Below are positions 1 to 64,000 of a stretch of DNA of 64,000 nt, piece by piece. This DNA comes from Chelatococcus albus (GTDB taxonomy: Bacteria > Pseudomonadota > Alphaproteobacteria > Rhizobiales > Beijerinckiaceae). A program made the position numbers and the translations under genes. The notes under the pieces are model-generated. The model saw nothing but the letters and a program-made list of their open reading frames with translations, ran no database searches and was not told the origin of the DNA. Each line of letters opens with the position of its first letter. Position 1 is the stretch's first letter. The stretch is from the NCBI RefSeq assembly GCF_030067675.1, contig NZ_JASJEV010000007.1, positions 1 to 64,000 on the forward strand. Reading direction: 5' to 3'.

Positions 1-437
1 GCCCGGATCACGCCATCGGTCGTTCTCGTGGAGGATTGACCACCAAGATCAATGCCGTGGTCGACGGCCGGGGCCTGCCGGTCAGGATCGTCCTCTCGCA
101 GGGCCAAGCATCCGACAAGGCGGCCGTGCCCCTGCTGCTGGAAGGCCGAACGGTCACCGACGTCATCGCCGACCGCGGCTACGACGCCATGGCCGTCCTC
201 GACCTGATCGCTCGCCACGGCGGGCGCGGACACATCCCGACCTGCCGCGACCGGCGCGTCCAGCGCACCGTCGACAAGAGCCTCTACAGGCTGAGCAATC
301 TCGTCGAACGCTTCTTCAACAAGCTGAAGCACTTCCGACGCATCGCCACCCGATACGACAAGCTCGCCAGGAACTTCCTCGCTGCCGTCCTCATCGCAGC
401 AACAAGGCTATGGACACGGTTTGAGCCCACGACCTAG
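1..437 (+). mobile_element. IS5-family transposase, 3' part (5' end outside window)
   Basis: The reading frame enters from the left edge and ends at TAG 435-437. The visible ~144 residues are the C-terminal part of an IS5/IS427-type DDE transposase: the AIGRSRGGLTTKI-type stretch near the start, the DRGYDA segment, and the Arg/Lys-rich end with VERFFNKLKHFRRIATRYDK, typical of the C-terminal catalytic Glu region. The DDE enzyme cuts and joins IS ends in the cytoplasm. The stop codon lies in CTAG (434-437), which matches the YTAR target preferred by IS5 relatives, so the stop may be supplied by target DNA next to the IS end. The left end and the other inverted repeat are not visible, so I cannot say whether the element is intact. 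Confidence 0.85.
434..437. other. Possible IS target-site duplication CTAG
   Basis: CTAG follows directly on the transposase reading frame. IS5-group elements commonly insert at and duplicate a YTAR tetranucleotide. The same seven bases GACCTAG recur at 876-882, exactly where two gene remnants meet. The left copy of the duplication would lie outside the window. Confidence 0.4.
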
Positions 438-508
438 GCGGGGCGCGCGCCGCGCCGCCGACGCGCCTGCGCAACGACGGGGAGCGATTCGCCCCCGAAT
501 GGCGGGGG

Positions 509-675
509 GAGGTTCGCGCAGGCACCCTCCACAGTCCTCCCGGGGCGGGCGAAGCCCCAGCCCGGGAACCAGAACCGGCGCGGGGCTTCAGGAAGGCGCG
601 GTTCCCCTCGTGTCTCGTTCTCCAGCCGGGTCGTTTGCGGTTCCCGGACAAGCGCTCCGCGGTTTCCGGGATGAT
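509..675 (+). repeat. Dispersed palindromic intergenic repeat, copy 1
   Basis: This is a diverged copy of the ~150-200 bp family described at 16588. It starts with the GAGGTTCGCGC box, contains CCCGGGAACCAGAACC and CGGTTCCCGGACA, and ends with TTTCCGGGATGA. It fills most of the ~300 bases between the IS end and the regulator remnant, where I see no gene. Confidence 0.7.
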
Positions 676-734
676 GGCGAGAGGGGTGCGGGAGCGGCCT
701 GCGGCGGCCTCGGCGCGCCGCCGGGCTCAGCGCC

Positions 735-878
735 TCACGCCGTGCGCGTCTTCTCCGCCGCGGCGAGGATGGCGGCGAGGAGGCCGGGGAAGCGGCGCTC
801 GACGTCCTCCGTGCGGGCGGTGTTGAGCACCTCCGCACCCCGCCGCTCCGCCCGGACGAGCCCCGCCTCGCGCAGGAC
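735..878 (-). pseudogene. Remnant of an ArsR-like HTH regulator (C-terminal part)
   Basis: Read on the minus strand, 47 codons end at TGA (735-737) and give VLREAGLVRAERRG near the start. This is the recognition-helix/wing segment of ArsR-type winged-helix repressors, followed by a charged helix with EDVERRFPGLL. No start codon or N-terminal helices exist. The frame breaks at CTAG (879-882), where a glutathione transferase remnant begins in the opposite orientation. It was probably cut by an IS-linked rearrangement. The family call rests on a short stretch. Confidence 0.5.
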
Positions 879-881
879 CTA

Positions 882-1358
882 GCCGAGGATGCCGGCCGCC
901 TCCTGCCCGCCTCGGGGCCGGCCCGCTACGAGGCGCTGCAGTGGCTGATGATCCAGCTCACCGGCATCGGGCCGATGTTCGGCCAGTACGTGCATTTCGC
1001 CCGCTACCACAAGGGCATCGACTATGCCGAGGCGCGCTACCGCAGCGAGGCGATCCGGCTCATGAACCTCCTCGGGGAGAGGCTCGCCGCGGTGCCCTGG
1101 CTCGGCGGCGCGGACTATTCCGTCGCCGATGTCGCGACCTATCCCTGGCTGCGCAACGCCGGCCCCATGGGCCTGCCGACCGAGGGCCGGCCGAAGCTCG
1201 CGCGCTGGCTCGACGCGGTGGCCGAGCGCCCGGCCACCGTGCGCTTCCTGGAAAAGATCAGGGACATCGCCTCGGCGACGGATGCCGCCCGCAGCGTGGC
1301 GACGCCCGACGGGCTCGACCGCATGTTCGGCCGCGGCCGCTACGCCCGCGTGGCCTGA
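882..1358 (+). pseudogene. Glutathione S-transferase, 5'-truncated
   Basis: About 158 codons correspond to the C-terminal all-alpha domain of a GST. AEDAGRLLPAS resembles the usual LAEKTGRLLPA linker, followed by WLMIQLTGIGPMFGQYVHF and the GADYSVADVATYPW motif that carries the conserved N-capping Asp. The N-terminal thioredoxin fold that binds glutathione is missing: upstream of 879 the sequence becomes the ArsR-like remnant on the other strand. An internal ATG at 948 could start a 136-aa product, but it would lack the glutathione site. A functional protein is unlikely. Confidence 0.7.
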
Positions 1359-1413
1359 GTCCCTCTGCGCTCCGCGGCCGGATGACATTCCGGCCGCGGG
1401 ACCGGCGCCAGTT

Positions 1414-2484
1414 TCAGGCGGGAATGGCGCGCACGGCGGCGCCGATGCAGATGACGACCATCATCGCCGGCAGGGCCCAGCGGATCTGGCGCTTGAGCTC
1501 CCGGGCCGCGACATGGAAGCGCGCCTGCGGGTCGGCGGCGCGGCCCGACAGCGCGACCTCCAGCATCAGCACGGCGACGAGATAGAGGTAGCCGAGCGAG
1601 ATCATCTGCGCGATCGGCGTGTTGAGCGAGATGGAGCCGGGAAAGCTTGCCTCGAAGGTGAAGCTGATGGCCGCGAGCGCGAGCAGCGAGGAGAAGATGA
1701 GGCCGCCCTTGTCCTGCTCCTTCAGCCCCGGCGACCAGAGCACGAAGATGGAGACGGCGAGCACGGCGAGGATCGGCACGAAGACGCGCAGCAGGTAGCG
1801 TTCCGACAGACGCGCGAGCGTCACCGTCGCATTGAGGCGGGAATAGCTGCGCGCGTTCCAGCCCATGGTCTCCGCGTTGGCGAAGCGCAGGCGCACGGGC
1901 TTCCAGTCGACGACCGAGAGCGCCTCGTCGATGTCGGAGAGCTGCCGGTCCGCTTCGGTGGCGATGAGGATCGCCTCCTGCTTGGCGTAGCGCGGCAGGG
2001 AGAAGGAGAGCGTCAGGTCCTGCCGGTCGAAGGGGAAGGCGTCCATGTTCATGCGGAAGCGGAAATTGGCCTCGTAGCGCTCGATGAGCACCACGTCCCC
2101 GTTCGCATGGGTCGAGACGGCGACCGTGCGCGATTCGCTGTCGCCCACCTGGTTGTCGACGGAAAGGCCCGGGGTCCAGATGGTCTTCAGATAGTCGTCC
2201 GCATCGTCGCCGACGCGGTCGACGCGGCCCGTGCCCGCCTCCACGGCGTCGAAGCGCAGGCGCGGGTCGGACCAGCGCTGCGTCACCTCCACGTAGAGGC
2301 GCCCCTGGCCGGCGACCTCCGCCACCTGCAGCACGTTGAGCACCCGGAAGGCGACGCGCACGCGCACCGGCAGCTCGACGCCGGTCGGCAGCGCATCCTT
2401 GTCGGCGGGCTTGTCCGCGGGCGCCGCGAGCCCGGCGGCCGGAAGGGCGAGAAGAAGGGCGAGGACGAGGAAGAGGCGCTTCAT
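1414..2484 (-). CDS. Pentameric ligand-gated ion channel (Cys-loop/pro-loop family)
   Basis: The 356-aa product has the full layout of a bacterial pLGIC subunit (GLIC/ELIC type). A signal peptide (about 1-21) is followed by a periplasmic beta-sandwich (~30-228) with WSDPRL (71-76), IWTPGL (102-107) and the pro-loop signature FPFDRQ (150-155); the flanking cysteines of animal receptors are absent, as usual in bacteria. Four membrane helices follow: M1 ~230-250, M2 ~259-279, M3 ~290-312, M4 ~334-352. Aligning M2 by eye with GLIC puts Ser at 6' and Leu at 9'. It should form a ligand-opened inner-membrane pore. The start ATG overlaps the stop of the Cache gene upstream (TGATG), so the two are translationally coupled. 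I chose this ATG over an in-frame start 90 bases upstream because a signal peptide follows it directly. Ligand unknown. Confidence 0.93.
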   Translation of the reverse strand: MKRLFLVLALLLALPAAGLAAPADKPADKDALPTGVELPVRVRVAFRVLNVLQVAEVAGQGRLYVEVTQRWSDPRLRFDAVEAGTGRVDRVGDDADDYLKTIWTPGLSVDNQVGDSESRTVAVSTHANGDVVLIERYEANFRFRMNMDAFPFDRQDLTLSFSLPRYAKQEAILIATEADRQLSDIDEALSVVDWKPVRLRFANAETMGWNARSYSRLNATVTLARLSERYLLRVFVPILAVLAVSIFVLWSPGLKEQDKGGLIFSSLLALAAISFTFEASFPGSISLNTPIAQMISLGYLYLVAVLMLEVALSGRAADPQARFHVAARELKRQIRWALPAMMVVICIGAAVRAIPA

Positions 2485-3539
2485 CACACCCCCCGGCGGC
2501 GCGCCAGCGCGACCTGGAAGAGGACGGAGAAGACGACGAAGGCGAGGATGCCCCCGCACAGGGCGACGACCCACAATTCGGTGTGCGTGCGCCGCGAAGC
2601 GGCGCGCGGGTCGTCCTTGAGGGCAATCGTCAGCCCGACGAGCCGGCCGCTGAAGTCCACGAGCGGCTGCGTCACCATGCTGAAGGCGCGCCCGTCGATG
2701 CGCTCCTCGCCGATCTCGATGTCGCGGGTGGGGCGGATGCGGCTCTTCTTGAGGAGCGAGGCGAAGAGCTCGTCGTCCGTCGACATGGCGAGGTTCAGGT
2801 CGCCGAAGCGCGGCGTCTTGTCATCGAGGGCAATGCCACCCAGCGACGGCACGACGATGACGGCGATGTCGGCATTCGTGGACGCCTTCACGAGGTCGAG
2901 GATCGGGCGCATGTCGAGGCCCACCTCCATGGTGCCTGCCATCTCGCCCCCATGGTTGACGACGGCGATGCCGCGCAGACCGATGCCGGCAATGCCGATC
3001 TCGACGCCGGTCTGGGCGCGCCGCGTCCTGTTCGCCGCCACGACCATGGGGCGAAAGCCCGCGATATCGTCGCCGAAGGACTCGGGCTTGTGCATGCGCA
3101 GGAGGTAGCGGATGTCCTTGCTGTGATAGCCGTAGATCTGGATGCCGGCCTGGCGCTTCAGATAGTCGTAGGGCCCCTGCGACAGGCGCTGCAGCGCCTC
3201 CCGGTCCTCGGCTGCGAGCGCCGCCGCCACATCGGCCCGGCGCGCCGTCGTCTCGGCAAGGGCGAGGGCGAACTTCGCCGCCTGGTCGAAGGAACTCGCG
3301 AGCGCGCCGCTCACGAGCTTCATCTGCACCGCCCGGTCGTGCGCGTTCGCCTCCAACTCCGCCCCCTCGAGGAGCCGCAGCATGCCGCCGAAGGCGAGAA
3401 CGAGAACCACCGCGACGGCAAGCGCGACGGCAGCTGCCGTCCCGCCCAGGAATCTCCGCAAGGGGATCCCGCCCCGCGCCGGGAAGGGCGCAATGACAGT
3501 CGTGGCTGCGTCGGGTGGCGTGGCGCTCGGCTGCGGCAT
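2484..3539 (-). CDS. Membrane-anchored double-Cache sensor without output domain
   Basis: The 351-aa protein has a short cytoplasmic N-terminus, a membrane helix (~30-52), a periplasmic region of ~260 residues and a C-terminal membrane helix (~325-345) with only a few residues after it. The periplasmic part resembles the dCache_3-type sensor of chemoreceptors and kinases; the segment around GIAGIGLRGIAVV followed by GTMEVGLDM is typical. Such domains bind small molecules, often carboxylates or amino acids. No kinase, HAMP, MCP or cyclase domain follows; instead the stop codon overlaps the start of the ion-channel gene. The sensor may present ligand to, or regulate, the channel in the periplasm (inference). 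Start ATG 3539 is preceded by AGGATCG; upstream in-frame starts would add a tail unlike the family. Confidence 0.8.
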   Translation of the reverse strand: MPQPSATPPDAATTVIAPFPARGGIPLRRFLGGTAAAVALAVAVVLVLAFGGMLRLLEGAELEANAHDRAVQMKLVSGALASSFDQAAKFALALAETTARRADVAAALAAEDREALQRLSQGPYDYLKRQAGIQIYGYHSKDIRYLLRMHKPESFGDDIAGFRPMVVAANRTRRAQTGVEIGIAGIGLRGIAVVNHGGEMAGTMEVGLDMRPILDLVKASTNADIAVIVVPSLGGIALDDKTPRFGDLNLAMSTDDELFASLLKKSRIRPTRDIEIGEERIDGRAFSMVTQPLVDFSGRLVGLTIALKDDPRAASRRTHTELWVVALCGGILAFVVFSVLFQVALARRRGV

Positions 3540-3660
3540 GGCGAACGGCTCGATCCTGGCGAGGAGGGTGGCCCCGGTGCCGTGAGAGCCGCCGGCTGGC
3601 GCCGGGCGGCAACGGAAACGGGCCTCGGCAATAGGCCGTTCCCGAACGTCACGGTCAAGG

Positions 3661-3670
3661 TACAATTGTA
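3661..3670. promoter_or_regulatory. Palindrome TACAATTGTA upstream of the Cache-channel operon
   Basis: This is a perfect 10-bp palindrome, AT-rich in GC-rich surroundings, 120 bases upstream of the Cache gene start. TTGACC on the minus strand (3654-3659) adjoins it and could be a -35 element, but no well-spaced -10 is obvious. It is a candidate operator only. Confidence 0.3.
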
Positions 3671-3732
3671 GCTGCAGGCGCGTTGCGCCCGACGCGAGCG
3701 CCTGCGGCCGCCCCGGGAGGGCGGGGGACAGT

Positions 3733-3828
3733 GTCCGGACAGCCGCTCATACGGCGTCCGGGGTGACGGGCGAGGCCGGACCGGTGCTCACGCCGCTTCC
3801 GGGATGAGGGGAAGAGGTTCGCGCGGGA
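3733..3828 (+). repeat. Dispersed palindromic repeat, copy 2 (broken)
   Basis: Fragments of the family described at 16588: CGGACAGCCGCT...GGGGTGACGGG, then CGCTTCCGGGATGAG and the GAGGTTCGCGCGGGA box. The rest of the 3540-4066 gap holds the palindrome at 3661, an 8-bp hairpin (GCAGGCGC 3674-3681 with GCGCCTGC 3698-3705), a promoter (3917) and a GGCCGC-rich leader. Confidence 0.6.
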
Positions 3829-3916
3829 TGCGGCCGCCGGCTCCCTGCCCAAAGGTGCGGCGCCGCCGCACCGGAAAGGACAGCATCGCTGCCTCAAAAA
3901 CCTGCATCGCGGCTGC

Positions 3917-3965
3917 TTGACAGGGCCGCGAAGGGCGGTCCAGATTATTTGTATACGAATGAAAA
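3917..3965 (+). promoter_or_regulatory. Promoter and GTATAC operator of the molybdenum-hydroxylase operon
   Basis: A perfect -35 hexamer TTGACA (3917-3922) is followed by an AT-rich stretch and TTTGTATACGAA (3948-3959), centred on GTATAC at 3951-3956. The hexamer-to-GTATAC distance is 34 bases, against 35 at the second such site (18811), which puts GTATAC near the transcription start, a position suited to a repressor. No strong -10 is visible. A MarR-family gene within the island (16889) is the obvious candidate regulator, but this is inference. Confidence 0.55.
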
Positions 3966-4060
3966 AGCGACGGCCGCGAACGGCCGCACCAAGAACAGTC
4001 GAGCGGCCGCGAATGGCTGCCTGGGGAACACGAACGGCCGCGCTGCGGCCTTGCGGGAGG
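3966..4060 (+). repeat. GGCCGC-rich leader
   Basis: The untranslated leader between the GTATAC box and the first gene contains four exact GGCCGC hexamers plus near copies (GGCTGC, GCGGCC) spaced irregularly, mostly preceded by GA(A)C or GAGC. A comparable array follows the GTATAC box at 18846. Role unknown; local RNA pairing is possible. Confidence 0.4.
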
Positions 4061-4066
4061 GGATCG

Positions 4067-4900
4067 ATGTATCTCCGGCCAGTGACTTTGGACGAGGCGG
4101 TGGACGTGCTCGCCACGCACGGCGGCCGCATCCTCGCCGGCGGGACGGATTTCTTCCCGGCGCTCGGCGACCGGCAGCCGGCCGGGCCGATCATCGACAT
4201 CTCGCGGCTTGACGAGCTCAAGGCGATCAGCGTCGGTCCCGAGGCCGTGCGCATCGGCGCCCGCGCCACCTGGAGCGCCGTGGCGGCGGCGCCCTTGCCG
4301 CGCGCCTTCGACGCGCTGAAGGTGGCGGCGCGCGAGGTGGGCTCGCTGCAGATCCAGAACGCCGGCACGGTTGCCGGCAACCTGTGCAACGCCTCCCCCG
4401 CCGCCGACGGCGTGCCGCCGCTGCTCGCCCTCGACGCGGAGGTGGAGCTGAGCGCGCGCGGCGGCACGCGCCGCCTGCCGCTCGCCGCCTTCATCACCGG
4501 CTACCGGCAGACCGCCATCCGCCCCGACGAGATCGTCACCGCCGTCGTCGTGCCGCGCACGATCGAGGGCGCTTCCGCCTTCCTCAAGCTCGGCGCGCGG
4601 CGCTACCTCGTCATCTCCATCGCCATGGCGGCGGCGGTCGTCGAGGCGGACGCGGCGGGCCGCGTCGCCGAGGCGCGTGTCGCCGTCGGCGCCTGCTCGG
4701 CGGTGGCGCAGCGGCTCGCCGCGCTCGAGGCCGCGCTCGTCGGCGCGCCGGCCCGCCCGGGCCTCGGAGACCGCGTGACGACGGACCATCTCGCGGCGCT
4801 TTCCCCCATCGACGACCTGCGTGCCACCGCCGCCTACCGGCGCGACGCCGCCCTCACCCTCATCCGGCGGGCCCTCGAGGCCTGCGTTGCGGAGAACTGA
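4067..4900 (+). CDS. Molybdenum hydroxylase FAD-binding (medium) subunit
   Basis: The 277-aa protein belongs to the CoxM/XdhB-type FAD subunits of the xanthine dehydrogenase superfamily. Residues 24-28 AGGTD and 99-106 AGTVAGNL are the two FAD pyrophosphate-binding motifs, and the C-terminal CO-dehydrogenase flavoprotein domain follows. It passes electrons from the FeS clusters of the partner subunit to an acceptor. GGGAGGGGATCG before the ATG is a good ribosome site. The partner gene begins 2 bases after the stop. It is the first gene of the GTATAC-controlled operon, and the neighbouring 6-hydroxynicotinate-reductase-like gene suggests nicotinate or a related N-heteroaromatic as substrate (inference). 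Confidence 0.88.
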   Translation: MYLRPVTLDEAVDVLATHGGRILAGGTDFFPALGDRQPAGPIIDISRLDELKAISVGPEAVRIGARATWSAVAAAPLPRAFDALKVAAREVGSLQIQNAGTVAGNLCNASPAADGVPPLLALDAEVELSARGGTRRLPLAAFITGYRQTAIRPDEIVTAVVVPRTIEGASAFLKLGARRYLVISIAMAAAVVEADAAGRVAEARVAVGACSAVAQRLAALEAALVGAPARPGLGDRVTTDHLAALSPIDDLRATAAYRRDAALTLIRRALEACVAEN

Positions 4901-4902
4901 CG

Positions 4903-7680
4903 ATGCTCGATCGCGTGCGGACGGTGGACGCGGGCCCGGAGATCGCCTTCACGCTCAACGGCCGCGACGTCGCCGTCGTCAGCTCGCCCGCCGCCCGGCT
5001 CACCACGGTGCTGCGCGAGGATCTCGGCCACACGGGCACGAAGGTGGGCTGCGACGCCGGCGACTGCGGCGCCTGCACCGTGCTCCTCGACGACGAGCCT
5101 GTCTGCGCCTGTCTCGTCGCCGCCGGTCAGGCGGAAGGGCGCTCGGTCGTCACCGTCGAGGGGCTCGCCACCCATTCTCCCAACGCCGAGCGGCTCAAGG
5201 CCGCCTTCCTCAGCCACGGCGCGGCGCAGTGCGGCATCTGCACGCCCGGCATGCTGGTGGCGGCGACCGCGCTCCTCGACCGCAACCCGACGCCGACCGA
5301 ATCCGAGGTGATGGACGCCATCGGCGGCGTGCTCTGCCGCTGCACCGGCTACCGCAAGATCGTCAAGGCGGTGCTCGATGCGCGCGCCACACCGGCACAG
5401 GCCGATCCTCCCGCGGCCGGCAAGGCGGTCGGCGCGCGCATCGCCCGCCTCGACGGGGAGCGCAAGGTTTCCGGCACGGAGATCTTCGGCGCCGACGCGT
5501 GGCCGGCGGACTGCCTCGTGGTGCGCGCCGTGCGCTCGCCCCACCATCGCGCGGGCTTCACCTTCGGCGATATCGACGCCTTCGTGGCAGCGAACCCGGG
5601 CGTGGTGCGCGTGTTCACCGCGCGTGACGTGCCGGGCGAGAACCGCTACGGCGTCATCCCGCCCTTCGCCGACCAGCCGGTCTTCGCCGAGCGCGCCGCC
5701 CGTTTCCGTGGCGAGGCGGTGGCGGCGGTCGTCGGCGAACCCGCCGCCATGGCGGCGCTCGACCTCAACCGCTTCCCCGTGACCTGGCAGGAGTTGCCGG
5801 CCAACACCACGATCGAGGCGGCGCTCGCCGAGGGCGCTCCCCTCTTGCACGAGGACCGCGCCGGCAACGTGCTGGTGCGCGGGCGCGTGGTGCGCGGCGA
5901 TGTGGAGGCGGCGCTCGCAGCCGCCGACGTCATCGCCGAGGGCGAGTTCGAGACGGGTTTCGTCGAACACGCCTATATCGAGCCGGAGGCGGGCTTTGCC
6001 CGGCGCGTCGGCGACCGCATCGAGATTCAGGCCTGCACCCAGGCCCCCTACATGGACCGCGACGACGTCGCCAGGATCCTGGGGCTCGCGCCCGAGGCCG
6101 TGCGCATCATCCCGACGGCGGTCGGCGGCGGCTTCGGCTCCAAGCTCGACCTGTCGGTCCAGCCCTTCGTGGCGTTGGCCGCCTGGCACCTGAACCGCCC
6201 CGTGCGCATGGTCTACACGCGCCCGGAATCGATCATGACGACGACGAAGCGCCACCCCGCGCGCATCCGCGCCCGGGCCGGGGCGACGCGCGAGGGCCGC
6301 CTCGTCGGTCTCGACTTCTTCGGTGATTTCAACACTGGCGCCTATTCCTCCTGGGGGCCGACGGTGGCGAACCGCGTGCCCGTGCACGCCTCCGGCCCCT
6401 ATCACGTGCCGCACTACCGGGCGCTGACGCGCGCCGTGCACACCCATCTCGTGCCCGCCGGGGCCTTCCGCGGCTTCGGCGTGCCGCAGGCGGCCATCGC
6501 CCAGGAGCAGCTCTACGACGAGCTCGCCGACAGGCTCGGCATGGACCGGCTGGAGTTCCGCATCCTCAACGCGCTCGCGCCCGATCAGCCGACGGTCACG
6601 GGCCAGGTGCTCGGCGAAGGCGTGGGCATCCGCGCCTGTCTCGAAGCGCTCCGGCCGCACTGGCGCCGGGCGCGGGAGGAGGCCGCGGCTTTCAACGCCG
6701 CCGCCGACGGGCACCTGCGCCGCGGCGTCGGCGTGGCCGGCATGTGGTACGGCTGCGGCAACACGTCCCTGCCCAACCCCTCCACCATCCGCGTCGGCCT
6801 GAAGCGCGACGGGCGGCTTTCCCTGCACCAGGGGGCGGTCGACATCGGCCAGGGCTCGAACACGGTCATCACCCAGATCTGCGCCGATGCGCTCGGCGCG
6901 CCGGTGGCGCGCTTCGACCTCCTGTCCGGCGACACGGACGTGACGCCGGACTGCGGCAAGACCTCGGCCTCGCGCCAGACCTTCGTCACCGGCAAGGCGG
7001 CCGAGCTCGCCGGGCGCGGGCTGCGGCGCGCCATCCTGCGCCTCGCCAATGCAGGCGAGGCGGCGGAGGTTGTCTTCGAGGACGGCGCGGTGACCGTGCG
7101 CGCGGGCGACCACGCCCGCCGCATCGCGCTTGCCGACCTGCCGCTCGACGCGCACGGCTACGTGCTGACGGGGGAAGCGACCTTCGACCCGCCGACAAGC
7201 CCGCTCGATGCCGACGGCCAGGGCATTCCCTACGCCGTCTACGGCTTCGGCGTGCACATGGTCGAGGTCGAGGTGGACGTGGAGCTCGGCACCGTCAAGG
7301 CGCTGAAGATCACGGCGGCGCACGACGTCGGCCGCGCCATCAACCCGACGCTGGTCGAGGGCCAGATCGAGGGCGGGGCGGCACAGGGGCTCGGCCTCGC
7401 GCTGATGGAGGAATTCCATCCCGGGCGCGGCGAGAACCTGCATGACTATCTTATCCCCTCCGCCGGCGACATGCCGCCGGTGCAATCGATCCTCGTCGAG
7501 GACGCCTCCCCCGTCGGCCCCTTCGGCGCCAAGGGCGTCGGCGAGCAGGCGCTGATCCCGACCGCCCCGGCCATCCTCAACGCCATCCACGACGCCACCG
7601 GCGCACGCATCCGCCGCGTGCCGGCGACTCCGGACCGCGTGCGCGCCGCCATTCTCGCCGCCAAGAGCGCACGAGGCTGA
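4903..7680 (+). CDS. Molybdenum hydroxylase, fused 2Fe-2S and molybdopterin subunits (candidate nicotinate dehydrogenase)
   Basis: The 925-aa protein joins two subunits that are often separate. Residues 1-~165 carry a plant-type 2Fe-2S site (C50, C55, C58, C70) and the second cluster motif (C110, C113, C145, C147 in CRCTGY). From ~175 on is the molybdopterin-binding large subunit with GGGFGSK, the AFRGFG loop and the C-terminal GAKGVGE segment carrying the catalytic Glu. Such enzymes hydroxylate aromatic N-heterocycles using water. Together with the FAD subunit upstream it would make a complete enzyme. The 6-hydroxynicotinate reductase-like gene follows after one base, so nicotinate to 6-hydroxynicotinate is the likely reaction; related heterocycles cannot be excluded from sequence. 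Confidence 0.88.
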   Translation: MLDRVRTVDAGPEIAFTLNGRDVAVVSSPAARLTTVLREDLGHTGTKVGCDAGDCGACTVLLDDEPVCACLVAAGQAEGRSVVTVEGLATHSPNAERLKAAFLSHGAAQCGICTPGMLVAATALLDRNPTPTESEVMDAIGGVLCRCTGYRKIVKAVLDARATPAQADPPAAGKAVGARIARLDGERKVSGTEIFGADAWPADCLVVRAVRSPHHRAGFTFGDIDAFVAANPGVVRVFTARDVPGENRYGVIPPFADQPVFAERAARFRGEAVAAVVGEPAAMAALDLNRFPVTWQELPANTTIEAALAEGAPLLHEDRAGNVLVRGRVVRGDVEAALAAADVIAEGEFETGFVEHAYIEPEAGFARRVGDRIEIQACTQAPYMDRDDVARILGLAPEAVRIIPTAVGGGFGSKLDLSVQPFVALAAWHLNRPVRMVYTRPESIMTTTKRHPARIRARAGATREGRLVGLDFFGDFNTGAYSSWGPTVANRVPVHASGPYHVPHYRALTRAVHTHLVPAGAFRGFGVPQAAIAQEQLYDELADRLGMDRLEFRILNALAPDQPTVTGQVLGEGVGIRACLEALRPHWRRAREEAAAFNAAADGHLRRGVGVAGMWYGCGNTSLPNPSTIRVGLKRDGRLSLHQGAVDIGQGSNTVITQICADALGAPVARFDLLSGDTDVTPDCGKTSASRQTFVTGKAAELAGRGLRRAILRLANAGEAAEVVFEDGAVTVRAGDHARRIALADLPLDAHGYVLTGEATFDPPTSPLDADGQGIPYAVYGFGVHMVEVEVDVELGTVKALKITAAHDVGRAINPTLVEGQIEGGAAQGLGLALMEEFHPGRGENLHDYLIPSAGDMPPVQSILVEDASPVGPFGAKGVGEQALIPTAPAILNAIHDATGARIRRVPATPDRVRAAILAAKSARG

Positions 7681-7681
7681 C

Positions 7682-9178
7682 ATGTCGAACGAGCAAGCTG
7701 CCGTGCAGAGCCCGGCCAAGGACGACAAGATCCGCTGCGATGCCTGCCCGGTGATGTGCTACATCAAGCAGGGCATGACGGGCGCGTGCGACCGCTATGC
7801 CAACCACGAAGGGGAGCTTGTCCGGGTCGATCCGCACGTCGTCCTCGACCGCACGCTCGCCCAGGGCGGCACGGTCGTGCCCTTCCACCGCACGGGCGAC
7901 TGGGACGGCAAGATCCTGCAGGGGCCGGAGACCTTCGTCACCGCCATCGGCGCCGGCACCACCTACCCGGACTACAAGCCCGCGCCCTTCATCGTCGCCT
8001 CGGAGGTCGACGGCGTCGACATGGTGACGGTCGTCACCGAGGGCATCTTCAGCTACTGCGGCGTGAAGGTGAAGATCGACACCGACCGCCACCTCGGCCC
8101 GGAGCGCGCGCTGGTGCGCGCCCAGGGCGAGCCGGTCGGCCACGTCACCACCGGCGAGTACGGCTCGCAGATGCTCTCCCTCGGCGGCGTGCATCACCTC
8201 ACCGGCGGCTCGAAGAAGGAGGGCCGCATCACCTGCGATACCCTGCTCGATCTGTGCAACGGCAAGGCCGTGGAACTGGCGATCGACGAAGGCGCGAGCG
8301 TCGTCGTGCAGGCGGGCCGGGCGCCGATCGTCAACGGCGTGCCGGAAGAGCGCATGCGCGTCGGCTGCGGCTCGGCCACCATCGGCATGTTCGCCAAGCA
8401 GTGGCACGGCAAGGTGGACGAGGTGGTGGTGGTTGACGACCACATCACCGGCGTCCTCTCCGAGCACCAGGCCGGCAAGCTCCTCGGCGTGCCCGACACG
8501 GGCATCAAGATGAAGGGCCGGCGCTCGACGCCCGGCCGCTACTTCCAGGTGGCGGAGCCCGGCACGGGCTGGGGCGGCACCAACATCTGCGCCCCCCTCT
8601 CCATCCTCGGTGCCTTCGACCCGAAGGAGGCCTGGCCGGGCCTGCGCCTGCTGATGGTGAGCACGACGGGCGAGCACTTCGCCTATTACGAGCTCGACGA
8701 GCGCCTCGTGCCCATGGAGCGGGAGCTGCCGGCGGAGCTGAAGGAATCGGTCGAGCGCATCAAGGAGAACTGCGAGCCGGCACTCTCCACCGTGCTCTTC
8801 ATGGGCGGGGCCGGCGGCTCGCTGCGCGCCGGTGTGACCGAGAACCCGGTGCGCCTCACCCGCTCCGTGAAGGACGCGCTCACCTATGTCACCTGCGGTG
8901 GAGCGCCGGTCTATGTCTGGCCGGGCGGCGGCATCACCTTCATGGTGGACGTGACGCGCGTGCCCGAGAACGCCTTCGGTTACGTGCCGACGCCCGCCCT
9001 CGTCGCCCCCATCGAATTCACCCTGCGGCTTGCCGACTACGCGGCGCTCGGCGGCCACATGGACCATGTGCGGCCGCTTTCCTCGCTCCACGGCGGCGAG
9101 GCGCGCCGGCAGGTGCCGCACCGCTGGGACAACCCCTGGCCCTTCGCCCCCCAGACCGCCCGGAGGTCGCACGGATGA
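7682..9178 (+). CDS. hnr: 6-hydroxynicotinate reductase-like iron-sulfur protein
   Basis: The 498-aa soluble protein carries an N-terminal cluster motif C19-x2-C22-x3-C26-x9-C36, fitting a 4Fe-4S centre, and further conserved Gly-rich segments (for example GCGSATIGM and a WPGGGITF stretch near the C-terminus). I recognise it as the family typified by Eubacterium barkeri 6-hydroxynicotinate reductase, which reduces 6-hydroxynicotinate to 1,4,5,6-tetrahydro-6-oxonicotinate with reduced ferredoxin. The context agrees: hydroxylase upstream, and an enamidase acting on the product, a ferredoxin and a ferredoxin reductase elsewhere in the island. The start ATG lies 1 base after the preceding stop. 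Family assignment is from memory of the sequence class and context, not a search. Confidence 0.72.
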   Translation: MSNEQAAVQSPAKDDKIRCDACPVMCYIKQGMTGACDRYANHEGELVRVDPHVVLDRTLAQGGTVVPFHRTGDWDGKILQGPETFVTAIGAGTTYPDYKPAPFIVASEVDGVDMVTVVTEGIFSYCGVKVKIDTDRHLGPERALVRAQGEPVGHVTTGEYGSQMLSLGGVHHLTGGSKKEGRITCDTLLDLCNGKAVELAIDEGASVVVQAGRAPIVNGVPEERMRVGCGSATIGMFAKQWHGKVDEVVVVDDHITGVLSEHQAGKLLGVPDTGIKMKGRRSTPGRYFQVAEPGTGWGGTNICAPLSILGAFDPKEAWPGLRLLMVSTTGEHFAYYELDERLVPMERELPAELKESVERIKENCEPALSTVLFMGGAGGSLRAGVTENPVRLTRSVKDALTYVTCGGAPVYVWPGGGITFMVDVTRVPENAFGYVPTPALVAPIEFTLRLADYAALGGHMDHVRPLSSLHGGEARRQVPHRWDNPWPFAPQTARRSHG

Positions 9179-9239
9179 CCCGCGGCGCCGCGAGGTTCGG
9201 ACGCGTTGCCCCGGCCGGTGCCTCCGCGAGGCGTCGGCC

Positions 9240-10295
9240 ATGAAGCGCGCGCCGCAAGCCGCCCTCCTGCCCGACGGGCGCCGCCTGCATCTGCAGGACG
9301 GGCCGATCGACCTCGTCATCGAGGCCTTCGGCGCGGGCGAGGCCGTCAAGGCGGCCTATGCGGCGGCGGCGCGGCGCTTCACGGGCATGCTTGACGAACT
9401 GTGCGGCGAGCTCGCCCTCCTGCGCGCTCCGGCGCGGCCCGGCCCCTCACCCCTCGCGGGGCCGGTGGCCCGGCGCATGCACGCGGCGGTCGCCCCCTTC
9501 GCCGCGGAGACCTTCATCACGCCGATGGCGGCGGTGGCGGGCGCGGTGGCCGAGGAGATCCTCGCCGCCATGACAGCCGCGGCGCCCCTGGCCAAGGCCT
9601 ATGTCAACAACGGCGGCGACATCGCGCTTCATCTCGCGGCGGGCGAGGGCTTCACGGTGGGCCTCGTCGACCGGCCGGACCGGCCAAGCCTCTTCGGTCG
9701 CACGCGGATCGCCGCGGCGGACGGCATCCGTGGCATCGCCACGAGCGGCCGGCACGGGCGCTCCTTCTCCCTCGGCATCGCCGACGCCGTCACGGTGCTC
9801 GCCCGCACGGCGGCCGAGGCGGACGCGGCGGCGACCGTGATCGCCAATGCCGTCGACCTGCCCGGCCACCCGGCGGTGACGCGCCTGCCGGCGCGCGACC
9901 TGCAGCCCGACAGCGACCTCGGCGACCGGCCGGTGACGCGCGCCGTCGCGGCGCTCACGCCGGCGGAGATCGAGAAGGCGCTCGCGCGCGGCCTCGCCGC
10001 CGCCGAACGGCTCGTCGGCACCGGCCTCGTCGCCGCGGCGGCGCTGCACCTCTCGGGCGAGACGTGGGTGACGGGATGCGAGGCAGGCCGTGTCATCCCG
10101 TTCCCGAGCACAGCGAGGAGCCCCGGCGCCGGAAACGATGCGCGTCAACCGGACAGCGCGACGTGCGTCGAGCCCGGTCGTCGGCCGGAACCGGTTCTGA
10201 CTCCCGGACAGCGACTTCGCCGCCTGCGGGATGACGGGGGCCGGCGGTCGCGTCTGGCCCATCATGAGGAACAACAAGGGTCCGTCCATGCCTGA
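9240..10295 (+). CDS. UPF0280 family protein (ApbE-related), C-terminally extended by a repeat
   Basis: Of 351 residues, the first ~284 match the UPF0280 family, a relative of the ApbE FMN transferases; typical stretches are NNGGDIALHLA, the GIATSGRHGRSFSLGIADAV region and AAALHLSGETWV. The function is not established for the family. It follows hnr by 61 bases and precedes the DUF1185 pair. After about residue 284 the frame runs through a copy of the palindromic intergenic repeat (10092-10240), adding ~67 residues of low-complexity Arg/Pro/Ser-rich sequence before a stop that overlaps the next gene by 8 bases. The native C-terminus was probably displaced by the repeat. A role in attaching flavin to the reductase is possible (inference). 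Confidence 0.75.
   Translation: MKRAPQAALLPDGRRLHLQDGPIDLVIEAFGAGEAVKAAYAAAARRFTGMLDELCGELALLRAPARPGPSPLAGPVARRMHAAVAPFAAETFITPMAAVAGAVAEEILAAMTAAAPLAKAYVNNGGDIALHLAAGEGFTVGLVDRPDRPSLFGRTRIAAADGIRGIATSGRHGRSFSLGIADAVTVLARTAAEADAAATVIANAVDLPGHPAVTRLPARDLQPDSDLGDRPVTRAVAALTPAEIEKALARGLAAAERLVGTGLVAAAALHLSGETWVTGCEAGRVIPFPSTARSPGAGNDARQPDSATCVEPGRRPEPVLTPGQRLRRLRDDGGRRSRLAHHEEQQGSVHA
10092..10240 (+). repeat. Dispersed palindromic repeat, copy 3 (inside a gene end)
   Basis: Runs from GTCATCCCG (10092) through CGGAACCGGTTCTGACTCCCG and CCCGGACAGCG to CGGGATGACGGG. It belongs to the family described at 16588. Here it lies within the 3' end of the UPF0280 frame instead of between genes and is translated without a stop. 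Confidence 0.75.
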
Positions 10296-10872
10296 CGTCG
10301 AAGTCCGCAAGCGCCTCGTCACCGTCGAGGAGATCTTTCACGAGGGCGGGCCGGCCGCCGCCGCGCCGCTGAAGCGCGGGGCGGTGCTCGCCGTCGTGCA
10401 CAACCCCTTCGCCGGGCGCTATGTCGAGGACATCGCGGGCTTCATGGAAGATTTGAAGCCGCTCGGCCTCGCCATGGCGACCGACCTCGTCGCCGCCCTC
10501 GGCGGGCGCGCCGGGGCGATCGAGGGCTACGGCAAGGGCGCCATCGTGGGCGCCGCCGGGGAACTGGAGCACGGCGCGCTCTGGCACGTGCCGGGCGGCT
10601 ACGCCATGCGCGAGGTGCTGGGCGGCGCCAAGGCCATCGTGCCCTCGACGAAGAAGGTGGGCGGCCCGGGCACGCGCCTCGACGTGCCGGTGACGCACGT
10701 CAACGCCTCCTACGTGCGCAGCCATTTCGACGCCATGGAGGTGGGCGTGCCCGACGGGCCGAAAGCCGACGAGCTCGTGCTCGTGCTCGTCATGACCACG
10801 GGCGCGCGCGTCCACGCCCGCGTCGGCGGGCTGAAGGCGAGCGAGATCAAGGGAGAGGACGGGCTCAGATGA
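10288..10872 (+). CDS. DUF1185 (amino acid synthesis family) protein 1
   Basis: The 194-aa protein belongs to the family annotated as amino acid synthesis protein (PF06684), whose biochemical role is not known to me. Visible family features are VHNPFAGRYVEDI, a central GKGAIVG...LEHGALWH segment, IVPSTKKVGGPGTRLD and the end VGGLKASEIKGEDGLR. Start ATG 10288 overlaps the end of the extended UPF0280 frame. A second copy of the same length follows with a 4-bp ATGA overlap. Such pairs occur beside hydroxynicotinate reductase genes, which points to a role in handling the ring-opening pathway. Confidence 0.8.
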   Translation: MPDVEVRKRLVTVEEIFHEGGPAAAAPLKRGAVLAVVHNPFAGRYVEDIAGFMEDLKPLGLAMATDLVAALGGRAGAIEGYGKGAIVGAAGELEHGALWHVPGGYAMREVLGGAKAIVPSTKKVGGPGTRLDVPVTHVNASYVRSHFDAMEVGVPDGPKADELVLVLVMTTGARVHARVGGLKASEIKGEDGLR

Positions 10873-11453
10873 AGGCGAGGATCCGCAAGATCGTGACGGT
10901 GGTCGACGAGACGCTGAGCGAGATGGGTCGCCCCGTCGATCCGCCGACGCGCCGCGCCGCGGCGCTTGCGGTGATCGAGAACCCCTTCGCCGGGTGCTAC
11001 GTGGAGGATCTGTCGGAGCTGATCGACGCCGGCGAGGAACTGGGCGGCCTGCTGGCGGCGAAGGCCGTCGCCGCGCTCGGCATCGAGGGTCCGGCGGCCG
11101 AGAGCTACGGCAAGGCCGCGGCAGTCGGCGAGAACGGCGAGCTCGAACATGCGGCCGCCCTCCTCCACCCCAAGATGGGCGCACCGGTGCGCAAGGTGCT
11201 CGGCAAGGGGGCGGCGCTCATACCCTCCTCCAAGAAACGCGGGGGTCCGGGCGTGGTGCTCGACATCCCGCTCGGCCATAAAGATGCGGCCTTCGTGCGC
11301 AGCCATTTCGACGGCATGGAGGTGCGGATCTGTGATGCGCCACGCGCAAACGAGATCGTCGTCGCCGTGGCGGTGACCGACAGTGGCCGGCCGCTGCCGC
11401 GTGTCGGCGGGCTCACGAAGGGCGAGATCAAGGGCGAGGATGGATTGCGCTGA
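10869..11453 (+). CDS. DUF1185 (amino acid synthesis family) protein 2
   Basis: This 194-aa tandem paralogue of the preceding protein has matching blocks ENPFAGCYVEDL, ESYGKAAAVGENGELEHAA, LIPSSKKRGGPGVVLD and the shared end VGGLTKGEIKGEDGLR. Equal length and colinear motifs suggest duplication and a heteromeric complex, or related reactions on two substrates. It overlaps the upstream gene by ATGA and is followed 50 bases later by the transporter binding protein. No catalytic residues can be assigned from sequence. Confidence 0.8.
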   Translation: MKARIRKIVTVVDETLSEMGRPVDPPTRRAAALAVIENPFAGCYVEDLSELIDAGEELGGLLAAKAVAALGIEGPAAESYGKAAAVGENGELEHAAALLHPKMGAPVRKVLGKGAALIPSSKKRGGPGVVLDIPLGHKDAAFVRSHFDGMEVRICDAPRANEIVVAVAVTDSGRPLPRVGGLTKGEIKGEDGLR

Positions 11454-11503
11454 AGCCGAGACCAGAGGGCGGCCGGCGCGATCGCGATGAAAGGGAGAGT
11501 GTC

Positions 11504-12712
11504 ATGAAGGCAGGTTTGCGGGTGTCGGCGGCGCTCGCCGCCTTCGTCGCCGTGGGCGCGGCGACGGCGGCGCGGGCGCAGCAGGGCGAGATCAAGATCG
11601 GCGAGATCAACAGCTATTCCGGCCTGCCGGCCTTCACCGAGCCCTATCGCAAGGGCTGGCAGCTCGCGGTCGACGAGATCAACGCCGCCGGCGGCGTCAA
11701 CGGCAAGAAGCTCGTCGTCGTGTCGAAGGACGACGGCGGCAAGCCGGCCGACGCCGTCACCGCGGCGAACGAGCTCGTCTCGCGCGAGGGCGTGGTGCTG
11801 ATCGCCGGCACCTTCTTCTCCAACATCGGACTTGCGGTCGCCGACTTCGCCAAGCAGAAGAAGGTGTTCTTCATGGCGGCCGAGCCGCTCACCGACGCCA
11901 TGACCTGGTCGCAGGGCAACCGCTACACCTTCCGCCTCCGGCCGTCGAACTACATGCAGGCGGCGATGCTCGCCGAGGAGGCGGCGAAGCTGCCGGCGAA
12001 GAAATGGGCCACGATCGCGCCCAACTACGAATACGGCCAGTCGGCGGTCGCCATCTTCAAGCAGCTCCTCTCCGCCAAGCGCCCCGACATCGAGTGGGTG
12101 AGCGAGCAGTGGCCGCCGCAAGGCAAGATCGATGCCGGCGCCGTGGCGCAGGCGATCGCCGCGGCCAAGCCCGAGGCGATCCTCAACGTCACCTTCGGCC
12201 CCGACCTCGTGAAGCTCGTGCGCGAGGGCAACACGCGCGGCCTCTTCAAGGACCGCGCCGTGGTGAGCTTCCTCACCGGCGAGCCTGAATATCTCGATCC
12301 CCTGAAGGACGAGACGCCGGAGGGCTGGATCGTCACCGGCTACCCGTGGGAGGCGATCAAGACGCCGGAGCACGACGCCTTCTTCAAGGCCTACCGCGCC
12401 AAGTACTCCGACTATCCGCGCCTCGGCTCGGTCGTCGGCTACGCCACCATGAAGGCGGTCGCCGCCATTCTCGCCAAGGCCGGCTCCACCGACACGGAAA
12501 AGCTCGTGGAGGCGGGCGAGGGCATCGAACTCTCCTCGCCCTTCGGCCCCATGTCCTTCCGCAAGATCGATCACCAGTCGACGCTCGGTGCCTATGTCGG
12601 CAGGACGGCGGTCAGGGGCGGGCGCGGCGTCATGGTGGACTTCGAGTATCGCGACGGCGCCAAGTACCTGCCGAGCGACGACGAGGTGCGGAAGATGCGT
12701 CCGCAGAGCTGA
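11504..12712 (+). CDS. Liv-type ABC transporter substrate-binding protein
   Basis: The 402-aa periplasmic protein has a signal peptide cleaved near ATAARA-Q (residues ~22-27) and the two-lobed Peripla_BP_6 fold of LivK-like proteins (GEIKIGEINSYSGLPAF, DDGGKPADAV). It would deliver substrate to the LivHM-LivG-LivF transporter encoded next. Its place inside the presumed nicotinate cluster suggests uptake of nicotinate or a related carboxylate, not of a branched-chain amino acid (inference). GGGAGAGTGTC precedes the ATG. It is separated from the permease by two repeat copies. Confidence 0.88.
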   Translation: MKAGLRVSAALAAFVAVGAATAARAQQGEIKIGEINSYSGLPAFTEPYRKGWQLAVDEINAAGGVNGKKLVVVSKDDGGKPADAVTAANELVSREGVVLIAGTFFSNIGLAVADFAKQKKVFFMAAEPLTDAMTWSQGNRYTFRLRPSNYMQAAMLAEEAAKLPAKKWATIAPNYEYGQSAVAIFKQLLSAKRPDIEWVSEQWPPQGKIDAGAVAQAIAAAKPEAILNVTFGPDLVKLVREGNTRGLFKDRAVVSFLTGEPEYLDPLKDETPEGWIVTGYPWEAIKTPEHDAFFKAYRAKYSDYPRLGSVVGYATMKAVAAILAKAGSTDTEKLVEAGEGIELSSPFGPMSFRKIDHQSTLGAYVGRTAVRGGRGVMVDFEYRDGAKYLPSDDEVRKMRPQS

Positions 12713-12740
12713 GACGAGGCGCGTCCGGCAAGCACCGACC

Positions 12741-12888
12741 GTCATCCCGGGGCACGCCGCAGGCGTGAGCCCCGGGATCCAGAAGCGAGGCGGGCAGTCC
12801 GGAAGGCGCGGCATGCGTCGGGCCTCATCCCCGACCGGAATCGGTTCCGGCTCCCGGACAGCGGCATCGCCGCTTCCGGGATGACAGG
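12741..12888 (+). repeat. Dispersed palindromic repeat, copy 4
   Basis: A nearly complete member of the family at 16588: GTCATCCCGGGGCACGCCGC at the left, GACCGGAATCGGTTCCGG inside, CCCGGACAGCGG...CGCTTCCGGGATGACAGGG at the right. The ends pair with each other. With copy 5 it occupies the ~400-base gap between the binding protein and the permease; I see no gene there. Confidence 0.8.
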
Positions 12889-12971
12889 GAGCGGACCGGG
12901 TGAGGGACAGTGACCTCTCCCGTTCCTCATGCCCCCGCCCTGCGGGGGTGACACGGGGGTGAAGTTCGAGT

Positions 12972-13033
12972 GTCATTCCGGGGCGGTGTGCCGTCCCGGG
13001 AGCCGGAGCCGATGCGAGCGGCCGCCCGAGGCG
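12972..13033 (+). repeat. Dispersed palindromic repeat, copy 5 (left part only)
   Basis: GTCATTCCGGGGCGGTG and CCCGGGAGCCGGAGCCGATGCG match the left half of the family at 16588; the right half is absent before the permease start. Confidence 0.55.
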
Positions 13034-13116
13034 CGGGGCGGCCCCGCCCCCCGCGGGCATCGGGGCCGGCACGGCAGAGCGGCGATCGGCGTCGAAACGC
13101 AGGAAGGCTAGAGTCC

Positions 13117-15006
13117 GTGGAATTCCTCGTCGTCCAGTTCCTCACCGGGCTTGCGAGCGCAGCGTCGCTGTTCCTCGTCGCCTCCGGCCTGTCGATCATC
13201 TTCGGCGTGACGCGGATCGTGAACTTCGCGCACGGCGCCTTCTACATGCTCGGCGCCTATCTCGCCTACACGCTCACCGAGCGGCTCGAGGGGGCCTTCG
13301 GCTTCTGGGGCGGGCTCGTCCTCGCCGGGCTCGCGGTGGCGGCGCTCGGCGCCCTGCTCGAAATCGTGCTCCTGCGCCGCATCTACCGCGCGCCGGAGCT
13401 CTTCCAGCTCCTCGCCACCTTCGGCGTGACGCTGATGGTGCAGGACCTCGTGGTCGTCATCTGGGGGCCGGAGGATCTCGTCGGCCGCCGGGCGCCGGGC
13501 CTGCGCGGGGCGGTGGAGGTCTTCGGCCAGATGGTGCCGAGCTACGACCTCTTCCTCATCGCCCTCGGCCCGGTCGTGCTCGGCCTGCTCTGGCTCGTCT
13601 TCAAGCGCACGCGCTGGGGCGTCCTGGTACGCGCAGCAACCCAGGACCGCGACATGGTGGCGGCGCTCGGCGTCAACCAGAAATGGCTGTTCACCAGCGT
13701 CTTCGCGCTCGGCGTCTTCCTCGCCGGGCTCGGTGGGGCGCTGCAGATCCCGCGCGACGCGGTGAGCCACGCCATGGACCTGCGCGTCATCGTCGAGGTC
13801 TTCGTCGTCGTCGTCATCGGCGGGCTCGGCAGCGTCTTCGGCGCCTTCGTCGCCGCCATCGTCGTGTCCGAACTCAACGCCTTCGGCATCCTCGTCATGC
13901 CGAAGATTTCGCTCGTCCTCGTCTTCCTCGTCATGGCGGCCGTGCTCGTGGTGCGGCCGTGGGGCCTCTTCGGCAAGCCCGAGGGCCCGGCGCGCCAAGC
14001 GCCGGGGGTGAGCATCCGCCCGTGGCGACCGTTCTCGCCGGGCGAGCGGATCGCGGTTGCGGCGGGCGTCGCGCTCGCCGCCCTCCTGCCGCTCGTCGCG
14101 GGTGACTATGCCCTCACGGTGGGGTCGGAGATCATCATCTTCGCGCTCTTTGCCGCGAGCCTGCATTTCCTCATGACGGTGGGTGGCCTTGCCTCCTTCG
14201 GCCATGCCGCCTATTTCGGCCTCGGCGCCTATGGCGCGGCCTTCGCCGCCAAGGCGGCGGGCCTGCCGATGGAGGCGGCGCTCCTCGCCGGGCCGCTCCT
14301 CGGCCTCGCCGGGGCGGCGCTCTTCGGCTGGTTCTGCGTGCGGCTGTCGGGCGTCTATTTCGCCATGCTCACCCTCGCCTTCGCGCAGATCACCTGGTCG
14401 GTCGCCTTCCAGTGGGTGGAGGTGACGGGGGGCGACAACGGCATCCTCGGCGTCTGGCCCTCGCCCTGGGCGGCGGGCCCGCGCGGCTTCTACTGGCTGG
14501 CGCTCGCCGTCTCGGCGGCCGGCATCGCGGCGCTCAGGGTGCTCGTCTTCTCGCCCTTCGGCTACGGCCTGCGCGCCACGCGCGATTCCGTCCTGCGTGC
14601 GGAGGCGATCGGCATCGACCGCGGGCGCGTGCAATGGACGGCCTTCGTGATCGCCGGCACCTTCGCGGGCGTCGCAGGGGCGCTCTTCGCCTTCCTCAAG
14701 GGCAGCGTCTTCCCCGAGAACCTCGCCATCCCGACCTCGGTCGACGGCCTCGTCATGGTGCTCCTCGGCGGCATCGAGACGGTGTCGGGCGCGGTCGTCG
14801 GCGCCCTCGTCTACAAGGCGCTCGCCATCTGGCTCATGAGCCAGACCGAACTGTCGAAGCTCGTGCTCGGCGCCGTCATCGTGGTGCTCGTCGTCGCCTT
14901 CCCCAAGGGCATCGTCGGCTCCGTCGAGGAGCTGCGCGCCCGGCGCAACCGCTCCGAGCCGAACGGCGCCGCCTTCGGCGCCGCCAAGATGGAGGCCGCG
15001 GAATGA
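13117..15006 (+). CDS. Fused LivH-LivM ABC permease
   Basis: The 629-aa integral membrane protein joins a LivH-like half (1-~290, with FGVTRIVNFAHGAFYMLGAY) and a LivM-like half (~310-600, with GGLASFGHAAYFGLGAYG). Each half carries the EAA-type cytoplasmic loop that docks the ATPases. It forms the membrane channel for the binding protein upstream. The start is GTG 13117 with AGGAAGG ahead; no ATG fits the hydrophobic N-terminus. It overlaps livG by ATGA. Fused permeases of this family are common in Alphaproteobacteria. Confidence 0.88.
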   Translation: MEFLVVQFLTGLASAASLFLVASGLSIIFGVTRIVNFAHGAFYMLGAYLAYTLTERLEGAFGFWGGLVLAGLAVAALGALLEIVLLRRIYRAPELFQLLATFGVTLMVQDLVVVIWGPEDLVGRRAPGLRGAVEVFGQMVPSYDLFLIALGPVVLGLLWLVFKRTRWGVLVRAATQDRDMVAALGVNQKWLFTSVFALGVFLAGLGGALQIPRDAVSHAMDLRVIVEVFVVVVIGGLGSVFGAFVAAIVVSELNAFGILVMPKISLVLVFLVMAAVLVVRPWGLFGKPEGPARQAPGVSIRPWRPFSPGERIAVAAGVALAALLPLVAGDYALTVGSEIIIFALFAASLHFLMTVGGLASFGHAAYFGLGAYGAAFAAKAAGLPMEAALLAGPLLGLAGAALFGWFCVRLSGVYFAMLTLAFAQITWSVAFQWVEVTGGDNGILGVWPSPWAAGPRGFYWLALAVSAAGIAALRVLVFSPFGYGLRATRDSVLRAEAIGIDRGRVQWTAFVIAGTFAGVAGALFAFLKGSVFPENLAIPTSVDGLVMVLLGGIETVSGAVVGALVYKALAIWLMSQTELSKLVLGAVIVVLVVAFPKGIVGSVEELRARRNRSEPNGAAFGAAKMEAAE

Positions 15007-15785
15007 CCAGGCTCCTCGAGGTCCAGGGCCTCGCCAAGTCCTACGGCGGCGTGCACGCGGTGCGCGGCGTCTCCTTCGGCCTCGCGGCGGGCGAGATCCT
15101 CGCCCTCATCGGCCCGAACGGCGCCGGCAAGAGCACGTGCTTCAACATGCTCAACGGCCAGATCAGGCCGGACACGGGCACGATCCGCCTCGAGGGGCGC
15201 GATACGACGGGGATGCGCCCGCGCGCCGTCTGGCGGCTCGGGGTCGGCCGCACCTTCCAGATCACGGCGACCTTCGCCTCCATGACGGTGCGCGAGAACG
15301 TGCAGGTGGCCCTCCTCTCGCACGCGCACCAGCTCTCCGTCTTCCACCGCTTCGCCGGCCGCTCCCATGCAGGGGAGGCCGAGGCGCTGCTCGATCTCGT
15401 GGGCATGCGCGCCGACGCCGAGCGGCCCTGCGGCGAGCTCGCCTACGGCGACCTGAAGCGCCTCGAACTCGCCATCGCCCTCGCCAACCGGCCGAAGCTC
15501 CTCCTCATGGACGAGCCGACGGCCGGCATGGCCCCGAAGGAGCGCGTGGAGCTGATGCGCCTCACCGCCGCGATCGCGCGCGAGCAGAGGATCGGCGTGC
15601 TCTTCACCGAGCACGACATGGACGTGGTGTTCGAGCACGCCGACCGCGTCATGGTGCTCAACCGCGGCCAGCTCATCGCCGAGGGCTCGCCCGAGGCAGT
15701 GCGCCGCGACGCGCAGGTGCGCGCCATCTACCTCGGCGAGGGCCTCGTCTACGACGCCCGCCATCGCGAAGGGAGAGCCGCATGA
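15003..15785 (+). CDS. Liv-type ABC transporter ATP-binding protein (LivG)
   Basis: The 260-aa ATPase has Walker A GPNGAGKST, Walker B LLLMDEPTAGM and the C-terminal BCA_ABC_TP-type extension (IYLGEGLVYDAR). The signature loop reads LAYGDLKRLELA where LSGGQ-like motifs usually stand, as is common in LivG proteins. It pairs with LivF to drive the permease from the cytoplasmic side. It overlaps the genes on both sides by 4 bases, so the operon is tightly coupled. Confidence 0.9.
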   Translation: MTRLLEVQGLAKSYGGVHAVRGVSFGLAAGEILALIGPNGAGKSTCFNMLNGQIRPDTGTIRLEGRDTTGMRPRAVWRLGVGRTFQITATFASMTVRENVQVALLSHAHQLSVFHRFAGRSHAGEAEALLDLVGMRADAERPCGELAYGDLKRLELAIALANRPKLLLMDEPTAGMAPKERVELMRLTAAIAREQRIGVLFTEHDMDVVFEHADRVMVLNRGQLIAEGSPEAVRRDAQVRAIYLGEGLVYDARHREGRAA

Positions 15786-16516
15786 CGACCGGCGCGACGA
15801 CGACAACCGGCATGAAGCTCTCCGTCTCCGGCCTCAACAGCTATTACGGCCCGGCCCACATCCTCTTCGACGTCGGCCTCGAGGTCGGCGCGGGCGAGGT
15901 CGTTGCCCTCCTCGGCCGCAACGGCGCCGGCAAGTCTACCACCTTCCGCTCGATCGTCGGGCTGGTGGCGGAGCGGCGCGGGCGCATCCTCTTCGAGGGG
16001 GAGGACGTCTCGGCCCTCCCGACGCACGAGATCGTGCGCCGGGGCCTGGGCTACGTGCCGGAAGACCGGCGCATCTTCACCGAGCTCACGGTGGAGGAGA
16101 ACTTCCTCGTCGGCCGCCAGCCGCCGCGCGCCGGCGCCCCGACCTGGACGCCGGAGAAGCTCTACGCCCTCTTCCCCAATCTCGGCGAGATGCGCTCCCG
16201 CCTCGGCGGGCGCATGAGCGGCGGCGAGCAGCAGATGCTCACCATCGGCCGCACGCTCATGGGCAATCCCTCCCTCGTGCTCCTCGACGAGCCGTCGGAG
16301 GGGCTGGCGCCCAAGATCGTCGAGCAGATGGCCGACGCCATCCTCGCCATGAAGCGCGAGGGGCTCAGCATCGTGCTCTCCGAGCAGAACCTGCATTTCG
16401 CCAGACTCATCTCGGACCGCGCCTATATCATCGAGAAGGGCCGCATCCGCTTTTCCGGCAGCATGGCCGAGCTCGAGGCGAATCCGGAGGTGCGCGACGC
16501 CTATCTCGCCGTGTGA
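15782..16516 (+). CDS. Liv-type ABC transporter ATP-binding protein (LivF)
   Basis: The 244-aa ATPase has Walker A GRNGAGKST, signature MSGGEQQ and Walker B LVLLDEPSEGLAP. Its LNSYYGPAHILFDV start is typical of LivF. The first ten residues are Thr-rich; an internal Met at residue 11 is an alternative start. It is the last gene of the operon that begins at 4067 or, if the repeats separate transcripts, of the transporter unit. Confidence 0.9.
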   Translation: MTTGATTTTGMKLSVSGLNSYYGPAHILFDVGLEVGAGEVVALLGRNGAGKSTTFRSIVGLVAERRGRILFEGEDVSALPTHEIVRRGLGYVPEDRRIFTELTVEENFLVGRQPPRAGAPTWTPEKLYALFPNLGEMRSRLGGRMSGGEQQMLTIGRTLMGNPSLVLLDEPSEGLAPKIVEQMADAILAMKREGLSIVLSEQNLHFARLISDRAYIIEKGRIRFSGSMAELEANPEVRDAYLAV

Positions 16517-16587
16517 GCGGTATGATAAGGGGGTACGGGGTACGGGGGAGCGAGGAACTCCCCTTGCCCTTTCCCGGGTGACGTGGA

Positions 16588-16785
16588 GAGGTTCGCGCGG
16601 GAGCCGTCCACGGTCATCCCGGGGCACGCCGCAGGCGTGAGCCCGGGAACCAGAACCGATGCGGGTGATCCAGGCAGCGCGACGCCCGCCGCGCTCTTGT
16701 CTGGACCAATGTCGTTTCTGGAACTGCCGCGAAGGCGGCCCCTTCGGGTCGGACAGCCGCGTCGCGGCTTCCGGGATGGCAGGGG
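16588..16785 (+). repeat. Dispersed palindromic repeat, copy 6 (best reference copy)
   Basis: Layout: a GAGGTTCGCGCGGGA box; a left end GTCATCCCGGGGCACGCCGC with its own small hairpin (CACGCCGCAGGCGTG); CCCGGGAACCAGAACCGATG; a variable middle; CGTTTCTGG; and GGACAGCCGCGTCGCGGC, a second hairpin, ending TTCCGGGATGGCAGGG. The outer ends (CATCCCGG/CCGGGATG) and the AACCAGAA/TTTCTGG pair are inverted, so the element can fold into a branched structure. It fills the 372-base gap between livF and the MarR gene; I see no gene there. Confidence 0.85.
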
Positions 16786-16888
16786 GGAGGCCGGATGGCC
16801 TTGCTCGCCGCCACGATCGCTCGATAGGGCCTGACGACAGTGGCGGCCGCGCCGCAGGCCGCATGGAAGAGACGACCAGGAAGACCGC

Positions 16889-17341
16889 ATGACCGCAGCC
16901 AGGACCGCCCGCCGCCACCGCACCGCCGAGGGCGCTTACGTCCTCGACGAGCAGGTGGGCTTCATCCTGCGCCAGGTCAGCCAGCGGCACGCCACCATCT
17001 TCGCCGCCATGATCGGCGACGAGCTGACGCCGACGCAATGGGCGGCGCTCGCCAAGCTCCTCGAAAAGGGGCCGACCTCGCAGAACCTCCTCGGCCGCCA
17101 GACGGCCATGGACGCCGCCACCATCAAGGGCGTGGTGGACCGGCTGACGAAGCGCGGCCTCACCGAGACGCGGCCCGACCCGCGCGACGCCCGCCGCCTC
17201 GTCGTCGCCCTCACCGAGGCCGGCCGGACGGTCGCCGAGCGCGCCCGCATCCAGGCCGAGGCCATCACCGAGGAAACGCTCGCTCCCCTCACGGCGGAGG
17301 AACGCGCGACCCTCGTGGAGCTCCTGAAGAAGCTCAGGTGA
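16889..17341 (+). CDS. MarR family transcriptional regulator
   Basis: The 150-aa protein has the MarR winged-helix fold: a dimerisation helix (VLDEQVGFILRQVSQRH), the recognition region (TSQNLLGRQTAMDAATIKGV) and the wing with DPRDARRLVVALTEAG. MarR proteins repress catabolic genes until an aromatic or heteroaromatic effector binds. Nicotinate pathways in other bacteria use MarR regulators that respond to 6-hydroxynicotinate. Lying between the transporter operon and the enamidase gene, it is the best candidate to bind the GTATAC sites at 3951 and 18846 (inference). Confidence 0.88.
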   Translation: MTAARTARRHRTAEGAYVLDEQVGFILRQVSQRHATIFAAMIGDELTPTQWAALAKLLEKGPTSQNLLGRQTAMDAATIKGVVDRLTKRGLTETRPDPRDARRLVVALTEAGRTVAERARIQAEAITEETLAPLTAEERATLVELLKKLR

Positions 17342-17352
17342 CGGGGCGCGGC

Positions 17353-17490
17353 TCACGCCGCCCGGCGGCTCTCCTCCTCGCGCAGCAGCCGGTCGACCAG
17401 GGCGTCGACCGCGGCTTCCGCCGCCGCGAGCGAGGCAGCGAGGCGCTCGTCGTGCCCTTCGGCCCGCAACTCCCGGGCCTCACCTACCAC
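17353..17490 (-). CDS. Possible small acidic protein downstream of the enamidase gene
   Basis: A 45-codon frame from GTG (17490) to TGA (17353-17355) on the minus strand encodes a charged, Ala/Glu-rich helical peptide (AASLAAAEAAVDALVDRLLR). It begins 29 bases after the enamidase stop in the same direction. I see no homologue, and the coding look could be chance in GC-rich DNA. It could also be the tail of a degraded gene. Confidence 0.25.
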   Translation of the reverse strand: MVGEARELRAEGHDERLAASLAAAEAAVDALVDRLLREEESRRAA

Positions 17491-17518
17491 CTCGTGCAGG
17501 GCGCCCCCGCCCCACGCC

Positions 17519-18721
17519 TCAGCGCGTCGGCACCACCTCGGCCACGCGCGTCGCCGGGGGAGTGTTGCGGCTGCGGCCGGTGCGCACGATGCCGTCGATG
17601 ACGGTCATGCCGATGCCCGGCAGGTCGCCGAGCCGGACGCTGTCCAGGAGGTCCCTGCCGGCCGAGTGCTGCGCCTTGTCCATCAGCACGAAATCGGCGG
17701 CGCGACCGACCTCGATGAGGCCGCAGTCGAGCTGGCGCATGCGCGCCGTGTTGCCGGTGGCGAAGCAGAAGGCGACCTCCGCCGGCACGTCGCCCAGCGA
17801 GGAGAGGAGCGAGATCATGCGCAGGATGCCGAGCGGCTGCACGCCCGAGCCCGCCGGCGCGTCCGTGCCGAGGATGACGCGGTTGAGGTCTCCCATCTCG
17901 CGAGCGATGCGCAGGGTGTAGAGGGCGGCACGCTCGTTGCCGTTGTGCACGAGTTCGAGCCCGCGCTTGCAGCCCTCGCAGATGCAGCGGATCTGGTCGT
18001 CGGGGAGGGCCGTGTGGCCGCCGTTGATGTGGCCGACGACGTCGGTGTCGGCCTCCAGTACCACGTCCTTGTCGATGAGGCCGGAGCCGGGGATAGAGGG
18101 GCCGCCGGTGTGGATCGTCGACTGGATGCCGTATTTGCGCGCCCAGGCCACCATCCTGCGCGCCGTCGGCCCGTCCTTGACGCCGCCGAGCCCCACCTCG
18201 CCGAGAAGCTTCACGCCCGCGTCGGCCAGGTCCTTGAAGTCCTCTTCGGTCATGTCCGGCTCGATGCAGGGGGCACCGGCGTGGATCTTCACCCCACCGG
18301 GGCGGAAGGCGGAGAAGGTGCGCTGCGCCGTGATCGCCATGGCCTTGAGGCCGACGACGTCGCGCGGGCGGCCGGGCGTGTGCACCTCGCCGGCGGAGAT
18401 CATGGTGGTGACGCCGCCGTGCAGGAAGCTGTCGATCCAGTTCAGCTGCTGCTGGCGCGGCGTCCAGTCGCCGGCGACGGGATGCACGTGGCTGTCGATG
18501 AGGCCGGGCGCCACCGTGGTGCCGTGGGCGTCGACGAGCGTCGTCGCCCCTTCCGTGTCGACGTCCTTCTCGCGGCCCACGGCGGTGATCCTGCCGTCGA
18601 CGGCCACGATGGTGTCGGCGTCGAGGATGGGCTGCCCGAGATCCCCGCTGAGCATCAGGCCGATGTTGCGGATGACGAGCTTCGTCGGACCGGCGGACTT
18701 CTGCGGCTCTTCATGCGCCAT
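17519..18721 (-). CDS. ena: Enamidase-like amidohydrolase (6-oxo-tetrahydronicotinate hydrolase)
   Basis: The 400-aa amidohydrolase-superfamily enzyme has the metal motif DSHVHP, HGGVTTMISAGEVHTPGR, HTGG, GHINGGHTA and GTDAPAG. I recall the same order and near-identical blocks, including the SRNTPPA end, in Eubacterium barkeri enamidase. That enzyme opens 1,4,5,6-tetrahydro-6-oxonicotinate to 2-formylglutarate and ammonia in the cytoplasm, the step after hydroxynicotinate reductase. Start ATG 18721 follows GAGGGGAATGTC; a longer frame would add an unrelated 44-residue tail. It is transcribed divergently from the ferredoxin gene across a shared GTATAC site. Confidence 0.8.
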   Translation of the reverse strand: MAHEEPQKSAGPTKLVIRNIGLMLSGDLGQPILDADTIVAVDGRITAVGREKDVDTEGATTLVDAHGTTVAPGLIDSHVHPVAGDWTPRQQQLNWIDSFLHGGVTTMISAGEVHTPGRPRDVVGLKAMAITAQRTFSAFRPGGVKIHAGAPCIEPDMTEEDFKDLADAGVKLLGEVGLGGVKDGPTARRMVAWARKYGIQSTIHTGGPSIPGSGLIDKDVVLEADTDVVGHINGGHTALPDDQIRCICEGCKRGLELVHNGNERAALYTLRIAREMGDLNRVILGTDAPAGSGVQPLGILRMISLLSSLGDVPAEVAFCFATGNTARMRQLDCGLIEVGRAADFVLMDKAQHSAGRDLLDSVRLGDLPGIGMTVIDGIVRTGRSRNTPPATRVAEVVPTR

Positions 18722-18810
18722 GTGACATTCCCCTCTCGACACGACTCTCGCGTCGACGCAGCCCGCGGCAAAAGCGAGGCGGCGCCTTGGTTTCAGCCCT
18801 TCGAGGGCGG

Positions 18811-18860
18811 TTGACAAAGTCTCCGCACCGCCCTTATTTTTGTTAGTATACAAACAAACA
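18811..18860. promoter_or_regulatory. Divergent promoter and GTATAC operator between ena and the ferredoxin gene
   Basis: Plus strand: TTGACA (18811-18816), 17 bases, TTATTT (18834-18839), then TTAGTATACAAACAAAC with GTATAC at 18846-18851. Minus strand: TTGCCG, 16 bases, TATACT, where the -10 overlaps the same GTATAC. The box therefore sits near the start of plus-strand transcription and within the minus-strand -10, so one repressor could shut both units. The layout matches the site at 3917-3965 in sequence and spacing. Confidence 0.55.
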
Positions 18861-18861
18861 A

Positions 18862-19015
18862 GCGGCCGGCAAGGCTGCTGAGATGCAAGGAGGCGGCCGG
18901 CAAGGCCGCTCTGATCAAAGGAAAGGCGGCCGCCAAGGCCGCGAGACTGGCCAAGGCCGCGAGACTGAAAGAGGCCGCCGGATGCCGCGGGGCGGAAGGG
19001 CCGCCCGCCGGGCCG
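18862..19015 (+). repeat. AAGGCCGC-rich leader of the ferredoxin gene
   Basis: Imperfect tandem copies of a 15-33 base unit built on (C)AAGGCCGC: AAGGCTGCTGAG, AAGGCCGCTCTG, then AAGGCCGCGAGACTG twice in a row. It lies between the GTATAC box and the ferredoxin start and parallels the GGCCGC-rich leader at 3966. No convincing ORF covers it. With the promoter it accounts for the 313-base gap 18722-19034. Confidence 0.5.
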
Positions 19016-19034
19016 GAGCGAGAGAGACGAGCCA

Positions 19035-19364
19035 ATGCCTTACGCCGTCACCGACGGGTGCATCCGCTGCAAGTACATGGACTGCGTCGAGGTCTGCCCG
19101 GTCGACTGCTTCTACGAGGGGGAGGTGATGCTCGTCATCCACCCCGACGAATGCATCGACTGCGGGGTCTGCGAACCGGAATGCCCGGCCGAGGCCATCG
19201 TGCCGGATACCGACCCGCGGGCGGAGAAGTGGATCCAGATCAATGCCCGCTACGCCGCAATCTGGCCCAACATCACGGAGAAAGGAGCCGTGCCGGCGGA
19301 CGCGGACGATTGGAAACACATTCCAGACAAGGAGAATTATCTCCTTACAACGAATAAAATGTAA
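19035..19364 (+). CDS. fdxA: 7Fe ferredoxin (FdxA type)
   Basis: The 109-aa ferredoxin has cysteines at 9, 12, 17, 21, 25, 40, 43, 46 and 50, the Azotobacter FdI pattern shifted by one, for one 3Fe-4S and one 4Fe-4S cluster. The C-terminal helix region ([19 protein letters not shown]) is typical. It carries low-potential electrons in the cytoplasm. Pairing with a ferredoxin-NADP+ reductase 165 bases downstream and with the divergent enamidase gene suggests that it feeds the hydroxynicotinate reductase. The last codons are AT-rich and contain a small hairpin (AAGGAGA, 4 bases, TCTCCTT). Confidence 0.9.
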
Positions 19365-19529
19365 AATTGCTTGCCAAACAGTGCGACTTCGGGCAAAGGA
19401 AGGCCGGATAGCCCCTCGCACCAAGGTTGCCTGTCGAGCGGCGCCGCTGTCGCAGTGACGCCGGACCTGTGAACTGCGTCCCAACGAGACGGAACGAACC
19501 TCACGGATCGAAAGCCAGGATCGAACACC

Positions 19530-20303
19530 ATGAGCAACTTCAACGAGGAACGCGTCCTGAGCGTGCACCACTGGACCGACACGCTCTTCAGCTTCACGAC
19601 GACCCGCGACCCCGGCTTCCGCTTCAAGAACGGCCAGTTCACCATGATCGGCATTCCCGTGAACGGGAAGCCGCTCCTGCGCGCCTACAGCGTGGTGAGC
19701 CCCAACTATGACGACAAGCTCGAGTTCTTCTCCATCAAGGTGCCGGACGGGCCGCTGACCTCGCGCCTGCAGCACCTGAAGGAGGGCGACCCGATCATCG
19801 TGTCGCGCAAGGCCACCGGCACGCTCGTGCTCGACAATCTCATGCCCGGCAAGCGCCTCTATCTGCTTGGCACGGGCACGGGGCTTGCTCCCTTCCTGTC
19901 GATCATCCGCGATCCGGAGACTTACGAACGCTTCGAGAAGGTCGTGCTGCTGCACGGCTGCCGCCAGATCGCCGAGCTCGCCTACGGCGAGATGATCACG
20001 CGCGACCTGCCGCAGGACGAGTTCCTCGGCGAGGAGATCCGCAACAAGCTCATCTACTACCCGACCGTGACGCGCGAGCCCTTCCGCAACCGCGGCCGCG
20101 TGACCGACCTCATCACGTCGAACAAGCTTTTCGACGACATCGGCCTGCCGCCCCTCGACCCGGAGGCGGACCGCGTCATGCTCTGCGGCAGCCCGCAGAT
20201 GCTGCAGGACCTGCGCGTCATCCTCGACGAGCGTGGCTTCGTGGAAGGCAACCACGGCGAGCCGGGCCACTATGTCATCGAGAAGGCCTTCGCCGAGCGC
20301 TGA
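19530..20303 (+). CDS. fpr: Ferredoxin--NADP+ reductase
   Basis: The 257-aa flavoprotein is of the bacterial subclass-I FPR type: the FAD-binding motif RAYSVVSP (~residues 51-58), the NADP-binding GTGTGLAPFLSI (~113-124) and a C-terminus ending AFAER. The enzyme exchanges electrons between NADPH and ferredoxin or flavodoxin. It follows the 7Fe ferredoxin gene in the same direction and precedes a strong terminator. As well as its general redox role, it could supply reduced ferredoxin for ring reduction in this cluster. AGGATCG precedes the ATG. Confidence 0.9.
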   Translation: MSNFNEERVLSVHHWTDTLFSFTTTRDPGFRFKNGQFTMIGIPVNGKPLLRAYSVVSPNYDDKLEFFSIKVPDGPLTSRLQHLKEGDPIIVSRKATGTLVLDNLMPGKRLYLLGTGTGLAPFLSIIRDPETYERFEKVVLLHGCRQIAELAYGEMITRDLPQDEFLGEEIRNKLIYYPTVTREPFRNRGRVTDLITSNKLFDDIGLPPLDPEADRVMLCGSPQMLQDLRVILDERGFVEGNHGEPGHYVIEKAFAER

Positions 20304-20332
20304 CACCCTCTCCCTCCTGCTCCTCTCCTCGT

Positions 20333-20365
20333 GCCGGCCGGTCCCCACCCGGCCGGCTTCTTTTT
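20333..20365 (+). terminator. Rho-independent terminator after fpr
   Basis: A perfect 9-bp stem, GCCGGCCGG (20333-20341) and CCGGCCGGC (20349-20357), with a 7-base loop is followed by TTCTTTTT. It ends the fdxA-fpr unit and insulates it from the SOS cassette. Confidence 0.85.
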
Positions 20366-20460
20366 GGGTGCCTCATGCCGCGCGCCTCCCGGCGACCGGG
20401 ACGGCGCGGGCGAGAGGCCCGCGCGGGGAAACGCCCTCCGCCATCCACGGGCTTGATCTT

Positions 20461-20475
20461 GTTCTTGTTTTGTTC
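20461..20475 (+). promoter_or_regulatory. LexA (SOS) box of the mutasome cassette
   Basis: GTTC-TTGTTTT-GTTC is an exact match to the alphaproteobacterial LexA direct repeat GTTC-N7-GTTC. It stands just upstream of imuA-imuB-dnaE2, the standard arrangement for DNA-damage induction. Confidence 0.9.
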
Positions 20476-20504
20476 TTATCATGGTTCCCTCAACGGGTGC
20501 CGTG

Positions 20505-21365
20505 ATGGACAGCGTCGTCGTTTCAACCACCTTGCGGGGCCGGGCCACGTCGCGGGGGCGCGAGCGGGATGCCGCGGTGGCGCACCTGCGCCGACTCCTG
20601 CCGCGGCTCGAGCACCTCGGCACGGCGGAACGGCCGGCCCTGCCCCTCGGCGTCGCCGCCGTCGACGCCTGCCTGCCGCGGGGAGGCCTCGCCGCCGATG
20701 CCCTGCACGAGATCGTGCCCGAGAGCTACGGCGACATGCCGGCAGCCTTCGGCTTCCTCGTCGCGCTCGCCGGCCGCCTGCTCGCGGCCCAGGCGCGGGC
20801 GGGGGATGAGGCGCAGGCGGCGCCGGAAGCGTGGGACGCCCCGCTCCTCCTCGTCGTTTCCGCCCGCGGCCTCGCCGACTGCGGCCGGCTCTACGGCCCC
20901 GGCCTGCAGACGCTCGGGCTCGATCCGGGGCGCCTCACGCTCGTCGAGGCGGGCGACGAGCGGGACGCCCTGTGGGCCCTGGAGGAGATCGCGACCGCCC
21001 GGGCCGCGCCCGTCGCGGCGGGTTGCCTCGGCGCCGATCTCGACCTCACGGCGAGCCGCCGCCTGCATCTGGCGGCGGGCACGGCCGGCCTGCCGCTCCT
21101 CCTCCTGCGCCCGCGCGGCGCCGAGCCGGCGAGCGCGGCGGCGACGCGCTGGCGCATCGCGGCCGCGGCCGCCGGGCGCGACCGCTTCGGCTCTCTCCGG
21201 CGGCCGCGCTGGCGGGCGGCGCTCGCACGCTGCCGCAACGGGCATCCCGGGGCATGGGTGTTGGAGTTCGATCATGCCGCGCATCGTTTCGGTCTGGTTT
21301 CCGCGCTGGCCGATCACGCGCTTCCTGCAGGCGCAGGCGCGCGTTCCGCCGCGGGACCGGCGTGA
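20505..21365 (+). CDS. imuA: ImuA, SOS mutasome accessory protein
   Basis: The 286-aa RecA/SulA-like protein is of the alphaproteobacterial ImuA type: PLGVAAVDACLPRGGL near residue 45, LHEIVPESYGDMPAA and DAPLLLVVSARGLADCGRLYGPGL. It works with ImuB and DnaE2 in error-prone translesion synthesis. An in-frame ATG at 20481 lies only 6 bases after the LexA box, so 20505 is preferred, but neither start has a clear ribosome site. The 3' end overlaps imuB by 92 bases, which suggests coupled translation. Confidence 0.85.
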   Translation: MDSVVVSTTLRGRATSRGRERDAAVAHLRRLLPRLEHLGTAERPALPLGVAAVDACLPRGGLAADALHEIVPESYGDMPAAFGFLVALAGRLLAAQARAGDEAQAAPEAWDAPLLLVVSARGLADCGRLYGPGLQTLGLDPGRLTLVEAGDERDALWALEEIATARAAPVAAGCLGADLDLTASRRLHLAAGTAGLPLLLLRPRGAEPASAAATRWRIAAAAAGRDRFGSLRRPRWRAALARCRNGHPGAWVLEFDHAAHRFGLVSALADHALPAGAGARSAAGPA

Positions 21366-22884
21366 CCCGGTCGACCCCGCCCTGCCCTTCATCCTCTCGG
21401 TCGAGGGCAGCGGCGGGCCGCGCATCGCCGCCGTCAATGCCGCCGGCGCGGCGCTGCGGCTCGCCGTCGGCGACACCCTCGCCGACGCGCGGGCGAAGGC
21501 CGGCGGGCTGCAGGTGCGCCCCGCCGACCCGGCTGCCGACGACGCGGCGCTCAACCGCCTCGCCCGCTGGGCGACGCGCTACACCCCCTCGGTCGCCCCC
21601 TGGAACGAGGAGAACGGCGCCGACGGCCTCTTCCTCGACGTCACCGGCGCCACGCATCTCCTCGGCGGCGAGGCGGGCCTGCTCGCCGACCTCGCCCGGC
21701 GCCTCGCCCGCTTCGGCCTGCCGGCCCGCCTCGCCCTCGCCGGCACGCCCGGCGCCGCCTGGGCCGTGGCGCATTACGGCGGCGGGGCCGAGGGGGCGGG
21801 CGCCGACGCCGCCTCGCCCGGCGTGATCGTGCCCAGCATGATCGTGCCTTCCGGCGCGGAGGCGCGCGCCCTCGCCCCCCTGCCCATCGCCGCCCTGCGC
21901 CTGCCGCCGGCGATGTGCACCACCCTGCGCCGTCTCGGCGTGAAGCGCGTCGCCGATCTCATGCGCAATCCGCGCGCCCCCTTCGCCACGCGCTTCGGCA
22001 AGGAGCTCCTCGCCCGCCTCGACCGGGCGCTGGGGTATCTGCCCGAGCCGATCTCCCCCCTCGGACCGGAGCCCGCCTACGGCGCCTGCCGCCAGCTCCT
22101 CGAGCCCATCGGCACGAAGGACGCCGTCGCCACGGTGGCAGAGGACCTGATGGGGGATCTCGCGCCGCAGCTCGCGCGCGACGGCGTCGGCGCCCGCATG
22201 CTCGCCCTCACCCTCTACCGCGTCGACGGGGGGACCTTCACGCTCGACATCGGACTTGCCGCCGCCACGCGCGACCCCCGCCATGTTGCGCGGCTCGCCG
22301 CCCTGCGGCTGGACGCCGCGGCGGAGACGGTCGACGCCGGCTTCGGCTTCGAGACCATCCGCCTCGATGCAACCGCCGTCGAACCCGTGCCGGAGCTCTC
22401 CCGGGCGCTCGTGGCGACGGGCGACCGCACGGCGATGCGGGAACGCCACACCCGCCTCGTCGACGCACTGCGCCAGCGCCTCGGCCCGGGCAGCGTGCGG
22501 CGGCTCTGGCCGGTCGAGAGCTTCGTGCCCGAGCGGGCCGTCCGCGCCCGCCCCGCCGGCGGCGAGGCCCCGGCGTGGCCGCGGCCGCGGACCGACCGGG
22601 CACGGCCGCTCCTCCTCCTGCCGCGGGCGGAGCCTGCGGAGGTCCTCGCCCTCGTGCCCGAGGGCCCGCCGCGGCGCTTCCGCTGGCGCGGCGTGTCGCA
22701 CCGCGTCGCCGGAGTGCAGGGGCCGGAGCGCATCGCTGCCGAATGGTGGCACGCCCCCGGCGCGACGCGGGACTATTACGTCGTCGAGGACGAGGCGGGG
22801 CGGCGCTTCTGGCTCTATCGCGAGGGCCTCTACGGCCGCGAGACGGATGCGCCGCGCTGGTTCGTGCACGGCCTGTTCGGGTGA
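21274..22884 (+). CDS. imuB: ImuB, inactive Y-family polymerase of the SOS mutasome
   Basis: The 536-aa Y-family-like protein starts [12 protein letters not shown] where active polymerases have the catalytic DxD; the acidic residues are missing, as known for ImuB. A fingers/thumb-like region, an HhH segment ([13 protein letters not shown]) and a C-terminal tail ending [10 protein letters not shown] follow. ImuB links DnaE2 to the beta clamp in family members; I did not identify a clean clamp motif. It is followed after 10 bases by dnaE2 with GGAGGAGG as ribosome site. Confidence 0.9.
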
Positions 22885-22894
22885 GGAGGAGGCC

Positions 22895-26170
<3,276 letters not shown>

Positions 26171-26201
26171 GGCTGGAGGCGGCGGCCCCCCGCCGGCAGC
26201 C

Positions 26202-26750
26202 TCAGGCGGCCGGCGGGCAGGCGCCGCGCAGATCGCGGTTCCAGGGCATGCGCAGGAGGAGGCGGGCCATAGCGCAGAAGCCGGTGACGCCGGCGGTGAT
26301 CAGCCCCGCGCCGACGAAGGCGGGCACGACGAGGAACCAGGGAGAGACGACGAGCCCGAGGAGCGAGCCGCCGAGGGCGAGCGCGCCGGCGGCGATCTGC
26401 ACCTGCCGCTGCAGCTCGAGCGGCCGGCCGCGGTCGGCCGCGACGGGGAGCCCCGCCTTCTTCCAGGCGTCGAGGCCGCCCGCAAGGAGATAGACACCCG
26501 CTGCCCCGCGGGCCCTGGCGGCAAGGCGCGCGGCATTGCCCGCCGTGCGCGCACCGCTGCGGCAGAGGAAGATCACGGCCGCGCCCGGCGGCGGGGCGAA
26601 CTCCGCCCGGTCGAGCAGCGACAGGGGCAGATGCCGGGCCCCGGGAATGCGCTCGCGCGCAAATTCATCCGCCTCGCGGATGTCGACGAGGAGGGCGCCG
26701 CCGTCGCAGAGGCGCCTGGCATCCGCCGGGGAGAGGACTGGAAGGGACAT
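26202..26750 (-). CDS. Rhodanese domain protein with C-terminal membrane segment (YgaP-like)
   Basis: The 182-aa protein has a rhodanese domain (1-~105) with active-site loop CRSGAR (Cys63) and LLVDIREADEF, then a DUF2892-like hydrophobic region (~118-160) that should form two membrane helices. This matches E. coli YgaP, a membrane sulfurtransferase that holds persulfide on the loop cysteine. It lies 28 bases downstream of an ArsR-type persulfide regulator on the same strand, so the two likely form a sulfide/sulfane-sulfur response operon. Confidence 0.88.
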   Translation of the reverse strand: MSLPVLSPADARRLCDGGALLVDIREADEFARERIPGARHLPLSLLDRAEFAPPPGAAVIFLCRSGARTAGNAARLAARARGAAGVYLLAGGLDAWKKAGLPVAADRGRPLELQRQVQIAAGALALGGSLLGLVVSPWFLVVPAFVGAGLITAGVTGFCAMARLLLRMPWNRDLRGACPPAA

Positions 26751-26778
26751 GCTGAACTCCCGCGGTCGGTGATCGGTC

Positions 26779-27114
26779 TCAGTGATCTTTCTCTGGCCGG
26801 CAATAGAGCCCGTGCAGCGTCGCGAACAGGTGCTCCACCCGGGGATCGGCGATGCGATACCAGAGCGTCTGGCTCTCCCGGCGATAGGTGACGACGCCCT
26901 CCTCCCGCATCCGCGCGAGGTGCTGGGAAAGCGCGGACTGCGACAGGCCCACCGCCTCCGCGAGCCTGCCCACGTTCGCCTCTCCCCACTCGACGAGCTT
27001 GCAGAGGATCATCAGGCGCCGCTCGTTGGCGAGGGCGCGCAGCATCCCGGCGACTTCCCGCGCCGTCCGCTCGAACGCCTCGATGTCGATCGTCTCGCTC
27101 ACCGTCCATTCCAT
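26779..27114 (-). CDS. ArsR-family persulfide-responsive regulator (BigR/SqrR-like)
   Basis: The 111-aa winged-helix repressor has a recognition helix VGLSQSALSQHLARMREEG. Only two cysteines occur, Cys38 (LMILCKL) and Cys105 (HGLYCRP), the spacing of the dithiol pair in BigR/SqrR that forms a disulfide or polysulfide bridge with reactive sulfur species. Repression would be lifted on bridging. It is followed by the rhodanese gene and preceded by an AT-rich dyad that probably serves as its own operator. Confidence 0.85.
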   Translation of the reverse strand: MEWTVSETIDIEAFERTAREVAGMLRALANERRLMILCKLVEWGEANVGRLAEAVGLSQSALSQHLARMREEGVVTYRRESQTLWYRIADPRVEHLFATLHGLYCRPEKDH

Positions 27115-27123
27115 AAGGCATTA

Positions 27124-27144
27124 CTAATTTAGCAATATCTAATG
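27124..27144 (-). promoter_or_regulatory. Operator/promoter of the persulfide-responsive operon
   Basis: An AT-rich island 10 bases upstream of the regulator start contains TTAG-N6-CTAA (27130-27143) within AATTTAGCAATATCTAAT. The dyad suits an ArsR dimer and overlaps where the minus-strand promoter must be. Exact BigR consensus not verified. Confidence 0.55.
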
Positions 27145-27318
27145 CACAGATCAAGCTCGCGCCGGCCCCCGCGAACGGGGCACGCGGGCGGGCCGGTCCA
27201 TCGGCCGGGCATTCGTCGAGGAACCGCGAACAGGGCGAGCGATCCCGTGGCCGATGCCGCAACAGGGCGAGTGGCGGGCGCCTGTTCGCGCGCCCCGTCA
27301 GGCCGCCCGCCCCGCGCC

Positions 27319-28245
27319 TCACGCCGCGCGCAGAAATTCCTCCACCGCGGCGCGCCTCGGCATGGGAGCCACGGCGCCGTGGCCAAGGGTGGAGAGGGCG
27401 GCGGCGCCGTTGGCGTAGGTTGCGGCGGCGAAGGGGTCGCCGCAGCGCAGCCATTCGGCGAGAAAGGCGCCGCCGAAGGTGTCGCCCGCGCCGGTGGCGT
27501 CGACCGCCTTCACCGGCTTGCCGGGCACGACGCGGCGCTCGCCCGGCACGGCGATCATCGTGCCCTCCTTGCCGAGCGTCAGCGCCACGATGCGGCAGCC
27601 GAGCCCGAGATAGAAATCGCAGACGTCCTCGGGGCGCTCGAGGCCCGTGAGCGCGCGCGCGTCGTCGAGGCCGGGGCGCGCGATGTCCGACATCGCCACC
27701 GCGGCGTGGATGACCGCACGCGCCCGGTCGAGCGGCCACAGGCGCAGGCGCAGGTTGGTGTCGTAGCTCACCGTCACGCCCTTGGCCCTGGCATGGCGGA
27801 TGGCGGCGAAGACCGCGTCGCAGGCCGAGGTCGAGATGGCCTGGCTGATGCCAGAGACGTGCAGGACCCTGGCTGAACCGATTAGATCGAGCGGAACCTC
27901 CGCCGGCGTCACGAGGCTCGCCGCCGACCCGGCGCGGTAATAGCTGAAGACGTGTCCCTCGGGGCCGTAGCCGATGAAATAGATGCCCGTGCGCTCGCCC
28001 GCCCTGACCTCGACCGTCGAGCGGTCGATGCCCTCCGCGTCCCAGAGCTTCATGAAGTCGCGGCCGAAGGCATCGTCGCCCACCGCCGTGAACACGGCGA
28101 CCTTCGCGCCCTGGCGCGCCGCCGCCACGGCGACGTTGGAGGTGTCGCCGCCGAAGCCCGGCAGGTAGAGCTTCTCCCCTCCCCGTTCCACCTCGGCGAA
28201 TTCCATCAACGGCTCGCCGAAGGCGACGATGTCGAACGCGCTCAT
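27319..28245 (-). CDS. kdgK: PfkB-family sugar kinase, likely 2-keto-3-deoxygluconate kinase
   Basis: The 308-aa ribokinase-fold kinase has the N-terminal Gly-rich motif FGGDTSNVAVAAARQG and the C-terminal anion-hole motif DATGAGDTFGGAF with catalytic Asp. FIGYGPEGHVFSYYRAGSAAS is the substrate-lid region typical of KDG kinases, so phosphorylation of 2-keto-3-deoxygluconate to KDPG is the best guess; other keto-sugars remain possible. No aldolase or dehydrogenase partner is adjacent. Start ATG 28245 is preceded by an in-frame TTG that I did not use. Confidence 0.8.
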   Translation of the reverse strand: MSAFDIVAFGEPLMEFAEVERGGEKLYLPGFGGDTSNVAVAAARQGAKVAVFTAVGDDAFGRDFMKLWDAEGIDRSTVEVRAGERTGIYFIGYGPEGHVFSYYRAGSAASLVTPAEVPLDLIGSARVLHVSGISQAISTSACDAVFAAIRHARAKGVTVSYDTNLRLRLWPLDRARAVIHAAVAMSDIARPGLDDARALTGLERPEDVCDFYLGLGCRIVALTLGKEGTMIAVPGERRVVPGKPVKAVDATGAGDTFGGAFLAEWLRCGDPFAAATYANGAAALSTLGHGAVAPMPRRAAVEEFLRAA

Positions 28246-28304
28246 CAAGGGTCCTCCGCGACAATCCGAAGCCCTCTACGCCAGCGCCGCGCCGGCGCCA
28301 AGAG

Positions 28305-28345
28305 GCCACCTCCACCGACGCCACCTCCACCGACGCCACCTGCAG
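28305..28345 (+). repeat. 15-bp tandem repeat
   Basis: GCCACCTCCACCGAC occurs twice in tandem, followed by a partial third copy (GCCACCTGCAGCGAG). It lies between the divergent kinase and nucleotidase genes. The 393-base gap otherwise holds a broken palindromic repeat; I see no gene. Confidence 0.6.
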
Positions 28346-28380
28346 CGAGGCCGCCCACAGCGGCCGCGCCCGCTCGCCCA

Positions 28381-28475
28381 GGAACCCGGGCCTGCCCGGG
28401 TTCCGTCTGTCGCGCAGGGCCGGCTCCGGCGGCCCCTCGCGGCTTCCGGGGTGGCAGGGCAAGGTTCGCGCGGGA
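28381..28475 (+). repeat. Dispersed palindromic repeat, copy 7 (broken)
   Basis: Contains GGAACCCGGG...CCCGGGTTCC, CGCGGCTTCCGGGGTGGCAGGG and the AGGTTCGCGCGGGAGCC box of the family at 16588, with the middle shortened. Confidence 0.55.
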
Positions 28476-28638
28476 GCCATCCCCCTCATCCCGCCGTCAT
28501 ACAGCTGCCATGCTGGCAAGCGAGAGGGCGCGGAAACGGCGCAAGCCGCTTCCCAGCCGGGCTGCTGTCGCTCTAACGTCGGGCGGCGCGGCGGCCACCG
28601 GCGCGCGAGAAGACGAAACGGGGCGAAAGGGACAGGCC

Positions 28639-30594
28639 ATGACGACGAGGATCACCCGCCGCGATGCACTCAAGACCGGCGCGGCCGCTGCGGCGCTTGG
28701 GCTGGTGCCGGGGCCGCTCCTCGCCCAGGAAGGCCCGCGCCTGAAGCTCAGGCTCCTCGAGACGACGGACCTGCACGTCAACGTCTTCCCTTACGATTAT
28801 TACCGCGACAAGCCGGACGACACCGTGGGCCTCGCCAAGACCGCGGCCCTCATCAAGGCGGCGCGGGCCGAGGCGAAGAACACGCTCCTCTTCGACAACG
28901 GCGACCTCATCCAGGGCAGCCCCCTCGGCGACTACATGGCCTACAAGAAGGGCATGAAGGCCGGCGACGTGCACCCCATCGTCGCCGCCATGAACGAGCT
29001 CGACTACGTCTGCACCACGCTCGGCAACCACGAGTTCAACTACGGCCTGAGCTACCTCGGCTTCTCGCTCGCCACCGCCAAGTTCCCCGCCGTCTGCGCC
29101 AATGTGCTGAAGCCCGAGGGCACCACCCTCGTCAGACCGTGGCTCATCGTCGAGCGCGAGGTGACGGACGAGGCGGGGGCGACGCACAAGCTCAAGATCG
29201 GCGTCATCGGCTTCGTGCCGCCGCAGATCATGCAATGGGACAAGGCCCATCTCGAAGGCCGGGTGACGACGACCGACATCGTCGATGCCGCACGCCGTTA
29301 CCTGCCGGAGCTGAAGGCGCAGAGGCCAGACCTCGTCGTGGCCTTGTGCCACTCGGGCATCGCCGGGGGCGAGCGCAAGGGCGGCGAGGAGAACGCGGCG
29401 CTCCACCTCGCCCAGGTGCCGGGCATCGACGTCATCATGACCGGCCACCAGCACCGCGTCTTCCCCGGCAAGGACTTCGAGGGCATCCCCGGCGTCGATG
29501 CCAGGCGCGGCACGCTCCACGGCGTGCCGGCGGTGATGGCCGGCTTCTGGGGCAGCCACCTCGGCGTCGTCGACCTCGACCTCGAGAAGACGGCCGCGGG
29601 CTGGAAGGTCGCCGGCTTCAAGGTGGAGGCGCGGCCGATCTACGAGCGCAAGGACCGCACCATCGTGCCCAGGGTGGAGGCGGAGGCCGCCGTCCTTGCC
29701 ACGGTGAGGGGCGACCACGAGGCGACGCTCGGCTACGTGCGCCAGCCGGTGGGCGAGACGAAGGCGCCGATCAACTCCTATTTCGCGCTCGTCGCCGACG
29801 ACCCTTCCGTGCAGATCGTCAGCCAGGCGCAGCTCTGGTACGTCAGCACCATCGCCGCCACCATGCCGGAACTCAAGGACCTGCCCGTGCTCTCGGCGGC
29901 GGCGCCCTTCAAGTCCGGCGGGCGCGGCGGGCCGGACTACTACACCGACATCAAGCCCGGCCCCGTCGCCATCAAGGACGTGGCGGACATCTACCTCTAT
30001 CCGAACACCGTGCGCGCGGTGAAGGTGACGGGGGCGGAGGTGCGCGAGTGGCTGGAGCGCTCGGCCGGCATCTTCCGGCGCATCGACCCGGGCAAGACGG
30101 AGGAGCAGCCGCTCGTCGACCCCGCCTTCCCCGCCTACAACTTCGACGTCATCGACGGCGTCAGCTACCGCATCGACGTGACGCAGCCCTCGCGCTACGA
30201 CGCCGACGGCAGGCTCGTGGCGCCCGAGGCGCGGCGCATCCTCGACCTCACCTTCCGCGGCCAGCCCATCGACGACCGGCAGCTCTTCCTCGTCGCCACC
30301 AACAACTACCGCGCCGGCGGCGGCGGCCATTTCCCGGGCAACGACGGCAGGACCATCGTCATCGAGGCGCCCGACACGAACCGCGACGTCATCGTGCGCT
30401 ACATCGTGGAGCAGAAGGTCATCAACCCGTCCGCCGATGGCAACTGGCGTTTCGCCCCCGTGCCGGCGAGCGCCAACGTCACCTTCCTCACCTCGCCCAA
30501 CGCCACCAGGGCGATCCCCGCGGGCGTCAAGGCGACACCCGCGGGGGACGGGCCGGACGGCTTCCTGAAGTTCCGGCTCGACCTGTCGGCCTGA
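28639..30594 (+). CDS. cpdB: Periplasmic 2',3'-cyclic-nucleotide 2'-phosphodiesterase/3'-nucleotidase
   Basis: The 651-aa protein has a probable Tat signal (TRRDALKTGAAAAALG) and the metallophosphoesterase domain with TDLH, FDNGDLIQGS, GNHEFNYG and TGHQHRVFPG, then a C-terminal 5'-nucleotidase domain with TNNYRAGGGGHFPG. It hydrolyses cyclic and 3' nucleotides outside the cytoplasm to scavenge phosphate and nucleosides. Length and motif order fit CpdB. Tat, not Sec, export is inferred from the twin Arg. GGGACAGGCC precedes the ATG. It is a single gene, followed 31 bases later by the convergent HupE gene. Confidence 0.9.
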   Translation: MTTRITRRDALKTGAAAAALGLVPGPLLAQEGPRLKLRLLETTDLHVNVFPYDYYRDKPDDTVGLAKTAALIKAARAEAKNTLLFDNGDLIQGSPLGDYMAYKKGMKAGDVHPIVAAMNELDYVCTTLGNHEFNYGLSYLGFSLATAKFPAVCANVLKPEGTTLVRPWLIVEREVTDEAGATHKLKIGVIGFVPPQIMQWDKAHLEGRVTTTDIVDAARRYLPELKAQRPDLVVALCHSGIAGGERKGGEENAALHLAQVPGIDVIMTGHQHRVFPGKDFEGIPGVDARRGTLHGVPAVMAGFWGSHLGVVDLDLEKTAAGWKVAGFKVEARPIYERKDRTIVPRVEAEAAVLATVRGDHEATLGYVRQPVGETKAPINSYFALVADDPSVQIVSQAQLWYVSTIAATMPELKDLPVLSAAAPFKSGGRGGPDYYTDIKPGPVAIKDVADIYLYPNTVRAVKVTGAEVREWLERSAGIFRRIDPGKTEEQPLVDPAFPAYNFDVIDGVSYRIDVTQPSRYDADGRLVAPEARRILDLTFRGQPIDDRQLFLVATNNYRAGGGGHFPGNDGRTIVIEAPDTNRDVIVRYIVEQKVINPSADGNWRFAPVPASANVTFLTSPNATRAIPAGVKATPAGDGPDGFLKFRLDLSA

Positions 30595-30625
30595 CGGGCT
30601 TCTGCCCAAAGGGAGGGCGCCCCGC

Positions 30626-31333
30626 TCAGGAAACGAGCATCAGGGCGCCGGCAACCGCCACCGCGGTGCCCGCAAGGCGCGGCAGGGCGACAAGGGTGGC
30701 GGTGCCGGCGCCGCGCGCGAAGACGAGCGCGAGCGCGAGCCCCGCGCCGTGCAGAAGCGCGGTGGCGGCGATGAAGCCCGCGCCATAGGCCGCCGCGCCC
30801 GCGCCGGCGGCCATCTCGGCCCCGTGGGCGTGGCCGTGGAAGAGGGCGAAGACGGCGCACAGCGCCGTGCCCAGGGCGAGCGGCAGGCCAGAGCTTTCTC
30901 CGCCGAAGTGGAGACCGGTTCGGCCAAGAACCGAAGGTCCGCGCCAGCGAACATGCGCTCGCCCTGAATGGATGGACACATGTTCCGTTGAATCGGAAGA
31001 TGCTACGGGGCGTGCCGCCACCGCCGCACCGAGCACCAGCACCGAGAGGCCGATGCCCGCCTCCACCGCCGGCAGGGCGACGCCGCCCGCCCCGAGCGCC
31101 CCGCCCGCCGCCATGAAGGCGAGGAAGGCGACGGGATAGGCGAAGACGGCGCGCCCGCCCACCGTGCCGGCCCACAGGCCGACGGTCACCATGGCGAGCA
31201 CGTGGTCGAGCCCGCCGAAGGGATGGGTGAAGCCGTCCAGGGCACTCGCGACGCCGCTCGCGCCCGTATGCGCCAGGGCGGGCGTCGCCGCGAGCGCGAG
31301 AACGGCGGCGGCGATGGAACGGACGGACGTCAT
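30626..31333 (-). CDS. ureJ: HupE/UreJ family nickel transporter-like protein with a 43-residue in-frame insertion
   Basis: The 235-aa membrane protein has a signal-like start (AAAVLALAATPALAHTG), HPFGGLDHVLAMVTVGLWA and FHGHAHGAEM, the His-rich signatures of HupE/UreJ proteins thought to bring nickel across the inner membrane. It is last in the urease run, after ureG. Between the fourth and fifth hydrophobic segments (~residues 109-151 of this start) sits a hydrophilic insertion (VASSDSTEHVSIHSG...) foreign to the family; its DNA (30881-31009) is a repeat element. Start 31333 has GAGGGGG upstream; an ATG 15 bases earlier is possible. Confidence 0.8.
   Translation of the reverse strand: MTSVRSIAAAVLALAATPALAHTGASGVASALDGFTHPFGGLDHVLAMVTVGLWAGTVGGRAVFAYPVAFLAFMAAGGALGAGGVALPAVEAGIGLSVLVLGAAVAARPVASSDSTEHVSIHSGRAHVRWRGPSVLGRTGLHFGGESSGLPLALGTALCAVFALFHGHAHGAEMAAGAGAAAYGAGFIAATALLHGAGLALALVFARGAGTATLVALPRLAGTAVAVAGALMLVS
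30881..31009 (-). repeat. Palindromic intergenic-type element inserted in frame in ureJ
   Basis: 129 bases (43 codons) interrupt an otherwise normal HupE frame. The sequence includes CGAAGTGGAGACCGGTTCGG and ACATGTTCCGTTGAATCGG, blocks that I recall from palindromic intergenic repeats of Rhizobiales. It is a different family from the GTCATCCCGG repeats of this window. The insertion keeps the frame, has no stop codon and lies in a loop, so the host protein may still work. No clear target duplication was found. Confidence 0.6.
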
Positions 31334-31526
31334 GACGATCCCCCTCATGTCAGTCTTCTCGTGCGGACGGGCAAAGCAAATCCGGTGCCGCGGCGGGGTG
31401 GAGGGAACGGGGTGCAGGTGGCACCGCCGCCGGCCCGCCCGCCCGCGCCAAGGGTCCCCTCTCTTCGCCGGGGAGAGGTGATTTCAGTGCCCCATCTGCA
31501 AGCATCGCCCCCACGACGGGCGCCCC

Positions 31527-32150
31527 TCACCGCGCCGCCAGGCCGCCGGCGTTGAGGACGAAGTCCACCACGGCGTCGACGCCCTCGCCGCTGCGCACGT
31601 TGGTGAAGACGAAGGGGCGCTCGCCGCGCATGAGCCTGGCGTCGCGTTCCATCACGGAAAGATCCGCGCCGACATAAGGGGCGAGGTCGATCTTGTTGAC
31701 GACGAGGAGGTCCGAGCGGGTGATGCCGGGCCCCCCCTTGCGCGGGATCTTCTCGCCGCCGGAGACGTCGATGACATAGATCGTCAGATCGGCGAGCTCG
31801 GGCGAAAAGGTGGCGGCGAGATTGTCGCCGCCCGACTCGATGAGCACGAGATCGAGCGCGGGAAAGCGCCGCGTCATGGTCTCGACGGCGGCGAGGTTGA
31901 TGGAGGCGTCCTCGCGGATCGCCGTATGCGGGCAGCCGCCGGTTTCCACGCCCATGATTCGCTCGGGCGGCAGGGCGCCGACCCGCGTCAGGATCTCGGC
32001 GTCCTCCTTCGTGTAGATGTCGTTGGTGATGGCGCAGAGGTCGAAGCGGCCGGACAGGCGCTTGCACAGGGCCTCCATCAGCGCCGTCTTGCCGGAGCCG
32101 ACGGGGCCACCGATGCCGACGCGCAGGGGGCCGTGGGGCGAACGGGTCAT
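31527..32150 (-). CDS. ureG: Urease accessory GTPase UreG
   Basis: The 207-aa SIMIBI GTPase has P-loop GPVGSGKT (~residues 15-22), the metal-binding CPH in [29 protein letters not shown] and the guanine-specificity motif [10 protein letters not shown]. It couples GTP hydrolysis to nickel delivery into the urease apoenzyme with UreD, UreF and UreE. Three consecutive ATGs occur; the third (32150) is spaced best from AGGAG. It lies downstream of ureF with a short gap. Confidence 0.95.
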
Positions 32151-32233
32151 CATCATCTCCTGACCATCCGAGCGGGCGCGGATGCGCGCCCGAGAAACAC
32201 TGCGGTCATCCCGGGGGGCGCGACTTCCGGCCG

Positions 32234-32917
32234 TCATGATCTGAACAGCCTCGTATACTGCGTCTCGTGGCGCAGCGCCGCCATGTCCGAGCGGAAGGCG
32301 GCGCCGCCGAGATCGTCGAGCGTAGCGGCACAGCCCGCGGCGGCCGCGGCACCGACGGCCGGCACGAGGGCGGCGGTGACGCGCTGCCCGTCCGTCTGCC
32401 CGACGACGCCGAGGCGCACGGCCGCCGAGACGAGATTGGCGACGAAGGCAAGAAGGAAGGCCTCGAGCGTCGCCTCGAGGGCCACGCAGTGGCCGGCGGC
32501 GGCGACGCCGACGGCGACCGGATAGGCGACATCGCCGGCGAGCGCTTGCGCCAGACCGTCGAAGGCGGCGCAGGGCCAGGCCTTGCGGGCCGTGAGCAGG
32601 AAGGCGTTGCCCTGGGTCGTCGTTTCGAGATGCCGCTCGCGGCTCGCGGCGAGCGCCAGCGCGAGTTCCGCCACCCGGGCAAGGGCCGGTGCATCGCCCG
32701 CGGCCGCCGCCCGATGCGCCTCGGCGAGGAGGATCGCGTCGTTGACGGGCGCGCCATGGGCAAGGAGGTCGGCGAGCCAGGCTTCGAGGCTCGCCGCGTC
32801 GCGCACGTCGCCCGCCTCCGCCGCCCATTCGAGCCCGTGCGAATAGGCGAAGGCGCCAACCGGAAAGGCCGGCGACAGCCAGACGAAGAGCGGCAGGTGC
32901 GCGCCGGAACCCGTCAT
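32234..32917 (-). CDS. ureF: Urease accessory protein UreF
   Basis: The 227-aa all-helical protein has [19 protein letters not shown] near the N-terminus, the classic UreF signature, and the conserved C-terminal region. UreF bridges UreD and UreG in the activation complex and gates GTPase activity. It is separated from ureE by a copy of the palindromic repeat, unlike the close spacing elsewhere in the run. Confidence 0.93.
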
Positions 32918-32967
32918 CGGCCCCCTGCCGTCGCAGCGCGGTGGGATCGCATCCTGTTCCGTCGCCC

Positions 32968-33076
32968 CGTCATCGCGGAAGCCGCGTCGGCAACTGTCCG
33001 CCTTCGCCCGTCCTCCCCGGCTCCTCGCTGCGCTCGGCCCCGGGATGACGGTCGGGGGTTCCCCGCGCGAACCTCT
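32968..33076 (-). repeat. Dispersed palindromic repeat, copy 8
   Basis: Read on the minus strand: GAGGTTCGCGCGGGG, GTCATCCCGGGGC..., CGGACAGTTGCCG, GCGGCTTCCGCGATGACGG. It belongs to the family described at 16588 and lies between ureE and ureF inside the urease run. Confidence 0.7.
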
Positions 33077-33079
33077 CCC

Positions 33080-33670
33080 TCATTCGTGGTGATGACCGCA
33101 GCCGCAGGCGCCGTGGTCATGGGTGTGATGCCCGTGCGCGTGGTGCTCATGGCCGTGGTGGCCATGCCCCTGATGCGCGTGGGCGTGCCCGCCGTGGGTG
33201 TGCCCGTGGTCGTGGCCGTGCGCGTGATCGTGGGCGCCGTGGTCGTAGGCGCCGCGCTCGGGGCGGAAGGGGCGCGTCACCGGGGTGGCAGAGCAGCCCT
33301 GGCCGCGCACCATCTCGGCGAGCACGTGGTCCTCGGCGATGTAGATGGCGTCCGCCGTGATCTCGGCGGGCGTGTGGCGGTTGCCGATGTGCCAGGCGAC
33401 GCGCAGGAGGCGCAGCGGGTTCTCGGCGCGGATCTCGATGAGCCGCTCGGGCGCGGCCCTGACGGCGACGAGGCGCCCGTCCTCGAGCTTCACGGCGTCG
33501 CCGTCGTCGAGCAGGGTCGCCCTGTCGAGGTCGAGCAGGAATTCGAGCCCGCCGTCGCCCGTGAGCGCGATGCGGCGGCGCAAGCGGCCCTCGTGGTCGA
33601 GCGTCACCGTGTCGGCGACGCGCTCGGGCCTGACGGCCGGCTTGCGGACGATGGATGTGGCGCGGAGCAT
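33080..33670 (-). CDS. ureE: Urease nickel metallochaperone UreE with His-rich tail
   Basis: The 196-aa protein has an N-terminal peptide-binding domain and a metal-binding domain with RVAWHIGNRHTPAEI, the conserved HIGNRH motif. From ~residue 143 on the tail is strongly His-rich (some two dozen His, ending CGCGHHHE), longer than in many UreE proteins and suited to binding several nickel ions. It delivers Ni to UreG/urease. The start at 33670 gives the usual N-terminus; a longer frame adds 17 unlikely residues. Confidence 0.93.
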   Translation of the reverse strand: MLRATSIVRKPAVRPERVADTVTLDHEGRLRRRIALTGDGGLEFLLDLDRATLLDDGDAVKLEDGRLVAVRAAPERLIEIRAENPLRLLRVAWHIGNRHTPAEITADAIYIAEDHVLAEMVRGQGCSATPVTRPFRPERGAYDHGAHDHAHGHDHGHTHGGHAHAHQGHGHHGHEHHAHGHHTHDHGACGCGHHHE

Positions 33671-33698
33671 GAAAGACTGTCCTTTCGCTCGGAGCCGC

Positions 33699-34052
33699 TC
33701 AGCGGAGGTTGCGGCCGTCAAAGGGGGTCAGGGTGAGGCCGGCGAGGTCCACCCCGTCGAGGCAGCGGACATTGACGGCGCGCATGGGTGAGCCGTCGGG
33801 CATCGCCCCCTCGGCGAAGGGCTCGACGCCGCATTGGCCGCAGAAGCGGTGACGGATGCGCATGGTGTTGAAGCGGTAGTCCTTCAGCGCCTCCTCGCCC
33901 GCCGTCAGCGTGAAGCGCTCCGCCGGCACGAAGCTGAGGAGAAGCCCGTGCCTGGAGCAGATCGAGCAGTTGCAGGAGATGACCTGTGCGAGGTCCGTCT
34001 CCACCGAGAAGCGCACGGCCCCGCAATGGCACCGCCCGTCGAAACGCGTCAT
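33699..34052 (-). CDS. GFA/CENP-V family zinc protein
   Basis: The 117-aa protein has the GFA fold cysteines C8, C10, C27, C29, C32, C71 and C74 (CHCG, SCNCSIC, FCGQCG) that bind two zinc ions. The family includes glutathione-dependent formaldehyde-activating enzymes, but many members have unknown roles. It lies between ureC and ureE, 11 bases after ureC, so it is co-transcribed with urease although it is not a known urease factor. Confidence 0.85.
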   Translation of the reverse strand: MTRFDGRCHCGAVRFSVETDLAQVISCNCSICSRHGLLLSFVPAERFTLTAGEEALKDYRFNTMRIRHRFCGQCGVEPFAEGAMPDGSPMRAVNVRCLDGVDLAGLTLTPFDGRNLR

Positions 34053-34063
34053 GGAGAATCTCC

Positions 34064-35773
<1,710 letters not shown>

Positions 35774-35788
35774 GGTCGTCCTTTCGGG

Positions 35789-36181
35789 CTAGACGGGGCG
35801 GTACAGCCGGTTCCGGCGCGCCGTCTCGTCGAAGGTGAAGGTGCCCTCGCAGCCTGCGCGCCGGTTGAGCGCGGCGATCAGGGCATCGGTGAAATCGAGG
35901 CGCTCGGCCTTCATGATCTCGAGGCCGTCGATCACCGCGTCGCGGTCGGCGATCACGTAGCCCGGACTTTCCAGAAGCGCCTCGACGGCCGCGATCACGT
36001 CCGCGCGGCCGGCCTTGTAGCGGCGCTGCAGGCTCCAGGCGAGTTCGATGAGGACCACCACGTTGACGAACCCCGGAGCATCGGCGCTCAGCCCGGCGAG
36101 AAGCCGGGCCGCCGCTGGCGATCGCGCAGGGTCGTCATTCGTCAACGCCCGCAGGAGGACGTTCGTATCGAGCCCGATCAC
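35789..36181 (-). CDS. VapC-type PIN-domain toxin
   Basis: The 130-aa PIN ribonuclease has IGLDTNVLLRAL at the N-terminus (first catalytic Asp), a conserved Glu in VVVLIELAWSL and the DFTDALIAALNR motif supplying further acidic residues. VapC toxins cleave tRNA or rRNA and are neutralised by the paired antitoxin. The start is GTG 36181, overlapping the antitoxin stop by GTGA, so translation is coupled. The module sits inside the urease operon between ureAB and ureC. Confidence 0.88.
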   Translation of the reverse strand: MIGLDTNVLLRALTNDDPARSPAAARLLAGLSADAPGFVNVVVLIELAWSLQRRYKAGRADVIAAVEALLESPGYVIADRDAVIDGLEIMKAERLDFTDALIAALNRRAGCEGTFTFDETARRNRLYRPV

Positions 36182-36465
36182 GCCGCGTCGTCCGAAGCGG
36201 CGCACTTCGACCTCTCGTCGCGAGCCGCGACCTCAGCGGCGATGGCATCGTCGTCGGTCGCGTAGCGGGGGTCGGGTCTGAGATGCGCCAGCAGGCCGGT
36301 CAACGCTGCGGCGCTCTTTCCCCTGACCCGCATCTTGATGGCGCCGTCATAGCCCTCGAAGAATTCGACGAGATCGCCGGGCCTGATGTCGAACCTGTCG
36401 CGCAGCGACGCGGGAAGGGTGATCTGTCCCTTGCTGGTGACGGTGGACCCACCCAGATGGGACAT
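36178..36465 (-). CDS. VapB-type antitoxin with AbrB-like DNA-binding domain
   Basis: The 95-aa protein has an N-terminal swapped-hairpin AbrB/MazE domain (STVTSKGQITLPASLRDRF) and an acidic C-terminal part that should wrap the toxin. It would repress its own promoter together with VapC. It begins 51 bases after ureAB. Its first gene position and partly AT-rich upstream sequence allow a promoter of its own (36470-36520). Confidence 0.88.
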   Translation of the reverse strand: MSHLGGSTVTSKGQITLPASLRDRFDIRPGDLVEFFEGYDGAIKMRVRGKSAAALTGLLAHLRPDPRYATDDDAIAAEVAARDERSKCAASDDAA

Positions 36466-36516
36466 CAGCCAATCTCCTTACCAAACAGGACAAAGCATGG
36501 CATTTTCGAGATCGCC

Positions 36517-37137
36517 TTACAATTTTCCCATCACCTGCCGGCGGAAGCCGTGGACCTTGCGCTCGCCGGACAGCGGCACGAGGGAGACCTCGCGCGTCTG
36601 ACCGGGCTCGAAGCGCACGGCCGTGCCGGCGGCGATGTCGAGGCGCATGCCGCGCGCCTTCTCCCGGTCAAAGGCGAGCGCCGGGTTCGTCTCGTAGAAA
36701 TGGTAGTGGGAGCCGACCTGGATCGGCCGGTCGCCCGTATTGGCGACGGTGAGCGTCACCGTCACGCGGCCGGCATTGAGCACGAGCTCGCCCGCTGCGG
36801 CCTCGACCTCCCCGGGGGTGAGCGCGCTCGCCGCGCCGCGGATGGGGTTGTGCACGGTGACGAGCTTGGTGCCGTCCGGAAAGGTCGCCTCCACCTGCAC
36901 GTCGTGGATCATCTCCGGCACGCCGTCCATCACCTGGTCGGCGGTGAGCACCCTGGCGCCGGCCTCCATCAGCTCCGCCACGGAGCGGCCGTCACGCGCG
37001 CCTTCCACGACGAAATCGGTGATGAGGGCCACCGCCTCCGGATAGTTGAGCCTGACGCCGCGCTCGAGCCGCCGGCGCGCCACCAGGGCGGCCATGGCGA
37101 TCAAGAGCTTGTCCTTCTCGCGGGGGGTGAGGTTCAT
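36517..37137 (-). CDS. ureAB: Urease gamma-beta fusion UreAB
   Basis: The 206-aa protein joins UreA (1-~100: [32 protein letters not shown], and [21 protein letters not shown] at the end) to UreB (~103-206: [29 protein letters not shown]). Fusions of the two small subunits are known in some bacteria, as in Helicobacter. It assembles with UreC. GGGAGAGCC precedes the ATG; ureD ends 13 bases upstream. Confidence 0.95.
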
Positions 37138-37150
37138 CGGGCTCTCCCGG

Positions 37151-38086
37151 CTACCATGAACGGGGCATCGGCCGGCCCCGGAAACGTTCGAGGAAGGAGA
37201 CGAGCGCGCGGCGCAGGGCATGCGCGTCGGGCGAGAGGAGGCGCACGAGGAGGAGGCCGTTCCAGGCGCTCGCGCCCGCCTCGCAGGCGCTGCCCTCCAG
37301 GGCGGCGCGCGCCTCGTCGAGCCGCGCCTCCGCCCCGGGCGCGACGTGCAGCACCGTGGCGAGCGCCCGCGCGCCCTTGCCCACCGCCGGCCGGTCGAGC
37401 CGGGCGGCGACGTCGCCCGAAAGCCTGACGTCCTCGGCGAAGACGAGCGCGCCGCCGCGGCCGATGCGCCAGCGGTCGGCGAAGGCCGCATCCGCCACAA
37501 CCTCGCCCATGGCCAGCCGTCCGAAGACGATGCTCTCGGCGAGCGTCAGGGTCGCGTCGGCGGCCATCCGCACGTCGAGCCGGCGGCTGAAGCGGGCGCG
37601 GTCGAAGAGAATGGTCTCCTGCGGCAGCCAGGCGAGGCGGCTCGCCGCGGCGAGGTCGAGCGTGACCGCAACCGCCGTGTCGGGGCCGTCGGAGCGATAG
37701 ACCTTCTCCGCCGCCTGGGTGGTGAGGAGGGCATCCGCCCCCTCCCCCAGCTCGGCGGCGACGTTCATGCGGTCTCCCCCGGCCATGCCGCCGCCGGTGT
37801 TGATGAGCACGGCCTCGCAGGCGGAGCCCTCCGCCCGCGGAAAGCGCAGACGGTAGCCGCCGCTCTCGGCCACGGTGAGCGCCCGGGTGCCCCGCCCCGT
37901 CGCGGCGAAGGCGACGCGCACGCCGCCTTCGGCGCGGACATAGGAAGGCACGGGTTGGGCGGGACCGGCCGTGGAACGCACCGAGGGCCGGGGCGCCTCC
38001 TCCCCTCCCTCCGGCGGGTGGCGGCGTCCGGCGCCGCCCGCGGCCCGGCAGGGCGTCCCGTCACACGGAGAGATATCGACGGACAT
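37151..38086 (-). CDS. ureD: Urease accessory protein UreD
   Basis: The 311-aa protein resembles UreD scaffold proteins: [38 protein letters not shown] and [14 protein letters not shown]. UreD recruits UreF and UreG to the apoenzyme and forms a nickel tunnel. Start choice is uncertain: ATG 38086 overlaps the end of urtE by 26 bases and adds ~35 residues over the usual length, while GTG 37981 would give a typical 276-aa protein. It links the urea-uptake and urease genes in one unit. Confidence 0.88.
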
Positions 38087-38756
38087 CCGCTTCAACCATC
38101 GATCCCCGGTCGCCGGCCATGACGATCTGCCCGCGTTCCATGACGGCGAAGCTGTCGCAGAGGTCACGGGCGAACTCGAAATACTGCTCGACGAGGAGGA
38201 TCGCCATCGAGCCCTTGCGGCGCAAGTAGTCGATGGCGCGGCCGATGTCCTTGATGACGGAGGGCTGGATGCCCTCGGTCGGCTCGTCGAGGACGATGAG
38301 TTTCGGCCGCGTGACGAGGGCGCGGGCGATGGCGAGCTGCTGCTGCTGGCCGCCGGAGAGATCGCCGCCGCGGCGATGCAGCATGTCCTTCAGCACGGGG
38401 AAGAGGTCGAAGACCTCGGCCGGCACCTGGCGCTCGCGCCGCGGCAGGGCGGCAAGGCCCGTCTGCAGGTTCTCCCCCACCGTGAGCAGGGGGAAGATCT
38501 CGCGCCCCTGCGGCACGAAGGCGACGCCGCGCCGCGCGCGGTCGTAGGGCGCAAGGCGGGACAGGTCCTCGCCCGCGAGGCGGATCGTGCCGCGCGCGAC
38601 CGCCTCAAGGCCGACGATGGCGCGCATGAGCGAGGTCTTGCCCACGCCGTTGCGGCCGAGCACACAGGTGACCTTGCCCGCCTCGGCCGCGAGCGAGACG
38701 CCGCGCAGGGCCTGCGCCGCGCCGTAGTAGAGATCGACATTCTCGACGGTCAGCAT
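38061..38756 (-). CDS. urtE: Urea ABC transporter ATPase UrtE
   Basis: The 231-aa LivF-like ATPase has Walker A GRNGVGKTS, signature LSGGQQQQLAIARAL and Walker B LIVLDEPTEGIQPSV; the IQPSV following Walker B is typical of UrtE. It is last of the urtABCDE set and overlaps ureD. With UrtD it powers high-affinity urea import. The start was chosen at MLTVENVDLYYG; the longer frame begins in urtD. Confidence 0.93.
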   Translation of the reverse strand: MLTVENVDLYYGAAQALRGVSLAAEAGKVTCVLGRNGVGKTSLMRAIVGLEAVARGTIRLAGEDLSRLAPYDRARRGVAFVPQGREIFPLLTVGENLQTGLAALPRRERQVPAEVFDLFPVLKDMLHRRGGDLSGGQQQQLAIARALVTRPKLIVLDEPTEGIQPSVIKDIGRAIDYLRRKGSMAILLVEQYFEFARDLCDSFAVMERGQIVMAGDRGSMVEADVRRYLSV

Positions 38757-38757
38757 G

Positions 38758-39513
38758 TCAGCGCCCCAGGTAGACTTCGACGACGCGCTCATCGGCGGAG
38801 ACGGCGTCGATCGAGCCTTCGGCAAGGACCGAGCCCTCGTGCAGCACGGTGACCTTGCAGTCGAGGGCGCGCACGAAGGCCATGTCGTGCTCGACGACGA
38901 CGACGGAGCGGTCGCGGGCGATGTCCCTGAGGAGGACCGCGGTGTCCTCCGTCTCGGCGTCGGTCATGCCGGCGACGGGCTCGTCGACGAGGAGGAGCTT
39001 GGGATCCTGGGCGAGCAGCATGCCGATCTCGAGCCACTGCTTCTGCCCGTGCGACAGTTCGGCGGCCGGACGGCTGCGGTGATCGAGAAGCCGCACACGC
39101 GCGAGCACGGCGTCGATGCGCTCCCTCGCGATGCGGTTGCGTGCGCCGAAGAGGGCCGAGAAGGGGGTGCGCTCGTCCTTGAGCGCCAGGCAAATGTTGT
39201 CGGCCACGGTGTGGCTCTCGAACACCGTCGGCTTCTGGAACTTGCGGCCGATGCCGAGCGCGGCGATCTCGGCCTCGTCGAGGATCGTGAGGTCGACCAT
39301 GCCGCCGAAGAACACGTCGCCCGTGTCGGGGCGGGTCCTGCCGGTGATCACGTCCATCATCGTGGTCTTGCCCGCGCCGTTCGGCCCGATGACGGCGCGC
39401 ATCTCGCCCGCCTCGACGGCGAGCGACAGGTTGTTCAACGCACGAAAGCCGTCGAAGGTGACGCTGACGCCGTCGAGATAGAGCTGGGTGTTGGTGAGGC
39501 TCAGGCCCGTCAC
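38758..39513 (-). CDS. urtD: Urea ABC transporter ATPase UrtD
   Basis: The 251-aa LivG-like ATPase has Walker A GPNGAGKTT and Walker B LLLVDEPVAGM; the ABC signature region reads LSHGQKQWLEIGM, as usual for UrtD. GTG 39513 with GGGAGGG ahead is the only start that fits. It is followed after one base by urtE. Confidence 0.93.
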   Translation of the reverse strand: MTGLSLTNTQLYLDGVSVTFDGFRALNNLSLAVEAGEMRAVIGPNGAGKTTMMDVITGRTRPDTGDVFFGGMVDLTILDEAEIAALGIGRKFQKPTVFESHTVADNICLALKDERTPFSALFGARNRIARERIDAVLARVRLLDHRSRPAAELSHGQKQWLEIGMLLAQDPKLLLVDEPVAGMTDAETEDTAVLLRDIARDRSVVVVEHDMAFVRALDCKVTVLHEGSVLAEGSIDAVSADERVVEVYLGR

Positions 39514-39524
39514 GGCTCCCTCCC

Positions 39525-40652
39525 CTATTCCGCCGCCTGGGGCGCGACGCCCGCATCGGCCGCATGCCGTGTCCGCCGCCGCGCGGCAAGCCCCGCGAGG
39601 GTGCCGACGATGCCCTTCGGCAGGTAGAGGGTGACGACGACGAAGAGGGCGCCGAGCGCGAAGAGCCACAGCTCCGGCAGGGCGCCGGTGAGCCAGGTCT
39701 TGGAGAAGTTGACGACGACGGCCCCGAGCGCCGCGCCGACGAGCGTGCCGCGCCCGCCGACCGCCACCCAGATCACCGCCTCGATGGAATTGGCGGGCGA
39801 GAACTCGGACGGGTTGATGATGCCGACCTGCGGCACATAGAGGGCGCCGGCGACGCCGGCCATCATGGCCGAGACGGTGAAGGCCACGAGCTTGAAACTC
39901 TCCACCCGGTAGCCGAGGAAGCGCGTGCGCGCCTCCGCGTCGCGGATGGCGACGAGCACCTTGCCGTAGGTGGAGGTGACCATATGGCGCGCCACGACAT
40001 AGCCGAGGGCAAGCGCAAGCGCCGTGAGCACGAAGAGCGCGACGCGCGTGCCCTGCGCCTGCACGGGAAAGCCGAGGAGGTCCTTGAAGTCGGTGAGGCC
40101 GTTGTTGCCGCCGAGCCCCATGTCGTTGCGGAAGAAGGCGAGCATGAGGGCGAAGGTCATCGCCTGGGTGATGATGGAGAGGTAGACGCCGGTCACCCGC
40201 GAGCGGAAGGCGAGCCAGCCGAAGGCGAAGGCGAGAAGCCCCGGCACGGCGAGCACCATCAGCGCCGCGAAGGGGAACCAGTCGAAGCCGTGCCAGTACC
40301 AGGGCAGCTCCTTCCAGTTGAGAAAGACCATGAAGTCCGGCAGCACGGGATGGCCGTAGACGCCGCGCGGGCCGATCTGGCGCATGAGATGCATGCCCAT
40401 GGCATAGCCGCCGAGGGCGAAGAAGGCGCCGTGGCCGAGGGAGAGGATGCCGCAGTAGCCCCAGACGAGGTCGAGCGAAAGCGCGAGCAGCGCATAGGCG
40501 AGATATTTGCCCATCAGCGACACGGCATAGGTCGGCACGTGGAGCGCCGAGGTCTCGGGCAGGAGGAGATTGGCCGCCGGCACCAGCAGTGCGGCGAGCC
40601 CGACAAGCGCCAGAAAGACTGCGCCGGAGCGGTCGATGAATCCCATGCGCAT
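39525..40652 (-). CDS. urtC: Urea ABC transporter permease UrtC
   Basis: The 375-aa LivM-like membrane protein has LDLVWGYCGILSLGHGAFFALGGY and about nine hydrophobic segments, with an EAA-type loop near IRDAEARTRFLGY. It forms the urea channel with UrtB. Start ATG 40652 has GGAG upstream. It is separated from urtB by ~310 bases that contain an inverted-orientation repeat copy; operon continuity across it is inferred from gene order. Confidence 0.93.
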   Translation of the reverse strand: MRMGFIDRSGAVFLALVGLAALLVPAANLLLPETSALHVPTYAVSLMGKYLAYALLALSLDLVWGYCGILSLGHGAFFALGGYAMGMHLMRQIGPRGVYGHPVLPDFMVFLNWKELPWYWHGFDWFPFAALMVLAVPGLLAFAFGWLAFRSRVTGVYLSIITQAMTFALMLAFFRNDMGLGGNNGLTDFKDLLGFPVQAQGTRVALFVLTALALALGYVVARHMVTSTYGKVLVAIRDAEARTRFLGYRVESFKLVAFTVSAMMAGVAGALYVPQVGIINPSEFSPANSIEAVIWVAVGGRGTLVGAALGAVVVNFSKTWLTGALPELWLFALGALFVVVTLYLPKGIVGTLAGLAARRRTRHAADAGVAPQAAE

Positions 40653-40732
40653 CACGGCCGTTCTCCGGTCGAAGGAAACCCGGCCGCACCGCTCGCGGGA
40701 CGGCGGGAGAGGATCGGCACGAACCTTTCCGC

Positions 40733-40900
40733 GTCATCCCGCAAGCCGCGCAGCGGCTGTCCGGGAGCCGGAAGCGATTCCGGTTGGCGTGAGGACGCGG
40801 CGGGCACCCTGCGCTCCGGTTGCGCGGCATCGGTGCCGGGTCCCGGGCCCGCGCCTGCGGCGTGCCCCGGGAGGACCGTCATCGCATCCCGCGCGACGCT
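40733..40900 (-). repeat. Dispersed palindromic repeat, copy 9
   Basis: Minus-strand member of the family at 16588: GGGCACGCCGC and GTCCCGGGCCC on one side, CGGACAGCCGCTGCGCGGC and TTGCGGGATGAC at the end. It occupies the ~310-base gap between urtB and urtC; I see no gene there. Confidence 0.75.
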
Positions 40901-40962
40901 CCCCCCTGTCGTTCCGAAGGCGGTATGGCCCCCTTCGATCATCGCCACCATCGCCCCCATCC

Positions 40963-42564
40963 TCACGCCTCGACCGCCCGGCCCCTGAGCGCGAAGAGGC
41001 CGCGCGGGCGCTTCTGGATGAAGAGGATGAGGAAGACGAGGAGGAGGATCTTTCCGAGCACGGCACCGGCGTAGGGCTCGAGGAACTTGTTGGCGACGCC
41101 GAGCGTCAGCGCGCCGACAAGCGTGCCCCACAGGTTGCCCACCCCGCCGAAGACGACGACCATGAAGGAATCCACGATGTAGCTCTGGCCGAGATTGGGC
41201 GAGACGTTGTCGATCTGCGACAGGGCGACGCCCGCGATCCCCGCGATCCCCGACCCCAGAGCGAAGGCGAGCGTGTCCACCCGGGGCGTGCGGATGCCGA
41301 TGGCGGCGGCCATGCGGCGGTTCTGCGTGACGGCGCGCATCTTCAGGCCGAAGGGCGTGCGGCGCAGCACCGCGAGAAGGCCGAGGAAGACGGCGAGCGC
41401 GAAGGCGACGATCCACAACCGTCCGTAGGTGATCGAAAGCCCGCCGAGATCGAAGGCCCCCGCCATGTAGGAGGGCGCGCCGACCTCCCGGTTCGTCGGG
41501 CCGAAGAGCGAGCGCACACCCTGCTGCAGGATGAGGCTGATGCCCCAGGTGGCGAGCAGCGTCTCCAGTGGCCGGCCGTAGAGATGGCGGATGACGCCGC
41601 GCTCGATGGCCGCGCCGACGCCGGCTGCGACGAGGAAGGCGAGCGGCAGGGCGACGGGCAGCGACCAGTCGAAGAGGCCGGGGGCGCGCGTGCGGCAGAC
41701 CTCCTGCACGAGGAAGGTGACATAGGCGCCGAGCATGACCATCTCGCCGTGCGCCATGTTGATGATGCCCATGACGCCGAAGGTGATGGCGAGCCCGATG
41801 GCGGCGAGCAGCAGCACCGAGCCGAGGGAGAGGCCGTACCAGACGTCCTGCACGGCGGCGGCGAGGGCGAGGCGGCGCTCGACGGCAGCGGCCGCGGTGC
41901 GGGCGGACAGGGCTACGGCCGGCGCCGCATCCGCCGCCGCGGCGGAGAGCAGCGCCAGCGCCTCGCGGTCCCCGCGCTCTTCCAGGAGCGAAACGGCCGC
42001 GACCCGGTCGCTCACGGCCGCGTCCTTCGTCGCGAGCTGCACGGCCGCGCGCGCCTCCTCGAGCGCGCGGCGCACGCGGGCATCCTTCTCCGCCGCGAGG
42101 GCGCGGGCGAGCATGGGCAGGGCGGCGGCATCGCGCGACTTGAAGATCGCCTCGGCAGCCGCGAGGCGCCGCGCCGGATCGGAGGCCATCAGCGTGAGCG
42201 TGCCGAGCGCCGCCTCCAGCGCCCGGCGGACGCGGTTGTTGAGGCGCACCGGCTTGAGGCCGGCGGGCGCCTCGGCTACCGGCCGGCCGGTGGCGGCGTC
42301 GAGGAGCGTGCCCGCCTTCTCCCTGACGAAGAGCGCCCGGTCGGCCGGGCGGTAGGAGAGGCGCCCGTCGGCGAGCGCGGTGAGCACGGCCTCGGCCGCG
42401 GGGTCGCCGCTCGCGGCGACCGCCACGACCCCCTTCTCGATGTCGGCGTAGTTGTCGCTGGCGAGCAGGGCGAAGGCATCGGCGGTGCCTTGTGCCGCGA
42501 CCGGACCCGGCCGCGCCGCCAGGAGGGCGGCCGTCACGCACAGGAGGGCGAAGAGGCGGAACAT
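40963..42564 (-). CDS. urtB: Urea ABC transporter permease UrtB with periplasmic N-domain
   Basis: The 533-aa protein has a signal peptide (FALLCVTAALLAARPGPVAA), then ~210 residues of Ala-rich helices outside the membrane, as in UrtB but not LivH, and a LivH-like permease from ~235 on (ITFGVMGIINMAHGEMVMLGAY). With UrtC it forms the urea pathway. The start at 42564 gives the signal peptide directly; a longer frame adds unlikely sequence. urtA lies ~147 bases upstream. Confidence 0.93.
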   Translation of the reverse strand: MFRLFALLCVTAALLAARPGPVAAQGTADAFALLASDNYADIEKGVVAVAASGDPAAEAVLTALADGRLSYRPADRALFVREKAGTLLDAATGRPVAEAPAGLKPVRLNNRVRRALEAALGTLTLMASDPARRLAAAEAIFKSRDAAALPMLARALAAEKDARVRRALEEARAAVQLATKDAAVSDRVAAVSLLEERGDREALALLSAAAADAAPAVALSARTAAAAVERRLALAAAVQDVWYGLSLGSVLLLAAIGLAITFGVMGIINMAHGEMVMLGAYVTFLVQEVCRTRAPGLFDWSLPVALPLAFLVAAGVGAAIERGVIRHLYGRPLETLLATWGISLILQQGVRSLFGPTNREVGAPSYMAGAFDLGGLSITYGRLWIVAFALAVFLGLLAVLRRTPFGLKMRAVTQNRRMAAAIGIRTPRVDTLAFALGSGIAGIAGVALSQIDNVSPNLGQSYIVDSFMVVVFGGVGNLWGTLVGALTLGVANKFLEPYAGAVLGKILLLVFLILFIQKRPRGLFALRGRAVEA

Positions 42565-42710
42565 GGGGCGACCGATCGATCTGTCGTTGGAGGGAAGCGC
42601 CGCCGGGAGGGAGAGCCGACCTCCCGGCGGCATCCGCGGGCCGGAGTGAGGACGCCGCCGGCCCGCCGAAACGCCCGGGCGGGGTGCCCCGGCATCGCAT
42701 TGCGCCGCGG

Positions 42711-44009
42711 TCAGCTCTTGCCCTGGCCGCCGCACTTGCCGGTCTTGACGTTGAAGTTTCCGCAGGAGAGCGGCGCACGCCAGTCGGAGATCAGGTCCTT
42801 CGAGCCTTCGAGATAGTCCGACCACTCGTCGCCGACGACGAGGCCCGGCGTCTGCGACACGATGTTGAACTGGCCGTTCTCCTGCACCTCACCGATGAGC
42901 ACGGGCTTGGTGATGTGATGGTTCGGCATCATCGTCGAATAGCCGCCCGAGAGGTTCGGCACGGAGACGCCGACCAGGGCGTCGATGACCTTGTCGGGGT
43001 CGGTCGTGCCGGCCTTCTCCACCGCCTTCACCCACATCTGGAAGCCGATGACATGCGCCTCCATCGGGTCGTTGGTCACACGCCTGTCGTTCCTGGTGAA
43101 GGCCTTCCACTTGGCGATGAAGTCCTTGTTGGCGGCATTGTCGACCGACTGGAAGTAGTTCCAGGCTGCGAGATGGCCGACGAGGGGCTTCGTGTCGATG
43201 CCGGCGAGTTCCTCCTCGCCGACCGAGAAGGCGACGACGGGGATGTCGGTCGCCTTGACCCCCTGGTTGGCGAGCTCCTTGTAGAAGGGCACGTTGGCGT
43301 CGCCGTTGATGGTGGAGACGACCGCCGTCTTCTTGCCGGCGGAGCCGAACTTCTTGATGGCGGCGACGCGTGTCTGCCAGTCGGAATGGCCGAAGGGCGT
43401 GTAGTTGACGGAGATGTCCTCGTCCTTCACGCCCTTGGACTTGAGATAGGCCTCGAGGATCTTGTTCGTGGTGCGCGGATAGACGTAGTCGGTGCCCTCG
43501 AGCACCCAGCGCTGCACGCCCTCGTTCTGCATCAGGTAGTCGACGGCCGGGATCGCCTGCTGGTTCGGCGCGGCCCCCGTGTAGAAGATGTTCCTCGAGG
43601 ATTCCTCGCCCTCGTACTGCACGGGATAGAAGAGGATACCGTTCAGTTCCTCGAAGACCGGCAGCACGGACTTGCGCGACACCGAGGTCCAGCAGCCGAA
43701 GGTCGCCGCCACCTTGTCCTTGGTCAGGAGCTCGCGCGCCTTCTCGGCGAAGAGCGGCCAGTTGGAGGCGGGGTCGACCACGACCGCCTGCAGCTTCTTG
43801 CCGAGCACACCGCCCTTCTTGTTCTGCTCCTCGATGAGCATGAGCATGACGTCCTTCAGCGTCGTCTCGCTGATGGCCATGGTGCCGGAGAGCGAGTGCA
43901 GGACGCCGACCTTGATGACGTCCTGCTGCGCCTCGGCCGGGGCGCCTGCGAGCGCCAGCCCGCCGGCTACGGCGAGCGCGGCGAGAGCCTGCTTCATGCC
44001 AGTCTTCAT
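42711..44009 (-). CDS. urtA: Urea ABC transporter substrate-binding protein UrtA
   Basis: The 432-aa periplasmic protein has a signal peptide ending near APAEA-Q, then VGVLHSLSGTMAISE, FGCWTSVSRKSVLPVFEE and a C-terminal CGNFNVKTGKC segment, all typical of UrtA. It captures urea for UrtBCDE and, as first gene, is read from the sigma-54 promoter 41-56 bases upstream. Induction under nitrogen limitation is expected. Confidence 0.95.
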   Translation of the reverse strand: MKTGMKQALAALAVAGGLALAGAPAEAQQDVIKVGVLHSLSGTMAISETTLKDVMLMLIEEQNKKGGVLGKKLQAVVVDPASNWPLFAEKARELLTKDKVAATFGCWTSVSRKSVLPVFEELNGILFYPVQYEGEESSRNIFYTGAAPNQQAIPAVDYLMQNEGVQRWVLEGTDYVYPRTTNKILEAYLKSKGVKDEDISVNYTPFGHSDWQTRVAAIKKFGSAGKKTAVVSTINGDANVPFYKELANQGVKATDIPVVAFSVGEEELAGIDTKPLVGHLAAWNYFQSVDNAANKDFIAKWKAFTRNDRRVTNDPMEAHVIGFQMWVKAVEKAGTTDPDKVIDALVGVSVPNLSGGYSTMMPNHHITKPVLIGEVQENGQFNIVSQTPGLVVGDEWSDYLEGSKDLISDWRAPLSCGNFNVKTGKCGGQGKS

Positions 44010-44049
44010 GGTTTCGAGCTCCCCTCTGTGGTTATTGCCCCGCTCGGGC

Positions 44050-44065
44050 AGCAAGGGACGTGCCA
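44050..44065 (-). promoter_or_regulatory. Sigma-54 promoter of the urt-ure run
   Basis: The minus strand reads TGGCAC-GTCCC-TTGCT, a perfect match to the -24/-12 consensus TGGCAC-N5-TTGCW. Transcription should start near 44039, about 30 bases before urtA. This implies NtrC-type control by nitrogen supply. No convincing NtrC dyad was found further upstream. Confidence 0.85.
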
Positions 44066-44228
44066 CGGACGGGCGGGAGCGGCGGCCGGTCGTTTCGCGA
44101 GCGCCCTGTTGCCGGTCAGCGCGAGATCGCGCCGCCTTGCCCAGGAAGACGCCAGAAAACCGCCCGTGTTTTGGGCATTCGGGTATGCAGCCGGGGAACG
44201 GGAAGGGGGCACACGGGCCCCCCTCCAC

Positions 44229-44374
44229 CGTCTCCCGGGGCCGGCGCAGCCGGAGCCCGGGACCCAGAACCGATGCGGGTGATCGAGACGGCGCGGCGGC
44301 CGCCGCGCCCTTGCCGCGACCGGAATCGTTTCTGGGCCCCCGACAGCCGCTGGCGCGGCTTCCGGGGTGACAGT
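44229..44374 (+). repeat. Dispersed palindromic repeat, copy 10
   Basis: TCCCGGGGCCGGCGCAGCCGG, CCCGGGACCCAGAACCGATG, GACCGGAATCGTTTCTGG, GACAGCCGC...GCGGCTTCCGGGGTGACAG: a good copy of the family at 16588. With the sigma-54 promoter it accounts for the 387-base gap 44010-44396. Confidence 0.8.
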
Positions 44375-44396
44375 CGGAGCTTCGCTCAGGCCGGCG

Positions 44397-45899
44397 TCAG
44401 TAGGGGATGCGGTCGGCCTTCGCCAGCCAGTCGGCGAAGACCTGCGCCGCCTCGGCGAGCGGCCGGTGCTCCATGACGAGGCTGCGCTCGCCAGGGGCCT
44501 TCGGCATCTCGCCGTAGATGAAGGCGTCGTCGAAGCCGATCGCCGCCGCCGCCTCGCGCGTGTTGGCGTAGACGATGCGCGCGAGGCGTGCCCAGTAGGC
44601 GGCCGCGAGGCACATGGGGCAGGGCTCGCAGCTCGCATAGAGGGTGGCGCCGTGCAGTGCGAAGGCGCCGGCCGCCGCACAGGCGCGGCGGATGGCAACC
44701 ACCTCGGCATGGGCGGTCGGGTCGTTCTGCGAGGTGACGCAGTTCCACCCCTCGCCGAGGATGAAGCCGTCGCGCACCACGACGGCGCCGAAGGGTCCGC
44801 CGTCGCCGTGCAGCATGTGCTCGCGCGACAGCGCCACGGCGCGCGCCAGGAAGCGATCGTCGGCCCCGGCGCTCACGCGGCGCTCTCCGCGAGCGCTTGC
44901 GGCGCGGCGCAGCCGCTCCCGCACCTGCAGGAGCTGCGCCGCCACGGCCGCGGCGATGACGGCCGGCTCCTTGCCGGCGATGCCCGGCACGCCGATGGGG
45001 CAGACGAGACGGGCGCGCGCCGCCTCGCCAAGTCCCGCCTCGCCGAGGCGCTTCAGGAAGCGGGCGCGCTTGGTGGCGCTGCCGATGAGGCCGACGAAGG
45101 GCAGGTCCGGCCGCGCCAGCGCGGCGGCGACGACGGCGAGGTCGAGCGGGTGGTCGTGCGTCATGACAAGCACCAGCGCGCCCGTCGGCGCGGCTCGTGC
45201 CTCGGCCGGCGGATCGGGCGCGAAGACCGGCGTGACGTTCATGGGAACGTGAGGCGGGAAGGCCTCCTCGCGCGGGTCGACCCAGCGCAGGCGGAACGGC
45301 AGGGGGGCGAGCGCCAGCACCAGCGCGCGCCCGACATGGCCGGCGCCGAAAAGAAGGAGCGGCGTGCGCCCGTCCTCGAAGCGCTCGCACAGCACAAGGT
45401 CCTGGAGAGCGAGGTCACTCCCGGCCTCCCTTCGGCCACGCGGCCGCATGAGGTCGACGGAGGCCACCTCCCCCGCCGCCGGCGCGGCAGGCTCGATCAG
45501 CCGCGCGACGCGCCCGTCCGCCCCCATCCGCCCGACCGTCGCGAGCGGCCCGGCCGCCTCGGCGGCGGCGAGCGCGGCGATGGCCGCAGCGTCGCGCCGG
45601 TCGAAGGTCTCGATCAGGATGGTGACGAAGCCGCCGCAGCACTGGCCGAGGTCGGGCCCCAGCGCCTCGTCGACAAGGCGGGCCGGGCCGCGCCCGGCGG
45701 CAAGCGCGCGACGGGCCTCCTCAAGCGCCCGCCACTCCAGCCGCCCGCCGCCGATGGTGCCGAAGAAGGCGCCGTCCGGCCGCACGACCATGCGCGCGCC
45801 CGCCTCGCGCGGGGCCGAGCCCCTGACCGCCGCGAGCGTGACGAGGGCCGCGGCCCCCGCGCTGCCCACCATGTCGCCGAGCCTCTGCCACACCTGCAT
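44397..45899 (-). CDS. XdhC-guanine deaminase fusion protein
   Basis: The 500-aa protein has two parts. Residues 1-~335 are XdhC: GQCCGGFV with C87-C88, the Rossmann segment LLLFGAGHVGRAL and LIGSATKRARFL; XdhC binds and sulfurates molybdenum cofactor and inserts it into xanthine dehydrogenase. Residues ~345-500 are a cytidine-deaminase-fold guanine deaminase of the Bacillus GuaD type: GPFGAVVV, zinc site H397-A-E399, C427 and C430 in CEPCPMC, and GFDDAFIYGEM. The fusion would make xanthine from guanine and mature the enzyme that oxidises it. It is third after xdhA and xdhB. A clean frame runs across the junction. Confidence 0.88.
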   Translation of the reverse strand: MQVWQRLGDMVGSAGAAALVTLAAVRGSAPREAGARMVVRPDGAFFGTIGGGRLEWRALEEARRALAAGRGPARLVDEALGPDLGQCCGGFVTILIETFDRRDAAAIAALAAAEAAGPLATVGRMGADGRVARLIEPAAPAAGEVASVDLMRPRGRREAGSDLALQDLVLCERFEDGRTPLLLFGAGHVGRALVLALAPLPFRLRWVDPREEAFPPHVPMNVTPVFAPDPPAEARAAPTGALVLVMTHDHPLDLAVVAAALARPDLPFVGLIGSATKRARFLKRLGEAGLGEAARARLVCPIGVPGIAGKEPAVIAAAVAAQLLQVRERLRRAASARGERRVSAGADDRFLARAVALSREHMLHGDGGPFGAVVVRDGFILGEGWNCVTSQNDPTAHAEVVAIRRACAAAGAFALHGATLYASCEPCPMCLAAAYWARLARIVYANTREAAAAIGFDDAFIYGEMPKAPGERSLVMEHRPLAEAAQVFADWLAKADRIPY

Positions 45900-46029
45900 G
45901 GGCTCACACCTTGCGCTATCCCCTTGGCGCTCTTGCCTTGGCGCCCTTGCCTCGACCTCACGCGCCGGGATCTGCCGCGAGAGCGCGCATCATCGCCCCG
46001 GCGCGGACGAAAGACGAGTCCCGCCAGGG

Positions 46030-46130
46030 CCTTGGCGCCCCGGCCTCAAAGGTTGATTCAATGGCTTCAGGAAGCGATTCAAGGGCCTGAGACGGCGAAT
46101 CCTGAGAATGTGATTCAGATTCAAGGGCTG
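46030..46130. repeat. Cluster of GATTCA direct repeats at the xdhB 3' end
   Basis: GATTCAATGG, GATTCAAGGG, GAATCCTGAG, GATTCAG and ATTCAAGGG occur within ~75 bases (46052-46128), the last supplying the xdhB stop codon. CTTGGCGC(C/T)C repeats occur nearby (45920-45950 and 46030-46045). The 221-base gap between xdhB and the XdhC fusion otherwise looks empty. Confidence 0.5.
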
Positions 46131-48466
46131 CCGCCAAGCATCTGGACAGCCTTCAGAATGGCCTCCGGCGTCGCCGGGGCGTCGAGGGGCACGGGCCGCC
46201 CCGGCGCGAGCGAATGGACGGCGTCGGCGATCGCCGAGAAGACGCAGATCGCGAGCATGAGCGGCGGCTCGCCCACGGCCTTGGAGCGATAGATAGTCTC
46301 CTCCCGGTTACCGGACGGATAAAGCGCCACGCGGAAGTCCGCCGGCACGTCGGAGGCGACGGGGATCTTGTAGGTGGAGGGGGCGTGGGTGAGGAGGCGC
46401 CCCTCCTCGTCGAAGATAAGTTCCTCCGTCGTCAGCCAGCCCATGCCCTGGACGAAGCCGCCCTCGATCTGGCCGATGTCGATGGCTGGATTGAGCGAGC
46501 GGCCGACGTCGTGGAGAATGTCGATGCGGTCGACGCGCATCTCGCCCGTCAGCGTGTCGATGGTCACCTCGCTGCAGGCCGCGCCGTAGGCGAAGTAGAA
46601 GAAGGGCCGGCCCTCGCCCTTGTCGCGGTCCCAGTGGATCTTCGGCGTGCGGTAGAAGCCTGCGGCCGAGAGCTGGATGCGCGCCTGGTGCGCCTTGCGG
46701 GCGAGTTCGCCGAAGGTCAGGCTCTCGTTGCCGATGAAGACGCGGTCGTCGCGGAAGGCGACCTCGGCCTCCGGCACGCCCCAGGTTTCGGCGGCGAAGG
46801 CCGCGAGCCGCTTCCTGATCGTGCGGGCGGCGGCGCGCGCGGCCATGCCGTTCAGGTCGGAGCCCGCGGAGGCGGCGGTGGGCGCCGTGTTCGGCACCTT
46901 GGCCGTCGTCGTCGCCGTGATGCGCACGCGCTCCAGCGCCACGCCGAATTCCTCGGCCACCACCTGCGCCACCTTGATGAAGAGCCCCTGCCCCATCTCG
47001 GTGCCGCCGTGGTTCAGATGGATCGACCCGTCCGTGTAGACGTGGACGAGAGCACCCGCCTGGTTGAGATGGGTGAGCGTGAAGCTGATGCCGAACTTGA
47101 CCGGCGTCAGCGCGAGCCCCTTCTTCAGGATCGGCGAGCGGGCATTGAAGGCCGCGATCGCCCCGCGCCGCACGCGATAGTCGCAGTCGCGTTCGAGCGT
47201 CTCGACGAGGTCGCGGAGGAGGTCCGCATCCTCCACCTCCTGGCCGTAGGGGGTGCGGTCACGGCCCGGCGCATAGAAGTTGGCCTTGCGCACGTCGAGG
47301 GGGTCGCGCCCCGTGGCCCAGGCGATGGCGTCCATCACCCGCTCGACGGCGAGCATGCCCTGCGGCCCGCCGAAGCCACGGAAGGCGGTGTTCGACACGG
47401 TGTTGGTCTTGAGCCGCCGCGAGGCGACGCGCACGGCGGGCAGGAAATAGGCGTTGTCGGCGTGGAACATGGCCCGATCGACGACGCCGAGGCTCAGGTC
47501 CGCCGAATAGCCGCAGCGGGCGTCGTACATCACGTCGTAGCCCGCGATTCGCCCATCATCGTCGAAGCCCACCCGCCAACCGACGCGGAAGTCGTGGCGC
47601 TTGCCGGTCATCGCCATGTCGTCATCGCGGTCGAGGCGCAGCTTGCACGGCCTGCCGGTGACGCGGGCGGCGAGGGCCGCGAGCGCGGCCCATTGCGTCG
47701 CCTGGCTCTCCTTGCCGCCGAAGCCCCCGCCCATGCGCCGCACCTCGCAGGTGACGAAGGCGTCCGGAATGCCGAGCACGCGCGCCACCACGTGCTGCAC
47801 CTCGGTCGGGTGCTGGGTGGAGGAATGGACGGTGATGTCGCCGTCCTCGCCCGGCACGGCGAGCGCCGCCTGGCCTTCCAGGTAAAAGTGCTCCTGCCCG
47901 CCGATGCGCAAGGTCCCCTCCAGCCGGCGGGGTGCGGCGGCGAGCGCGGCATCAGGGTCGCCGCGCCCGAAGGCATAGTCCGGCAGCACGGTCTCGCCAC
48001 GGGCGAGCGCGTCCTCCACCGTCACGCTCGGCCGCTCGGCCTCGATCTCCACCTTCGCGAGGCGGGCGGCGCGGCGTGCCGCCTCGCGTGTCTCGGCGAC
48101 GACGGCGAAGAGCACCTGGCCGTGGAAGGAGACCTCCCCCTCGGCGAAGAGCGGATCGTCGGCAAGGGCGGGGGCGATGTCGTTCTTCCCCGGCACGTCG
48201 GCGGCGGTGAGCACGGCGACGACGCCCGGATGGGCGCGCACGGCCGAAAGATCCAGGGTGAGAAGGCGCCCACGCGCCTTCGGCGAGCCGCCGACCGCCA
48301 GGTGCAGCGTGCCCTCGGGGGCGCGGATGTCGTCGACATAGGTCGCCGCGCCGCTGGCGTGCTTGACGCCGGAATCGTGCGGCAGCGGCCGCCGCACGTG
48401 GCGCAGCGCCTCCTCCTCGCGCTCCGGCGCGTCGGGCGCGGTCTCGGCCCCGTCATTCGGCCGCAT
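46121..48466 (-). CDS. xdhB: Xanthine dehydrogenase molybdopterin subunit XdhB
   Basis: The 781-aa large subunit has the GGGFGGKESQATQ loop, the AFRGFGGPQG molybdenum-site loop and a C-terminal AVGEPPLMLA segment carrying the catalytic Glu. It oxidises hypoxanthine/xanthine to urate with the XdhA FeS/FAD subunit. Its start overlaps xdhA by 14 bases. The length is standard for the bacterial two-subunit enzyme. Confidence 0.93.
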   Translation of the reverse strand: MRPNDGAETAPDAPEREEEALRHVRRPLPHDSGVKHASGAATYVDDIRAPEGTLHLAVGGSPKARGRLLTLDLSAVRAHPGVVAVLTAADVPGKNDIAPALADDPLFAEGEVSFHGQVLFAVVAETREAARRAARLAKVEIEAERPSVTVEDALARGETVLPDYAFGRGDPDAALAAAPRRLEGTLRIGGQEHFYLEGQAALAVPGEDGDITVHSSTQHPTEVQHVVARVLGIPDAFVTCEVRRMGGGFGGKESQATQWAALAALAARVTGRPCKLRLDRDDDMAMTGKRHDFRVGWRVGFDDDGRIAGYDVMYDARCGYSADLSLGVVDRAMFHADNAYFLPAVRVASRRLKTNTVSNTAFRGFGGPQGMLAVERVMDAIAWATGRDPLDVRKANFYAPGRDRTPYGQEVEDADLLRDLVETLERDCDYRVRRGAIAAFNARSPILKKGLALTPVKFGISFTLTHLNQAGALVHVYTDGSIHLNHGGTEMGQGLFIKVAQVVAEEFGVALERVRITATTTAKVPNTAPTAASAGSDLNGMAARAAARTIRKRLAAFAAETWGVPEAEVAFRDDRVFIGNESLTFGELARKAHQARIQLSAAGFYRTPKIHWDRDKGEGRPFFYFAYGAACSEVTIDTLTGEMRVDRIDILHDVGRSLNPAIDIGQIEGGFVQGMGWLTTEELIFDEEGRLLTHAPSTYKIPVASDVPADFRVALYPSGNREETIYRSKAVGEPPLMLAICVFSAIADAVHSLAPGRPVPLDAPATPEAILKAVQMLGGSP

Positions 48467-49931
48467 CGCTCATCTCCCGATGGCCGACGAGCCGCGTCTC
48501 CCGCGTCGCGCGCCCGGCGGCCTCCATCAGCGCCTTGCGCAGGAGGTTGCGCGCCACCGTGCGGCGGTAGCCGGCGGAGGCGCGATGGTCGCTGAGCGGC
48601 GCAAAATCCGCCTCCAGCGCCGCAAGCGCCGGCTCCCAGGCGGTCTCGTCGGCGAGAGGCACGCCGGCGAGCGCGGCCTCCGCCCGCAGGGCCCGCTTCG
48701 GGATGCCGGCCATGCCGCCATAGGCGAGGCGCGCGGACGCCACGCGGCCGGCCTCCAGCCTGAAGCGGAAGGCGCCCATGACGGCGGAGATGTCCTCGTC
48801 GAAGCGCTTCGTCACCTTGAAGGCGCGGAAGACGTCGCCGGGCGCGAGGGTGGGGATGGTGACGCTGCGCAGATATTCGCCCGGCTGCCGGTCCTGCTTC
48901 CGATAGTCGAGGAAGAAGTCCTCGAGGGCGAGGCGGCGCGCCTCGCCGCCGCGGCGCAGGGCGAGCGTCCCGCCCAGCGCGATGAAGGCGGGCGCGAGGT
49001 CGCCGATGGGCGAGCCGTTGGCGATGTTGCCGCCGACGGTGCCGGTGACGCGCACCTGCGGCGAGCCGAAGCGGCGCATCAGCTCGCCGAGGTCGGGATC
49101 GACGGCCGCGAGATGCGGCAGGGCGCGGGCGAGCGGCACCGTGGCGCCGAAGGTCAGCGCCCCCTCCTCTTCCACGACGCGATCGAGCCCGGCGACGCGG
49201 CCGAGGTGGATGACCTTCCGCAGGTCCGTGAGGGCCTTGGTGACCCACAGGCCGACGTCGGTCGAGCCGGCGACCAGCGTCGCGTCGGGATGGTCGAGAC
49301 AGAGGGCGGCGAGCGCCTCCTCGCTCGCCGGGGCGGCAAAGAAGCGCTCGGCGGTGCCGACGAAGAGATCTTGCCCGTCGGCGAGGGCGGCGAGGCGGGT
49401 GGCGACGGCCTCGCGGCCCGCGGCGAAGCGGTCGGCCGCGGGCTCGGCACAGGCGGCGAAGGCCGCGTCGACGATGGGGCGGTAACCCGTGCAGCGGCAG
49501 AGGTTGCCGGCGAGCGCATCGGTGATCGCCCGCCGCGTCAGCGGCCGCGGCGCGTCCTGGTAGAGCGCGAAGAGGCTCATGACGATGCCCGGCGTGCAGA
49601 AGCCGCATTGCGAGCCGTGCAGCGCCACCATCGCCGCCTGCACGGGATGGAGCGCCGCCCCCTCCGCCAGGTCCTCGACGGTGACGAGTTCCGTCCCATC
49701 GATCTGGCCCAGGAGCGTGATGCAGCTGTTGACGGGCTCCGCCACCAGGCGCCCCTCGCGCAGGCGGCGCAGCACGACCGTGCACGCGCCGCAATCGCCC
49801 TCGGCGCAGCCCTCCTTGGTGCCGCAGGAGCCCTCGCGGAGGCGCAGCCAGTCGAGGAGCGTCACGGCCGGCGGCGCCTCGTCGATCTCGACGATCCCGC
49901 CGCGTCTCAGGAACCGGATGGCCCGACGCAT
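48453..49931 (-). CDS. xdhA: Xanthine dehydrogenase FeS/FAD subunit XdhA
   Basis: The 492-aa protein has two 2Fe-2S domains (C42, C47, C50 in GCAEGDCGAC; QCGFCTPG and CRCTGY) and a FAD domain with LVAGSTDVGLW and GTVGGNIANGSPIGD. It takes electrons from the molybdenum subunit to NAD+. First gene of xdhA-xdhB-xdhC/guaD, divergent from the polysaccharide flippase. The start at 49931 has GGGGAAGG ahead. Confidence 0.93.
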   Translation of the reverse strand: MRRAIRFLRRGGIVEIDEAPPAVTLLDWLRLREGSCGTKEGCAEGDCGACTVVLRRLREGRLVAEPVNSCITLLGQIDGTELVTVEDLAEGAALHPVQAAMVALHGSQCGFCTPGIVMSLFALYQDAPRPLTRRAITDALAGNLCRCTGYRPIVDAAFAACAEPAADRFAAGREAVATRLAALADGQDLFVGTAERFFAAPASEEALAALCLDHPDATLVAGSTDVGLWVTKALTDLRKVIHLGRVAGLDRVVEEEGALTFGATVPLARALPHLAAVDPDLGELMRRFGSPQVRVTGTVGGNIANGSPIGDLAPAFIALGGTLALRRGGEARRLALEDFFLDYRKQDRQPGEYLRSVTIPTLAPGDVFRAFKVTKRFDEDISAVMGAFRFRLEAGRVASARLAYGGMAGIPKRALRAEAALAGVPLADETAWEPALAALEADFAPLSDHRASAGYRRTVARNLLRKALMEAAGRATRETRLVGHREMSDAAE

Positions 49932-50088
49932 CGTCCTTCCCCTCGCCTCCAGGGGCAGCATGCCCGACCTGGAACCGTTCGGAAAGGTGGCGGTGCGGGC
50001 GCCGGAGCCACGGGGAGGGCGGAGCGGCATCCGACCTGCGGCGGGCGGCGAGTTGCCTCGCTTCGATCGAGCCGTTAAAGCGATCACG

Positions 50089-51366
50089 ATGTTCGGCTTG
50101 GGCTCGCGATCGGCACGTGATGTCGCCATCCTTGTCGGCGGAGCGATTGTCGCCCAGGGATTGCCTGCGCTGCTCTCGCCCGTCCTCACGCGCCTTTACA
50201 GCCCTGCCGAGTTCGGCCAGTACTCGCTTGTCAGCGCGCTCGCGGCATTCATCGCCGTGGGCCTGACGGGTCGCTTCGAGCTCGCGATCCCGCTGCCGCG
50301 GTCCGACTGGCGCGCGCGCAACCTCGTCTATGCCGCGCTCTTGCTCGCGGCCGTCCTGGCGGCTGTCCTCCTCGCGCTCGCACTCCTCTGGCACGTTCTG
50401 GCGGGACGCACCCTCGCCTACGGCTGGTCGTCGACCGCCGCGGCCATCGCCATCACGGCCTTCTTCATTGCCGCCTACCAGACCCTGTCGTACTTCCTCA
50501 TCCGCCTCGGCCGTTTCCGGCAGATGTCGCTGGCGCGCATGGGGCAGGCGGTGACCTGGCTCGGCATCGCCATCCCGCTCGGCCTCGCCGGCGTGAGCGG
50601 GGGCCTCACGCTGGGCTATCTCGCGGGCTGGGCGGCAGCGGCCGTGCTCGCCCTCCTCCAGCTCCTCCCGCGGCTTCGGTCACTTCCCGGCGCCCGCCTC
50701 GGGCATGTCGCCGCCACGGTGCGGCGCTACAGGGATCACGCCGTGCACGGTGCAGTGCCCGCCATGCTCGACAGCGCGAGCCTGTCGATCCCCATGGTCG
50801 TGCTGTTCCTGTACCACACGACGGCCGACGTCGGGCAATTCAACCTGACGCGCCAGGTTGCCTATGCGGCGCCGGCGCTGCTGTCGACCGCGGTGTCCCA
50901 GGTGTTCCTTCGGCGGATCAGTGTACTGACGGCCGAGGGAAGGCCGACGACGGCGCTCTTCCTGACGACGGCGAGAAAACTCGCGCTGGTCGCCGCCATC
51001 TATCTCGCCGCGGTTCTCCTCCTTGCGAAGCCCGCGATCACCTTCCTCTTCGGAGAGGCATGGCACGTCGTCGGGGACTACGCCCTCATTCTGGCGCCGA
51101 GTCATGCCGTCAGGCTCGTCGCCACACCCCTCAGTCTCGCGCTCGTCGCGACGGGCAGGATGCGCACTCTCGCGATGTGGCAGGTGAGTTACTTTGCGAC
51201 GTCGAGCGTTCTGTTTCTGTTCAGGAACGTAGATGCATATCAATTACTTGTCATATATTGTATCATTGATTTCGCACTCTACGCATTCTATTTTCTTCTG
51301 TCGCTTCGCGCGGTCGAGGCATTCGATGCGAACCAGGGCCGGCTCGCGGAGGTCGGTCGCACGTGA
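50089..51366 (+). CDS. Polysaccharide flippase (Wzx/PST type)
   Basis: The 425-aa polytopic membrane protein has about twelve hydrophobic segments and the start VAILVGGAIVAQGLPALLSP typical of O-antigen/exopolysaccharide flippases (lipopolysaccharide-biosynthesis MATE-like proteins). It would move lipid-linked sugar repeats across the inner membrane. The last ~30 codons (51220-51310) are clearly AT-richer than the surroundings, which hints at acquired DNA. It is first of a four-gene surface polysaccharide group. Start ATG 50089 was chosen for the hydrophobic N-terminus; no strong ribosome site. Confidence 0.82.
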   Translation: MFGLGSRSARDVAILVGGAIVAQGLPALLSPVLTRLYSPAEFGQYSLVSALAAFIAVGLTGRFELAIPLPRSDWRARNLVYAALLLAAVLAAVLLALALLWHVLAGRTLAYGWSSTAAAIAITAFFIAAYQTLSYFLIRLGRFRQMSLARMGQAVTWLGIAIPLGLAGVSGGLTLGYLAGWAAAAVLALLQLLPRLRSLPGARLGHVAATVRRYRDHAVHGAVPAMLDSASLSIPMVVLFLYHTTADVGQFNLTRQVAYAAPALLSTAVSQVFLRRISVLTAEGRPTTALFLTTARKLALVAAIYLAAVLLLAKPAITFLFGEAWHVVGDYALILAPSHAVRLVATPLSLALVATGRMRTLAMWQVSYFATSSVLFLFRNVDAYQLLVIYCIIDFALYAFYFLLSLRAVEAFDANQGRLAEVGRT

Positions 51367-51521
51367 CGGATATACGCGAGTGGCAACTGCGTTTCATCCG
51401 TGCCTTGGCCGAACGGGCCCGGTTCCGCTATATGCGGGGCTCGGCGACGCTGGGAGCGCTCGCCGAGCCCTTCATTCCCCCGCTCCGGCACCGCCCGGCT
51501 CAACCCAAGCGAGCGATGTGA
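51363..51521 (+). CDS. Small unrecognised ORF between flippase and asparagine synthase
   Basis: A 52-codon frame from GTG 51363, overlapping the flippase stop by GTGA, to TGA 51519-51521, 3 bases before the next ATG. The peptide is basic with an amphipathic start (IREWQLRFIRALAERARF). I do not recognise it. Overlap and spacing suggest a translated member of the operon, or the beginning and end of a larger gene whose middle was deleted. Confidence 0.4.
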   Translation: MTDIREWQLRFIRALAERARFRYMRGSATLGALAEPFIPPLRHRPAQPKRAM

Positions 51522-51524
51522 CCC

Positions 51525-53354
51525 ATGTGCGGTATCGCTGGAATCATTCGCAAGGATGGCGCCCCGGTCGAGGCCGGGGTGATCGCGGCGATGACGGATG
51601 CGGTGGCCCACCGCGGGCCGGACGGCGCGGGCATCCTCGTCGAGGGCCCCATCGGTCTCGGCCATCGCCGCCTGTCCATCATCGACCTGTCGGACGGCGG
51701 CAAGCAGCCCATGTCCTATTCCGACAGCGGGCTGACGATCACCTACAACGGTGAGATCTACAACTATCTGGAGCTGCGCCGGGAGCTTGAGGCGGAGGGC
51801 TTCCGCTTCGTTTCCGATTCCGACACGGAGGTCATCCTCGCGGCCTATGCCGCCTGGGGCCGGTCCTGCGTCTTGCGCTTCAACGGCATGTGGGCCTTCG
51901 CCCTCCTCGACAGGCGACGCAACCTCCTCTTCTGCTCGCGCGACCGCTTCGGCGTGAAGCCGTTCTACTACGCGGACCTGCCGGGCCGCTTTGTCTTCGG
52001 CTCCGAGATCCGTCAGATCCTGCCCTTCCTCGGCAGCGTGCGTGCGAACCGGCGCGTGCTCGAAGCCTTCATCGTCACGGACGGGACGGACCTCGACGAG
52101 GCGACCTTCTTTGCCGACGTCACCAAGCTGCCCGGTGGACATTCGCTCGTCTACGACCTCGCCGCGCACCGCTTCACCGTCGAGCGCTACTACGAGATCC
52201 GCCCGCGCGAGGACATCGCGCGCCTCGGCCAGGGCGAGGCGGCGGAGGCCTTCGGCGCGCTGCTCGACGACGCCGTGCGCCTGAGGCTGCGCTCCGACGT
52301 CAAGGTGGGCACCTGCCTCTCCGGCGGGCTCGACAGCTCGAGCGTGGCGACGCTCGCGGCCGAGGCCTACCGGGCGAACGGTGGCGGACGCTTCGCCGCC
52401 ATCACGGCGGTGAGCGAGCAGGAGAGCAACAGCGAGGCGGAGTTCGCCGAGGCGGTCGTCAAGGCGAGCGACCTCGGCTGGCATCCGGTGCGCCCGACCT
52501 ACGAGGATTTCGTCGCGACCCTCGACGCCGTGGTGCGGGCGCAGGAGGAGCCCTACGGCGGCCCCTCCATCACCATGCAGTATTTCGTCATGAAGACGGC
52601 GCGGGAGAACGGCATCACCGTCCTCCTCGACGGCCAGGGCGGCGACGAGACGCTGCTCGGCTACGAGAAGTACTATGCCGCCCACATCGCCGAGGTGTTC
52701 CGCAAGCATGGCCTCGCCGCCACGCTCCGGGCGCTGCGCCGCACCGGCGCCAACAACGCCAAGATGAGCGCGACGAACACGGCGAAATATCTCGTCGGCG
52801 GCATGGTCGCGCCGGCGCGCTATGCCTTCTACCGGTGGCGGCACAGCTACCTTGCCGAGGCCCCCGCGATGCCGCCGCATCTTGCGGCCTTCGCGCGCGC
52901 CTGCCACGACCCGTTCAGGCTGCAGGAGCTCGAGATCCGCTCGACGAACCTGCCCGTCCTCCTGCGCTACGAGGACAAGAACTCGATGGCGCACGGCATC
53001 GAGGCCAGGCTCCCCTTCCTCGACTACCGGCTGCTCGAAACCTCCCTGTCGCTGCCCGGCGAATACAAGATCCATGACGGCTGGACGAAGTGGATCCTGC
53101 GCAAGCACATGGACGGGCGGATGCCGGACGCGATCGTCTGGCGCAAGAACAAGTTCGGCTTCGAGGCGCCGGAGGATGTCTGGCTCAAGCGCCACCACGG
53201 CGTCATGGAGCAGGCCGTGCTCGCCTCCCCGATCATCGGCGAGATCGCCGACCGCGGCCGCCTCGCGCAGCACTATCGCACGCTCGACAAGCGCAGCCGC
53301 TGGCGCCTCTACAGCGTCGCCCTGTGGGAGAAGGCCTTCGGGGTGGCGGCATGA
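51525..53354 (+). CDS. asnB: Asparagine synthase (glutamine-hydrolysing)-like amidotransferase
   Basis: The 609-aa protein has an N-terminal class-II glutaminase (Cys2 in MCGIAGI, HRGPDG, YNGEIYNY) and a C-terminal AMP-forming synthetase with the pyrophosphate loop CLSGGLDSSS. Such genes within polysaccharide clusters often amidate sugar acids or modify glycans and do not make free asparagine. It overlaps the downstream glycosyltransferase by ATGA, which supports a glycan role (inference). Confidence 0.9.
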   Translation: MCGIAGIIRKDGAPVEAGVIAAMTDAVAHRGPDGAGILVEGPIGLGHRRLSIIDLSDGGKQPMSYSDSGLTITYNGEIYNYLELRRELEAEGFRFVSDSDTEVILAAYAAWGRSCVLRFNGMWAFALLDRRRNLLFCSRDRFGVKPFYYADLPGRFVFGSEIRQILPFLGSVRANRRVLEAFIVTDGTDLDEATFFADVTKLPGGHSLVYDLAAHRFTVERYYEIRPREDIARLGQGEAAEAFGALLDDAVRLRLRSDVKVGTCLSGGLDSSSVATLAAEAYRANGGGRFAAITAVSEQESNSEAEFAEAVVKASDLGWHPVRPTYEDFVATLDAVVRAQEEPYGGPSITMQYFVMKTARENGITVLLDGQGGDETLLGYEKYYAAHIAEVFRKHGLAATLRALRRTGANNAKMSATNTAKYLVGGMVAPARYAFYRWRHSYLAEAPAMPPHLAAFARACHDPFRLQELEIRSTNLPVLLRYEDKNSMAHGIEARLPFLDYRLLETSLSLPGEYKIHDGWTKWILRKHMDGRMPDAIVWRKNKFGFEAPEDVWLKRHHGVMEQAVLASPIIGEIADRGRLAQHYRTLDKRSRWRLYSVALWEKAFGVAA

Positions 53355-54469
53355 TCCGCGTCTGCCACCTCTCCTCGGCCCACCCTGCCGACGACGTGCG
53401 CATCTTCCTGAAGGAATGCCGCTCGCTCGCCCAGGCGGGCTTCGAGGTGCATCTCGTCGCCAATGCCGACGGCGAGCAAACGCGCGACGGGGTGCGCATC
53501 CATCCCGTGCGCCGGGCGGGCGGACGGCTCGCGCGCATGCTGGGCGGGGCGCGCAACGCCTATGCCCAGGCCCGCGCGCTCGACGCCACGATCTACCACC
53601 TCCACGATCCCGAGCTTCTGCCCTACGGCCTGCTCCTGAAGCGGGCGGGCAAGCGCGTGATCTACGATGCGCACGAGGACCTGCCGCGCGACATCCTGTC
53701 GAAGGAGTGGATCCCCGAAGCGCTGCGCGGCGCCGTTGCCTGGGGATCGGAGCGGGTGGAAAACCTGCTGGCGCGCGCCTGCGACGCCGTCGTCGCGGCG
53801 ACGCCGCATATCCGCGACCGCTTTTCCGCCATTCACCCCGTGAGCATCGACGTCAGGAACTACGCGCTCGGCGAGGAGTTCCGCGCCGCGGGAGCCGAGC
53901 GCGGGCGGGCCTTCGCCGAGCGCGAGGCGGTGGCCTATGTGGGCGGCATCGCCATCGACCGTGGCATCTGCGAGATCGTCCGCGCCGCCGCGCGCGCCGG
54001 TTGCCGCCTCAAGCTCGCAGGACGCTTCGGCTTCCCGCAGGAACGGGAGACGGTGACGGCCCTGCCGGAATGGCGCTTCGTCGAGGATTTCGGCTTCGTC
54101 GGCCGCCGGGAGATCGGCGAGATCCTCGGCAGCGCCTTCGCCGGCCTCGTCGTGCTCCATCCGGAGCCGAACTTCGTCAACTCGCTCCCCATCAAGATGT
54201 TCGAGTACATGGCGGCGGGGCTTCCGGTCATCGTGTCGGACTTTCCCCTCTGGCGCGCGATCGTCGAGCGCCACCGCTGCGGCCTCTGCGTCGATCCCCG
54301 CGACGTCGCGGCGATCGCCGCCGCCATCACCTGGCTGAAGAACAACCCCGCCGCGGCCGAAGCCATGGGCGCGCGCGGCCGCGCCACCGTCGCCGCCGAG
54401 TTCAACTGGGAGCGCGAGGGCGAGAAGCTCGTGGCGCTCTACGGGAAGCTGCTGAACGGCCGCCCCTGA
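53351..54469 (+). CDS. GT4-like glycosyltransferase
   Basis: The 372-aa protein has a GT-B fold: VCHLSSAHPADDVRIFLKECRSLAQAG at the start (acceptor domain) and VNSLPIKMFEYMAAGLPV near residue 280, the E-x7-E-like donor motif of family 4. It transfers a sugar from a nucleotide donor in the cytoplasm, likely to the lipid-linked repeat moved by the flippase upstream. Donor and acceptor unknown. Last gene of the group. Confidence 0.88.
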   Translation: MIRVCHLSSAHPADDVRIFLKECRSLAQAGFEVHLVANADGEQTRDGVRIHPVRRAGGRLARMLGGARNAYAQARALDATIYHLHDPELLPYGLLLKRAGKRVIYDAHEDLPRDILSKEWIPEALRGAVAWGSERVENLLARACDAVVAATPHIRDRFSAIHPVSIDVRNYALGEEFRAAGAERGRAFAEREAVAYVGGIAIDRGICEIVRAAARAGCRLKLAGRFGFPQERETVTALPEWRFVEDFGFVGRREIGEILGSAFAGLVVLHPEPNFVNSLPIKMFEYMAAGLPVIVSDFPLWRAIVERHRCGLCVDPRDVAAIAAAITWLKNNPAAAEAMGARGRATVAAEFNWEREGEKLVALYGKLLNGRP

Positions 54470-54487
54470 CGGCGCAAGGGGGCCGGG

Positions 54488-54662
54488 AGGGGTTCGCGCG
54501 GGAAGCACCGACTCTCGTGCCGGGGCCGAGCGTGAGCCAAGGCGCCCCGGGACCCGGAAGCGAGGCGGGTGAACCAGAACGCACGGCGCCCGCCGTGTCC
54601 TTGCCGGACCCGCAGTCGTTCCCGGTTCCCGGACAGCCGCTGACGCGCCTTCCGGGACGGCG
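54488..54662 (+). repeat. Dispersed palindromic repeat, copy 11
   Basis: GGGTTCGCGCGGGAAGC, CCCCGGGACCCGGAAGCG, CAGTCGTTCCCGGTTCCCGGAC and CAGCCGC...CGCCTTCCGGGACGG: a diverged copy of the family at 16588, between convergent genes. Confidence 0.7.
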
Positions 54663-54672
54663 GGGTGGTGGT

Positions 54673-55773
54673 TCACGCGACGAGAAGGGCGGCCGTGACG
54701 GTTGCGAGGATGACGAGCGTCGTGCCGAGCGCCACCACCATGTGCCGCCAGCCGAGGTTGAGGATGGTGCGAGGCGAGGTACCGAGGCCGAGCGCGGCGA
54801 TGGCGATGAGCAGCCCCCAGCGCGAGGCCTCGACGAGGGTGGCCTTCACCGGCCCCGGCAGGAGGCCGAAGCTGTTGACGATGACGAGGGCGAGGAAGGC
54901 AAGGGCAAAGACCGGCACGGGCACGGAGGCCCGCGCCGTGCCGCCGCCGCGGGCGGAGAACCACCAGCCGACGGCGACGACGACCGGCAGGAGCAGCAGC
55001 ACGCGGAAGAGCTTCACCACCACGCCGGCATTGCCGGCGACGTCGGAGACGGCGTAGCCCGCGCCCACTACCTGCGCCACGTCGTGAATGGTGGCGCCGA
55101 GCAGAATGCCGGTCGTGCGGTCGTCGAAACCGAGGAGCGCGGCGAGCGCCGGATAGGCGACCATGGCGAGCGTGGAGAGCGCGTTGACCACCACGACGGT
55201 GAAGGCAACGTCCGCCTCCTTGTTCTCGTAGTCGGGCAGGACCGTGGCGGTGGCGAGCGCCGCCGAGGCGCCGCAGACGGCCGTCGCGCCGCCGGCGAGC
55301 GCGCCATAGGCGTCGCTGCGGCCGAAGAGACGGGCGAGCCATATGCCCGACACGAGCGTCACCGCCATCGACAGGACGACGACGAGCGCCGTGCCCCAGC
55401 CGAGGCCGAGGACGTCGGCGATGGCGACCTTGAGTCCGAGCAGCGCCACGGCCCAGCGCAGAAGCTTCTTCACCGAGAAGACGAGGCCCGGCGGGAAGGC
55501 CGGCCGGCGGGCGAGGCCGCTCAGCACCACGCCGAGAACGAGGGCGATCACCACGGCCGGCACGGCGAAGGGCCGCCCGAGCGCAGCAGCGAGAAGAGCC
55601 GCGCTCGCCGGCTCGGCCGCCGCGCTCGCGCCCGCCACCGCCGCCGCCAGCGCGAAGCCGGGCAGAAGAGCGGTGAAGGAGCCGGGAAAGCGCCCGTGCG
55701 GCGCGGGGGAACGCGGCGAGGCGGCGCCCCCGGCGGAGGCGGATTCGGCTGCTTCGGCGGCGGATTGGCGCAT
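54673..55773 (-). CDS. YeiH/UPF0324 family membrane protein (putative anion exporter)
   Basis: The 366-aa protein has about ten hydrophobic segments and signatures of the family called putative sulfate exporters: KKLLRWAVALLGLKVAI, GGATAVCGASAALAT and LLGATIHDVAQVVGAGY. Export of sulfate or sulfite has been proposed for relatives; the substrate is not proven. The first ~35 residues are Ala/Ser-rich and of uncertain start. It is not adjacent to the persulfide-sensing operon at 26202, although such genes are sometimes linked. Confidence 0.85.
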   Translation of the reverse strand: MRQSAAEAAESASAGGAASPRSPAPHGRFPGSFTALLPGFALAAAVAGASAAAEPASAALLAAALGRPFAVPAVVIALVLGVVLSGLARRPAFPPGLVFSVKKLLRWAVALLGLKVAIADVLGLGWGTALVVVLSMAVTLVSGIWLARLFGRSDAYGALAGGATAVCGASAALATATVLPDYENKEADVAFTVVVVNALSTLAMVAYPALAALLGFDDRTTGILLGATIHDVAQVVGAGYAVSDVAGNAGVVVKLFRVLLLLPVVVAVGWWFSARGGGTARASVPVPVFALAFLALVIVNSFGLLPGPVKATLVEASRWGLLIAIAALGLGTSPRTILNLGWRHMVVALGTTLVILATVTAALLVA

Positions 55774-55957
55774 GATGCTCCCGGACGGCGGGCGCCCGCG
55801 GGGGGCGCCGCGCGGCCCTCATAGGGCCATTCGGTGCCCAGCACCATTGCAAGGAGGGTCTAGCGGCCCTGCCGCTTCGTCTGTGGGGCCGGAAGGGGCG
55901 GAGGGGCAGCGCCGTGGCGGGGGCGCTCCGCGTGCGAAGCTGCCGCCGTCTCCGGCC

Positions 55958-56416
55958 TCAACGCGTGAAGAGGACGACGAGGCAGATGGCCGTGGCGGCG
56001 AGGGCGAGGGCGGCCGGGATCATGACGATCTGGGCGAGGGCCTCGCGGCCGGTGAGCCAGCCGCCGCCGGTGTCGACCCGCCCATCGAGGAAGACGGCGA
56101 GGCCGCGGCGGCGCGGAGCGTCCTCGCCGCGCCGGCCCAGACGCGCCATGAGCGCCGGCGTGCCGAAATACATGAGGATGTAGACGATGCTGATCACCAC
56201 CGCCATGGCGCTCTGGGCGTCGTTGCGGAAGGTGAGCCAGCAGACGCCGAGGAGCCAGGCGAAGGCGAGGACCACCGCACCGTAGACGGCCGGGTGCATC
56301 TCCGCCCCCGTGCGCCGGTACTCCTCTCCCGCCCCGGCCACCCCCTCGTCCAGCCCCGCCCCGGCCAAGGTGGCCGCGGCGGCCCTGTCCTCCTGCCCGA
56401 CGACGACATGCCTCAT
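55958..56416 (-). CDS. Uncharacterised membrane protein next to the truncated haemoglobin
   Basis: The 152-aa protein has a hydrophilic N-terminus (1-~45), two closely spaced membrane helices (~46-85: VVLAFAWLLGVCWL and MAVVISIVYILMYFG), a ~40-residue Arg-rich loop and a final helix (~125-150: IVMIPAALALAATAICLVVLF). No catalytic motif is visible. It overlaps the haemoglobin gene by ATGA and has GGAGG upstream, so it is co-expressed with it and probably belongs to the nitrosative-stress response (inference). Confidence 0.75.
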   Translation of the reverse strand: MRHVVVGQEDRAAAATLAGAGLDEGVAGAGEEYRRTGAEMHPAVYGAVVLAFAWLLGVCWLTFRNDAQSAMAVVISIVYILMYFGTPALMARLGRRGEDAPRRRGLAVFLDGRVDTGGGWLTGREALAQIVMIPAALALAATAICLVVLFTR

Positions 56417-56907
56417 GACGGACCTCCTGGGGTGGGCAGGGAGCCGGGCCCGGCCGCCCGCGGCGCGCCGAATGGCGAGCCGAGGCCGTCGCGGACGTGG
56501 GCGAGGGCCCCCTGCAGGGAACGGGCGATGCGTTCGGCGCGGGAGACGAAGAGCGCCGCCGCCTCCGGCGGGCACAGTTCCTCGGCCGTCTGGCGGAAAA
56601 GCGCGAGCCAGCGGACGAAATGCTCGCCCGAGATGTCGGGATGGCGCGCGTGCGCCGGCACCGGCCGGCCGTCGTAGCGGCGCGTGAACAGCACGACGGA
56701 GGACCAGAAGTCGCGGAGCTGCACCAGATGCGCCGGCCAGTCGTCCACGGCGCGCTCGAAGATCGGCCCCAGCACGGCGTCGCGCCGCACGCGCTCGTAG
56801 AAGGCATGCACGAGCGCCCTGATCATCGCCTCGTCAATGCCGGCTGCGGCGCCCGGCGCATCCTCGCGCGCCTGGGGGTTCGGAAGGGAGGGCGGGGAGG
56901 TGCTCAA
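56413..56907 (-). CDS. Group III truncated haemoglobin
   Basis: The 164-aa globin-like protein is similar to group III trHb: LVHAFYERVRRDAVLGPIFERAV, the long F-region LRDFWSSVVLFTRRYDG and HPDISGEHFVRWLALF, with a proximal His expected in this stretch. Group III proteins bind O2/NO and are thought to help NO detoxification or redox control. It is divergent from an NsrR-type NO sensor with candidate operator sequences between, so NO induction is likely. Confidence 0.85.
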   Translation of the reverse strand: MSTSPPSLPNPQAREDAPGAAAGIDEAMIRALVHAFYERVRRDAVLGPIFERAVDDWPAHLVQLRDFWSSVVLFTRRYDGRPVPAHARHPDISGEHFVRWLALFRQTAEELCPPEAAALFVSRAERIARSLQGALAHVRDGLGSPFGAPRAAGPGSLPTPGGPS

Positions 56908-56931
56908 GATCGCGGATCGCTTGTTAAACAG

Positions 56932-56990
56932 GTATCACCGATACATCTTATAGGCAGCAGAGGGAAAAGCAATATCCCCAGTGCATCTTT
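56932..56990. promoter_or_regulatory. Intergenic NsrR-type operator region
   Basis: GTATC-ACC-GATAC (56932-56944) is a perfect dyad; it runs into ATACATCTTA (56941-56950), and GTGCATCTTT follows at 56981-56990. Both latter sequences resemble the RCATCTT half of the enterobacterial NsrR box. The AT-rich position between haemoglobin and regulator genes suits control of both. Confidence 0.55.
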
Positions 56991-57002
56991 TCGAGCCGAG
57001 CG

Positions 57003-57440
57003 ATGCGCCTCACCGTCCAGTCCGACTATGCCCTGCGCGTGCTGATGTATGCGGCCTCCTGCCCGGACCGGCTCGTCACCATCGACGAGATCGCCCGCGG
57101 CTACGGCATTTCCGAGAACCACCTGATGAAGGTGGTGCAGAAGCTCGCCCATGCCGGCTTCCTCGTGACCGTCCGCGGCCGCGGCGGCGGCCTGCGCCTC
57201 GCCCGACCGGCGGCGGAGATCACGGTGGGCGCGGTCATCCGCGCGACCGAGGAGGATTTCGCCCTCGTCGAGTGCTTCGGCTCGGGCAACCGCTGCCGGC
57301 TGACGCCGATCTGTCGGCTGAAGCCGGTGCTCGGCGAGGCGATCGCCGCCTATCTCTCCGTGCTCGACCGCTCCCGCCTGTCGGATCTCGTGGCCCTGCC
57401 GCGGCGCCTCGACGCCTTCCTGGCGCCGGTGGCGGAATAG
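57003..57440 (+). CDS. nsrR: Rrf2-family NO-sensing regulator (NsrR)
   Basis: The 145-aa Rrf2 protein begins MRLTVQSDYALRVLMYAA, with Asp8 and cysteines C91, C98 and C104 (ECFGSGNRCRLTPIC), the cluster ligands of NsrR. The HTH includes ISENHLMKVVQKLAHAGF and the wing RGRGGGLRLARP. The FeS form represses until NO reacts with the cluster. Divergent from the haemoglobin operon and autoregulation likely. Confidence 0.9.
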   Translation: MRLTVQSDYALRVLMYAASCPDRLVTIDEIARGYGISENHLMKVVQKLAHAGFLVTVRGRGGGLRLARPAAEITVGAVIRATEEDFALVECFGSGNRCRLTPICRLKPVLGEAIAAYLSVLDRSRLSDLVALPRRLDAFLAPVAE

Positions 57441-57445
57441 GCCGT

Positions 57446-58936
57446 TCAGACGGCCGCGGCCTCGGGCAGCACGTCACCGAGGAAGAGGTCGACGGCGCCG
57501 GTCAGCTCCGCGATCACCATGGCGACGGCGCGGGAGGCCTCGTCCACCTCGAAGGCGGCGCCCGCCGTCTGCTCGGCGGCCTTCAGCACCTCGCCGATGG
57601 CGCCGACCACGATCTCGCTGCGCTCGGCGAGCACGGAGGAATTGCGGCCGATGTCGGCGGTCGACACCTCCTGCTCGGCAATCGAGGAGGCGATGACGGA
57701 GGCCGAGCGGTCCACCTCGCCATTGATCTGCTCGATGGTGTCCATGGCGGCGACGGCCTCCTGGGCCGCGGCGCGAATGGCCGCGACGAGCCCGGAAATG
57801 GCGCCCGTCGCCTGGCTCGTCTGGGCGGAGAGGGCCTTCACCTCGCTCGCCACGACGGCGAAGCCGCGTCCGGCCTCACCCGCCTTCGCGGCCTCGATGG
57901 TGGCGTTGAGCGCCAGGAGATTCGTCTGGCGGGCCACCGTCTCGATGAGCTTGACCACGTTCTCGATCTGCTGGGCGCTCTCGGCGAGGCGCAGGACGCG
58001 CGTGTTGGTCTCGCGCGCCGTTTCCGCCGCCCGGCGGGTGATGATGGTGGTCTCGTGCATCTTGCCGCTGATCTGGGCCACCGAATGCGTCAGGGCCTCG
58101 GCGGCACGCTCCATCTCGCGCACGCTCGTCGCGGTCTTGCCAGCCGCCTCCTCCGCCGCGCCCACCTCCTGCACGGTGCCGTCCGCCACGCCCGAGAGCT
58201 GCGCGGCCGTGTGCTGCATGCGCTCGACCTGGTGGCCAACGTCGGCGGCGAGCGTGGCGAGGCCCGCACGCAGCTCCCCGGCCCGCTGCTCGAAGCGCTC
58301 GCGCCAGCGCTTGTCGACCGCGCCGCGCGCCTCGGCTGAGTGTCGCAGGCGGTCGGCCTCCTCATGGGCGATGCGCGCGGCGTCGAGCGCCTCCTCCGTG
58401 GCGCGCATGGCGGCGCGGACACGGTCCATGACCCAGACGAGGACGACCACCTCGACGGTGAGGATGAGGCCGTGCAGGAGCACGCGCTCGATGCCGCCGC
58501 CGTCCGGGAAGACCCCTAGCGGCAGGACATAGGCGAGCACGAGATGATGCAGCGTCGTGAAACCGGCGAAGGCGATGACGGCGCGGCGGTCGAGCCAGCC
58601 GACACAGGCCGCCATGCACGCGAAGAAATACATGTGCATGTCGATCTGCAGCGCCGGGCCGCGCCCTGTCGGCATGAAGATGCCGACGAGGAGCGCCACC
58701 AGCGCCGCAAGGCCGAGGCTGCCGATGACGGCGGCGCCCTTGGCGCCGCGCAATGCCCAGACGAGGGTCGGCACGCCGGCGAAGACCACGCCCGCCCCGA
58801 GCACGAGACCGACGGGCAGTGTCTCCCGCCACCAGGCGGCAAGGACGCCGAGCAGCACGTTGAGCCAGAGGAAGCCTACGAAGGCGCGACCGAAGCCCTG
58901 CTGGATCTCGCTGATGCGATCCTCGCTGCGACTCAT
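57446..58936 (-). CDS. Methyl-accepting chemotaxis protein with multi-helix membrane domain
   Basis: The 496-aa protein starts with an N-terminal region of about six membrane helices (~20-170) and no large periplasmic sensor; [14 protein letters not shown] and [16 protein letters not shown] are typical of a known class of such receptors. No clear HAMP follows; a helical linker leads to the MCP signalling domain (~250-480) with hairpin tip [20 protein letters not shown]. It signals to CheA/CheW, perhaps sensing membrane or energy state (inference). Overlaps the small upstream gene by ATGA. Confidence 0.88.
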
Positions 58937-59253
58937 GAGATGTCACCGTCCGTCGAGCCGAAGAGCCTGCCGCAGCCCTCGACCGCCTGCACTCTGACCA
59001 CGAGCCAGGCGCCCGCGGCGTAGAGCCGGCGGGCGAAGCCGGGATCGTCGGAGCGCGCCAGCACCGTCCCCGGCCGCCCCCCGCCGCGGATGATCGCGCC
59101 ATCCGCCTCGGCCACGAGCCTCACGGCATCCTTGCCTCCGGCGAACGGCGACGCGACGACGAGGACGGGCTCGCGGGACGCCGGCGCCAGCGCGAGCGCG
59201 AGCGGCGTCAGCAGCGCGACGGTGCCGAAGCCGAGGGCGAGGAAGCGGGACAT
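58933..59253 (-). CDS. Small secreted or membrane-anchored protein coupled to the chemoreceptor
   Basis: The 106-aa protein has an N-terminal hydrophobic segment ([18 protein letters not shown]) and ~80 periplasmic residues ([25 protein letters not shown], a single Cys94). I do not recognise a family. The 4-base overlap with the chemoreceptor gene suggests joint production and perhaps interaction. Confidence 0.65.
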
Positions 59254-59370
59254 GCGGGGGCGGCGATCTCGAACGACCCGACCGTGATTAGGGCGCCGCC
59301 GCTTAGCATTGCGTTAAATCGGCCGGAGCGACGCCAGGCCGCGGCCGGCATCGGCATTCCGGTACCGGAA

Positions 59371-60264
59371 TCAGCCGTTTTCCGCGAGAAACGCCTCAAC
59401 CTCGGCGCGCGTCGGCGCCCCCTGCCGCCCCCCGAATCGCGTCGCCTTGATCGCCGCGGCGGCGCTCGCGAAGCGCACCGCCTCGCGTCCGCGCCGGCCC
59501 TCGCCCAGCGCGAGCGCGAGTGCCCCGTGCCAGACGTCGCCGGCGCCGAGCGTGTCGACCGCCTTCACGGCGAAGGCCGGCTCGTGACGGACGGTCCCGT
59601 CCTCGAGGAAATAGACCCCCTCCACCCCGACCGTCACGGCGAGCCAGTTTGCGGCGCCCGCGGCGAGGCTCTCGAGGCCCCGGCGCGGATCGTCGAGGCC
59701 GGTCAGCTCGCGCAGGCCCTGGGCGCTGAAGGCGACATGGCTCGCGAGCGCGAGCATCTGGTGGTGGCGCGGGGCGCGGTCGGCGTCGAAGACGGCGGGG
59801 ATGCCGGCATGGCGCGCGAGGGCGAAGACATGCGCCGCCCCCTCCTCCCAGCGCGTGTCGCCGAGGACAGCCTCGGTGCCTGCGGGCAGTTCCCGCGGCA
59901 ACCAGTCGGTGTCCGCGGGATAGGAGCGGTCGGCGTAGCTGACGACGAGACGTTCGCCCCTGGCGTCGACGAGGATCGCAGACACGGGCGAGCGCCGGCC
60001 GGGCAGGCGCCGGCAGAGGCGGCAGTCCACCCCCTCCGCCTCGAGCTCGGCCACGATCTCCTGCGCGGTGAAGTCGTCGCCGAGCCGGGTCGCGAGCATC
60101 GCCTGCCCGCCGAGCCGCGAGACGGCGACGGCGGCATTGGCGGCGATGCCGCCGCCGACGACGACAAGGTCGCTCGCCCGGTGCTTCTCCGGCCGGGTGG
60201 GGATCTCATCCATGCGGTAGACGTAGTCGAGCGTGGCGATGCCGACGCAGAAGACGCGGGTCAT
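59371..60264 (-). CDS. PfkB-family sugar kinase
   Basis: The 297-aa ribokinase-fold kinase has VVVGGGIAANAAVAVSRLGG near residue 35 and the catalytic anion-hole motif DTLGAGDVWHGALA near 245. The substrate is a sugar or nucleoside not identifiable by eye; the sequence is closer to ribokinase/ketohexokinase-like members than to KDG kinases. It lies 13 bases after an aldose epimerase gene in the same direction, so a hexose pathway is plausible. Confidence 0.82.
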   Translation of the reverse strand: MTRVFCVGIATLDYVYRMDEIPTRPEKHRASDLVVVGGGIAANAAVAVSRLGGQAMLATRLGDDFTAQEIVAELEAEGVDCRLCRRLPGRRSPVSAILVDARGERLVVSYADRSYPADTDWLPRELPAGTEAVLGDTRWEEGAAHVFALARHAGIPAVFDADRAPRHHQMLALASHVAFSAQGLRELTGLDDPRRGLESLAAGAANWLAVTVGVEGVYFLEDGTVRHEPAFAVKAVDTLGAGDVWHGALALALGEGRRGREAVRFASAAAAIKATRFGGRQGAPTRAEVEAFLAENG

Positions 60265-60277
60265 GGCGGGCCGCCGG

Positions 60278-61327
60278 TCACATGCCGAGGAAGCGGTATT
60301 CGGTGACCTGCCGGTAGACCTCGCCGGGCCGCAGCAGCGTCGTCGGAAAATGCGCCCGGTTGGGACTGTCGGGAAAATGCTGCGCCTCAAGGCAGATGCC
60401 GGCATTGGCGCCGTACCGTGCGCCGCCGAGCCCCGGCACGGGGATGGCGACCTTGCCGCCGTCGTAGACCTGCAGGCCCGGCTCGGTCGTCCAGGTCTCC
60501 ATGGCAAGGTTGCTGCGGGTGGAGGCGAGCGTGGCGGCATGGGCGAGCGCCGGCCCGCCGCCGGCCGCAGGCTCGGTGCGGTCACGCCGCAGGACGAAGT
60601 TCACGTCGTAGCGCACCGGCGCGCCGGTCTCGGCGTCGGGGAAGCGGACGGTGCGGTTGGCGCGGAAATCATAGGGAGTGCCCTCCACCGCGCGGATCTC
60701 GCCGGTGGGGATGAGGTCGGCGTCCGTCGGCGTGTAGAAGTCCGCCGCCACCGTCAGCCGGTGATCGAGGATCGAGGGCGTGCCGTCGAGGTTGAAATAG
60801 GAGTGATGGCAGAGATTGACCGGCGTCGGTGCGTCGGTCACGGCCGCGAGCTCGATGCGCAGCGTCGCCGGCTCGCAGAGGCGGTACAGGCAGGTGACGG
60901 TCAGGGTGCCGGGAAAGCCGGCGTCGCCGTCCGGCGAGACGAGGGTGAGCGCCACGCTCGCCCCGTCGTGATGGGACACCTGCCAGGGGCGCTTGCCGAA
61001 GCCGCGGCCGCCGCCGTGCAGGGCGTGCCGCCCGTCCTGGTTGCGCGGAACGTCGTAGCCGCGCCCGTCCACCGTGAAACGGCCGCCGGCGATGCGGTTG
61101 GCGACGCGGCCGGCGATGGCGCCCATGTGCGGCGAGTGGGCGACATAGTCCTCCAGGCGCTCGAGGCCGAGGACGACGCGCTGCGGCTCGCCTGTCGCAA
61201 GCGGCACGACCAGGTCGCGCAGCACGGCGCCCCAACCGATGACCCGCGCCTCCGCTCCGGCCGCGGAGCGGATCGTCACTTCCTCGACGGTGCGCCCGTC
61301 GACCTCGCCGAACGGCCTGATCGCCAT
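60278..61327 (-). CDS. galM: Aldose 1-epimerase
   Basis: The 349-aa galactose-mutarotase-like enzyme has NRIAGGRFTVDG, the catalytic His in LCHHSYFNLDG and the C-terminal base region AGICLEAQHFPDSPN. It interconverts alpha and beta anomers of aldoses in the cytoplasm. Forms a two-gene unit with the sugar kinase downstream. Length is normal. Confidence 0.92.
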   Translation of the reverse strand: MAIRPFGEVDGRTVEEVTIRSAAGAEARVIGWGAVLRDLVVPLATGEPQRVVLGLERLEDYVAHSPHMGAIAGRVANRIAGGRFTVDGRGYDVPRNQDGRHALHGGGRGFGKRPWQVSHHDGASVALTLVSPDGDAGFPGTLTVTCLYRLCEPATLRIELAAVTDAPTPVNLCHHSYFNLDGTPSILDHRLTVAADFYTPTDADLIPTGEIRAVEGTPYDFRANRTVRFPDAETGAPVRYDVNFVLRRDRTEPAAGGGPALAHAATLASTRSNLAMETWTTEPGLQVYDGGKVAIPVPGLGGARYGANAGICLEAQHFPDSPNRAHFPTTLLRPGEVYRQVTEYRFLGM

Positions 61328-61502
61328 GAATTCCCCTTCCCCTTCGGCGCCGGCCGCAGCCGGCGCGTTAACGCCCTCGTCACCATAACCTCAGATCGCG
61401 CCCCGCACGCCCTTGTCCCGACGCAGGTGCGGCGCACCTTGCCGCAGGGACGATTCGGGGAACGTCGCGGACGCAAACCGCCGCGACGTCGAGGAAGGGG
61501 CC

Positions 61503-61700
61503 ATGCGCATCATCGTTGTTGCGATCGCCGCCGTGCTGGCGCTGAGCGCCTGCTCGTCGCGCCCGGACCGCATGCGGACGGGCAGCATCCGCAGCCATGC
61601 CAAGCCGCATCCGGACATCGGCAAGCCGCCGGTGGAATATGCCGCCCCGCGGACCGAGCCTCTCATCGAGCCGGACCACGACCCCTTCGCCGCCGACTAG
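61503..61700 (+). CDS. Small lipoprotein
   Basis: The 65-aa peptide has a signal sequence (IIVVAIAAVLALSAC) ending in lipobox LSAC, then a short Pro-rich hydrophilic tail. It should be lipidated at Cys19 and anchored in the membrane. No known function. GAGGAAGGGGCC precedes ATG 61503. Convergent with the glyoxalase gene. Confidence 0.75.
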   Translation: MRIIVVAIAAVLALSACSSRPDRMRTGSIRSHAKPHPDIGKPPVEYAAPRTEPLIEPDHDPFAAD

Positions 61701-61716
61701 ACCGGCCGGCGGCCGC

Positions 61717-62163
61717 TCACCACGTGCCCGTGTTCGGCATGGAGGCCCAGGGCTCCTGCGGCGGCTTCGCCTCGCCCTTCTGCAGGAGCTCGATGGAGAT
61801 GCCGTCCGGCGAGCGGACGAAGGCCATGTAGCCGTCGCGCGGCGGGCGGTTGATGGTGATGCCGGCGCGCATGAGCCTGTCGCAGAGGGCGTAGATGTCG
61901 TCGACCCGATAGGCGAGATGGCCGAAGTTGCGCCCGCCGGTGTAGACCTCGGGATCCCAGTTGTAGGTGAGCTCGACGAGCGGTGCCTTCGTCTCCCTCG
62001 CCTTCTCCACGTCGCCGGGGGCGGCCAGGAAGACGAGCGTGTAGCGGCCCTTCTCGTTGTCCATGCGGCGCACTTCGACGAGGCCGAGCTTGTCGCAGTA
62101 GAAGTCCAGCGACCGGGCGAGGTCGCTCACGCGCACCATCGTGTGCAGATATTCCACGGGCAT
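61717..62163 (-). CDS. gloA: Glyoxalase I (lactoylglutathione lyase)
   Basis: The 148-aa vicinal-oxygen-chelate protein has [28 protein letters not shown]-like [20 protein letters not shown] and [10 protein letters not shown], covering the metal ligands His, Glu, His and Glu of GloA. It converts the methylglyoxal-glutathione hemithioacetal to S-lactoylglutathione. The start at 62163 gives the usual length. Confidence 0.9.
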
Positions 62164-62337
62164 CCCCTTCTTCCCGATGCGGCGGGAGCGCACTATCCGG
62201 CGCCCCGGCCCGCGACGCAACGCGCAAGATGCGATATGCCGGACATGGAAGGAATGCACCGGACGCAGCCACGAGGCACGCCCGAAGAGGCGCCGCGCCC
62301 TGCGAAGATCGCCACATGCGATCCTTCACGGGTTCGA

Positions 62338-62440
62338 ATTGTTTCAACAACAATCTGGCCGGCGCAATCCCGCGCCCGGCGCTAGACAGGCGCCGGGAGG
62401 GCAAAGACGAACGCCAATCATTTGCAAATACTACAATCTT
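62338..62440. promoter_or_regulatory. AT-rich control region with two palindromes upstream of the CDF gene
   Basis: ATTGTT-N5-AACAAT (62338-62354) and the perfect palindrome ATTTGCAAAT (62420-62429) stand out in GC-rich DNA between divergent gloA and CDF genes. They may bind a regulator of either gene. Otherwise the 382-base gap 62164-62545 shows nothing I can name. Confidence 0.4.
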
Positions 62441-62545
62441 CTTGCCGGCGGCCGGCGCGATGGCTATGTGCCCTCTCGCCCTGCCCGCGGCGGGCCGGGC
62501 GTCGCGCCAGATCCCGCGGAGAGGGCTGCCGGAGAGCCGGAACCG

Positions 62546-63955
62546 ATGACGTCACCCGCCACCACCGCAGCCGAGACGCGCAGGGATGCCGAGCGGCGCA
62601 AGGAGCGCGTGGCGCTCGTGTCCATCTTCGTCAGCGTGGCGCTGACCGCCGCCAAGGGGGTGGCCGGCGTCGCCACCGGGTCGCTCGCCCTCCTCACGGA
62701 CGCGGCCAACAGCCTGCTCGACGTCGCCGCCACGACCATGACATGGCTCGCCGTGCGCACGGCGCACAAGCCGGCGGACGAGGAGCACCAGTACGGCCAC
62801 GGCAAATTCGAGTCGCTGTCGGCGCTGGTCGAGACCGCATTCCTCTTCCTGCTCTCGGGCGTGGTCGCGGTCGAGGGCCTCCGCCGGCTGGCGACCGGGC
62901 GGACGGAGATCGAACCGAGCTGGTTCGCGGTCGGCGTGCTCGTCGCCGCCATCCTCCTCGACGGCTGGCGCTGGTGGACCCTGCGGCGGGTGGCGAAGGA
63001 GACGAACAGCGAGGCGCTGGCGGCGGATGCGCTGCATTTCTCCTCCGACCTCGTCAATTCCGTCTTCGTCCTCGCGGCCTTCGGCGCGGCCGCCCTCGGC
63101 TATCCGCAGGCGGATGCCCTCATCGCCATCGGCGTGTCGTTCTTCATCGCCTTTGCCGGCTTCCGGCTGGCACGACGCACCATCGATGCCCTGCTCGACC
63201 GTGCGCCGCGGGGCCTCGCCGAGCGGGTGACGGCGATTGCCGAGGGCGTCGCCGGCGTCGTCGGGGTCGACCGCGTGCGCGTGCGCCCGGTGGGCGCACG
63301 CGTGCTCGGCGAGATCAACCTCAAGGTGTCGCGCACGCTGCCGCTCGACCGCGTCGCCGCCATCAAGGAGCGGGCGGGCGGGGCGCTCGCCGCGGCCCTG
63401 CCGGAGGCCGAGTTCACCATCACGACGACGCCGGTGCAGCTCGACGACGAGACCATCCTCGAGCGTGTCATGCTCATCGCCGCGCGCCAGCGCGTGCCGG
63501 TGCATCATGTCACGGTGCAGAACCTGGAGCGGCGCCTGTCGGTGAGCTTCGACGTGGAGGTCGACTCGCGCCTGTCGCTCGGGACAGCCCACGAGGTGGC
63601 GAGCCGCATCGAGGCGGCCATCCAGGAGGAGCTCGGGCCGCAGGTGGAAGTGGAGAGCCACATCGAGCCGCTCGTCGTGCCCCATCTCGAAGGGCGCGAG
63701 GCCGACGCGGCGCTCGTGTCCCGGATCGCCGGCACCCTCGCCGAGGCGACGCGCGACGATCGCGGCCTTTCCGGCGTGCACAGCGTGCGCGTGCGCAAGA
63801 CGCCGGCCGGCCTCGTCGTCAACTACCATTGCCGCGCCGACCCGGCGCTCGACGTGGCCAGCGTGCACGACATGGTCGACGCGCTCGACCGGCGCGTGCG
63901 CGCCCTGCATCCCGAAATCGCCCGCATCGTCGGCCACGCCGAACCGCAGCGGTGA
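62546..63955 (+). CDS. Cation diffusion facilitator metal exporter with extended C-terminus
   Basis: The 469-aa CDF transporter has six membrane helices (~25-215) with metal-site motifs GSLALLTDAANSLLDV and ADALHFSSDLVNS (HxxxD), then cytoplasmic dimerisation domains. The C-terminal part (~250 residues) is about twice the usual single domain and seems to hold further repeats of it (VHHVTVQNLERRLSVSFDVEV, then a VHSVRVRKTPAGLVVNYHC unit). It would export Zn, Fe, Mn or Co by proton antiport; the metal is not predictable here. GGAGAGCCGG precedes ATG 62546. Confidence 0.9.
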   Translation: MTSPATTAAETRRDAERRKERVALVSIFVSVALTAAKGVAGVATGSLALLTDAANSLLDVAATTMTWLAVRTAHKPADEEHQYGHGKFESLSALVETAFLFLLSGVVAVEGLRRLATGRTEIEPSWFAVGVLVAAILLDGWRWWTLRRVAKETNSEALAADALHFSSDLVNSVFVLAAFGAAALGYPQADALIAIGVSFFIAFAGFRLARRTIDALLDRAPRGLAERVTAIAEGVAGVVGVDRVRVRPVGARVLGEINLKVSRTLPLDRVAAIKERAGGALAAALPEAEFTITTTPVQLDDETILERVMLIAARQRVPVHHVTVQNLERRLSVSFDVEVDSRLSLGTAHEVASRIEAAIQEELGPQVEVESHIEPLVVPHLEGREADAALVSRIAGTLAEATRDDRGLSGVHSVRVRKTPAGLVVNYHCRADPALDVASVHDMVDALDRRVRALHPEIARIVGHAEPQR

Positions 63956-64000
63956 AGGGGCGACAGGTCCGCGCGAAGCTTTCCTGATCGCCCCCTGACG

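Follow-up and report, generated by a model that had tools for sequence, protein, structure and literature searches.

A double-Cache protein without an output domain is encoded as a conserved pair with a pentameric ligand-gated ion channel in Chelatococcus albus and other bacteria

Introduction

The closest described relative of the locus reported here comes from Tasneem, Iyer, Jakobsson and Aravind (2004; PMC549065), who identified in Rhodopseudomonas a predicted operon containing a stand-alone Cache gene and an ART-LGIC gene and proposed that the products cooperate. Other bacterial pentameric ligand-gated ion channels (pLGICs) are served by an extra periplasmic module fused to the channel itself, as in DeCLIC and in the PBP-I, MCP-N and Cache fusions (PMC549065). 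The lobes of the DeCLIC N-terminal domain are jelly-rolls, not Cache domains (PMC9897478). A separate Cache-bearing channel subunit is found in the voltage-gated calcium channels of animals, where alpha2-delta carries dCache_1 and VWA domains (PMC9901441). The dCache_3 family (PF14827) is known from chemoreceptors and kinases; the Cache models of Upadhyay et al. (2016; PMC4822843) were built from proteins carrying an output domain, and the outputs listed there for dCache_3 are kinases, MCPs and cyclases, with ion channels not in the list.

We have analyzed a gene pair from Chelatococcus albus located in a 64,000-nucleotide stretch of contig NZ_JASJEV010000007.1, referred to below as the window. 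The initial annotation of this DNA knew of no separate Cache subunit coupled to a bacterial channel, but the Rhodopseudomonas operon is such a case. As in that operon, the Cache gene of the window stands alone and is predicted to be co-transcribed with the gene of a pLGIC, and three Rhodopseudomonas pairs in our collection (L060, L062 and L063) belong to the same clade. The earlier report, however, consisted of one genome and a suggestion, whereas more than 60 distinct loci are described here.

The window pair differs from the fused-module channels in that its module is a separate membrane-anchored protein. The likeness to alpha2-delta is one of functional analogy only; the window Cache has no VWA match, and its partner belongs to another channel family. 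With the dCache_3 chemoreceptors and kinases it shares the Cache family and the invariant residues, but it has none of their outputs. The window channel has the fold, the FPFDxQ Pro-loop and the Leu9' of GLIC, ELIC and sTeLIC, at an identity of ∼20%, and we know of no Cache partner in those described systems. In the literature that could be searched, we found no follow-up of a Cache and pLGIC operon (work in other journals is possible), no paper joining Rhodopseudomonas and pLGICs, and no mention of Cache in Jaiteh 2016 or the DeCLIC papers. Relative to that literature, the breadth, strictness and ancestry of the pair appear to be new. The present analysis adds the breadth of the pairing, its strict coupling, the dCache_3 type of the sensor, the decay of a HAMP-like tail that points to chemoreceptor ancestry, and the tree congruence that accompanies co-inheritance.

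Results

The Cache gene is the first of the pair (2484..3539, minus strand) and encodes a membrane-anchored dCache_3 sensor protein of 351 residues without an output domain. The second gene (1414..2484, minus strand) encodes a GLIC/ELIC-type pLGIC of 356 residues with a Pro-loop. The two meet in a TGATG junction (2482..2486, minus strand), visible directly in the sequence as GTG-TGATG-AAG, where base 2484 is common to the TGA stop of the Cache gene and the ATG start of the channel gene. The coordinates, the one-base overlap and the dCache and pLGIC identities given in the initial annotation are all correct, as judged from the sequence and the Pfam matches. The C. albus genome contains a single gene for each of PF02931 and PF14827, namely the window channel and the window Cache. 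The boundary on the channel side is a gene for a GST C-terminal domain (948-1358, plus strand) that points towards the pair; beyond the Cache gene, a diverging molybdopterin dehydrogenase cluster starts at ∼3968.

Several features of this neighborhood can be recorded in their own right. The GST C-terminal domain lacks a recognizable N-terminal thioredoxin-fold half, and the gene is possibly truncated. A DDE transposase fragment (PF01609; 36-437, plus strand) occupies the first bases of the contig, ∼1 kb from the channel gene, and the contig edge beside it is the limit of the visible neighborhood on that side. In the molybdopterin dehydrogenase cluster, the 2Fe-2S and large MoCo-binding subunits lie in a single open frame (4903-7680, plus strand), adjoined by a separate FAD subunit gene.

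The window Cache matches PF14827 with an E-value of 1.4e-14 (54.8 bits against a cut-off of 25.7) and has no second Pfam domain. It therefore carries neither the HAMP and MCP signaling domains that define a chemoreceptor nor the VWA and dCache_1 combination of alpha2-delta. Two hydrophobic helices span residues 36-54 and 322-340; the second (2520..2576, minus strand) is followed by only 11 residues before the stop codon. The fused output domain that is usual in dCache_3 architectures, although it lies outside the definition of the domain itself, is consequently absent. Because a search of PDB sequences with the Cache gave no match, we relied on fold comparison. An AlphaFold2 model made with 44 relatives (mean pLDDT 91.7) has a double-Cache fold between two membrane helices, and its best matches among solved structures include CitA and DctB: the membrane-distal domain superimposes on CitA with a Z-score of 19.3 (1.9 Å over 130 residues) and the whole model on DctB with a Z-score of 16.5 (4.1 Å over 219 residues).

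Seven residues are invariant in the paired Caches (R148, D158, R163, N170, E180, R189 and E205), but they are equally invariant in chemoreceptor relatives, which means that they belong to the general sensor and are uninformative on the channel. We therefore rejected them as a diagnostic ligand motif, and no pair-specific ligand can be named from them. A citrate-like ligand is only hinted at by the CitA-like fold of the modeled distal domain, since a fold does not show a ligand. By contrast, M165, Q176 and F259 are kept in the pairs and not in the chemoreceptors.

The window channel matches PF02931 (Neur_chan_LBD) with an E-value of 2.6e-19 (69.9 bits against a cut-off of 26), and its best solved relatives by sequence are GLIC entries (phmmer 2e-12, residues 39-340). 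A signal peptide precedes the ligand-binding domain, and four hydrophobic helices follow it. The invariant residues comprise F150-P151-F152-D153-Q155 of the Pro-loop, the M1 proline P237, and L268, which is Leu9' of M2. The window M2 also has Asp-1' and Lys0'. Across the main clade, Leu is present at 9' throughout, an acidic residue (Asp or Glu) occupies -1' in 55 of 62 channels, Lys0' is found in 42 of 62, and the 19' position is acidic in all 62. By analogy with nicotinic receptors, as known in general, this M2 pattern suggests that the channel is probably cation-selective, so that its output would be an ion flux. R47, E66, R142, S183, G208 and W209 are near-invariant across 64 paired channels and seldom occur among 20 channels that lack a Cache partner. 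A possible binding site on the channel would combine the invariant W71, W103 and W194 with the pair-specific G208-W209. Their conservation pattern marks the pair-specific residues of the channel and of the Cache as candidate interface residues or as candidate parts of a particular ligand site.

To our scan of named genomes, which took one genome per species (84,980 species), we owe 56 channel loci, and a Cache gene lies directly upstream on the same strand at all 56. The genera with the pair include Bosea, Bradyrhizobium, Rhodopseudomonas, Rhodoplanes, Pseudolabrys and Phreatobacter, and also Rhizobium, Shinella, Hoeflea, Reyranella and Acidovorax. Within the window's own family, the channel is found in two of 199 sampled genomes, and three sampled congeners have no channel. 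In the second of these family genomes, the genes of the corresponding pair (L003) overlap by ATGA, and the channel is 72% and the Cache 57% identical to those of the window. When 397 genomes of the order were searched with a channel profile, a sharp set of close matches (L008-L017 and L036) emerged, each with a Cache gene immediately upstream, whereas the more distant channels in those genomes have no adjacent Cache. The pairing thus holds in 64 of 64 pairs from at least two classes, without a swap of partners. The proposal that an output-less dCache protein is coupled to a pLGIC as a conserved unit is borne out by this survey, both at the named loci and in the order-sample relatives, and the pair, present at more than 60 distinct loci, is far from being confined to this genome. 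Because the pairing is unbroken across so many related loci, the Cache and the channel almost certainly form one working unit.

The coupling extends to the junction. Among 63 distinct pairs, the genes overlap by 4 nt in 39 and by 1 nt in 15, and are 1-34 nt apart in the remaining nine; a pair in another class (L125) has a GTGA overlap. The TGATG overlap in the window is not a matter of chance, because the same junction type occurs in 54 of the 63 distinct pairs and in that other-class pair. A Shine-Dalgarno-like word stands ahead of the channel start in 31 of the 63. One locus (L012, genome G782) has the ATGA overlap, yet its channel frame starts at a TTG 16 nt past the Cache stop, possibly through a signal-peptide frameshift or a sequencing error.

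Conservation does not extend beyond the two genes. Across the whole set, the pair has no conserved third neighbor; only Rhizobiaceae synteny and ORFs antisense to the two genes recur, and flanking genes are conserved among near relatives only. Thirteen Rhizobiaceae loci (L065, L069, L070, L072-L074, L080, L081, L083, L088-L090 and L092) have common opposite-strand flanks that by eye resemble enoyl-CoA-hydratase and acyl-CoA-dehydrogenase genes, probably reflecting local synteny. When plasmid records were searched with the Cache and channel queries, no place covered most of a query and no plasmid-borne pair was found. In the bacterial family that holds the Cache-paired L125 (f240), the channel of L130, and probably those of L131 and L132, which are of similar length, exceeds 700 residues and has an apparent N-terminal PBP-I-type domain, so that channels with two different kinds of sensor partner are found in a single family.

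We also searched the 397 order genomes for the Cache, using a profile built from the 11 order-sample paired Caches and scoring few candidates per genome. The search returned 11 matches of 416-488 bits, all from pairs in channel-bearing genomes. The next-best match scored 193 bits and came from ORFs of ∼660-740 residues, the size of a full chemoreceptor. Paired Caches outside the profile still scored 326-450 bits (247 bits for L125), indicating that a close relative lacking a partner would be expected to score within the gap; among the candidates scored, no close Cache relative without a channel was found.

Trees of the two proteins, which are quick trees with some long branches, agree with this picture. 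The paired Caches fall on one side of a branch that separates them from 20 chemoreceptor-type Caches (SH-aLRT 100), and the paired channels form a single clade that excludes 28 unpaired channels (SH-aLRT 99). Because of the nature of these trees, the deep branching positions of L017, L125 and L036 are uncertain. Distances in the Cache and channel trees correlate with a Spearman coefficient of 0.945, and 42 of 61 splits are shared, with no conflicts among supported splits, although congruence is also expected from linkage alone. One genome (G642) contains two pairs, L013 and L036, and each Cache groups with the relatives of its own channel. These two pairs are only distantly related to each other, and L036 is distinguished by a Pro at -1' in the channel and by the Cache tail that is closest to HAMP. 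The pair of Acidovorax delafieldii 2AN (L064, NZ_ACQT01000005.1), betaproteobacterial by record name, is nested among alphaproteobacterial pairs in both trees; the nesting suggests that both genes were transferred together, with contamination as the alternative.

All 63 paired Caches have exactly two hydrophobic helices, but they differ in what follows the second: 45-62 residues in 31 pairs and 4-15 residues in 32. In profile alignment, the long tail corresponds to the HAMP region in chemoreceptor relatives (hhalign, one comparison: E=9e-6, probability 83), and that of L036 matches PF00672 with an E-value of 0.0058, below the curated cut-off. The HAMP-like tail was lost twice on the tree, and the window copy is without it. 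The Cache looks like a chemoreceptor truncated behind its second membrane helix. The simplest story, we infer, is that a chemoreceptor- or kinase-type sensor lost its output, kept a decaying HAMP region for a while, and became tied to the channel.

At one locus (L093), the Cache stop codon is a TAG in frame with the channel, so that read-through gives a natural tandem. AlphaFold2 folded both halves of this tandem with a mean pLDDT of 81.9 and a pTM of 0.52, values that refer to a model made with unpaired alignment rows and one channel subunit, that is, a 1:1 rather than a 5:n complex.

Discussion

We are highly confident that the Cache and the channel function as partners. Since an output-less dCache protein and a pLGIC are conserved as a unit, a receptor-channel pair is the best reading of the data. 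Conserved neighbors can also cooperate without touching, and it is with less assurance that we lean toward a sensory auxiliary subunit that controls the channel by direct or membrane-mediated contact, where the contact and the direction of control are what we infer. The two-component receptor-channel proposed in the initial annotation thus stands as far as the conserved unit is concerned, whereas the metabolite sensing, gating and ligand hand-over that it invoked stay at the level of suggestion.

In such an arrangement, the Cache, a former chemoreceptor or kinase sensor that has lost its cytoplasmic output, would be anchored in the inner membrane and expose its double-Cache domain to the periplasm. 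A ligand would bind the Cache, probably in the CitA-like membrane-distal domain, and the signal would be passed sideways to the extracellular domain of the channel, through the membrane helices, or both, shifting channel opening and hence ion flux. The overlapping genes may serve to fix the ratio of the two proteins and to have them made in one place. We give roughly even chances to a reading in which a chemoreceptor sensor without its cytoplasmic output joins a pentameric channel in a heteromeric receptor-channel and gates it through the periplasm or the membrane, as a bacterial counterpart of the Cache-bearing auxiliary subunits that converts a metabolite signal directly into ion flux.

The alternative that best survives, which we nevertheless consider unlikely, is that the Cache is a membrane-tethered protein that captures a metabolite in the periplasm, concentrates it locally and hands it over to the channel's own site, without allosteric contact. 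The genetic evidence for such a role is identical to that for a sensory subunit. Ligand concentration and hand-over were proposed for Cache and binding-protein partners by Tasneem et al. (PMC549065), and other bacterial pLGICs have fused PBP-I-like domains (L130; PMC549065) or neighboring PBP-II genes (PMC549065). The retention of the three tryptophans and of G208-W209 in the possible channel site would also fit. However, the Cache domains of known receptors, as a matter of general knowledge, transmit conformational change through membrane helices, and the HAMP-like tail in half of the family is a better fit to signaling.

It is less probable still that the Cache serves the assembly, trafficking or stability of the channel, with ligand sensing secondary. 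Its position as the first gene of the coupled unit, its constant number of hydrophobic helices and the fact that the window's clade has lost every cytoplasmic output are compatible with this role, and alpha2-delta, part of whose role in animal calcium channels is of this kind (PMC9901441), offers a precedent. Against it, the residues of the sensor fold are kept as strictly as in chemoreceptor relatives, which suggests selection on ligand binding, and most other sampled pLGICs are without such a Cache.

We regard as improbable a third possibility, that the Cache still communicates with the chemotaxis or kinase machinery, for example as a heterodimer with full-length chemoreceptors, and that the channel is a parallel second output. 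The nearest unpaired Caches do lie in long ORFs of chemoreceptor size, and the host has 16 MCP-signal genes above the cut-off, which makes a link to motility possible. But the MCP signaling region is gone, with 4-15 residues left after helix 2 in the window's clade, and the pair lacks a conserved third gene. Mere co-transcription of unrelated genes is strongly disfavored, because, although overlapping genes are generally known to be common in bacteria, every pair keeps its partner across at least two classes while the flanks are otherwise unconserved.

The sensory-subunit reading bears on a general problem, in that few natural triggers are known for bacterial pLGICs and a strictly co-inherited sensor is a direct handle on the ligand. 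If the Cache gates the pore, a receptor sensor would have been rewired from a cytoplasmic signaling output to an ion channel, and the pair would provide a simple model of auxiliary-subunit control in the family that includes the human neurotransmitter receptors.
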